The notes below the pieces were generated by a model. That model worked only from the letters and a program-made list of their open reading frames with translations, made no database searches and was not told where the DNA came from. The position numbers were made by a program, and so were the translations under genes. This document shows positions 1-33,916 of a DNA stretch of 33,916 bases, in pieces. Source of the stretch: Candidatus Cloacimonadota bacterium (GTDB taxonomy: Bacteria; Cloacimonadota; Cloacimonadia; Cloacimonadales; Cloacimonadaceae); contig JAJBAV010000029.1 in assembly GCA_020532085.1 (NCBI GenBank), positions 1 to 33,916 of the forward strand, read 5' to 3'. How positions within the stretch are numbered: the stretch's first letter is position 1; the number at the start of each line of letters is the position of its first letter.

Positions 1-81
1 GAAAGTTACTCGTACTTGGACGAGAATAAAGAGATGGTCTCAAAACTGACCAATTTCAAATGGCTAAATTTGGATATATGA
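1..81 (+). CDS. C-terminal tail of a gene cut by the window edge (unknown)
   Basis: Frame 1 is open from the first base and reads 26 codons to a TGA at 79-81, ending in residues KWLNLDI. The peptide is plausible as the hydrophilic end of a protein, and the surrounding bases are AT-richer than the next gene. No family can be assigned from so short a stretch. It could also be a chance open frame. Positions 82-172 contain nothing I recognise. Confidence 0.3.
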   Translation, partial: ESYSYLDENKEMVSKLTNFKWLNLDI

Positions 82-172
82 AAGCGAAATGGTATAAAAA
101 CTGGTCTCTGGGCTCAGCTTGGTCCAATACGATACTTTTTCATCCGCCTGGGGCGATATGAGTTCGGTTGCG

Positions 173-215
173 GCACGCACAAAAAAGGCCGGAGCGAAAA
201 CTCCGGCCTATTTGT
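173..215 (-). terminator. Rho-independent terminator of the C25-like gene
   Basis: A perfect 9-bp stem (AGGCCGGAG at 186-194, CTCCGGCCT at 201-209) with loop CGAAAA is preceded on the plus strand by AAAAAA at 181-186. Read on the minus strand this is a GC-rich hairpin followed by a run of T, starting about 20 nt after the stop of the large minus-strand gene. The plus-strand side is also followed by ATTTGTTT, so it may work weakly in both directions for the gene tail at 1-81. Confidence 0.85.
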
Positions 216-229
216 TTGTCAAGGTCTGA

Positions 230-3200
230 TCATTTCAGCAGCACAGCCTTGCGCGAGGCTGTGAGCGCGGGTGACGCGATGCGGAAGAAGTAGATGCCAG
301 AGGCCACGGGGCGGCGGGATTCGTCGGTGCCGTCCCAGAGGATCCGGTGGGTGCCCGCGCCGAGAGGAGCTTGCAGCAGGCAGCGCACCAGCTGGCCCTT
401 CACGTTGTAAACGGCCAGGGTCACCGGGGTGGCTTCCGCGAGGTCGAACATCACGGTGGTGCTGGGGTTGAAGGGGTTGGGATAGTTCTGATGGAGCCGG
501 GAGACCAGCGGAGGTGTGTGTTGATCGTTGCCGTCCACATAGGGCCAGGCCACGCCAAGAACATCAGTGGCGACGCTGGCGCCGGCATCGTAGCAGGCCA
601 GAACGTAATAGCGGTATTCGCCGTCAACGGCTGGCAGTTCGCTCCAAGCGGTATCCGTAACGATGGCCATCAGTTCGAAGGGGCCGGAATTCAGCTTGCG
701 GAAGACCTGGTAGTTCAGCACGGTGGAGGGCGGGGCAGCGGGAGCTTCCCAGAAGAGGGAGAAGGTATCCTGGTTGACGCTGAAGTCCAGTCCGGAAGCG
801 GGTGTGAGCCAGGTGAGCAGAAAATCCTGCGGGAAGCTGGGGCTGCTCACGCTGAGATTCACGGGGAATACGCTTTGGGACTGGTATCCGGGGCCGGAGG
901 CAGTCACGTTGTGCACGCCCTCGGGCAGATAGAGGGTGTAGGCCCCGTCGGCATCTGGACGGGTGGTGATGGCTTCCGCGTTTTGCACGAAGAGGGTGGA
1001 ATAGTCATCCTCGGGACGGGTGGTCTGCACCAGGCCGCTCACCTTGCCGGCGAAGGGGATGAAGCCGGTGGTCTGAACGTCGTCCAGATACCAACCCTGG
1101 CCCTGGATCATGGTGTCCGCGGCAAAGGTCCAGCGAAATCTCACAGTCTGGTTGGAATAGGCGCTCAGCGAGAAGCGGGCCTGCGTCCAGCCATTGCTGT
1201 TGCCGGCATATCCGGGTCCGTTGAGGGCAGCCACGGACTGCTGGGTGTAGCCGTTTTCCGGGGTAAGCAGGGTCCAGGTGCTGCCGTTGTTGGCGGAGAT
1301 CTTCACGTTGCCGCCGTCATAGTTGAGTTCGGTGTCGAACCAGTGGTAAAATTCCAGGATGAAATTGCCACCGATGAAAACGGGCGGTGAGGTTAGTGTC
1401 CAGTTCACGTTGTTGGGATACTGCTGGTTGATGCGGGTGCCCCAGGCCTTGGTGCCGGAATGCGCGCCGGCGGTGGTGTCCGTTCCCCACTCCCAGCCGT
1501 TGGTGGCTGGCTGGGCCTCGAAAGCGCCGTTGTTGGCCTCAAAATCCTCGAACATGCCGGTGGTTCCCACATTGAGCAGAAAAACCTCGTTCTGGGCCTC
1601 CACCGCTTCGCCGAGGAAGGTGAGGTAGAAAGTGAGATTGTTGCCCACGATCACATTGGGCGAGAGGCTGACCTCGTAAATGGCCTGGCTCACTGCGCCG
1701 GCTGGAATGGCCGGGATCAGCTGCTGGGAATTCACCAAGGTAACGTCGCCACTAAGGCACATGATGTTGCTGGTGAGGTTGTAGGCGGCTACGGCGCCGT
1801 TGTTCACATAGTTCACGATCAGGTTGAAGGTCTCGCCGGGATCGGCCAGTCCGTCCACATCGCCCTGCAGGTCGCTGATATAGATCCCGCATAGCTCGAC
1901 GGCGGGTTTCTTGATGGTGAGCGTGAGGGGATAGGTCCATTCGTTGCCGTTGATGCTCACCTCAAACTGGAGGGGGATCACGAGGTTGTTGGTGCAGTCG
2001 GGCGAGGCGGTGACCATGAAAGGCACCACATTCACGGCGGAACCGCTTCCAGGTATGTCCGGACAGGCGCTTTGGGGATTGGCGATGGTGAGGAGGGGAC
2101 TCACGGTGGAGGCGGTGACCTGCACGTTGGTGGCGGTGTCGATGCCGAGGTTGTTCAGCTTGATGCCGATCTGGGCGGTCTCACCGGGTTCCAGCCAGGA
2201 ATTGGCGTTGGCGTCGTCGAGGATGAGTTCCCCCACCACCAGGTGAGCGCTTTGATGCAGCACGGGCACGGTGGTAATGAGCAGGGCCTTGCCGTTGGCG
2301 AGCGGCTCCGCGGCGGGCGGATACTGGTTGCTGAAGGTGTATTCAAGGCCGCGCAGGTTGGTGTGGTCGCGGATGCCCACGGTGCAGTGTTTACCATGGG
2401 TGGGGGTGTAGCCGCTGCTGCCGATGTCCACGTTGTTGAAGACCTTGTACTGGAACTTGATCATGCCGTCGCCGAGGCTGGAGGGATAGAAGAGGGGATC
2501 GTAGAAGATCACCTGGAAGGTTTCCTCGCTGCTGCGATTGTAGCCGTTTTTCAGGTTGTGGTACTGGATGATGAAGATGTGCTCGTTGGGGTCGTAATAG
2601 CGGTAGATGCCGCCTCCGGAGAGGATCACGAGGTCATCCCAGAAAGGCGCGATCATCGGTGAGGGACCCTGTCCGCCAGGCATTCTGCCGTTGCGGAATT
2701 CGCCGTCGAAAGTAACGCCCAGGGCGATGAAACCGTTCACGCAGACGGTGATCTGGTTGTAATCCACCCCGTAATAGCGGAAGGGGAAAGGCAGATCGAT
2801 GGTTTCAAGGGCATCGCTGCCCACTTGGTCACCTTCGTCTCCGTTGGTTCCGGAATCGTTGAGCCCCGTGATCAGGGTACCGCTGCCGCCCAGGCTGGGC
2901 ACGATCTCGACCCATTGGTAGCTGGGGCAGTCCGGGTAGGCGGTGTCCGAGACATCGTAGATGAAATAGCCGTATTCATCGGGTCCGAGGGGCGTGTTCT
3001 GCGCCACCGTGCCGATGGGCAGGGAAAAGTGGGTGATCTGTTCCAGACCGGAGGCGTTGTAGAGCCTCAGTTTGAAGGGGATCATCATTCCGGGGATCAG
3101 CAGGGGCCGGGCGAAGAGGCCAAAACCGTCGATGGAGGAGGCGTTCATGCCGGCAGGGATGCCACCGAAATAGGAGGTGCTGTCGGTTACCACCACCAGG

Positions 3201-5668
3201 TCGTTAAGTGCTGTGAGTTCGCCGTAAACATCGCTGGCGCCAAACACGGAGGAATTGCTTACGGTGATGGTGAGGATGCCGTTCTCGGAGGGATCGAGCA
3301 CGCTGTTGCCGCCGGCGCTTACGCTCTGGTTGCTCACGCTGAGGTCGGCGTTGAAGCTGCCCAGGTGGAAGATGGCCTGATAGCTGTTGGCAGCGCTGTC
3401 CGTGAGGTTGAGGATGAAACGGCAGTCGTGGAAGGCGGGGATGTTTTGCGCGAAGCTAACCAGGAAGGGCACGCTGTTCACGGTCGTGTGTTCGGCCAGG
3501 GTGGCCGGCCAGGCGCTGCTGGACTGGGTGATGTTCACCAGCGGATCGGCGGAGCTGAGCACCCCGGTAATGCCGTCGATGGTGGCGGCGGTGGAATTGC
3601 TTAGCTCCACGCTGAGGGCGACGGTCTCCCCCGCGTTGATGAAGTTGTCGCCGTTTCCGGAAGAGCCGGCGCTGCCGTCATCGGCAAAGGTTTTGGCATA
3701 AAAGACCAAAGAACCGGCGGGGTCGATCGGCAGGATCTGCTGGGCGGGCTTGTGATCGTGTTTGGAAGCGGTGATCAGCAGATCAGAGCTCACGAAATTG
3801 GGCACCTGCAGGGTGACCTCACCGCTGGCATCAGTGAAGCCTTTGGCCACCACGTCGCCGTAGCCGTCGCTGTAGAGAGTAACGCTCACATCAGCCAGGG
3901 GATTCATGGAAGTGTCAGAGATCTGGATGTCCACCAGGCTGGTACCCCGCGGGATGGAATCCGGAGCGCTAATGACAAGGGATCCGGGTATGCCGATGAA
4001 GGTTTCCACGGTGGGGTCTCCCATCAGGTTGCACCAGTGGGCGAAATAATTCGTCTGGGTGGGGTTGGCCTGGCCGTAGATGTTATAGAGGTAAAGGCGT
4101 CCGTTGAGCAGGGCCTCACCCATGTTGCGCATGCCATAGAGGAAGATGCCGTCGAAAATGCCGCTGGAAAGTGCGTTGTTGAACATCGTGTGGGTGCCGG
4201 AGGTAGCCATGCCGATGGCGGTGAGGGCGCCTTTGGGAACGGCTTCCGTGCCCAGGCGAACGAAGGCTTCGGAGGTGGCGGGACCGTAGGTGGAGGCATA
4301 GCTGCCGGTGCCGCAAGTGAGGATCACAGCGTGTGGCAGGCGAGGACCGTTGTTCAGGGCGCTGCCGGGATCCCAGCCGCTCATGCCGATGTAGCCGCGG
4401 TAGTTGAAGAAGCTCACGCCTGTGTTGATGCCGGAATTGATGGTGGAGGAATAGCCCCCGGAGTAGTTCTCGATGTAGCTGTAGTCGGGATTGACGCTGT
4501 GGGTCATCTCGTGGATGTGCTGGTTGGTGTAGATGGTGGAGATGCCGGAGGAGGAGGGATCGCCGATCAGCAGCATGCGGTTTAGCCAGGCGGCGGCAGC
4601 GGGATCGTTGTTGATGTTCTTTTCGTAGGTGTAGACCTTGTTCAGCAGGGTGTTCAGCTGCGAAAGGTTTTCGGCGGAAAGGCGGCCGATGAAGACATCC
4701 CCAAGCAGGTCACCACCGGCCAGATGGGTGTAGGGATAATCACCTTCCCCGGCGTAGGAACTGTAGTTTTCGGTCCAGGCCGGGATCGGATAGCTGCCGA
4801 TGGTATCGCCCAGCAGGATCACGAAATCCGGGCGGGTTTCCGGATCGTTGTACTGGCCTTGGATATAGTTCTTGATGGCGGTGGTGCTGGTCCCGCCGGC
4901 CTGGGTAGTGCTCACCACGGTGACAGTGTAGCCTTTCTGGCGTTTCCAGGTGGCGAATTCCAGGACTTTGGCCAGGAAAACCGGATCGCTGTTGTTGCCG
5001 TGGATCAGCAGGATGCGGGCGTGGGCGGGCGCTGTAACCAGTCTGCTGTAATCGGCAAAATTGGCGATCTGGGCCTCGTAAATGTTTTGGAAAGCCTGGC
5101 TGTAGGTGCTGTAATCCGGAAGTTCATTCAAGCCGGGCTGGGAGGTGAAATCCAGGGTTACCTCGATGTCGCTGTAGGTGGCCAGGCGCATGGTGGCAGG
5201 ATCGTACTGGCAGGGGTGGACGTTGATCTGCACCACCCGGAAATCACGTAATATGGCGGGATCGGACGCGGTGGCCAGGATGTCGGGATAGAGTCCGCCG
5301 GCAGGGCTGGTTCCGTTCGCAGAACCTTCCCGGTGCAGCCTGGGGTTTTCCAACTGGCTGTATTCCACGCCGCCGTAGCTGTAAGATAGCGTGAAGCTGC
5401 CCCGGGGCGGGATCGCCACCATGGTGCTGAGCACGGGCAGTTCCGGCTGTCCGGGTTCCGAAGTGCTGAAAGCGCCTTCCATGCGGACTTCTTTCACGGC
5501 CTGACCCCCGTCTTCGCCAGCGGCAAGGCTCAAAGCGGGCACGGAGACCGCGAGTTTAAGCTGGCTGCCTGATGACCGGGCAACCGAGAATGGGTTGGTG
5601 GATGTTTCAGCGCCGAGAGCGGCAAGGCAGAGCAGGGCCAAAACTGATAGCGACAGGATCCTTTTCAT
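230..5668 (-). CDS. Giant secreted gingipain-like (C25 family) protein with type A T9SS sorting domain
   Basis: A 1,812-aa exported protein. The start chosen is the ATG at 5668 (MKRILSLSVLALLCLAALGA, a signal peptide), because an AAGGA lies about 7 nt upstream; an in-frame ATG 21 nt further up would spoil the signal peptide. Domains in order (approximate residues): signal 1-20; propeptide-like region 25-210; C25 peptidase-like domain 215-560; Ig-like 561-640; CARDB-like repeats near 670-700, 790-810, 1155-1190 and 1270-1310, each with a D-x-GE/PGE box; a beta-rich domain 900-1130; a jelly-roll or MAM-like domain 1370-1540; a carboxypeptidase-regulatory-like domain 1543-1612; FN3 1616-1706; and a C-terminal sorting domain from NYPNPFNPST to the end. 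The LTCGTG segment near residue 452 matches the gingipain nucleophile, but the usual G-H catalytic position reads NYRGYIG (near residue 424). It is either an unusual peptidase or an inactive adhesin. It probably acts at the cell surface after type IX secretion. Confidence 0.87.
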   Translation of the reverse strand: MKRILSLSVLALLCLAALGAETSTNPFSVARSSGSQLKLAVSVPALSLAAGEDGGQAVKEVRMEGAFSTSEPGQPELPVLSTMVAIPPRGSFTLSYSYGGVEYSQLENPRLHREGSANGTSPAGGLYPDILATASDPAILRDFRVVQINVHPCQYDPATMRLATYSDIEVTLDFTSQPGLNELPDYSTYSQAFQNIYEAQIANFADYSRLVTAPAHARILLIHGNNSDPVFLAKVLEFATWKRQKGYTVTVVSTTQAGGTSTTAIKNYIQGQYNDPETRPDFVILLGDTIGSYPIPAWTENYSSYAGEGDYPYTHLAGGDLLGDVFIGRLSAENLSQLNTLLNKVYTYEKNINNDPAAAAWLNRMLLIGDPSSSGISTIYTNQHIHEMTHSVNPDYSYIENYSGGYSSTINSGINTGVSFFNYRGYIGMSGWDPGSALNNGPRLPHAVILTCGTGSYASTYGPATSEAFVRLGTEAVPKGALTAIGMATSGTHTMFNNALSSGIFDGIFLYGMRNMGEALLNGRLYLYNIYGQANPTQTNYFAHWCNLMGDPTVETFIGIPGSLVISAPDSIPRGTSLVDIQISDTSMNPLADVSVTLYSDGYGDVVAKGFTDASGEVTLQVPNFVSSDLLITASKHDHKPAQQILPIDPAGSLVFYAKTFADDGSAGSSGNGDNFINAGETVALSVELSNSTAATIDGITGVLSSADPLVNITQSSSAWPATLAEHTTVNSVPFLVSFAQNIPAFHDCRFILNLTDSAANSYQAIFHLGSFNADLSVSNQSVSAGGNSVLDPSENGILTITVSNSSVFGASDVYGELTALNDLVVVTDSTSYFGGIPAGMNASSIDGFGLFARPLLIPGMMIPFKLRLYNASGLEQITHFSLPIGTVAQNTPLGPDEYGYFIYDVSDTAYPDCPSYQWVEIVPSLGGSGTLITGLNDSGTNGDEGDQVGSDALETIDLPFPFRYYGVDYNQITVCVNGFIALGVTFDGEFRNGRMPGGQGPSPMIAPFWDDLVILSGGGIYRYYDPNEHIFIIQYHNLKNGYNRSSEETFQVIFYDPLFYPSSLGDGMIKFQYKVFNNVDIGSSGYTPTHGKHCTVGIRDHTNLRGLEYTFSNQYPPAAEPLANGKALLITTVPVLHQSAHLVVGELILDDANANSWLEPGETAQIGIKLNNLGIDTATNVQVTASTVSPLLTIANPQSACPDIPGSGSAVNVVPFMVTASPDCTNNLVIPLQFEVSINGNEWTYPLTLTIKKPAVELCGIYISDLQGDVDGLADPGETFNLIVNYVNNGAVAAYNLTSNIMCLSGDVTLVNSQQLIPAIPAGAVSQAIYEVSLSPNVIVGNNLTFYLTFLGEAVEAQNEVFLLNVGTTGMFEDFEANNGAFEAQPATNGWEWGTDTTAGAHSGTKAWGTRINQQYPNNVNWTLTSPPVFIGGNFILEFYHWFDTELNYDGGNVKISANNGSTWTLLTPENGYTQQSVAALNGPGYAGNSNGWTQARFSLSAYSNQTVRFRWTFAADTMIQGQGWYLDDVQTTGFIPFAGKVSGLVQTTRPEDDYSTLFVQNAEAITTRPDADGAYTLYLPEGVHNVTASGPGYQSQSVFPVNLSVSSPSFPQDFLLTWLTPASGLDFSVNQDTFSLFWEAPAAPPSTVLNYQVFRKLNSGPFELMAIVTDTAWSELPAVDGEYRYYVLACYDAGASVATDVLGVAWPYVDGNDQHTPPLVSRLHQNYPNPFNPSTTVMFDLAEATPVTLAVYNVKGQLVRCLLQAPLGAGTHRILWDGTDESRRPVASGIYFFRIASPALTASRKAVLLK

Positions 5669-5692
5669 CCTCTTTTCCTTTATAGTCAAATT

Positions 5693-5719
5693 AAAAAACC
5701 TGGAGCTGATGCTCCAGGT
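5693..5719 (-). terminator. Rho-independent terminator between the LVIVD lipoprotein gene and the C25-like gene
   Basis: A perfect 9-bp stem (ACCTGGAGC at 5698-5706, GCTCCAGGT at 5711-5719) with loop TGAT is followed, on the minus strand, by six T (AAAAAA at 5693-5698 on the plus strand). It lies about 40 nt after the stop of the lipoprotein gene and about 25 nt before the start of the C25-like gene. It therefore ends the lipoprotein message, or sets the level of read-through into the large gene if the two share a promoter. Confidence 0.85.
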
Positions 5720-5760
5720 GATGGTATGTTTTCAAGCTAAATGGTTTTCGGGTACTTCGA

Positions 5761-6783
5761 TCAATCGATGGCATAGATGAGCACGCCCTGGTCCCGGGAG
5801 GCCACGACCAGTTTTCCCTGGTGGAATTTGGCGTTGTTGGTGTAGCCGGCGGAGCTCAGATTCTGTTTCAGAATGGGATTTCCGGGGGTGCTGACGTCAA
5901 AGAGGTAGATGCCGCCGCTGCCGGAACTCACCGCGGCCAGATTGCCCTGGACGTCCACGGTGGTGGCATAACCTGTGGTGTCGAAAGTCTTCACCAGCAA
6001 AGGTTCGTCCGGGGCGCCCACGTTCACCACGTTCAGGCCGCCCTGGCGGCTGGCCACGTAGGCATAGTTCCCGGCCAGCTTCACATGCAGGGCTTCGCCG
6101 GGCAGGGCGAGCTCGCCAACCTTCAGGCGGGTTACGCGGTCATAGACCAGCAGTCCGCGCTGCTGGGCAGCCACAAACACATAGTTGCTGTTGGCAGCGG
6201 TGCCTTCAGGCACCCAGGGCGACGTGACTATGCTGTAATCCGTGCCCAGATAGAGTTCACCGTTGTAGCGGGCGTAGAGCACCTTGGGTTCCGTGCCGCC
6301 CACCGCGAAGAATCCCTCCACGATGTTGTCGTCGGAAGGGTTGGGGATGGCGGTGAAGCTCATCGACATCAGATTGTCCGTTCCGCCCGTGATGGAATCG
6401 TGCAGCTTGAGCGAATCAAGATCGGCATAGTCGATGATGCGGATCTTGTCGGCGGCGTAGTATTCACTTAAAAACAGCAGTTTGTGCTCGCCGATGGCCG
6501 AGATGTTGCGGATCCTGGCCAGCACGGCGTCCGCGCTGGGCGGATAAACCTCCGGCCACCAGCGCTGCGAGTAGTCCGTGATGTCGATCAGGGAAATGCC
6601 GCCCTGGTCCTGGGCCACAAAGATATGGTCGTCGTCAAAGGACAGGTCCACCGGATTTCCCACCACCTGCACCTGTTTGATCAGAGTGAGGGTGTCCTGG
6701 TCCTGCCAGGCAGGATTGCGCCGGGCGCATCCGGACAGGACAAGCAGCACCGCCGCGAGTAAAAAGATATGCTTTTTCAGCAT
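5761..6783 (-). CDS. LVIVD-repeat beta-propeller lipoprotein
   Basis: A 340-aa lipoprotein. The start is the ATG at 6783, preceded by GGGAGGA at a good distance; a longer open frame upstream lacks a ribosome site and would bury the signal. The N-terminus MLKKHIFLLAAVLLVLSGC is a type II signal peptide with lipobox LSGC. The rest is made of repeated blades of about 40-45 residues of the kind GGISLIDITD, GGLNVVNVGAPDEP and GGIYLFDVSTPGNP, which is the LVIVD repeat pattern (PF08309) expected to fold as a beta-propeller. No catalytic residues are visible, so a scaffold or binding role at the outer membrane or periplasm is inferred. It lies upstream of the C25-like gene on the same strand, separated by a terminator hairpin. 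Confidence 0.8.
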   Translation of the reverse strand: MLKKHIFLLAAVLLVLSGCARRNPAWQDQDTLTLIKQVQVVGNPVDLSFDDDHIFVAQDQGGISLIDITDYSQRWWPEVYPPSADAVLARIRNISAIGEHKLLFLSEYYAADKIRIIDYADLDSLKLHDSITGGTDNLMSMSFTAIPNPSDDNIVEGFFAVGGTEPKVLYARYNGELYLGTDYSIVTSPWVPEGTAANSNYVFVAAQQRGLLVYDRVTRLKVGELALPGEALHVKLAGNYAYVASRQGGLNVVNVGAPDEPLLVKTFDTTGYATTVDVQGNLAAVSSGSGGIYLFDVSTPGNPILKQNLSSAGYTNNAKFHQGKLVVASRDQGVLIYAID

Positions 6784-7224
6784 GTAAAGATCCTCCCAAG
6801 GGATTGCCAGTTTAAGCTGGCAGGTAAAGGCGATGCAAGAATCGTTCCGAATCCGCCACAAGAAACAGGCAGCTCCCTGCCCCACCTGTTTTTTTCTTTA
6901 GGAGCCGCCCTCATTTCACTTCCCCTTCACTTCCCACTCGCCTCCCCCTCACTTCCCGCCTGACAGGGGGGAACTGTGCGGGAGGCGGGCAAGGGGCGCA
7001 CGGGAAAGGGCTTAGGGAGGAGTAAGGCGTTTACACATGATTTGAGGTTGCGGTCTGAAGTTCGATCGCTACGAATCAGCAGGGCCGGCAGGCTGGGGGG
7101 ATTCCGCTGCGCAACAATTTGCGAGCCGCATCCGCAAGCGGGCGTAACTTTTTCTTGACAAGGCGGCCAAGGTGTGGCATGTGGACTCACATGACGAATG
7201 TTTGAAACTGATCTGGAGGAATGC
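6784..7224. other. Divergent intergenic region with a pyrimidine-rich tract
   Basis: About 440 bp separate two divergently transcribed lipoprotein genes. The plus strand carries a C/T-rich stretch at roughly 6909-6960 with CACTTCCC occurring three times, then a G-rich stretch after 6965. A TTGACA at 7155-7160 could be a -35 box for the plus-strand gene, but no good -10 lies 16-18 nt downstream. A GCCAG/CTGGC hairpin occurs around 6806-6821 in the leader of the minus-strand gene. Open frames here have the composition of noise, and I see no gene. Confidence 0.5.
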
Positions 7225-8508
7225 TTGTCGCTGCTCAAACAAATACTGACTGCCGGCCTGCTGGCGCTCATGCTGATGAGCCTGGCCTGCAGTAAAAACA
7301 GGAGTCTGTACAGCCAGGCGGCGCGGGAATACCGGCGCGGCGAACTGGAAGCCTCCCTGAACAGCAGCGTGGAGCTGTTGCAGCGCAAGCCTGACTACTA
7401 CAAGGCCCAGAAGCTGGTCAAAAAAACCTATCCCCGTTTGCTGGAGGAAGGCGAGCAGCGGTTACTGGAGCTCGGCGAAGCGCCCCCGGAACAAAAATGG
7501 GACCGCAACGTGGAGGAATTCGCGCGCCTGGCCGGCTATGAAAACCAAGTGAGAAAGATCGACCCGCTGGTGAATCCCAAAACCGGCGAGAAATACAACT
7601 TTGAGTACCGCGGCTATCAGGACAAGCTGAACCAGAGCAGGCTCACCGCGGCGGAATACCACTATCAGAAGGCTTTGGAGATCCTCGGGCAGAGCGACGC
7701 TCCGGACCATCAGAGAAAGGCGGCGCAGGAATTTCAGGCCGCTCTAAACCATGTGCCCAACTACCGCGACGCGGCCCAGCTTTTCACCAACTCCCGGCGG
7801 CTGGCCACCAAACGCGTGGCCATCTCCGTTTTTGAAGACAAATCCGGCACCCGCAGCAAATACGGCGGCCTCATCGACCTGCTCACCGACACCCTGATCG
7901 CCAAGCTGGTGCAGGACAAAACGGTGAGCGAGTACTGGGATATAGTGAGCCGCGACCAGATCGAGGCCCTGCTCACCGAGCAGCTGTACGGAAACACGGA
8001 AGTACCGCAGGCTGAGAACAGCAACGAACTGAGCCGGCTGCTGGGCGCCCACGAGATCATGACCGGCAAGATCATCCAGGTGAATTACGTGCCCGAACGC
8101 ACCAGCGAACTGGAACTGAGGGAAACCAAAAACATGATCACCGGCAAGGAAAAATACACCACGGACAAAGGCAAGGTGCGTGAGCGCGAGGTGAAAGAGG
8201 ACGTTACCTGCGTTTACAAGCGCTACACCAAAACCGCTTCCGTGCGGATCACGGCCACTTTCAGCCTGATCGACGTGAAGACCGGCGTGACCAAAAACGG
8301 TGACACTGTGACCGCGGAATACCCCTGGACGGATGTTTGGGGCAGAGTGGTGAACGGTGGTGACGAGCGGGTGCTTTCGGCTGAAGCGCTGGCCCTCATC
8401 CAAAAGGAAGAACCCTTTCCCCCCGCGGAAATGGACATGGTGAATTTCGCCCTGGACAAGCTCAGCGACGAGATCGTGGCCAGGGTCCGCGCCTACGTCA
8501 GCCGTTAA
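7225..8508 (+). CDS. Lipoprotein with a CsgG/FlgO-like domain
   Basis: A 427-aa predicted lipoprotein. I choose TTG at 7225, since GGAGGA lies 5 nt upstream and the protein then starts MSLLKQILTAGLLALMLMSL followed by AC, a signal peptide with lipobox SLAC. An in-frame ATG at 7198 would add nine residues and has a poorer ribosome site. The N-terminal half (about residues 30-190) is helical, with TPR-like character (YKAQKLVKKTYP; RKAAQEFQAALNHVPNYRDA). From about residue 205 the segment KRVAISVFEDKSG followed by LTDTLIAKLV resembles the CsgG/FlgO/LpoB-type fold of outer-membrane-associated lipoproteins. The precise role is unknown; membership is inferred from pattern. It stands alone, with more than 130 nt to the next gene. 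Confidence 0.7.
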   Translation: MSLLKQILTAGLLALMLMSLACSKNRSLYSQAAREYRRGELEASLNSSVELLQRKPDYYKAQKLVKKTYPRLLEEGEQRLLELGEAPPEQKWDRNVEEFARLAGYENQVRKIDPLVNPKTGEKYNFEYRGYQDKLNQSRLTAAEYHYQKALEILGQSDAPDHQRKAAQEFQAALNHVPNYRDAAQLFTNSRRLATKRVAISVFEDKSGTRSKYGGLIDLLTDTLIAKLVQDKTVSEYWDIVSRDQIEALLTEQLYGNTEVPQAENSNELSRLLGAHEIMTGKIIQVNYVPERTSELELRETKNMITGKEKYTTDKGKVREREVKEDVTCVYKRYTKTASVRITATFSLIDVKTGVTKNGDTVTAEYPWTDVWGRVVNGGDERVLSAEALALIQKEEPFPPAEMDMVNFALDKLSDEIVARVRAYVSR

Positions 8509-8643
8509 ATTTTCCTCCCCGCCAAGGCGCTTTCCCGCCCCGCGGCACCGCTTTTCGGCCGGGGTAATTCCCAAAAAGCATTGACAATCCGGCCGGAGCC
8601 AAAAAATGAGTTTCAAAAAGAAAAAATCCCTATGGAGACGTAA

Positions 8644-9594
8644 ATGAAAAACATCCTTGTCCTCGGAGCAGCCGGCCAGATCGGATCGGAGCTGGTTCCT
8701 TACCTGAGAAAGATCTACGGCGGCCAAAACGTTGTGGCCACCTACCGCAGCACCCCCCTCATACCTGAGATCATGGAAGGCGGCCCCTGCGAAAACATGG
8801 ACGCCCTGGAAGCGGAAAAGATGTTCGAAGTGGTGAAAAAATACCACGTCGACACCATCATCAACCTGGTGGCGGTGCTTTCCGCGGTGGGCGAAGCCAA
8901 GCCGACCCTGGCCTGGAAGATCAACATGGACAGCATGATCAACTCGCTGGAAGTGGCCAAAGCCACCGGCGGAGCGGTGTTTCTGCCCTCCTCGATCGGC
9001 GCTTTCGGACCCAGCACCCCGATGGACAACACCCCGCAGGACACGCTGATGCGCCCCAGCACCATTTACGGCATCTCCAAGGTGGCGGCCGAGCTTTTGG
9101 GCGACTATTACCACGTGAAATTCGGCGTGGACACCCGCGGCCTGCGCTATCCCGGCATTATCTCGAACGTGACGCTGCCCGGCGGCGGCACCACCGACTA
9201 CGCCGTGGAGATCTATTACGAAGCGATCAGAAACAAAAGCTATACCTGCAACCTGGGAGCCGGGACTTTTTTGGACATGATGTACATGCCGGACGCCCTG
9301 CGCGCCTTGGTGGAGCTGATGGAAGCCGATCCCGCCAAACTGAGGCACCGCAACTGCTTCAACGTTTCCGCCATGAGCTTCGATCCAGAGATGATCGCCG
9401 CCGAGATCAAGAAACACATTCCCGAATTCCGCCTGGAATACGACGTGGACCCCGTGAAGCAAGCCATCGCGAACAGCTGGCCGAACTCCATGGACCACAG
9501 CGCCGCCCAGCAGGAATGGGGCTGGAAACCTGAATACGACCTGGCTGGAATGACCAAGGACATGCTGAGCATCCTGGCCGCCAGACTGGGATAA
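8644..9594 (+). CDS. NAD-dependent epimerase/dehydratase family protein, probable SDR-type L-threonine 3-dehydrogenase
   Basis: A 316-aa cytoplasmic short-chain dehydrogenase of the extended type. The N-terminal Rossmann motif is GAAGQIGSE, and the catalytic Tyr-x3-Lys is YGISK, with a Ser-rich segment (FLPSSIGAFGP) upstream. GLRYPGIIS and TTDYAVEIYYEA match the SDR-type threonine dehydrogenases, which oxidise L-threonine to 2-amino-3-oxobutyrate with NAD+, as distinct from the zinc MDR-type Tdh. The length fits that family. The usual partner, 2-amino-3-ketobutyrate CoA ligase (kbl), is not in the window. The stop is 2 nt before the next ATG, so the gene is likely cotranscribed with the oxidoreductase and asnS. 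A TTGACA at 8581-8586 could be a -35 element, with a poor -10. Other sugar-nucleotide epimerases are a less likely reading. Confidence 0.82.
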   Translation: MKNILVLGAAGQIGSELVPYLRKIYGGQNVVATYRSTPLIPEIMEGGPCENMDALEAEKMFEVVKKYHVDTIINLVAVLSAVGEAKPTLAWKINMDSMINSLEVAKATGGAVFLPSSIGAFGPSTPMDNTPQDTLMRPSTIYGISKVAAELLGDYYHVKFGVDTRGLRYPGIISNVTLPGGGTTDYAVEIYYEAIRNKSYTCNLGAGTFLDMMYMPDALRALVELMEADPAKLRHRNCFNVSAMSFDPEMIAAEIKKHIPEFRLEYDVDPVKQAIANSWPNSMDHSAAQQEWGWKPEYDLAGMTKDMLSILAARLG

Positions 9595-9596
9595 AC

Positions 9597-10589
9597 ATGC
9601 TGCGAATCGGCATTGCCGGCGTTGGCCGTCTGGGACGTTTCCACGCCGGCAAATTTCTGGCCGATCCGCGCTGCGCGCTGGCCGGGGTTTACGATATCGA
9701 CGCCACCCGGGGCCGGGAAGCCGCCCGCGATTTCAAAGTGACGGCTTTCAACAGCCAGGCGGAGCTGCTGGCCGCTTGCGATGCCGTGGACATCGCCGCC
9801 ACCACCAGCGCCCACTATGAGCTGGCCAAAGCCGCTCTGCTGGCGGGAAAACCGGTGTTCGTGGAAAAACCGCTGTGCGCGGAACTGGCGGCTGCGGAAG
9901 AATTGGTCGGCCTGGCGGAAAAGCTGGGCCTGAGCATCCAGGTGGGCCACATCGAACGCTTCAATCCCGTGATCCTAGCAGCCGAAAAGCACATCAGCGC
10001 GCCGCTGTTCATCGAATCCACCCGAATATCAAGCTTTCAGCCCCGCGGGACCGACGTCTCGGTGGTGCTGGACCTGATGATCCACGACATCGACCTGATC
10101 CTGGATTTCGTGAACAGCCCGCTCACAGCAGTGCGCGCCAACGGGGCCGGCATCCTCACCCCCAGCCTGGACATCGCCAACGCCAGGCTGGAATTCGCCT
10201 GCGGGGCCGTGGCCAATGTCACCTCATCCCGCGTGGCCCTCAAGCAGGAACGCCAGCTGCGCTTTTTCCAAAAGAACGCCTATGTCTCCCTGGACCTCAT
10301 CGCCAGGCAGGGCAGCGTGATAAAGCGCGGCGAAGATTCTGAAACTCTTTTGCAGAAAATGATGCGGGGCGACACCAGGGTGAAGCCGGAAGAGCTTATC
10401 CATGCCCAGCGCCTCGATCCCGGCCCGGAAGCGCGGGACGCTCTCGCGCTGGAGCTGGAGAGCTGGGTGGATGCCATTCTGAACAGCAGCAAACCTTTGG
10501 TGGACGGAGAGGCCGGCCTGCGGGCCATGCGTGCCGCGGCCCTGATCACCGACGCCATCAACCAACAACCCAAGGTCAACTACGGATGA
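9597..10589 (+). CDS. Gfo/Idh/MocA family NAD(P)-dependent oxidoreductase
   Basis: A 330-aa protein. The N-terminal Rossmann segment LRIGIAGVGRLGRFHAG, the VFVEKPL motif (E-K-P lysine) near residue 90 and VVLDLMIHDIDLI in the second domain are hallmarks of Gfo/Idh/MocA dehydrogenases. The run QVGHIERFNPV and the C-terminal HIDR-like helices recall the group linked to lipid A and UDP-sugar genes (such as the UDP-GlcNAc 3-dehydrogenase GnnA), but the substrate cannot be fixed here and no lpx genes are adjacent. The stop TGA overlaps the ATG of asnS (ATGA), so translation of the two is probably coupled. Confidence 0.85.
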   Translation: MLRIGIAGVGRLGRFHAGKFLADPRCALAGVYDIDATRGREAARDFKVTAFNSQAELLAACDAVDIAATTSAHYELAKAALLAGKPVFVEKPLCAELAAAEELVGLAEKLGLSIQVGHIERFNPVILAAEKHISAPLFIESTRISSFQPRGTDVSVVLDLMIHDIDLILDFVNSPLTAVRANGAGILTPSLDIANARLEFACGAVANVTSSRVALKQERQLRFFQKNAYVSLDLIARQGSVIKRGEDSETLLQKMMRGDTRVKPEELIHAQRLDPGPEARDALALELESWVDAILNSSKPLVDGEAGLRAMRAAALITDAINQQPKVNYG

Positions 10590-11887
10590 ATATGAAAAGC
10601 ATTTTGATAACCGACATCGCCGCCCACCTGGGCAAAGAGATCACCCTCCGGGGCTGGGTGCGCACCATCCGCCACAGCGGCAAGCTGCTGTTCATTGTGC
10701 TGCGCGACGGAACCGGCGAAGTGCAGTGCGTGGCCTTCCAGCCAGAGCTGGGGGAGGAAATGTTTGAAACCGCCAGGCGCCTCACCCTGGAATCCTCCGT
10801 GAGCATCAGCGGCACCGCCAAGCCGCATCAGAAAAAGGAAGGGCAGTTCGAGCTGGCGATCAGCTCCGTCTCCCCCATCCAGGTGGCCGAGGATTATCCC
10901 ATCGGCAAAAAAGAGCACGGGCCCGATTTTCTGCTTTCGAACCGCCATCTATGGATCCGCTCTTCCAAACAGTGGGCCGTGCTGCGCATCCGCCACGCCG
11001 TCTACTACGCCATCTGCGACTGGCTGAACCGGAACCACTTCGTGCGCTTCGATTCGCCCATCCTCACCCCCAACGCCTGCGAAGGCACCACCACCCTCTT
11101 TGAGCTGGACTATTTCGACGAAGGCAAGGCCTACCTTTCCCAATCCGGCCAGCTCTACCTGGAAACAGGGATCATGAGCCTGGGCCGGGTTTACGACTTC
11201 GGTCCGGTCTTCCGGGCCGAACGCTCCAAAACCCGCAAACACCTTACGGAATTCTGGATGATGGATGCCGAGGCGGCCTTCGTGGAACACGAGGAAAACA
11301 TGCAGATCCAGGAAGGAATGATCCGCCACGTGATCCGCACCATTTTGCAGGACTGTGACGCCGAACTCACCATCCTGGAACGGGACAAGGAAGCGCTCAA
11401 AGCGGCTGACGCGCCTTTCAGGAAGATGACCCACCGCGAGGCCATCGATTATCTGCGCTCCCAGGGCAGCACGATAGACCACGGCAGCGATCTGGGCGCG
11501 GCGGACGAAGTGTTGCTCACCGCCGGTTCGCCCGTGCCCGTCTTCATCGAAAAATGGCCCAAGCAGATCAAAGCCTTTTATATGAAACGCGATCCCCAAA
11601 ACCCTGATCTGGTGCTTGGCAGCGACCTCATCGCCCCTGAAGGTTTCGGCGAGATCATCGGCGGCTCCCAGCGCGAAGACGACCACGACCTCCTGCTACA
11701 GAGGATGCAGGCTGAAAACATGCCCATCGAAGATTATCAGTGGTTTCTGGACCTGCGCAAATACGGCAGTGTGCCCCACAGCGGTTTCGGGGTGGGCCTG
11801 GAGCGCCTGGTAACCTGGATGAGCGGCATCCACCACATCCGTGAAACCATACCTTTCCCCAGGATGATCTATCGGATCTATCCCTGA
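10586..11887 (+). CDS. asnS: Asparaginyl-tRNA synthetase, archaeal-like type
   Basis: A 433-aa class IIb aminoacyl-tRNA synthetase that charges tRNA-Asn with asparagine. An N-terminal OB-fold anticodon domain (GWVRTIRHSGKLLFIVLRDG, residues about 20-100) is followed by the class II core: motif 2 at FRAERSKTRKHLTEFWMMD (near residue 208) and motif 3 at GFGVGLERLV (near residue 400). TEFWM in motif 2 and PHSGFG before motif 3 favour asparagine over aspartate specificity. At 433 residues, with the ending IPFPRMIYRIYP, it resembles the shorter archaeal-type AsnRS rather than the usual bacterial enzyme of about 460 residues. The ATG overlaps the preceding stop by 4 nt; a second ATG two codons later (10592) is equally possible. 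Confidence 0.92.
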   Translation: MNMKSILITDIAAHLGKEITLRGWVRTIRHSGKLLFIVLRDGTGEVQCVAFQPELGEEMFETARRLTLESSVSISGTAKPHQKKEGQFELAISSVSPIQVAEDYPIGKKEHGPDFLLSNRHLWIRSSKQWAVLRIRHAVYYAICDWLNRNHFVRFDSPILTPNACEGTTTLFELDYFDEGKAYLSQSGQLYLETGIMSLGRVYDFGPVFRAERSKTRKHLTEFWMMDAEAAFVEHEENMQIQEGMIRHVIRTILQDCDAELTILERDKEALKAADAPFRKMTHREAIDYLRSQGSTIDHGSDLGAADEVLLTAGSPVPVFIEKWPKQIKAFYMKRDPQNPDLVLGSDLIAPEGFGEIIGGSQREDDHDLLLQRMQAENMPIEDYQWFLDLRKYGSVPHSGFGVGLERLVTWMSGIHHIRETIPFPRMIYRIYP

Positions 11888-12061
11888 GCCGGAAAATGGG
11901 AATTACCGACGCCGCCGTCGGTCAAAGCCAGCAGGTGTTTCAAAGATATGCACAAGCTCCTGCGGAGCTTCGCGAACGAGGATGTCTGCCGCCACGGACC
12001 TGATCGCTGGTGCCGGCAGTGAATTAGATATATTAAATAAACAGATAAATGGAGTAAAAGG
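11888..12061 (+). other. Intergenic region with two compact hairpins
   Basis: The 174-bp gap after asnS contains a 7-bp GC hairpin (ACCGACG 11905-11911, CGTCGGT 11916-11922) and a second perfect 7-bp hairpin with a 3-nt loop (AAGCTCC 11954-11960, GGAGCTT 11964-11970). Neither is followed by a T-run, so neither is a standard terminator. The last 40 bases before the aminotransferase gene are AT-rich (TATATTAAATAAA) and probably hold its promoter, but no -35 is evident. Confidence 0.35.
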
Positions 12062-13264
12062 ATGAACTACCCCAATTCCTTTTCCAGGGTGACGAGCGCG
12101 ATGAAATCCTCGCTGATCCGCGAACTGGTGGCCTCCACCAAGAACATTGAGGGCCTGATCTCATTCGCCGGCGGCTTTCCCTCGCCCCAAACCTTTCCTT
12201 CGGCCCAACTGGCGGATATTTTCCGCGACGTGGTGCTAAATGAAGGCCGCGACGTGCTGCAATACGGCGCCAGCGAAGGCGACAGCCTGCTGAAGCAACA
12301 ACTGCTGCGGTGGGAGGGATACGACCTCAGCCCGGATGAGATGGTGATAACCGTGGGCGCCACCAACGCCCTCTACTACTACGGCAAAACGCTGGTCGAT
12401 CCCGGCGACGTGGTGCTTTGCGAAGCGCCCACCTTTCTGGGCTCGCTGGTGGCCTTCGACGCCCTGGAAGCAGATTGCCAGAGCGTTGCCTTCGATGAGG
12501 ACGGCATCATCATGGAGCAGCTGGAAAACAAAGTGCGCGCCCTGCGCCAGCAAGGCAAAAAGATCAAGTTTATCTACATCATTCCCGATTTCCACAATCC
12601 CGGCGGCATCAGTTACAGCCTTCAGCGGCGGCGGGAACTGATCCGCTTCTGCCTGGACCACGAGATCCCCATCGTGGAAGACAACCCCTATTCCCGCCTC
12701 CGCTACAGCGGCGAGCCGCTTCCCACCTTCTACCGCCTGGCGCGCGAGGAATTTGGCGGCGCCCCCATCGTCACCGAGATCGTCTCGTTTTCGAAGATCC
12801 TCGGCCCCGGCATGAGGGTGGCTTACGCCAAGGGTGACAGGAACCTGATCTCCAAAATGGTTTCCTGGCAGCAGAAGATCAACATCACCCCGGATTGCGT
12901 GGCCCAGAGGGCGGTCGCCCGCTTTCTGGAGCAAGGCCTGATGGATCCGCACATCGAGACCATCCGCGCTTTCTACGCCCCCTATCTGCAAAAGATGCTT
13001 TCCGACCTTCAGGCCTTCATGCCCGCCAACGTTCACTGGACCAAGCCACAGGGAGGCATTTTCCTCTGGATGACCCTGCCGGAGAACGTTAACGCGGATG
13101 AACTGTTCGTCCGCGCCGCGCAGCACAAGGTTTCCTTCATTCCCGGCTCCAAGTTCTATCCCGAGGGCCAGGAACTCTTCAACACCCTGAGGCTCAATTT
13201 CAGTTTCGCCACTCCGGATCAGATCGAAACAGGCATCCAGCGCCTGGCGGAACTGATGGTTTGA
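12062..13264 (+). CDS. PLP-dependent aminotransferase, class I/II (2-aminoadipate/MocR-like group)
   Basis: A 400-aa fold-type I PLP enzyme. The cofactor lysine is in SFSKILGPGMRVAY (near residue 243), the conserved Asp/Tyr region is IVEDNPYSRLRYSG, and TVGATNALYYYGKTL is the phosphate-binding turn. The sequence and length fit the family holding LysN-type 2-aminoadipate aminotransferases and the catalytic half of MocR regulators; there is no N-terminal GntR domain here. It would move amino groups between amino acids and 2-oxoacids in the cytoplasm; the substrate is not determined. Ribosome site: GGAG lies about 10 nt before the ATG. The stop overlaps the start region of the next gene, indicating cotranscription. 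Confidence 0.88.
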   Translation: MNYPNSFSRVTSAMKSSLIRELVASTKNIEGLISFAGGFPSPQTFPSAQLADIFRDVVLNEGRDVLQYGASEGDSLLKQQLLRWEGYDLSPDEMVITVGATNALYYYGKTLVDPGDVVLCEAPTFLGSLVAFDALEADCQSVAFDEDGIIMEQLENKVRALRQQGKKIKFIYIIPDFHNPGGISYSLQRRRELIRFCLDHEIPIVEDNPYSRLRYSGEPLPTFYRLAREEFGGAPIVTEIVSFSKILGPGMRVAYAKGDRNLISKMVSWQQKINITPDCVAQRAVARFLEQGLMDPHIETIRAFYAPYLQKMLSDLQAFMPANVHWTKPQGGIFLWMTLPENVNADELFVRAAQHKVSFIPGSKFYPEGQELFNTLRLNFSFATPDQIETGIQRLAELMV

Positions 13265-13281
13265 TGGCGAAAGGAAAGTTA

Positions 13282-15048
13282 ATGCGCATTACAGACAAAC
13301 CCCTGAACCGCTGGCTTCCGCTGCTGGCGCTGCTGCTGGTTCTGCTGCCGGCCTTGCTGGGCGCGGAAATGATCACCCACCGGGTGGTTTCCGGCGACAC
13401 GCTCTACAACATCAGCAAACGCTACGGCGTGAGCATTGAAGACATCAAGAACCTGAACAACCTGCGCGACAACACCATCAGCCTCAACCAGGTGCTCAAG
13501 ATCAAGGATGTGGATCCCTATGCCGCGGTGGTCACAGAGCCGGAACCTGTGAGCGGATTCACCGCCAGGGCAAAGCTTCCCGCGGATCAAGACACCCCCT
13601 TGTTTTCCGCCGGCATCGATGCCGAGGGCAACTGGCTGAACATCCGCCGGCTGCCGGCCAACGCCCTGCACGCCGAAGACGCTGCCGGCAACCGTTATTA
13701 CGCCGGCGTTTTCTCTGGTAAAATGGATTTCGGGCAGTTCAACCTACAGGCGCGAACCACCCAAAGCGGCCTCACGGACAGCTGGCTGGCCTGTCAGGAC
13801 AGCGCCGGTAAATGGCTCTGGGCCAAGCTTCTGGCCCCCGTCACCGAGGACTGGGAACCGCGGCTGGCCCTGGCTGTGGGACTCTCGGGCTCGGTATGCG
13901 TGGCCGGAGCGTTCAGGGGCGAGATCGACCTCAACACAGAAAAATTCCAGTCCGCGGGGGGCGGCGACATCTGGCTGGCCAGATTCGACAATGGTGGCAA
14001 CCCACTCTGGCAGAGGCAGGCAGCCTGTTCGGGAACCGCCTCCAAGCCCGCCCTGGTGATGGACGCCAGCGGCATCCTCTGCCTGGCCGGGGAATTCAGC
14101 GGCACTCTCAGCCTGGGAACCCTGAGCATCTCTTCCGGCGGCGAGACCGATATCTTCGCGTCCAGCCTCGATCCAGCCGGCAGCTGGCTTTGGGCGCAAA
14201 AGACCGACGGAGCCAAAACCGAGTCCCTGCGCAAACTGACCCTGACGGAAGACGGCGCCTTCATCATTGGCGGCTCCAGCACCGGCAACCTGACCCTGGG
14301 TTCGGGCAATGTGGGTTCCAAGCCCGATCCCGCCGGCAACGTCCTGTTCATCTCGCGCCTCGGCGCCGACGGGGCCTGGAATTGGGGCAGCCGGGTGCAG
14401 CAGCTCTCCGCAGAATGCCGCAAAAAATGTTTCGACACCGATGCCAACGGCAACACCTGGTTCGCGGACAACCTTTACGGCAACCCTCTGCCCAACCCCA
14501 TCTACGAAGGCGCCATGAGCGTGATTTCCAGCTTGAACCTGCTGGACAGCAAGGGGAAAAAACTCTGGACCCGCGCCGTGGAGGGAACGGACGTTTCCAT
14601 CGATTGGATCAGTGCCGGACGCCAGAGGGACGTGTTTGTGGCCGGAACTTTTTCCGGCAGCCTCACCCTGGGCAGCTCGAAGTTTTCCGCGGAAGGCCAG
14701 AGGGCCCAGTTTTACGCCCGCTTCGATGCCGACGGCAAATGCCTTTGGGCCCGCAAATGGCTGGGAACGGAACTTCACTTTCTGGAAACGGATCCCACCG
14801 GAAATCTCTATCTGGTGGCCAAATACAGGCCCTATATCGATGCTGGCGGAGAACCCTTCTATCTGAACCAAGAGGAAGGAAAGCTTTTCGTGGCTGGCCT
14901 GGATGAAGAAGGCAACTGGCTCTGGACCGCCCAGACCGATTCCAGGCTGGCCTTGGACCTGCTGGGCGCGGAGTTCGATCCCAAAGGAAACCTGCGGGTT
15001 ACGGGATCCTGCTCCGGCGAGATGAGTTTCGGCGCCCTGTCGCCCTGA
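13282..15048 (+). CDS. Exported LysM protein with SBBP-like beta-propeller repeats
   Basis: A 588-aa exported protein. The start at ATG 13282 is supported by AAGGAAAG just upstream and gives a compact signal peptide ending near LLGAE; an ATG at 13264 overlapping the previous stop is also possible. Residues about 31-75 form one LysM domain (HRVVSGDTLYNISKRYGVS ... LNQVLKIKD), which binds peptidoglycan-type glycans. The remainder consists of repeats with the pattern VAGAFRG, GDIWLARFD and GNPLWQRQ, which match SBBP-type propeller blades. I see no enzymatic motif and no C-terminal sorting domain, so a wall-anchored periplasmic scaffold is the likely role. A related propeller occurs in the protein encoded at 29954-32257. 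Confidence 0.78.
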   Translation: MRITDKPLNRWLPLLALLLVLLPALLGAEMITHRVVSGDTLYNISKRYGVSIEDIKNLNNLRDNTISLNQVLKIKDVDPYAAVVTEPEPVSGFTARAKLPADQDTPLFSAGIDAEGNWLNIRRLPANALHAEDAAGNRYYAGVFSGKMDFGQFNLQARTTQSGLTDSWLACQDSAGKWLWAKLLAPVTEDWEPRLALAVGLSGSVCVAGAFRGEIDLNTEKFQSAGGGDIWLARFDNGGNPLWQRQAACSGTASKPALVMDASGILCLAGEFSGTLSLGTLSISSGGETDIFASSLDPAGSWLWAQKTDGAKTESLRKLTLTEDGAFIIGGSSTGNLTLGSGNVGSKPDPAGNVLFISRLGADGAWNWGSRVQQLSAECRKKCFDTDANGNTWFADNLYGNPLPNPIYEGAMSVISSLNLLDSKGKKLWTRAVEGTDVSIDWISAGRQRDVFVAGTFSGSLTLGSSKFSAEGQRAQFYARFDADGKCLWARKWLGTELHFLETDPTGNLYLVAKYRPYIDAGGEPFYLNQEEGKLFVAGLDEEGNWLWTAQTDSRLALDLLGAEFDPKGNLRVTGSCSGEMSFGALSP

Positions 15049-15081
15049 TCCCGGGGGCTTTTCAGCCGCCCGGACGCGCCG

Positions 15082-15552
15082 TCAGGAGTAAACGAGCAGT
15101 TCTTTGCCCGCGTTCGCCCAGCAGTGGCGGACCTCACCCACAAAGATGGTGTGGTCTCCGCTGCGCACCTGGGACGTAACCTCGCATTCAAACACCGCCA
15201 CCGCGTCTTTGAGAACCGGCAGCTTGCGCAGTTTTCCAGGCATGGTTTCCACCGCTCCTTGGGCAAACTTGTCGTTGTCCCGGCCGGAGGTGGAACCGGC
15301 CATGGCGCAGAGCGGCTTCATCTCCACCGAGGGAAAGACCAGGTTGAAAAACCTGTTTTCCAGCAGGCATTCATGCGAAAAGCGGCTGTGGCCGATCGAG
15401 ATGGCGAACATGGGCGGCTGGATCGAGGTTCGCATGAACCATTCCAGCGTGATAAGATTGTAGCCGCCGCCAGGCTTTTCCGTTACGGCGAGGGCGACTT
15501 TCGCGGGCAGATGCACCAAGCCGTAGGCGTTGGTCAGATCGGTCTGTTTCAT
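15082..15552 (-). CDS. Flavin reductase-like (FMN-binding split-barrel) protein
   Basis: A 156-aa cytoplasmic protein of the flavin reductase-like/DIM6-NTAB family. The start is the ATG at 15552 (MKQTDLTNAYGL), since a longer open frame upstream has no ribosome site and an unlikely N-terminus. Features: NLITLEWFMRTSIQPPMFAI, the flavin-contact strand where these proteins sense substrate; a NLVFPS segment; and C-terminal GDHTIFVGEV, where G-D-H is typical of the family. Such proteins bind FMN and reduce it or use it on small substrates; the partner is unknown. It is convergent with the LysM gene (33 nt between stops), and I see no terminator hairpin with a T-run between them. Confidence 0.8.
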   Translation of the reverse strand: MKQTDLTNAYGLVHLPAKVALAVTEKPGGGYNLITLEWFMRTSIQPPMFAISIGHSRFSHECLLENRFFNLVFPSVEMKPLCAMAGSTSGRDNDKFAQGAVETMPGKLRKLPVLKDAVAVFECEVTSQVRSGDHTIFVGEVRHCWANAGKELLVYS

Positions 15553-15639
15553 TATTGGACGTCCTGTGTTGTTGATACCAAGACATAATAAGCAATTTAC
15601 CCGCCAGAGAAACCGCAATGTGCATAATGGCGGCAACAA

Positions 15640-15904
15640 GGGTTCCAGGGCCTCTCCCCAACCAGCTTCGTGTGTACGTCATTCCGAAGTGGAACGCCTT
15701 CAACCGGAGTGCCCGGAATCCAGACGGGGCGGAATGGCCAGTCCGGGACGGAAGCGGGTTCGATCCAGACTGCGTCCAGGCCGATGCCCTTTGTCCGCAT
15801 TACCCCCAAAGTCTTGGCTTCCAGGTCTCGCGTAGCGCAGGATTTCCTGGCGTCCAGCGAGGAACGAGCATGGACGACAGGAAGATGGCGAGGGGCGGAT
15901 GAAC
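15640..15904. other. Non-coding stretch at the left edge of the repeat zone
   Basis: No convincing gene. A segment around 15678-15725 reads CGTCATTCCGAAGTGGAACG followed by GGAATCCAG, the style of dispersed intergenic repeats found in many bacterial genomes. Short open frames exist on both strands, but they have no ribosome sites or recognisable products. Confidence 0.45.
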
Positions 15905-16090
15905 AGATGATCTGTCACCCACAAGGGGCTCGATTCTTCGTTTTGGTCTTTGTACGAGGGGCTCCGTCACGGCTGAAGCCGCGCCTCCACACCCTCGCTA
16001 TCATTCTGTCGCCCACAAGGGGCTCGATTCACCGGTTATTCCGCATTCGAGGGGCTTACGCACCCTCGCTATCATTCTATCGCCTCTGCG
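15905..16090. repeat. Degenerate tandem short repeats (CCCACAAGGGGCTCGATTC and CACCCTCGCTATCATTCT words)
   Basis: The word TCTGTC(A/G)CCCACAAGGGGCTCGATTC appears at 15911-15936 and 16005-16030 with one mismatch. The word CACCCTCGCTATCATTCT(G/A)TCGCC appears at 15989-16012 and 16061-16084, also with one mismatch (72-bp step). A third, more diverged version ends in CGCCTCTGCGAGGCT near 16080. All contain a short inverted core around CGCC...GGCT, so they look like older copies of the module found intact at 16358-16755. Confidence 0.7.
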
Positions 16091-16210
16091 AGGCTCTGCA
16101 TGGCCGCCCTCGCTCCCGTCCGCCCTCCCCACGTACTGCTGACCTCCCGCCGATCTCCGGATTCGGGCATGGCTTGGACGTTACTGGAACATGGGTGGGG
16201 GATCGAGGGA

Positions 16211-16450
16211 CGGGAAGGGGGTGAGCCCGGAGGGCGTAACAACTTAGCCCAGGGTGAAGCGCAGCAGAACCCTGGGGGGGGTGTGGAGGCATAGGATGAA
16301 TGCAAGCCCCGGAGGGGCGGCACAAATGATTGCAAAATAACAGATTAGGTTAGTGTGTCGCCCCTGCGGGGCTTATCTCCCTCATTCGTCCCGTTGACCC
16401 GGGTTGCCACCCCGGGCTAAAATGTGTCGCCCCTGCGGGGCTTTCAGGGG
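16211..16450. repeat. Modular palindromic repeat, copy 1
   Basis: A 240-bp unit running from CGGGAAGGGG to CTTTCAGGGG. In order it holds: GCCCGGAGGGC; a CCCAGGGT...ACCCTGGG hairpin (8-bp stem); an inverted module AGCCCCGGAGGGGCGGCACA; an AT-rich link; TCGCCCCTGCGGGGCT (16358-16373); a CCCGGG...CCCGGG hairpin (about 16398-16415); and a second TCGCCCCTGCGGGGCT. The same modules appear in both orientations, so the unit could form several alternative stems. Short open frames across it are by-products of the repeats. Confidence 0.85.
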
Positions 16451-16755
16451 CGGGAAGGGGCGAGCCCGGAGGGCGTAACAACTTAGCCCAGGGTGAAGCG
16501 CAGCGGAACCCTGGGGTGTGGAGGCATAGGATGAATGCAAGCCCCGGAGGGGCGGCACAAATGATTGCAAAATAACAGATTAGGTTAGTGTGTCGCCCCT
16601 GCGGGGCTGATCTCCCTCATTCGTCCCGTTGATCCGGGGTTTCCACCCCGGGCTAAGATGTATCGCCCCTGCGGGGCTTATCTCCCTCATTCGTCCCGTT
16701 GACTCGGGTTGCCACCCCGGGCTAAAATGTGTCGCCCCTGCGGGGCTTTCAGGGG
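16451..16755. repeat. Modular palindromic repeat, copy 2 with an extra internal module
   Basis: A 305-bp direct copy of the preceding 240-bp unit, abutting it without a gap, with few substitutions in the shared part. It is longer because the module of about 70 bp (TCGCCCCTGCGGGGCT, link CTCCCTCATTCGTCCCGTTGA, CCCGGG hairpin, GGCTAA) is present twice; three TCGCCCCTGCGGGGCT cores lie near 16593, 16663 and 16732. A partial third unit start (CGGGAAGGG) follows at 16756 and then the homology ends. Confidence 0.85.
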
Positions 16756-16923
16756 CGGGAAGGGATCAAGAATCACAGGGGGAAAATTCACAAATTCACA
16801 AACCCGAAAAAATGGGTGTGAATCCATATTACCCTTTACTGATCAGCATTTCAGGCTATTCTTTCACAAAAATTCGCTACTCCCCTCCCGCCGTAGCAAT
16901 AATGCAGGAATCCCTGATGCAGA

Positions 16924-16994
16924 TGTATAACCATATATCATATATATAGATATAGATAATATATGTATTACAGTTTAATATATAATATAAAGAT
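16924..16994. other. AT-rich, ATATAT-like patch
   Basis: About 70 bp composed almost only of A and T (for example CATATATCATATATATAG), sharply different from the GC-rich repeats that end at 16755. It could be an easily melted DNA segment or decayed intergenic DNA. I see no open frame of note. Confidence 0.6.
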
Positions 16995-17045
16995 TAGCAT
17001 AATGCACAAGGACTCTATCCCGGAGAGAGGGGAGTAACTATTTAT

Positions 17046-17097
17046 TGTGAATAGTGGGCTCCAAACCCTTTTCTTTAAAGGGTTAGAACTATTCACA
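17046..17097. repeat. Nested inverted repeat (possible cruciform)
   Basis: A perfect 10-bp outer stem (TGTGAATAGT 17046-17055, ACTATTCACA 17088-17097) encloses a perfect 8-bp inner stem (AACCCTTT 17064-17071, AAAGGGTT 17077-17084). The structure is symmetrical, has no T-run on either side, and overlaps the TTGTGAA words. A protein-binding site or origin/resolution element is more likely than a terminator. Confidence 0.75.
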
Positions 17098-17219
17098 GCC
17101 ATTTGTGAAGGGTTGTGAAAGAATGGTTCATGGAACAGAAATCTGACGAACTGATGGCGGTAAATATGTCAATCAAACTCTCGAAGCCGTCAGGAGAGGA
17201 CAGTCAGCGAATTCCGTGG

Positions 17220-17333
17220 GAACCGGAACACCGGATTTATCCGGTCGGTCCACCGGATTCATCCGGTTTTTGCCGATGGACTGACAGGCCTGGTACGCGG
17301 CAGAAGATTTCCGGATAAATCCGGCGGTCCGAC
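17220..17333. repeat. Cluster of CCGGATTTATCCGG-type palindromes
   Basis: The 14-bp near-palindrome CCGGATTTATCCGG (17231-17244) is followed by CCGGATTCATCCGG (17253-17266). An inverted copy, CCGGATAAATCCGG (17311-17324), continues into CGGTCCGACC, which mirrors the GGTCGGTCC next to the first copies. The two ends could therefore pair over more than 20 bp. Function unknown; a recombinase or repressor site, or a terminus of a small mobile repeat, would fit. Confidence 0.7.
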
Positions 17334-17391
17334 CAGTTGAAACTGATGTTCCGTATTAAAAAGCTAGGAGGGTTGCCCCTGCCCCGCTCGG

Positions 17392-17749
17392 TCATTTTTT
17401 CCACGATTCCATGATCAAAGGTGATAGAACATACATTTTCCCCACCGGTCCATGAACCCGATCTGAGGCTTCCACTCTTATCGCCTCCCGGTCGATCAAT
17501 CCGGCGATGCATTCATTGAACTCCCTCTTTCTCATGTGGGAGGAGTTGAGCAGGCTGGAGTGTCCGGCTTTCCCGCCGTATTTGTTTACCAGCAGGTCCA
17601 CCAGTTTGCGTTCCCCGGCGAGGCGGTCGTGTTCGCTCACGATCTCCAGGAAGGGGATGGTGGTGTTGAAGTAGAAGTCGCGGAGGTGGAGGCTTTGGGC
17701 GGCGGTTGCTTCCGAAACGTTGAAGACGCTTGACAGATATGGGGGCGTA
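17392..17749 (-). pseudogene. Start-less remnant resembling the C-terminus of a mobile-element replication protein
   Basis: The minus-strand frame is open for about 118 codons from a TAA just above 17749 down to the stop at 17392. It has no ATG start; a GTG at 17640 would give only 82 residues and would lie in the middle of the conserved-looking helix (NTTIPFLEIVSEHDRLAGER). The tail KYGGKAGHSSLLNSSHMRKREFNECI looks like a winged-helix segment (SHMRKREF...LIDREAI), as at the end of primase-like/DUF3987-type proteins of plasmids and phages. The family assignment is tentative, from memory of patterns. The upstream part is missing and a new promoter lies across its 5' end, so I treat it as a truncated gene. 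Confidence 0.45.
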
Positions 17750-17758
17750 AGTTATCTT
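17730..17758 (+). promoter_or_regulatory. Sigma-70-like promoter for the 17790 gene and prepilin peptidase
   Basis: TTGACA (17730-17735), a 17-nt spacer and TATCTT (17753-17758) lie about 32 nt before the ATG at 17790, with AAGGAG at 17777-17782 as ribosome site. The -35 is perfect and the -10 matches TATAAT at four of six positions. It sits across the broken 5' end of the minus-strand remnant. Confidence 0.55.
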
Positions 17759-17789
17759 GTCAAAAAGAAGAAAACCAAGGAGTATCCGA

Positions 17790-18245
17790 ATGAAAACCAC
17801 CCTGATCGGAATCCTGATCCTGCTGCTCAGTTTGCCCTTGCTGGCCCAGATAGATATGCCCAAACCGGACCTCAATCCCTACAGGGGAAGCGGAACCCCG
17901 CTGTTCGGCCTGAACAAACTGTCCATGAGCCATTCCCTGGGCTTTGAGGCCGGCACCAGCAGCCTCGGGCGAGGATATTACCTCTCCCGCTACACCAACC
18001 ACATCCGCTACGCTTTCAATCCCAAGCTGGACCTGGAGCTCGACCTCAGTTTGGTGAACTTTGGATCCACCTCCAAGCTGGAGTTCAATTCCGACAACAG
18101 CACCAAGGTGATCCCCGAGTTCCGGCTCAGTTACCGTCCCTCGGACAGCGTTAACCTCTCCGTGGAATTCCGGCAGGGTGCGCCCTGGTACACAGGGTCT
18201 TCCAACTGGTACAACGACCAGCGGCCCTGGCCTGAAAGGTGGTAA
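17790..18245 (+). CDS. Small exported protein, possibly outer-membrane beta-rich
   Basis: A 151-aa protein. The start is the ATG at 17790, preceded by AAGGAG at 8-nt spacing; an upstream TTG in the same frame adds only basic residues. MKTTLIGILILLLSLPLLAQ is a signal peptide. The mature part has alternating polar and hydrophobic strands (LDLELDLSLVNFG, IPEFRLSYRP, VNLSVEFRQG) with many aromatic residues near the end, suggesting four to six beta strands of an outer-membrane type. No family recognised. It is followed after 6 nt by the prepilin peptidase gene, so the two share a message, hinting at an envelope or pilus context. Confidence 0.72.
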   Translation: MKTTLIGILILLLSLPLLAQIDMPKPDLNPYRGSGTPLFGLNKLSMSHSLGFEAGTSSLGRGYYLSRYTNHIRYAFNPKLDLELDLSLVNFGSTSKLEFNSDNSTKVIPEFRLSYRPSDSVNLSVEFRQGAPWYTGSSNWYNDQRPWPERW

Positions 18246-18251
18246 GGTTTC

Positions 18252-19019
18252 TTGACACTGCTCATTGCGATCATCATTGCTGTCCTGGGCGCTGTCCTGG
18301 GCAGTTTTTTTAACGTCCTGATCGACCGCGTCCCCCGCGGCGAATCCGTGGTGAATCCCCCTTCGCACTGCACTTCCTGCGGCAAGCAACTGCCTCCGGG
18401 GCAAAACATCCCCATCTACACCTATCTCGCCCAGAAGGGCAAATGCCGGTCCTGCGGCGCGAAGATCCCCTGGCATCACCTGGCGGTGGAGATCGCCACT
18501 CCGCTGCTTTTCCTGGCTTTATTCCTGGTTTACGGGGTGGAAAGCCTCAGCTTCTGGAAATTCACGGTGATGTTCGGCTTTTTGATCCCCATCTTTTTCA
18601 TCGACGCCTTCCACAAGATCATTCCGCTGGTGCTCTCGGTGCCGATGGTGGTTGCGGGTCTGGTGCTTGGTTTCATCCAGAGCGGCTACGACTTCATGAA
18701 CTTCTTTTGGGTGTATCTGCTGCCGGCTTTGGGGCTGTTCGCGCTGCTCTATCTGCTGGCGCTGGCCTGGGAAAAGTTTTTCCACAAAGAGGGGCTGGGC
18801 GGCGGCGACGTGATCCTGATCCCCGCGGTGGCGGCCTTTTTTGGCGCGATCCACATCCCCTTCGTGATCCTGCTGGCCTGCCTGATGGGCATCCTCTATT
18901 TCCTGCTCTTCATCCGCAAGCCGGAGCAAGCCTTCGCCTTCGGCAACTTCATCGCCCTCGCGGCCGTGATCTGGGCCCTGGCCGGCGAACCCCTGATGCG
19001 CTCAGTGGGGCTGATCTGA
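18252..19019 (+). CDS. Type IV prepilin peptidase / N-methyltransferase (A24 family)
   Basis: A 255-aa inner-membrane aspartic protease that cleaves and usually N-methylates type IV pilin and pseudopilin leader peptides. It starts with TTG at 18252, with the purine-rich AAAGGTGGTAAGG just upstream. An N-terminal cytoplasmic loop carries the zinc-binding cysteines C40-x2-C43 and C65-x2-C68 of the full-length bifunctional form. The catalytic aspartates are D118 in FFIDAFHKIIP and D186 in GLGGGDVILIP. Seven or so hydrophobic segments fit the family. No pilin or assembly genes occur in the window, so its substrates are encoded elsewhere. It is convergent with the next operon, the stops being 13 nt apart. 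Confidence 0.93.
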   Translation: MTLLIAIIIAVLGAVLGSFFNVLIDRVPRGESVVNPPSHCTSCGKQLPPGQNIPIYTYLAQKGKCRSCGAKIPWHHLAVEIATPLLFLALFLVYGVESLSFWKFTVMFGFLIPIFFIDAFHKIIPLVLSVPMVVAGLVLGFIQSGYDFMNFFWVYLLPALGLFALLYLLALAWEKFFHKEGLGGGDVILIPAVAAFFGAIHIPFVILLACLMGILYFLLFIRKPEQAFAFGNFIALAAVIWALAGEPLMRSVGLI

Positions 19020-19032
19020 CAGCTGTTCGGGC

Positions 19033-19488
19033 CTAATCGAAGAGGGCGGAGACCAGGGTCTGGGGATCCAGCCGGAACGCGCTGCCCCTGCCTTCAAAAA
19101 ACCCGTGCGCTTTGATCAGATGGATGTTTAGCGAGGTCCAAACCACGCTGATCCCGTTGACCTGATTGGTGAGCCGGGTGATCGCCTTGCGGAAAACGCC
19201 GGGGTGGCCGAAGGGACAGGGCATTTTGCCGCGATAGACTTCGGTTTGCACCAGATATTTGCCCTCGATCAATATTTCTTCCAGATAGCTGTTCCAGGAG
19301 GCCTGGGTGAAGCTTTCCATCCGCGCGGCGATCTCTTCCTGGCTGTGATCCAGGGTGGCCAGGACGGCACCGTCGTCGGCGATGATCTCGTTCAGGGGGC
19401 GGGTATCAGAACCCAGAAAGCCACTCAGGGTGGTCACTCCGGGCTGCATGCGCTGCATGGTTTTCAATTCATGGGGGGTGGGTTTCAT
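19033..19488 (-). CDS. Unknown 151-aa protein at the end of the nqr operon
   Basis: A 151-aa soluble protein, no family recognised. It begins 3 nt after the stop of nqrF and so is almost surely translated from the same message. Visible features: no signal peptide or membrane segment; a hydrophilic N-terminal half with helices (SQEEIAARMESFTQASWNSYL); a stretch MPCPFGHPGVFRKAITRL containing its only cysteine; and a C-terminal hydrophobic strand (GISVVWTSLNIHLIKAHGFF). Tight linkage suggests an accessory or assembly role for the Nqr complex, but this is inference; it could equally be an unrelated passenger. Confidence 0.72.
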   Translation of the reverse strand: MKPTPHELKTMQRMQPGVTTLSGFLGSDTRPLNEIIADDGAVLATLDHSQEEIAARMESFTQASWNSYLEEILIEGKYLVQTEVYRGKMPCPFGHPGVFRKAITRLTNQVNGISVVWTSLNIHLIKAHGFFEGRGSAFRLDPQTLVSALFD

Positions 19489-19491
19489 GGC

Positions 19492-20595
19492 TCATCCAAA
19501 ACTGTCATAGTAGATTTTTTCCACGGGCACGCCCAGATCGGTGAGACCCTTGGTGACGGCGTTGATCATGCCGGGGCTGCCGCAGAGATAGGCCTCGGTG
19601 TTCCCGGTATCGCGGATGGCGTCTTTGAAGTACGGCATCACATAGCCGGTTTTACCCTGCCAGTTGTCGCCCGGCTCGGCATGGGAGAGCACAGGTTCGT
19701 AGCGGAAATCCGGGAAGACCTGTTCGAAGGCCTTCATCTCCTCGGTGAGATAGAGGTCCCTGGGGGTGCGGGCGCCGAAGAAATAGGTCATTTTGCGCTT
19801 GGTGCCCACCACCTGCAGATGCTCCAGCATCGATTTGATGGGCGCTTTGCCGGATCCGCCGGCCACAAAGAGAATGTCCGCTTCTGTGTCCCGCAGATAG
19901 AAATCCCCGTAAGGCCCGGTGAAGTTAACGCGGTCGCCCAGCTGGAGGTGGTTGTGCACCCAGGTGGTGCAGAGCCCTTCCGGCACCAGGCGGATGATCA
20001 GCTGGATGCTGTGCTGGAGCTCGGGTTTGGACGAGATCGAATAGGCCCGGGACACGCGCTGTTTCACCTTGCCGTAGGGTTCGGTGAGCAGTTGGACATA
20101 CTGCCCGGCCTTGAAATCGATGCTCTCGCCCTCGTCCAGTTTGAAGGTGACGCCCTTGATATCGTAGGTGTAATCGACTATCTCGCTGATCACGGAGGAG
20201 AATTTGCGGATGTTGAAGATACTTTCCGGGATTTGGATGGCGAGGTCGGTTTTGACTTTCACCTGGCAGCTGAGGCGAATTCCGTCGGCCAGTTCAGCCT
20301 GGCTGAGGAAAGGTTTCTCCGTGGGCAGCAGTAGTCCGCCGCCTTCCAGCACCTTGCATTTGCAGGCGCCGCAGCTTCCGCGTCCCCCGCAGGCGGAGGG
20401 CAGGAACACCTGTTTTTCGCTGAGGGAGTTCAGCAGCGTGTTGCCGCCTTTCACGGTGAGGTCGCGCTTGCCGTTGATGCTGATCATGCAGTCGCCATAG
20501 TTGTTCAGCCAGCGTTCGGCGATCACCAGCAGGATGGCCAGCACCCCGCTGATCCCGGTGAGTAAGCCAATGTCTTTCAGGATGGTCTGTAGCAT
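19492..20595 (-). CDS. nqrF: Na+-translocating NADH:quinone reductase subunit F
   Basis: A 367-aa membrane-anchored NADH dehydrogenase subunit, the electron entry point of Nqr. An N-terminal membrane helix (residues about 10-30) is followed by a 2Fe-2S ferredoxin domain with cysteines C69, C75, C78 and C110 (C-x5-C-x2-C-x31-C). Next come an FAD-binding domain with RAYSIS and GPYGDF, and an NADH-binding domain with FVAGGSGKAPIKSML. The protein ends YYDSFG, an aromatic-acidic end like that of known NqrF. It is slightly shorter than the usual length of about 405. This subunit, absent from Rnf, is what identifies the cluster as Nqr. The gene starts 10 nt after nqrE. Confidence 0.93.
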   Translation of the reverse strand: MLQTILKDIGLLTGISGVLAILLVIAERWLNNYGDCMISINGKRDLTVKGGNTLLNSLSEKQVFLPSACGGRGSCGACKCKVLEGGGLLLPTEKPFLSQAELADGIRLSCQVKVKTDLAIQIPESIFNIRKFSSVISEIVDYTYDIKGVTFKLDEGESIDFKAGQYVQLLTEPYGKVKQRVSRAYSISSKPELQHSIQLIIRLVPEGLCTTWVHNHLQLGDRVNFTGPYGDFYLRDTEADILFVAGGSGKAPIKSMLEHLQVVGTKRKMTYFFGARTPRDLYLTEEMKAFEQVFPDFRYEPVLSHAEPGDNWQGKTGYVMPYFKDAIRDTGNTEAYLCGSPGMINAVTKGLTDLGVPVEKIYYDSFG

Positions 20596-20605
20596 GCTGA
20601 AACCT

Positions 20606-21193
20606 TTATTGGATGGGCGCTATGCCGGAAAAACCGATGAAGGCCAGGGCCATGATCCCGGTGATGATGAGGCTGATCCCCGCCCCCTGCAGGCCCTGGG
20701 GCACCATTTTCTCCCTCAGCCTGCCGCGGATGCCGGCCAGCATCAAAATGGCCAGCAGCCAGCCCAGGCCGCTGCCCAGGCCGTAGGCCAGCGACTGGAT
20801 GAAGCTGTAATCGCGGATCACCATGAAGAGGCTGACGCCGAAGATGGCGCAATTCACCGTGATCAGCGGCAGAAAGATGCCCAAAGTGTAATAGAGGGCG
20901 GGCACGTAGCGCTCGATCAGTAGTTCCAGCAGCTGCACGAAAGCCGCGATGATGATGATGAACACGATGTATTGCAGGTATTCGATGCCGAAGGGCACCA
21001 ACAGGTAGCGGTAGGCCAGCCAGTTCAGTCCGGTGGTGAACACCAGCACGAAGGTTACCGCGATCCCCAGTCCCAGAGAGGATTCCACCTCTTTGGAAAC
21101 CGAGAGGTAGGAACACATGCCCAGAAAGTTGGTGAGCAGGATGTTGCTGGTGAAGATCGCCGCCCAGAACAGCAGAAAAGCAGAGATGTCCAT
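20606..21193 (-). CDS. nqrE: Na+-translocating NADH:quinone reductase subunit E
   Basis: A 195-aa integral membrane subunit with six hydrophobic helices, of the NqrE/RnfA family. It has the two half-channel cysteines that hold the membrane 2Fe-2S centre with NqrD: LTNFLGMCSYL near residue 27 and TVNCAIFG near residue 115. The length matches the family (about 198). The start is 1 nt after the stop of nqrD. The call as NqrE rather than RnfA rests on the operon order B-C-D-E-F and the NqrF downstream. Confidence 0.92.
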   Translation of the reverse strand: MDISAFLLFWAAIFTSNILLTNFLGMCSYLSVSKEVESSLGLGIAVTFVLVFTTGLNWLAYRYLLVPFGIEYLQYIVFIIIIAAFVQLLELLIERYVPALYYTLGIFLPLITVNCAIFGVSLFMVIRDYSFIQSLAYGLGSGLGWLLAILMLAGIRGRLREKMVPQGLQGAGISLIITGIMALAFIGFSGIAPIQ

Positions 21194-21194
21194 C

Positions 21195-21788
21195 TTAACC
21201 CGCCTTGTAGTATTTGGTGTTCACGATCCAGATCAGCAGCGCCAGCAGGAAGAAGGCGCTGGGAGCCATCACCATGATGCTCCAGTTCGTCCACCAGGAG
21301 CCAAAGATCCTCATCCCGAACAGGGTGCCGAAGCCGAAAAGCTCCCGCACGAACGAGAGCGCCAGCAGCACCAGGGTGTAGCCGATGCCGGCCCCGATGC
21401 CGTCCACCACCGAATCCAGGGGCGGGTTTTTGGAGGCGAAGGCTTCCAACCGCCCCATCAGGATGCAGTTGGTGATGATCAGGCCGACGTAGGGCCCCAG
21501 CTGTTTGCTGATCTCAGGCAGAAAAGCTTTGAGGAGGATGTCCACCATGATCACGTAGGCTGCCATGATCAGGGTCTGGGCGATCATGCGCACGCTGCGG
21601 GGGGTGTATTCGCGGATCAGCGAAACTGTGAGGCTGGAAAGCGCCAGCGCGAAGATCACCCCGATCCCCATGATCAGGCTGTTCAGCATCAGATTGGTTA
21701 CCGCCAGCGACGAACAGATGCCCAATATCTGCTTCCAGACGGAGTTTTCCCTGAAAGCGCTGGTTACAAATATCTCTTTGCGCGTCAT
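21195..21788 (-). CDS. nqrD: Na+-translocating NADH:quinone reductase subunit D
   Basis: A 197-aa integral membrane subunit of the NqrD/RnfE family with six helices. The paired cysteines LGICSSLAVTN (near residue 25) and LIITNCILMGR (near residue 108) are those expected to bind the intramembrane 2Fe-2S centre together with NqrE. The ATG overlaps the stop of nqrC by 4 nt, so translation is coupled. The length is close to the usual 210. Confidence 0.92.
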   Translation of the reverse strand: MTRKEIFVTSAFRENSVWKQILGICSSLAVTNLMLNSLIMGIGVIFALALSSLTVSLIREYTPRSVRMIAQTLIMAAYVIMVDILLKAFLPEISKQLGPYVGLIITNCILMGRLEAFASKNPPLDSVVDGIGAGIGYTLVLLALSFVRELFGFGTLFGMRIFGSWWTNWSIMVMAPSAFFLLALLIWIVNTKYYKAG

Positions 21789-22447
21789 TTGCTTTCCTCC
21801 CTGAGGGATCCGGCCACGCGGGACAGTTCACTGCCCAGCATGTCGGTAACGGCCTTGCTGGTGATGGTGGCCCCGGTGATCTGGCGGATCTGCGCGGGCC
21901 CGAGTTCCGCCTGGCCTTCCGGCACCAGTTCCAGCTCCACCGCGCCGCCGGCTTCCAGCACCCGCTTGCGTTCAAACTGGGAGGTGAACCACTCTTCCTC
22001 GATGCGTCCGCCCAGGCCCGGGGTTTCCACCTGTTCGTAAACGTTGATCCCCAGCAGGGTCTGCAGGTCCGGAGTGGTGGCCGCCAGGGCCCGCATGGTT
22101 CCCCAGAGGCCTTTCCCCGTGATGTCGAAGACATAGGCGATCAGCTTCCCGTCCACTTTCGCGGCGAAGGCGGGGCGGGCGAAGCCCTCTTCCCTGCCCA
22201 GATATTGCGTGAAACTGCCCGGATAGGCGGCCATGATCTGGGCCGCGCTGGACCCGCTGAGGCTGGCCAGGCTGTCCGCGCAGAGCGCCAGAACGGCCTT
22301 TTCATAGGCCTCGCGCCTTTGCCTGTCGATGCGGGGCTCGTTGCTGCGGAACATCAGGGCCAGGATGCCCACGAAGACAACGCTCAGAAGCAGGATGAAC
22401 AGCACCGGGTAAACCGGCCTGTCCCGAAAGCTGGTCTCATTTGCCAT
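21785..22447 (-). CDS. nqrC: Na+-translocating NADH:quinone reductase subunit C
   Basis: A 220-aa subunit with one N-terminal membrane helix (VYPVLFILLLSVVFVGILAL) and a periplasmic FMN domain. ITGATITSKAV near residues 183-193 is the S/T-G-A-T flavinylation motif, where the FMN is covalently linked to the threonine. This requires the transferase ApbE, which is not in the window. It is a little shorter than the usual NqrC of about 255, in the range of RnfG. The start overlaps the end of nqrB by 11 nt. Confidence 0.9.
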   Translation of the reverse strand: MANETSFRDRPVYPVLFILLLSVVFVGILALMFRSNEPRIDRQRREAYEKAVLALCADSLASLSGSSAAQIMAAYPGSFTQYLGREEGFARPAFAAKVDGKLIAYVFDITGKGLWGTMRALAATTPDLQTLLGINVYEQVETPGLGGRIEEEWFTSQFERKRVLEAGGAVELELVPEGQAELGPAQIRQITGATITSKAVTDMLGSELSRVAGSLREESK

Positions 22448-23387
22448 GGGCCACCGCCTTCTTTGAGGTCAGGGCTTTCAGCCCGTGCTCGATGATCGGC
22501 ATCAGGGAATTGGTGATCAGCAGGGCGAACATGAAGCCCTCGGCAAACAGGGAGTAGCGCCGGATGAAAACGGTGAGGAAGCCGGTGAGGCCGCCATAGA
22601 TCCAGAGGGCGGGGTTCGTTTTGGGCTGCGAGATGGGATCGGTGACCATGAACACGATGCCGAACAGCGCTCCGCCGGCGCCCAGCAGGAAGAGGGGATT
22701 TTGCCCGGGATAGAACATGAGGCTGAACAGCAGGATGCCGCCGAGGGTGGCCAGCATCGGGATCCATTTGGCGCTCTTCGTGGCCAACAGATATATCCCC
22801 GCCAGGATGATCAGCAGGGCGGAGGTTTCCCCCAGCGAGCCGGCCTCGAAACCCAGCCAAGTATTCTGCCAGGTGGTGGTGATCGCCTGCCCCGCGCGCG
22901 ACTGGCCCAGGATGGTGGCGCCGGTTTGCATGGCGCTGCCGGCGCTCCAGCGGGCGAATCCGCCGGGCCAATCCGCCGCCAGGAACGGCTTCACCCAAGC
23001 CACCGTCATCTGCTGGGGAAAGGACACATAGACGAAGGTGCGGCCCAGGATGGCCGGATTGAAGAGGTTGGCGCCAAAGCCGCCAAACACCATCTTGCCG
23101 AAGGCCACGGCCACCACGCTGCCCAAAGCGGCCATCCAGAGCGGGATGGTGGGCGGCAGCGTCAGGGCCAGCAGGCTGCCGGTCACAAACACGGCCATGG
23201 AGACCTTTCCACCTTTTTTATGGCGGATGAACAGATATTCCGTGCCGAAGGCGGCCAGGTTCGAGACCAGCACAACAGCAACGCACCGCCAGCCGTAGAT
23301 GAATACGGAAAAGAGCAGCAGCGGGACCAGCGAGTAGAGCACCCGGTTCATCACCGGCTGTTTGAGGATCAGGGTTTGAAGCTTCAC
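22437..23387 (-). CDS. nqrB: Na+-translocating NADH:quinone reductase subunit B
   Basis: A 316-aa integral membrane subunit of the NqrB/RnfD family with about nine or ten helices. The motif QTGATILGQ near residue 157 is the second covalent FMN site (T in S/T-x-A-T). I choose GTG at 23387, whose overlap with the preceding TGA (GTGA) and AGGAG eight bases upstream fit; a GTG three codons further up lies too close to the ribosome site. It is shorter than typical NqrB (about 410) and nearer RnfD, so this could be an early-branching Nqr. No nqrA lies next to it, where it would normally be. Confidence 0.88.
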   Translation of the reverse strand: MKLQTLILKQPVMNRVLYSLVPLLLFSVFIYGWRCVAVVLVSNLAAFGTEYLFIRHKKGGKVSMAVFVTGSLLALTLPPTIPLWMAALGSVVAVAFGKMVFGGFGANLFNPAILGRTFVYVSFPQQMTVAWVKPFLAADWPGGFARWSAGSAMQTGATILGQSRAGQAITTTWQNTWLGFEAGSLGETSALLIILAGIYLLATKSAKWIPMLATLGGILLFSLMFYPGQNPLFLLGAGGALFGIVFMVTDPISQPKTNPALWIYGGLTGFLTVFIRRYSLFAEGFMFALLITNSLMPIIEHGLKALTSKKAVAHGK

Positions 23388-23647
23388 TTCCCACACTCCT
23401 GAGCTTTGATGTTTGGCTCCGCGCGGAGCCCGGACTGGAAAGCGTCCCAGATCCGCATGAAGGTTTGAAAATCCTGCTCCTGCCCTCGCGTGAGCCAGAT
23501 CTCCAGCTGTTCGGAATCCCGCGCCCGGGTGTGCGTGGCCAGCCCTTCCACCGCTTCCAGCAGAAAGCCGAACAGCTGCTGCCGCTTGGGCGGAATGTCC
23601 AGCCGCAGGAACGTGGGCGCGCTCAGCTCACCGTTCACGGGCGTCAC
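23384..23647 (-). CDS. Small conserved protein, DUF4911-like
   Basis: An 87-aa soluble protein. The pattern FLRLDIPPKRQQLFGFLLEA followed by VEGLATHTRARDSEQLEIWL (strand, helix with E-G-x-A, strand) resembles the small DUF4911 family, which is often found between rsmB/PASTA genes and energy-metabolism genes; the match is by eye. Its ATG overlaps the stop of the PASTA gene by 4 nt, and its stop overlaps the nqrB GTG by 3 nt, so it is firmly inside the operon. Function unknown. Confidence 0.75.
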   Translation of the reverse strand: MTPVNGELSAPTFLRLDIPPKRQQLFGFLLEAVEGLATHTRARDSEQLEIWLTRGQEQDFQTFMRIWDAFQSGLRAEPNIKAQECGK

Positions 23648-24240
23648 CAGTCTTCGAAAGGCGTGTTGTCCAGCAGAGTGGTGTCGGCGATGGCCTCTTC
23701 GGCAACCACCGGCTCCGGCCCCCGGCTCATGTACATGCGCACCACCGAACCCTGTTCGATCTTGGATCCCACCCCCGGAGTGCAGCGGATCACCGTGTTG
23801 GGGGCATAGCTGTCTGAATAGAGGGAATCCGCCACCTGGCCCTTTAGCCCGGCGCTAACCAGGGTGTAGTAGGCTTCCTGGTAGCTGAGCCCCACCACCG
23901 AGGGCACCCCCACCTTGCGGGAGCCGCGGCTCACGCGCAGGTAAACGGTCCCTTCCGGCGTGATCAGCTCGCCTCCCATGGGGTTTTGTTCCAAAACTGT
24001 GTCCACCCGCTCGGTTTCCGACCAGATGGAATCCTTGACCACGGCGTGCAGGCCCAGTTCGCTAAGGGTCTGCCTCGCGGCCGCCGAGCTCTTGCCCACG
24101 AGGTCTGGCACCTCGATCTGCTGCGGAGCGCGGAAGATGATGGGAAAGATGATCTGGCTGGTGATGAAGGCGCTGAGAAAGATTATCCCGGCCCCGATCC
24201 CAGCTGTCAGCCAAAACTTTTTGCTTTTCTCGCTGGCCAC
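23644..24240 (-). CDS. Membrane-anchored PASTA-domain protein
   Basis: A 198-aa protein. A short cytoplasmic start is followed by a membrane helix (WLTAGIGAGIIFLSAFITSQ, residues about 10-33) and two PASTA domains: IEVPDLVGKSSAAARQTLSE to about residue 105, and VGVPSVVGLSYQEAYYTLVS to about 170. PASTA domains bind peptidoglycan or related ligands and are usually attached to Ser/Thr kinases or penicillin-binding proteins; here there is no kinase or transpeptidase domain. The last 25 residues are acidic. It starts 6 nt after the stop of rsmB, the same order seen in many FCB genomes, and overlaps the next gene by 4 nt. Confidence 0.85.
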   Translation of the reverse strand: MASEKSKKFWLTAGIGAGIIFLSAFITSQIIFPIIFRAPQQIEVPDLVGKSSAAARQTLSELGLHAVVKDSIWSETERVDTVLEQNPMGGELITPEGTVYLRVSRGSRKVGVPSVVGLSYQEAYYTLVSAGLKGQVADSLYSDSYAPNTVIRCTPGVGSKIEQGSVVRMYMSRGPEPVVAEEAIADTTLLDNTPFEDW

Positions 24241-24246
24241 GGTGTG

Positions 24247-25560
24247 TTACCTCGTTTTGATCATTTTGGCGGCGAAAGCCCCGTCCATGTTATGGCGGAA
24301 CGGCAGGCTGCGGAACATCCCTCCCGGGCAAAGGTCCCGGGGAAGCTTTTCCACGGCGTCAATCAATGTAAAGCGCGGATTCCTGGCAAGGAATTTCTCG
24401 ATCTGGCGCTCGTTTTCGTCCGGATTCATGGTGCAGGTGGAATAGACCATGATCCCTTCCGGGCGCACAAAACTGGCTCCCAGGTCCAGAGCCCGTTCCT
24501 GCAGCTTCACCAGTTCCTCGATGTTCTGATGCGCCTGCCAGCGCAGGTCCGCCTTGCGCCCGAACACTCCCCAGCCGGAACAGGGGGCGTCCACCAGCAC
24601 CCGGTCGTAAGCCGGGGCCACCGGTCCGTAGCGGAAGGCGTCGGAAACTATCAGTTTGATGTTGTTCAGCTGCAGCCTGTCCGCCGCCTGCTTCAGCAGT
24701 TTCATCTTGTTGGGGATCTTGTCCACGGCCACCACTTCGCCGCTGTTGTTCAGGATCTCGGCGATGTAAGAGCATTTCCCGCCGGGCGCGGCGAAGAGGT
24801 CCAGAATGTTCTCCTCCGGTTTGGGGTCCAGCAGTTCCACGATCAGCGCGGAGGAGGTGTCCTGGATGGAAAAATAGCCTTCGGAAAAAGCCACGTCGTC
24901 CAGCACCGCGTCCGCCTCATCGGTGAGCAGGGTCATCTTCCCCACCGGGGAGGGGGTCACCCGGATCTCGCGTTTGGCGAAGTATTGGATCAGCTTCTCC
25001 CGGGTGGTGGCGGTGCCGTTCACCCGCAGGTGCAGCTTGGGATTCTCATTGTACCAGATGGCCAGGTATTCGGTGTCTTCCTCGCCCCAAAGGGTGATCC
25101 AGCGTTCGATCAGCTCCGGCGGGTAGGAGTGTTCGCTGGCGATGCGCGGGATGGGGTCGGTGGGCCAGACCACCTCCGGGTTTCGCTGCCAGGCACGCAG
25201 CATGGCGTTCACGAAATCCCCCACCTTGTCGCCCAGGTTTTCCTTGGCCAGTTCCACGGTCTCGTTGATGGCCGCGTGGGCGGGGATGGAATCCAGATAC
25301 ATCAGCTGGTAGAGGCCCAGATATAGCCAGGCCTTGATCTTGATGTCGGTGGCGGCGAATCTGGCCGCGTCGGCGTGCTGGGCCAGGATGTAGTCCAGCT
25401 TTCCGCGCAGCTTGATCACGCCCTTCACCATGCTGTAAAAGAGGGCCACGTTCGCGTGGTCGTTCTTCAGCCGCTTGGCGCGCTGACGCAGCAGGGTGTC
25501 CGAGAACTCCCTGTCCTTGAAAACTCTCAGGATGGTCTGATAGGCTTCTTTGCGAACCAT
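24247..25560 (-). CDS. rsmB: 16S rRNA (cytosine-967-C5)-methyltransferase family protein
   Basis: A 437-aa protein. Residues about 1-140 form a NusB-like RNA-binding domain; the rest is a Rossmann SAM-dependent methyltransferase of the NOL1/NOP2/Sun family. FAAPGGKCSYIAE is the SAM-binding motif I, DAPCSGWGVFGRK carries the releasing cysteine (near residue 327) and YSTCTMNPDENE the catalytic one (near residue 375). The family methylates cytosine in rRNA; position 967 of 16S rRNA is the usual target of this architecture. ATG directly follows the stop of ruvA (TAAATG). Confidence 0.92.
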   Translation of the reverse strand: MVRKEAYQTILRVFKDREFSDTLLRQRAKRLKNDHANVALFYSMVKGVIKLRGKLDYILAQHADAARFAATDIKIKAWLYLGLYQLMYLDSIPAHAAINETVELAKENLGDKVGDFVNAMLRAWQRNPEVVWPTDPIPRIASEHSYPPELIERWITLWGEEDTEYLAIWYNENPKLHLRVNGTATTREKLIQYFAKREIRVTPSPVGKMTLLTDEADAVLDDVAFSEGYFSIQDTSSALIVELLDPKPEENILDLFAAPGGKCSYIAEILNNSGEVVAVDKIPNKMKLLKQAADRLQLNNIKLIVSDAFRYGPVAPAYDRVLVDAPCSGWGVFGRKADLRWQAHQNIEELVKLQERALDLGASFVRPEGIMVYSTCTMNPDENERQIEKFLARNPRFTLIDAVEKLPRDLCPGGMFRSLPFRHNMDGAFAAKMIKTR

Positions 25561-26166
25561 TTAGCGGCTTCTCTGGTAAAGGCGGCGGATCACTTCCTTG
25601 ATCAGCTGTTCGGTGGGCTGGGCCTGCGCTTCTTCGCCCATCAGGCTCAGTTCGCGGCGCACGTCTTTGGGGCTGAAACCCAGGGTCTGCAAGGCGTTTT
25701 CCACCTCTGTGACCTTGTTTTCCTCCACGCCCAGCTGGCCGGGTTCGGCGAAATCCATCAGGTGCCGCAGCTTGCCCTTCAGCTCGATGATCAGCCTTTG
25801 CGCGCTTTTCAGGCCTATGCCTGGCACCTTGGTGAGCATGGCGCTTTCCTCACGCTCGATGGCTTTCACGAAAGTGGGTATGGGTAAAGTGGAGATGATC
25901 GACAGCGCGCTTTTGGGTCCCACCCCGGAGATGCGGTTCAGCTGTTGGTAGAGCTCGCGTTCGGCGGGCGTGGCGAACCCGAAGAGGCGCACGTCGTCCT
26001 GCGCCACGTGCAGATGGGTGAAGAGTTTGCAGGGTTGCCCCGCGGCCGGCAGGGTTTCAAAGGTGCTGATGGGGATCAGCAGTTCAAAAGCCAGGCCCAT
26101 GGCGGTTTCCACCACCGCGTTCACCGGGCTTTTGTGGATGAGGGTGCCGATAATGTGGTCGATCAT
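25561..26166 (-). CDS. ruvA: Holliday junction DNA helicase subunit RuvA
   Basis: A 201-aa protein; the tetramer binds four-way DNA junctions and loads the RuvB motor. Start ATG 26166 (MIDHIIGTLIHKSPVNAVVE), overlapping the stop of ruvC by 4 nt; a longer open frame upstream is only an extension across ruvC. The N-terminal OB fold is followed by two helix-hairpin-helix motifs, ISGVGPKSALSII (near residue 73) and VPGIGLKSAQRLIIELKGK (near residue 108), and a C-terminal domain (EVENALQTLGFSPKDV) that contacts RuvB. ruvB is not next to it. Confidence 0.95.
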   Translation of the reverse strand: MIDHIIGTLIHKSPVNAVVETAMGLAFELLIPISTFETLPAAGQPCKLFTHLHVAQDDVRLFGFATPAERELYQQLNRISGVGPKSALSIISTLPIPTFVKAIEREESAMLTKVPGIGLKSAQRLIIELKGKLRHLMDFAEPGQLGVEENKVTEVENALQTLGFSPKDVRRELSLMGEEAQAQPTEQLIKEVIRRLYQRSR

Positions 26167-26642
26167 GTTTGATATTTGATCCTGTGATGGTGGCAGAGCG
26201 CCAGGCCCAGCGCGTCGTAGGCGTCGTCCTGGACCGGCGGTGCCTTCAGTTTCAGCAGCTGGCTCACCATGAAGCGCACCTGCTGTTTGGAGGCGTTGCC
26301 ATTTCCCACCACCGCTTTTTTCACTTCGCGGGGGGTGTATTCGAAGATTTGCACCCCGTGGCGGGCCAGCGTTAGCAGGATCACCCCGCGGGCGTGGCCG
26401 AGGGTGAACACGCTGCGGATGTGCTTGTGGAAAAACATGCTTTCCACCGCCGCCACCTCCGGCTTGTATTCGGCCAGAACCTTGTCCAGGGCCGTGTAGA
26501 GCATGTCCAGCCGGGTGGGCAGGTCTTTTTCCTTGATCAGGTTCACCACGTCGCAACCGGCCCCGATGATCCGCCGGCCTTCGATCTCCAGCAGGCCATA
26601 GCCGCAAAAGCGGCTGCCGGGGTCGATCCCAAGGATGATCAC
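26163..26642 (-). CDS. ruvC: Holliday junction resolvase RuvC
   Basis: A 159-aa endonuclease that cuts Holliday junctions symmetrically after RuvAB branch migration. The acidic active site is visible: D7 in ILGIDPGSRFCGYG, E67 in AVESMFF, and D140/D143 in QDDAYDALGLA. GTG is the start codon and overlaps the stop of yebC (TAGTG). It is slightly shorter than the E. coli enzyme (173), the loss being at the C-terminus. Confidence 0.95.
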   Translation of the reverse strand: MIILGIDPGSRFCGYGLLEIEGRRIIGAGCDVVNLIKEKDLPTRLDMLYTALDKVLAEYKPEVAAVESMFFHKHIRSVFTLGHARGVILLTLARHGVQIFEYTPREVKKAVVGNGNASKQQVRFMVSQLLKLKAPPVQDDAYDALGLALCHHHRIKYQT

Positions 26643-27391
26643 TATTCCTGGCTGAGGGCTTCCATCACGGAGTCGGAAACCTCAAAATTGGCATAGACCT
26701 TCTGCACGTCGTCCAGGTCCTCCAGCATTTCGATCAGCTTGAAGAGCTTGGGCGCGATGTCATCCGCGTTGATGGTGGTTTTGGGAACCCTGGTCAGTTC
26801 GGCGTTTTCCACCGGCAGGCCCAGTTTCTCAAATTCCGCCAGCACGGTGTGGAATTCGCCGGGGGCGGTGTAGATGTCAAAATATTCCCCGTTTAGCTCG
26901 ATGTCCTCCGCGCCGGCTTCCAGGGCCTGCAGCATAAATTCGTCTTCATCGAGGCCGGCCGAGGGAACGTTGAAATAGCCTTTCTGGTCAAAGTTCCAGG
27001 CCACGGCCCCGCTTTCCGCCAGGTTGCCGCCGTATTTGGAAAAAGTGTGGCGCAGATCGGCCACGGTGCGGTTCTTGTTGTCGGTCATCACTTCCACCAC
27101 AATGCCGATGCCGTTGTGCCCGTAGCCTTCGTAGACGATCTCTTCGTAGGCGGCGCCTTCGATCTCGCCCGTGCCGCGCTTGATGGCGCGTTCGATGTTT
27201 TCCCGGGGCATGTTGGCCGCTTTGGCGGTGAGAATGGCCGTGCGCAGGCGGGGATTCATTTCGGAGTCACCGCCGCCGTTTTTGGCGGCCAGGATGATCT
27301 CTTTGACGATGCGGGTGAAAAGCTGGCCGCGTTTGGCGTCGGCCGCGCCTTTTTTGTGTTTGATCGAACTCCACTTGTTGTGTCCGGACAT
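26642..27391 (-). CDS. yebC: YebC/PmpR (TACO1-like) family protein
   Basis: A 249-aa cytoplasmic protein. MSGHNKWSSIKHKKGAADAK is the family's signature start, followed by ARNGGGD-like AAKNGGGDSEMNPRLRTAI and GYGHNGIGIVVEVMTDNK. Family members act as DNA-binding regulators or help ribosomes translate certain sequences such as proline runs; which applies here is unknown. It is the first gene of a long minus-strand operon and precedes ruvC, its common neighbour in bacteria. AGAGG lies about 6 nt before the ATG. A TTGACA on the minus strand (27469-27464) may be part of its promoter, though no good -10 follows at 17 nt. Confidence 0.95.
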   Translation of the reverse strand: MSGHNKWSSIKHKKGAADAKRGQLFTRIVKEIILAAKNGGGDSEMNPRLRTAILTAKAANMPRENIERAIKRGTGEIEGAAYEEIVYEGYGHNGIGIVVEVMTDNKNRTVADLRHTFSKYGGNLAESGAVAWNFDQKGYFNVPSAGLDEDEFMLQALEAGAEDIELNGEYFDIYTAPGEFHTVLAEFEKLGLPVENAELTRVPKTTINADDIAPKLFKLIEMLEDLDDVQKVYANFEVSDSVMEALSQE

Positions 27392-27474
27392 ACAAACCTC
27401 TTTATCTTTATTGAATTACATCAATTGATCCGTCCAAACCAGTCTCAGGCCGGGGCAGAAAAATGTCAAGCAGT

Positions 27475-27508
27475 AAAAAAGGGGAAGGCTGTGTGATCAA
27501 CCTTCCCC
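27475..27508 (-). terminator. Rho-independent terminator of the EF-G-like gene
   Basis: GGGGAAGG (27481-27488) pairs with CCTTCCCC (27501-27508) over a 12-nt loop. Read on the minus strand the stem is followed by six T (AAAAAA 27475-27480 on plus). A second perfect stem, CCTGCTG/CAGCAGG (27520-27536), lies between it and the stop at 27541. These separate the EF-G-like gene from the yebC operon. Confidence 0.85.
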
Positions 27509-27540
27509 GGAATCTGAAGCCTGCTGTGACAGCAGGGATT

Positions 27541-29595
27541 TTATGCTTCGGAATCCTGCCAGGCGGCGATCACTTTGGCCGCTATGTCGTCAGGAACCTT
27601 TTCGTAGTGCGAGAATTTTTGGGTGAAGCGTCCCCTGCCCTGGGTGAAGGACTTGAGGGCGGGATAGTAAAAGTACATCTCGGCCACGGGCATCTGCGCG
27701 TTCAGATACTGTTTCTTGCCGCGCTGTTCCATGCCCATGATGCGTCCGCGCCGGGTGTTGATGTCGCCCATCACGTCGCCCATGTATTCGCTGGGAACGA
27801 TGATGGTGAGCTCGTGGATGGGTTCCAGCAGGATGGGGCGGCATTTCTTGAAGCCTTCCTTCAGCGCCATCGAAGAGGCGATCTTGAAGGCCATTTCCGA
27901 GCTGTCCACATCGTGATAGCTGCCGTAATAGACTTCCACGCTCACGTCCACCACCTGATATCCGGCCACCACGCCTTTGTCCATGGTTTCCACCAGGCCT
28001 TTTTCGATGGCGGGAACGAAGTTCGAGGGGATCACGCCGCCCACGATGGCGTTGATGAATTGAAAGCCTTCGCCGCGTTCGGTGGGTTTGATGCGGAAAT
28101 AGACTTCGCCGTACTGGCCGCGGCCGCCGGATTGCTTTTTGTGGCGGTATTGCGATTCCGCGCCCGCGGTGATGGTCTCTTTATAGGGAATGCGCGGTTC
28201 CTTCATCATGGCATCCACTTTGTAGCGGTTTTTCAGCTTTCTGAGCACCAACTGCAGTTGCTGTTCGCCCATGCCGGAGATCACGTTTTCGTGGGTTTCC
28301 AGGTTCAGGTCGAACCTGATGGTGGGGTCTTCCGCGATCACGCGCTGCAGGCTGCTGCCGATCTTGTCTTCGTCGCTCTGGTTGGCGGCGCGGATCATCT
28401 GCCAGTAGGTGGCGGTGGGAAGTTCCGGCACCGGCAGGCTCATATCGCTGCCCAGGGCCACGATTGTATTGAGGGCTTTGGCGTTTTTCAGCTTCACCAT
28501 CGCTCCGATCTCGCCCGCTCTGATCTCCTGGGTGTCGCTGCGGTTTTTGCCCAGCATGTAATACATGTTGCCGGCTTTGTCTTTGGCGTCCTTTTCAGGG
28601 ATGTAAAATTCCATGCCGGCTTTGAGGGTGCCGGAGAAAATGCGCACATAGGCATAGTCGCCCATGTTCGGATCGGCGTAGAGCTTGAACACATAGCCCA
28701 GCAGCTCGCCGTCGGCGGTGGCGGTGAATTCGGCCGGCTCGCCGTTTTTCAGCACCTGGATGGGATTGGCTTCCTCGGGCGAGGGCAGGTAGTCGCAAAC
28801 CGCGTCCAGCAAGGCCATAACGCCGGCCCCGGTGTGGGCGGAACAGGCGAAGGCCGGGCAGATGTCGCCGTTGGCCACGGCCTGTTTGAGGCCTTTGAGC
28901 AGTTGTGCGTCGCTCAGTTCCATGTTTTCCAAAAAGGTGTTGAGCAGTTCCTCGTCGGTCTCCGCCACCGCTTCCATCAGGTGCAGGCGGGCGTCGTCCA
29001 CGGCACTCTGCATGTCGGCCGGGATCTCGCCTTCGCCGGCGGGACGGATGGCTTTCTGGCGGATGATGTCCACCACGCCTTCAAAGGTGTTTTCCTTGCC
29101 GATGGGCAAATGCACCGGGATCGGATTGAGGCCGGCATTTTCGTGGATGGATTCCAGGGTCTTGAAGAAATCCGCGTGTTCGTTGTCCATGCGGTTCACC
29201 ACCACGATCTTGCCCACCTTTCTCTGCTCGAGCTGCTCGATCGCCAGTTCCAGGCCCACTTCGAAGCCGCTGGCGGCGTTCGCCACCAACACCGCGTTTT
29301 CCACGGCCGGAATGGCCACGATCGCGTCACCGATGAAATCGGGGGTTCCCGGGGTATCCAGGATGTTGATCTTGTGGTCCTTGTGGTTCAGCCAGCCCAG
29401 GCTCAGGCTCAGGGACATCTTTTTGGCCGTTTCTTCGGCGTCGAAGTCCATCACGGTGTTGCCTTCGTCGATCTTGCCCAGGCGGCTGGTGGTGTGGGTC
29501 AGATGGAAGATCTGTTCCGCCAGGGTGGTCTTGCCCGCGCCGCTCGCTCCCATCAGGAGGAGGTTGCGCAGCTTGGAAAGTTTGTATTCTTTCAT
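27541..29595 (-). CDS. EF-G-like translational GTPase (paralogue)
   Basis: A 684-aa GTPase with the five-domain layout of elongation factor G. G1 is GASGAGKTT (residues 16-24), not the A-H-x-D-x-GKTT of true EF-G; G3 is DTPGTPDF; G4 is VVNRMD (N-R-M-D in place of N-K-x-D); the switch region reads GNTVMDFDAEE instead of the usual TMDWM. Domains II-V follow, with GMGEQQLQ, RIPYKETI, GGRGQYGEV and GRIMGME matching EF-G. These changes are those of the EF-G-like group seen in Thermus and many other bacteria, whose role beside the main EF-G is unsettled. AGGA lies 5 nt before the ATG. Monocistronic, given the terminator after it. Confidence 0.92.
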   Translation of the reverse strand: MKEYKLSKLRNLLLMGASGAGKTTLAEQIFHLTHTTSRLGKIDEGNTVMDFDAEETAKKMSLSLSLGWLNHKDHKINILDTPGTPDFIGDAIVAIPAVENAVLVANAASGFEVGLELAIEQLEQRKVGKIVVVNRMDNEHADFFKTLESIHENAGLNPIPVHLPIGKENTFEGVVDIIRQKAIRPAGEGEIPADMQSAVDDARLHLMEAVAETDEELLNTFLENMELSDAQLLKGLKQAVANGDICPAFACSAHTGAGVMALLDAVCDYLPSPEEANPIQVLKNGEPAEFTATADGELLGYVFKLYADPNMGDYAYVRIFSGTLKAGMEFYIPEKDAKDKAGNMYYMLGKNRSDTQEIRAGEIGAMVKLKNAKALNTIVALGSDMSLPVPELPTATYWQMIRAANQSDEDKIGSSLQRVIAEDPTIRFDLNLETHENVISGMGEQQLQLVLRKLKNRYKVDAMMKEPRIPYKETITAGAESQYRHKKQSGGRGQYGEVYFRIKPTERGEGFQFINAIVGGVIPSNFVPAIEKGLVETMDKGVVAGYQVVDVSVEVYYGSYHDVDSSEMAFKIASSMALKEGFKKCRPILLEPIHELTIIVPSEYMGDVMGDINTRRGRIMGMEQRGKKQYLNAQMPVAEMYFYYPALKSFTQGRGRFTQKFSHYEKVPDDIAAKVIAAWQDSEA

Positions 29596-29888
29596 TTGGT
29601 CCTCGTTTCTCTATTCTATCTACTTTATAAAAATAGTTATTAGCCGTTTTCGCGGACTTCATCCGCCCAGAATAAGTCAGATTTTTTCATCAGCCATAGT
29701 TGTCAAACGCTTTTTTCCGCTGAGGCTTTTCCCGATGCGGGAGCCAATTCCAAGCGGTGATGTCCGTACACGCTGTTTTCGGGCAGGCTGGCGTTGGATT
29801 ATTTATTAGCAATCAGTCTGAGTTGATGATATGAGAAAGCCTGGGCGTCACTCAGGTCTCGATGAATTTCTCCCTCGATAAATTTAGC
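29596..29888. other. Intergenic region at a composition change
   Basis: About 290 bp between the EF-G-like gene and the next plus-strand promoter. Base composition falls from GC-rich to AT-rich across it. A 16-codon open frame starting at 29831 has no convincing ribosome site. I see no RNA gene, terminator or repeat here. Confidence 0.5.
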
Positions 29889-29918
29889 TTGACACATTTA
29901 TCAAATCCGATTTATTGT
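29889..29918 (+). promoter_or_regulatory. Possible sigma-70-like promoter for the propeller/PKD gene
   Basis: TTGACA (29889-29894) is followed after 18 nt by TATTGT (29913-29918), about 36 nt before the ATG at 29954. The -35 is perfect and the -10 is weak (four of six). Confidence 0.4.
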
Positions 29919-29953
29919 TTTTCATAGAATTCAGACAAATTCTGGAGGAAAGG

Positions 29954-32257
29954 ATGACTTGTCTAAAAGGTTTTATGCTCTGTGCGGCAATGCTCTTAGT
30001 CATTATTGGATTATCGGCACAAGCGTATGAATGGTCATGGGCAAATAGTGCTGGAGGAGGTCATGGCTTCGGTGATTATGGATATGCGATAGCAAGCGAT
30101 AGCCAAGACAATCTATATATATCTGGAACTTTTTCAGGAACTGCATCTTTTGGACCTACTACGCTAAACAGTAGTGGTGATACCGATATATTTGTAGCAA
30201 AGCTAGATACTAATGGTAATTGGCTTTGGGCAAAAAAGGCTGGAGGTTCTTTGGGTGATGGTGGTATTGGGATTGCGGTAGATGGAGAAGACAATGTATG
30301 TCTGACTGGATATTTTCGTGGATCAGCAACATTTGGTTCAAATACTATTACTGCCAGTGGAAATGAGGATTTATTTGTAGCCAAACTTGATGCAAGCGGC
30401 AATTGGCTCTGGGCAAAAAAGGCTGGGGGGTCTGGTAACGATTATGGCGCGAGTATCGCGGTTGATATCAATGCAAATATCTACTCAACCGGGTATTTTG
30501 AAGGAAATGCTAACTTTGGAACCACATCCCTATCAAGCTACGGCTCTTATGATATCTTCATAACCAAATTGGATTCAAACGGTAATTGGCTTTGGGCAAA
30601 AAAAGCAGGAGGAGTAGGAAACGATAGTCCTAGTGACTTGGCTGTCGATAGTGATGGAAATGTCTTTATAACAGGAGGTTTTTTAGAAACTGCTAACTTT
30701 GGTACCACATCGCTATCGAGCAATGGATCTAATGATATCTTCGTGGCGAAACTGGATACAAATGGTAACTGGCTCATGGTAAGAGGAGCTGGGGGACCAA
30801 GTACTGATGTCCCTTACGGAATCGCCCTGGATGCTGATGGCAATGTGTATCTGACAGGACTCTTTGATTTTTATTCCTACTTTGGCTCTATTACTTTGCA
30901 ACCCTTTGGTTATTATGATATCTTTATTGCCAAGCTTGATTCTAGCGGCAACTGGGTCTGGGCACAAGAAGCAGGGGGAGTAGATAGTGATATTAGCTAT
31001 GACATAGCAGTGGATGAAAATACGAACATTTATCTTACCGGAAATTTTAAAGGAAGTTCTACCTTTGGTACCACATCGCTATCGAGCAATGGATCTAATG
31101 ATATCTTCGTGGCGAAACTGGATACAAATGGTAGTTGGCTAACGGCAATACGAGCGGGAGGAATAAATCAGGATTATTGCAGAGGAATCACTGTTGACGA
31201 AAATGGATGCGTTTTCCTAGTCGGTTCTTTCGAGTTTGGTTCATCTTTCGGAACGGTATCCCTTGTAAGTAATGGACACGCAGATGTATTCATCGCAAAG
31301 CTATCGCCCCCTGATCCTATAGCTTCCTTTACTGCCGATGTTACCGAAGGTATTAGTCCCTTGGACATTCAGTTTACAGACTCTTCTTTACCAGGCGGAG
31401 CACCTATTACTGATTGGTTTTGGGATTTCGGTGATGGAGGAACTTCCTTTGCACAAAATCCTATCCACACGTATCTTGTGGCAGGTACTTACAGCATTAG
31501 TCTTTCAGTTACAAACGGATTGAATTTGAATTCAATAAAAGTGAGGATAAACTACATATCAGTTTTAGACCAGATCTATTACATAGATTTAATATCATCT
31601 TCACCTGTAAATTTCGGCTCAGTATATGTAGAAGAGCAATCAGCCTATCAAGAGGTAGAGTTAATCAATTCAGGTACAATGGATATCAATATCAGTGATG
31701 CGCATTTTGTCTCTACACCACTGCATTTTGAGTTTGTTAATCCTTTTAGGGATATAGTTCTCAGCCCTGGTGAGACGGATTCTATAATGGTACGTTTCAC
31801 TCCTCACGCAGTGGGGTCGATGACGGATACTCTTTTCATTGTGAACAACTCCACGAATCTTCCTATACTAAGTGTAACGCTTAATGGAACTGGATTACAC
31901 GTTCTACCTAAAGCTCCACAAAATCTAAGTATAACCGTTAGTGGCAACGATGCATATTTGAGCTGGGATGCAGTTACTCAGAATACACACGATCAAGAGA
32001 TTGTACCTGATTATTACATCATATACATCTCCAGTGATCCCTTCGGGTCATATACTATGATGACATTAACACCTAATCTCAACTACACTCATTCTTATGT
32101 AGGGTTAGGTGCTGAGCGCATGTTCTATCGAGTGACTGCAGTTAAATTCTATCGGGATGATCTTTCACCTTCAGAATTGGACGCATATCTTAGGAGGAAT
32201 GTAACTCCTGGTATGACAGAAACTGATGTACGAGCATTATTGAATGAGTTAGATTAG
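29954..32257 (+). CDS. Exported seven-bladed SBBP propeller, PKD and Hydin-like domain protein
   Basis: A 767-aa exported protein. ATG 29954 is preceded by GGAGGAAAGG at ideal spacing; a 13-codon extension upstream has no such site. Signal peptide about 1-24 (ending LSAQA). Residues 25-455 contain seven repeats of roughly 58-60 residues, each with blade words of the type VYLTGxF, FGTTSLSSNGSNDIFVAKLD and GNWLWAKKAGG: the SBBP repeat, here in the exact number for a seven-bladed propeller. A PKD domain follows (about 455-535; WFWDFGDGGTSF, THTYLVAGTYSISLSVTN-type), then an ASPM/SPD-2/Hydin-like domain (540-648; VNFGSVYVEE), an FN3-like domain (650-735) and a short helical tail. No sorting signal of the NYPNPFNP type is present. 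AT-rich codon use contrasts with the rest of the window. A structural or adhesive surface role is inferred. Confidence 0.85.
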   Translation: MTCLKGFMLCAAMLLVIIGLSAQAYEWSWANSAGGGHGFGDYGYAIASDSQDNLYISGTFSGTASFGPTTLNSSGDTDIFVAKLDTNGNWLWAKKAGGSLGDGGIGIAVDGEDNVCLTGYFRGSATFGSNTITASGNEDLFVAKLDASGNWLWAKKAGGSGNDYGASIAVDINANIYSTGYFEGNANFGTTSLSSYGSYDIFITKLDSNGNWLWAKKAGGVGNDSPSDLAVDSDGNVFITGGFLETANFGTTSLSSNGSNDIFVAKLDTNGNWLMVRGAGGPSTDVPYGIALDADGNVYLTGLFDFYSYFGSITLQPFGYYDIFIAKLDSSGNWVWAQEAGGVDSDISYDIAVDENTNIYLTGNFKGSSTFGTTSLSSNGSNDIFVAKLDTNGSWLTAIRAGGINQDYCRGITVDENGCVFLVGSFEFGSSFGTVSLVSNGHADVFIAKLSPPDPIASFTADVTEGISPLDIQFTDSSLPGGAPITDWFWDFGDGGTSFAQNPIHTYLVAGTYSISLSVTNGLNLNSIKVRINYISVLDQIYYIDLISSSPVNFGSVYVEEQSAYQEVELINSGTMDINISDAHFVSTPLHFEFVNPFRDIVLSPGETDSIMVRFTPHAVGSMTDTLFIVNNSTNLPILSVTLNGTGLHVLPKAPQNLSITVSGNDAYLSWDAVTQNTHDQEIVPDYYIIYISSDPFGSYTMMTLTPNLNYTHSYVGLGAERMFYRVTAVKFYRDDLSPSELDAYLRRNVTPGMTETDVRALLNELD
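30697..30767 (+). repeat. 71-bp identical intragenic repeat, copy 1 (blade 4)
   Basis: The bases from CTTTGGTACCACATCGCTAT to GATACAAATGGTA are identical to those at 31063-31133. It encodes the blade segment FGTTSLSSNGSNDIFVAKLD and adjoining residues. Other blades share the protein pattern but not the DNA sequence. Confidence 0.9.
31063..31133 (+). repeat. 71-bp identical intragenic repeat, copy 2 (blade 6)
   Basis: A second copy of the 71-bp stretch at 30697-30767, 366 bp downstream and in frame, encoding the same blade segment in blade 6. Identity ends with the codon after GGTA (AAC versus AGT). Confidence 0.9.
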
Positions 32258-32301
32258 TCTACCCGTGCCCAAAACAACCTTGGGCTCTGTTATAACCATA
32301 G

Positions 32302-32472
32302 CCCGGGCGTGTTCAAGAATGTGGAAGGGCACATTTCTGGTATTTGCTGACCGCAACCGATGGCAGCGAAGTATCCCAAAGTAACATTGACATAATCGAA
32401 CAAAAGCTGTCGCCTAAGCAGCAAAGCAAGGTCCAGGCCCGGGCGACGAAATGGTTCGAGGAGCACCAGTAA
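32302..32472 (+). pseudogene. C-terminal remnant of a Sel1/TPR-like repeat protein
   Basis: An open frame of 56 codons follows a TAG at 32299-32301 and ends at TAA 32470-32472; it has no start codon or ribosome site. It reads QECGRAHFWYLLTATDGSEV, then EQKLSPKQQSKVQARATKWF and EEHQ. The order A-x2-WYLLTA, then LSPKQQ..AQARATKW, is the usual end of Sel1-repeat proteins (last repeat plus the L-x-P-E-Q...A..W tail). Composition is more GC-rich than its neighbours. Probably the end of a gene whose upstream part was lost when the flanking AT-rich DNA arrived. Just upstream, a weak hairpin GCCCAA/TTGGGC (32267-32285) could end the preceding gene. Confidence 0.5.
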
Positions 32473-32939
32473 GTATCTGAAAGGCGCACCAATAAACAAG
32501 CTTGGGCAGTTGGAGCCAGGGAACATTGGCTAAAACACGCAGTTTACAGCAGCGTGATCGTCAACTGCTGCAAAGGTACTAAAAAAAATAGATCGGGCCT
32601 TCAAGGCTATTCTAAGCTCGATTAAACGGCATATCAGGAAGGCTCTGCAGTCTCGCGCGCGTGCTATTTTCATTCCAAACAAAAAAATAATTTGCTTTTT
32701 CCGGAATTTGCATTATATTATATATAATGGGAAATTTTAGAATTTTTTGGCGGGCACCGGAGAAACCGATGCCATGCCCATATAACTTGGCAATATCGGC
32801 ACCAAACACTTCGAGCACATATATGAACATAAACAATAAAACTAAAAAAGCAAAAGCAAAAAAACATAAACAGATCCAAAACAGGTGTTTATCAAACATC
32901 AGAAAAAACAGGCTCCCAAGTGGAGCGAAAGGAGACAAG
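32473..32939. other. AT-rich leader region before the primase-like gene
   Basis: No gene is supported here. TATATAAT at 32721-32728 contains a perfect TATAAT (32723-32728), but no TTGACA-like box lies 16-18 nt upstream. A frame open from ATG 32727 continues into the next gene, but its 71 extra codons are Lys/Asn-rich and low in complexity and have no ribosome site, so I regard this stretch as an untranslated leader of about 200 nt. Confidence 0.45.
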
Positions 32940-33833
32940 ATGCCCAATAGTCAAAGTTCAGTGCCCAACGTGGATACTGAACAGAGTATCAACGGTGTTC
33001 CGATGCCAACAACCATTCCGGGACCCACGAGAACTACAACCGCTGCGATAGCAGCACATAATCCCATCTTAGGAGAAAATATGCCAGAAGCTACCCAAGA
33101 GATGCAAGTAGATGTTGCGTCTAAATCTAAATCCCAAACGTCAGAAGATAATATGATCGCGGTCGGGTTCACTCCCGATCTGCTGGATTTAACACTTGAA
33201 CAAAAAACAGAAATTTGCAACCAACTAACCCAGAACCCCAATCCAGACAATCTTGGGGAAATTCTATATTCTCTGGGATTTCGCAACAACAATGGCAAGA
33301 TATCCTTTGTTAAGAAGAATGTCGTATACGAAGTAAACCAACAAGAACTCATACAAAGCTTCCGATACTGTTTCTCGGGACAGCTACCACAGCTGAAAGC
33401 CGCGTTCTTTGGTAGAATTGGAACCCTGACGAACCAAACCGCGTTGAAGCACATAGCCGGATATGATCCCGAAATTGATGGGTATCCCTGCCGGCATGAC
33501 CGATACCATTTCTACACTCCCTATCTCAATGGAGTGCTTAAAGTAGATGGAAAAGGTTACATAAACATAATACCTTATGAAGGGTTCAATATGCTGGTGA
33601 ACGCATCTGAGATCAGACCTCGTCCAGTTTTAGTTACCGACGAAACTGTTAAGGAATCATACTGGCAACGATCTGATTTTTGGAAATTTACGAAGAATCA
33701 AGCAACCGACCCTATCAGCAAGTCATTCGATCCTGATTTGCATGAGGCGATCAGGATGGCAGTGGTAAAAATAATGCATCAATATCATAATAAGACCTTT
33801 GCACATAATCCTCAGGGTCTGGTTAAAAAGTAA
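32940..33833 (+). CDS. Protein resembling the N-terminal half of a phage/plasmid primase-helicase
   Basis: A 297-aa protein. ATG 32940 follows AAAGGAG at 5-nt spacing. Residues 1-75 are low-complexity and Thr/Pro/Gln-rich. Residues about 80-290 contain LGFRNNNGKISFVKKNVVYE, YHFYTPYLNGVLKVDGKG and IIPYEGFNMLV, and then DFWKFTKN ... LHEAIRMAVVKIMHQYHNK. This order (LGF-x-NG strand pair, NGVL followed by a PY turn, then a helix A-I-x-x-[LI]-x-H-x-[YF]) resembles the region in front of the helicase in Bacteroidetes-type mobile-element primase-helicases. The protein stops where the Walker A helicase would begin, so it is either truncated or a stand-alone variant. The match is by eye and tentative. 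AT-rich. Confidence 0.6.
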   Translation: MPNSQSSVPNVDTEQSINGVPMPTTIPGPTRTTTAAIAAHNPILGENMPEATQEMQVDVASKSKSQTSEDNMIAVGFTPDLLDLTLEQKTEICNQLTQNPNPDNLGEILYSLGFRNNNGKISFVKKNVVYEVNQQELIQSFRYCFSGQLPQLKAAFFGRIGTLTNQTALKHIAGYDPEIDGYPCRHDRYHFYTPYLNGVLKVDGKGYINIIPYEGFNMLVNASEIRPRPVLVTDETVKESYWQRSDFWKFTKNQATDPISKSFDPDLHEAIRMAVVKIMHQYHNKTFAHNPQGLVKK

Positions 33834-33879
33834 GAGCATTTAGGATCAAAAAGTAGTTTTTGAAATCTGCAAATAATTC

Positions 33880-33908
33880 TTGACAAAATAGATAGGCTCA
33901 TATTTTGT
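33880..33908 (+). promoter_or_regulatory. Possible promoter at the right edge
   Basis: TTGACA (33880-33885) is followed by TATTTT after 15 nt (33901) or TTTTGT after 17 nt (33903). It faces out of the window, so the controlled gene cannot be seen. The 46 bases before it (33834-33879) hold no terminator hairpin that I can find. Confidence 0.3.
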
Positions 33909-33916
33909 CACTCTAT

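Follow-up and report, generated by a model that had tools for sequence, protein, structure and literature searches.

An insertion element very probably splits a DUF5906-type helicase gene in a Candidatus Cloacimonadota genome

The DNA analysed here (the window) is 33,916 nucleotides long and constitutes the entire contig C29 of a genome assembled in 98 contigs (2.81 Mb). Close to its right end lies an ORF of 297 amino acids with an ATG start (32940-33833), of which the first 284 codons appear to be the front of a helicase gene and the remainder is DNA of an insertion element in which the contig stops. The features of the window are listed below with the basis of each.

17392..17718, minus strand: remnant, the C-terminal 108 residues of a DUF3987 helicase-like protein (genome and domain searches)
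27541..29595, minus strand: elongation-factor-G-like gene, the synteny anchor left of the island (genome searches)
29915..32257, plus strand: upstream gene with SBBP beta-propeller repeats and a PKD domain (domain search), absent from the same site in genome G003
32928..32934, plus strand: AAAGGAG, ribosome-binding-like, 5 bases 5' of the ATG (read from the letters)
32940..33791, plus strand: front of the helicase gene, first 284 codons, DUF5906-type, holding the pre-ATPase segment (ORF list, relatives, profile comparison)
33787..33791, plus strand: ATAAT, left copy of a 5-base target duplication with its right copy at C32:128-132
33792..33833, plus strand: 13 codons and stop of the ORF, derived from the element (side-by-side comparison of contig ends)
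33792..33916, plus strand: left end of a multi-copy insertion element, starting AAGACCTTTGCAC (the contig stops inside the element)

Residues 59-284 of the ORF are 39% identical to one uninterrupted relative (E 5e-59, from a single pairwise comparison), and residues 27-284 matched the same relative in the genome search (E 2.7e-56). Because of this match and of the AAAGGAG before the ATG, 32940-33791 is, judged from sequence, a coding region, and the relative in the same frame at E 5e-59 rules out a chance or non-coding ORF. The N-terminal 27-58 residues did not align with the closest relative. An earlier note on this DNA had given the gene a leader of about 200 nt; this is not established, despite a TATAAT that can be read at 32723-32728, as the promoter scan around the ORF listed nothing at that position and found 3 sites in the region against a shuffle mean of 3.4. 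No RNA family was detected in 32200-33916 at E up to 1, and no tRNA genes were found in the window or in the loci L032, L034, and L103. The window half by itself gave no convincing match in Pfam, PHROG, NCBIfam, or PDB, and the 297-residue protein folded alone gave a mean pLDDT of 35 and no usable fold. Several candidate assignments of the window half were rejected as noise: AIG1, DUF7369, a PHROG of unknown function, GrpE, and, among PDB hits, a deacetylase, a cutinase, an esterase, and others. The Pfam and NCBIfam scores were far under the cut-offs, and relatives supported none of the candidates.

The end of the contig was characterised by using its last 177 bases as a DNA query. This gave 15 strong matches in the same genome, C29 counted, each within one base of a contig end, and one further weak match in C11. 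From AAGACCTTTGCAC on, the 15 contig ends are identical save for scattered single-base differences, and the flanks before AAGACCTTTGCAC differ; other contigs, too, match the final residues of the ORF near their ends. In the window the boundary falls at 33791/33792, exactly between codons 284 and 285. Since this boundary is common to 15 contig ends, the final 13 codons (residues 285-297, KTFAHNPQGLVKK) and the stop are repeated-element DNA, outside the native helicase gene, and the assembly breaks there. The description of a 297-residue protein that stops before the helicase is thus right in part: the ORF is real and ends ahead of any ATPase, with Walker A, Walker B, and arginine finger all absent from the window half, but its last residues and its stop belong to the element.

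The element has inverted terminal repeats of 11 bases, AAGACCTTTGC, at both ends. Right ends like that of contig C32 occur 17 times in the genome (an 18th match, in C7, is weak) and form two sequence groups, 98-100% and 91-93% identical to C32's. The element sits at 32 of the 196 contig ends of this assembly (15 left, 17 right), about one in six, which implies at least 17 insertions. A 5-base flank is shared with a right end by 9 of the 15 left ends, compared with 0.13 on average, and never more than 3, among 2000 draws of random flanks; the other 6 have no 5-base partner, and the paired flanks ACTAT and TAGAT each fit more than one partner. The ATAAT flank pairs C29 with C32 only. Complete related elements were found in G026 and G002 with the same 11-base ends and a frame of 371 amino acids, which in the copy scanned, that of G026 (about 1.38 kb from its positions), matches DUF772 and DDE_Tnp_1 and is thus a DDE transposase. 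Neither of these two complete copies is flanked by a 5-base duplication. The element of this genome shares inverted ends and 5-base duplications with insertion sequences whose transposases carry DUF772 and DDE_Tnp_1 (IS5-like); a DDE transposase was seen in the complete related copy. The element's own transposase is not in the bin, so that it is assigned through the likeness of its ends; the search of the bin for the element body or transposase returned only a 70-residue match, at 31% identity, to the related transposase.

The helicase half of the split gene lies in the same genome at C32:130-1095. A search of the genome with the Pfam model for DUF5906 gave 4 matches, one of them over the cut-off of 27.6 bits (C32:190-510, 32.5 bits), with a model that matches weakly in all 14 control genomes and exceeds the cut-off in 3; the C32 half searched as a protein scored 30.4 bits. 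The alignments place in it GGTGKG, IWLDE, and SDLRRRF, which we take to be Walker A, Walker B, and the arginine finger, respectively. The first 127 bases of C32 end in GCAAAGGTCTT, the inverse of the element end in the window, and are followed by ATAATGTAAACG. When 45 bases from each side are joined with a single copy of ATAAT, the resulting empty site reads in frame as ...KIMHQYHN-VNDPSIVIFSEQ..., and this joined site aligns with uninterrupted relatives, the G006 protein reading HLHFNPVDPCAVIISEQ at the corresponding junction. We therefore conclude from these sequence features, rather than from any read that joins the two contigs, that an element very probably split a DUF5906 helicase gene whose two halves are held by C29 and C32. 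The view of the ORF as a stand-alone version of such a protein falls with this, as the element interrupts the gene at 33791/33792 and its helicase part follows on C32.

Gene order in another genome bears on the same join. The genes concerned are ones that we take, from their sequences, to be EF-G-like, yebC, infC, rplT, pheS, and pheT. In this genome C29 carries the EF-G-like gene and C32 carries infC-rplT-pheS-pheT; contig C131 of G003 has the order yebC, EF-G-like, about 0.7 kb, infC, rplT, pheS, pheT. G003 is without the helicase, and the genes flanking C29 and C32 adjoin there. Because the flanking genes stand side by side in G003, the C29-C32 join is independently supported. Here the interval between the EF-G-like gene and infC holds the beta-propeller gene, the split helicase, two small ORFs, a convergent gene of 225 amino acids, and two related genes of about 150 amino acids, and by subtraction it is about 8 kb longer than in G003. 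The window's EF-G-like gene (27544-29595) and the C32 pheT were each sought in 25 genomes, with matches in 25 and 24, respectively, and the synteny was informative in one of the 25 (G003). The remaining genomes are uninformative: the EF-G-like gene and pheT are separated onto different contigs, G007 yielded no pheT, or, in G015 and G051, the pheT contig carries just a distant relative of EF-G (about 30% identity).

With the 284 native residues as query, 4 of 97 genomes matched, and with a five-row profile 6 of the 49 genomes of the family did, this genome included in both counts. The uninterrupted members of the helicase family comprise 6 genes in 5 other genomes (G006 has two), all of which cross the junction; the P-loop follows the junction in every one, and all continue into the ATPase. 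Their stop-to-stop frames are 607, 575, 745, 636, 624, and 655 amino acids long. The G004 frame runs off the contig start, and the G025 match is listed with a stop that lies just ahead of the first codon of the frame (match from 9856, frame from 9862). The sequences fall into two groups, the window gene with G006:C72 and G025 versus G006:C5, G004, G008, and G010. Against the DUF5906 cut-off of 27.6 bits, the G008 protein passes at 28.7, and those of G025 (26.8), G010 (24.0), and G006:C5 (20.7) fall under it; G006:C72 and G004 gave no Pfam match. Searches of the genome under study for an uninterrupted copy returned only the two halves. Three named records hold a relative of the helicase family, all of them Candidatus Cloacimonadota bins. 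The window protein found no relative in the genome-contig collection and nothing in phage records, and pattern scans of the viral-contig collection with this protein or A5 gave no relative. Walker A reads GGTGKG, with G replacing the usual S/T, in the window group and in phage MW202828, and GGSGKS in the four members of the second group. A convergent protein of 205-225 amino acids with no convincing family stands beside the helicase in three genomes:

L032 (C32) 2525-3199, minus strand: convergent 205-225-aa protein
L034 11287-11934, minus strand: convergent 205-225-aa protein
L035 11697-12293, minus strand: convergent 205-225-aa protein

The earlier note had assigned the ORF to the segment that precedes the ATPase of mobile-element primase-helicases. 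This assignment was borne out, as the relatives continue into a DUF5906-type domain and the profile-profile comparison matched. In hhalign comparisons of the pre-ATPase segments, using profiles of three or four sequences each and no shuffled control, the window group matched the phage/plasmid group at 89.8% (E 1.8e-6) and the second Cloacimonadota group at 97.7%, and the second group matched phage/plasmid at 98.6%. BLASTP of the window half was weak (E 0.006 to Salinibacter and 0.56 to a phage). The family link is therefore made through relatives and profiles, and the profile search that had been suggested for primase-helicase families succeeded by that route and not with the window half alone. 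With the G010 protein as a tblastn query, five phage records matched, one annotated 'vire al domain', two from one phage 'DNA primase/TOPRIM', one hypothetical, and one unannotated. The G006:C72 protein matched three plasmid records, one of them annotated 'primase-helicase family protein'. The profile phrog_28855 (804 positions) matched three uninterrupted proteins over 439-708, 389-690, and 383-689 (E 1e-28, 1e-32, and 1.4e-37, respectively) and the C32 half over 520-690 (E 1.2e-24), and it gave no match to the window half alone. In another PHROG profile, named DNA primase (772 positions), the C32 half aligns with the helicase part, 513-628. Pfam found a primase domain in neither the window half nor any of the six uninterrupted relatives, and the three of the six that were run against PHROGs gave no primase profile.

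Several known proteins were compared with the family. The Caudoviricetes sp. MW202828 protein UOF82494 (phrog_28855) has the pre-ATPase segment and DUF5906 ATPase of the Cloacimonadota proteins. It carries BT4734-like_N and PriCT_1 in front, whereas the Cloacimonadota proteins have a variable N-terminus with no assigned domain. The primase-helicase WP_240333125 of Salinibacter ruber plasmid pSR14 is homologous to G006:C72 over residues 160-537 of the latter (25.5% identity); it has CHC2/TOPRIM-like primase parts that score below the Pfam cut-off and are DNA primase in PHROGs (7.2e-40). The general layout, with a segment before the DUF5906 AAA+ core, is the same as in the helicases of vaccinia D5 and phage NrS-1 (D5_N-DUF5906-Pox_D5), as given in PMC9611036, which terms helicase activity elusive even for D5. 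No sequence relation to D5 or NrS-1 was detected with the A1 profile among PDB chains at E up to 1, and the only two matches of that profile to PDB chains were weak and unrelated.

The second partial replication-like gene, placed by the earlier note at 17392, was confirmed as the end of a DUF3987 protein. Its 108 residues (17395-17718) are 64% identical to a full frame of 471 amino acids in G006, and the three full copies scanned all exceed the DUF3987 cut-off. DUF3987 is a predicted helicase of mobile elements (PMC5862659). Counting the remnant in the window, the genome has 13 matches to the family at E 0.01 or better, and longer DUF3987 frames of about 450-530 amino acids lie elsewhere in the genome. 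Both families represented by the window's partial genes, DUF5906 and DUF3987, recur in these genomes.

A protein of about 150 amino acids, with no Pfam match, is present on C32 in two related copies:

L032 (C32) 3305-3754: ~150-aa protein
L032 (C32) 3809-4258: ~150-aa protein

Three members of this family, the second C32 copy excluded, gave no match in PHROGs. The protein gave 68 match rows in 12 of the 13 genomes of the genus, merging to 65 places. Of these, 9 are no more than 5 kb from a DUF3987 match and 4 no more than 5 kb from a DUF5906 gene, and at 52 places no helicase of either kind is in reach; the proximity counts are raw, and for DUF3987 they used 46 of 54 rows, with 8 weaker or outside-genus rows excluded, one of which (G001:C14) is also within 5 kb of the gene. 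Conversely, 4 of the 6 DUF5906 genes of the genus have the ~150-aa gene within 5 kb, and of the remaining two, one is on a contig of 3.8 kb and the other stands where its contig starts. The 13.5-kb G025 contig holds no ~150-aa gene. In G010, too, such a gene (L106, G010:C57, 2-433) and the EF-G-like gene are about 5.5 kb apart, with the former on the expected infC side, so that insertions may recur at this intergenic site. We regard the association of this protein with the helicases as a lead and not as a demonstrated system.

Most likely, the split gene belonged to a small chromosomal island, as its helicase gene, and lost its function when the element transposed into it. By its family, the intact gene would have encoded a D5-like AAA+ ring helicase that copied a small mobile chromosomal island. 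Its primase would have been supplied from elsewhere, because Pfam shows no primase domain in any family member examined. The insertion element with AAGACCTTTGC ends very probably transposed between codons 284 and 285, duplicating ATAAT. The 297-residue product should be unable to hydrolyse ATP or unwind DNA, because Walker A, Walker B, and the arginine finger are missing from it. The C32 half would also be non-functional; it has no in-frame ATG, GTG, or TTG before C32:361, that is, past the P-loop. With a front that lacks the motor and a back that lacks a start codon before the ATPase motifs, the gene would be dead unless the element leaves precisely.

The insertion might instead be polymorphic, with the bin mixing uninterrupted and inserted cells and the assembler retaining the inserted version. 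The bin comprises 98 contigs and has 2.02% contamination, and the breaks studied fall at a repeat, but both flanking contigs extend about 125 bases into the element and only the two halves were recovered, so we consider a mixed population unlikely, though well worth keeping in mind. An artefact of assembly, in which the element end was wrongly attached to C29, is barely credible: C29 does end roughly one k-mer (probably 127 bases) into a repeat, where assemblers err, yet the 5-base flanks, the in-frame continuation, and the synteny all agree on C29-C32.

It is also conceivable that the truncated protein is itself useful, acting without a helicase as an adaptor or inhibitor. A plausible ribosome-binding stretch precedes its frame, which closes 42 bases into the element. 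However, all six other family genes run on into the ATPase, no stand-alone relative was found, and the 3' end is element DNA, which makes a role for the truncated protein highly improbable. Inactivation of an island helicase by transposition remains our preferred reading of the locus.

The apparent oddity of a primase-helicase without its helicase is thus removed by a transposition and a contig break at a repeat, and any scan that takes contigs one at a time can be expected to turn up similar false stand-alone domains where contigs end. The literature on Cloacimonadota insertion sequences, transposases, and primases, in the excerpts available, contained nothing about this island. Mildly new is the occurrence of Cloacimonadota islands whose helicases have no recognisable primase, often near a ~150-aa protein. 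We offer as a tentative and rather doubtful proposal that the split gene belongs to a set of small Cloacimonadota islands that rely for replication on a single ring helicase (DUF5906; in sister islands DUF3987), often carry the ~150-aa protein, and, lacking their own primase, borrow one from the host or a helper phage, as a minimal satellite-like replicon. Helicases with no recognisable primase, scattered over Cloacimonadota islands, provide a modest lead on how small mobile elements may replicate in a little-studied phylum.
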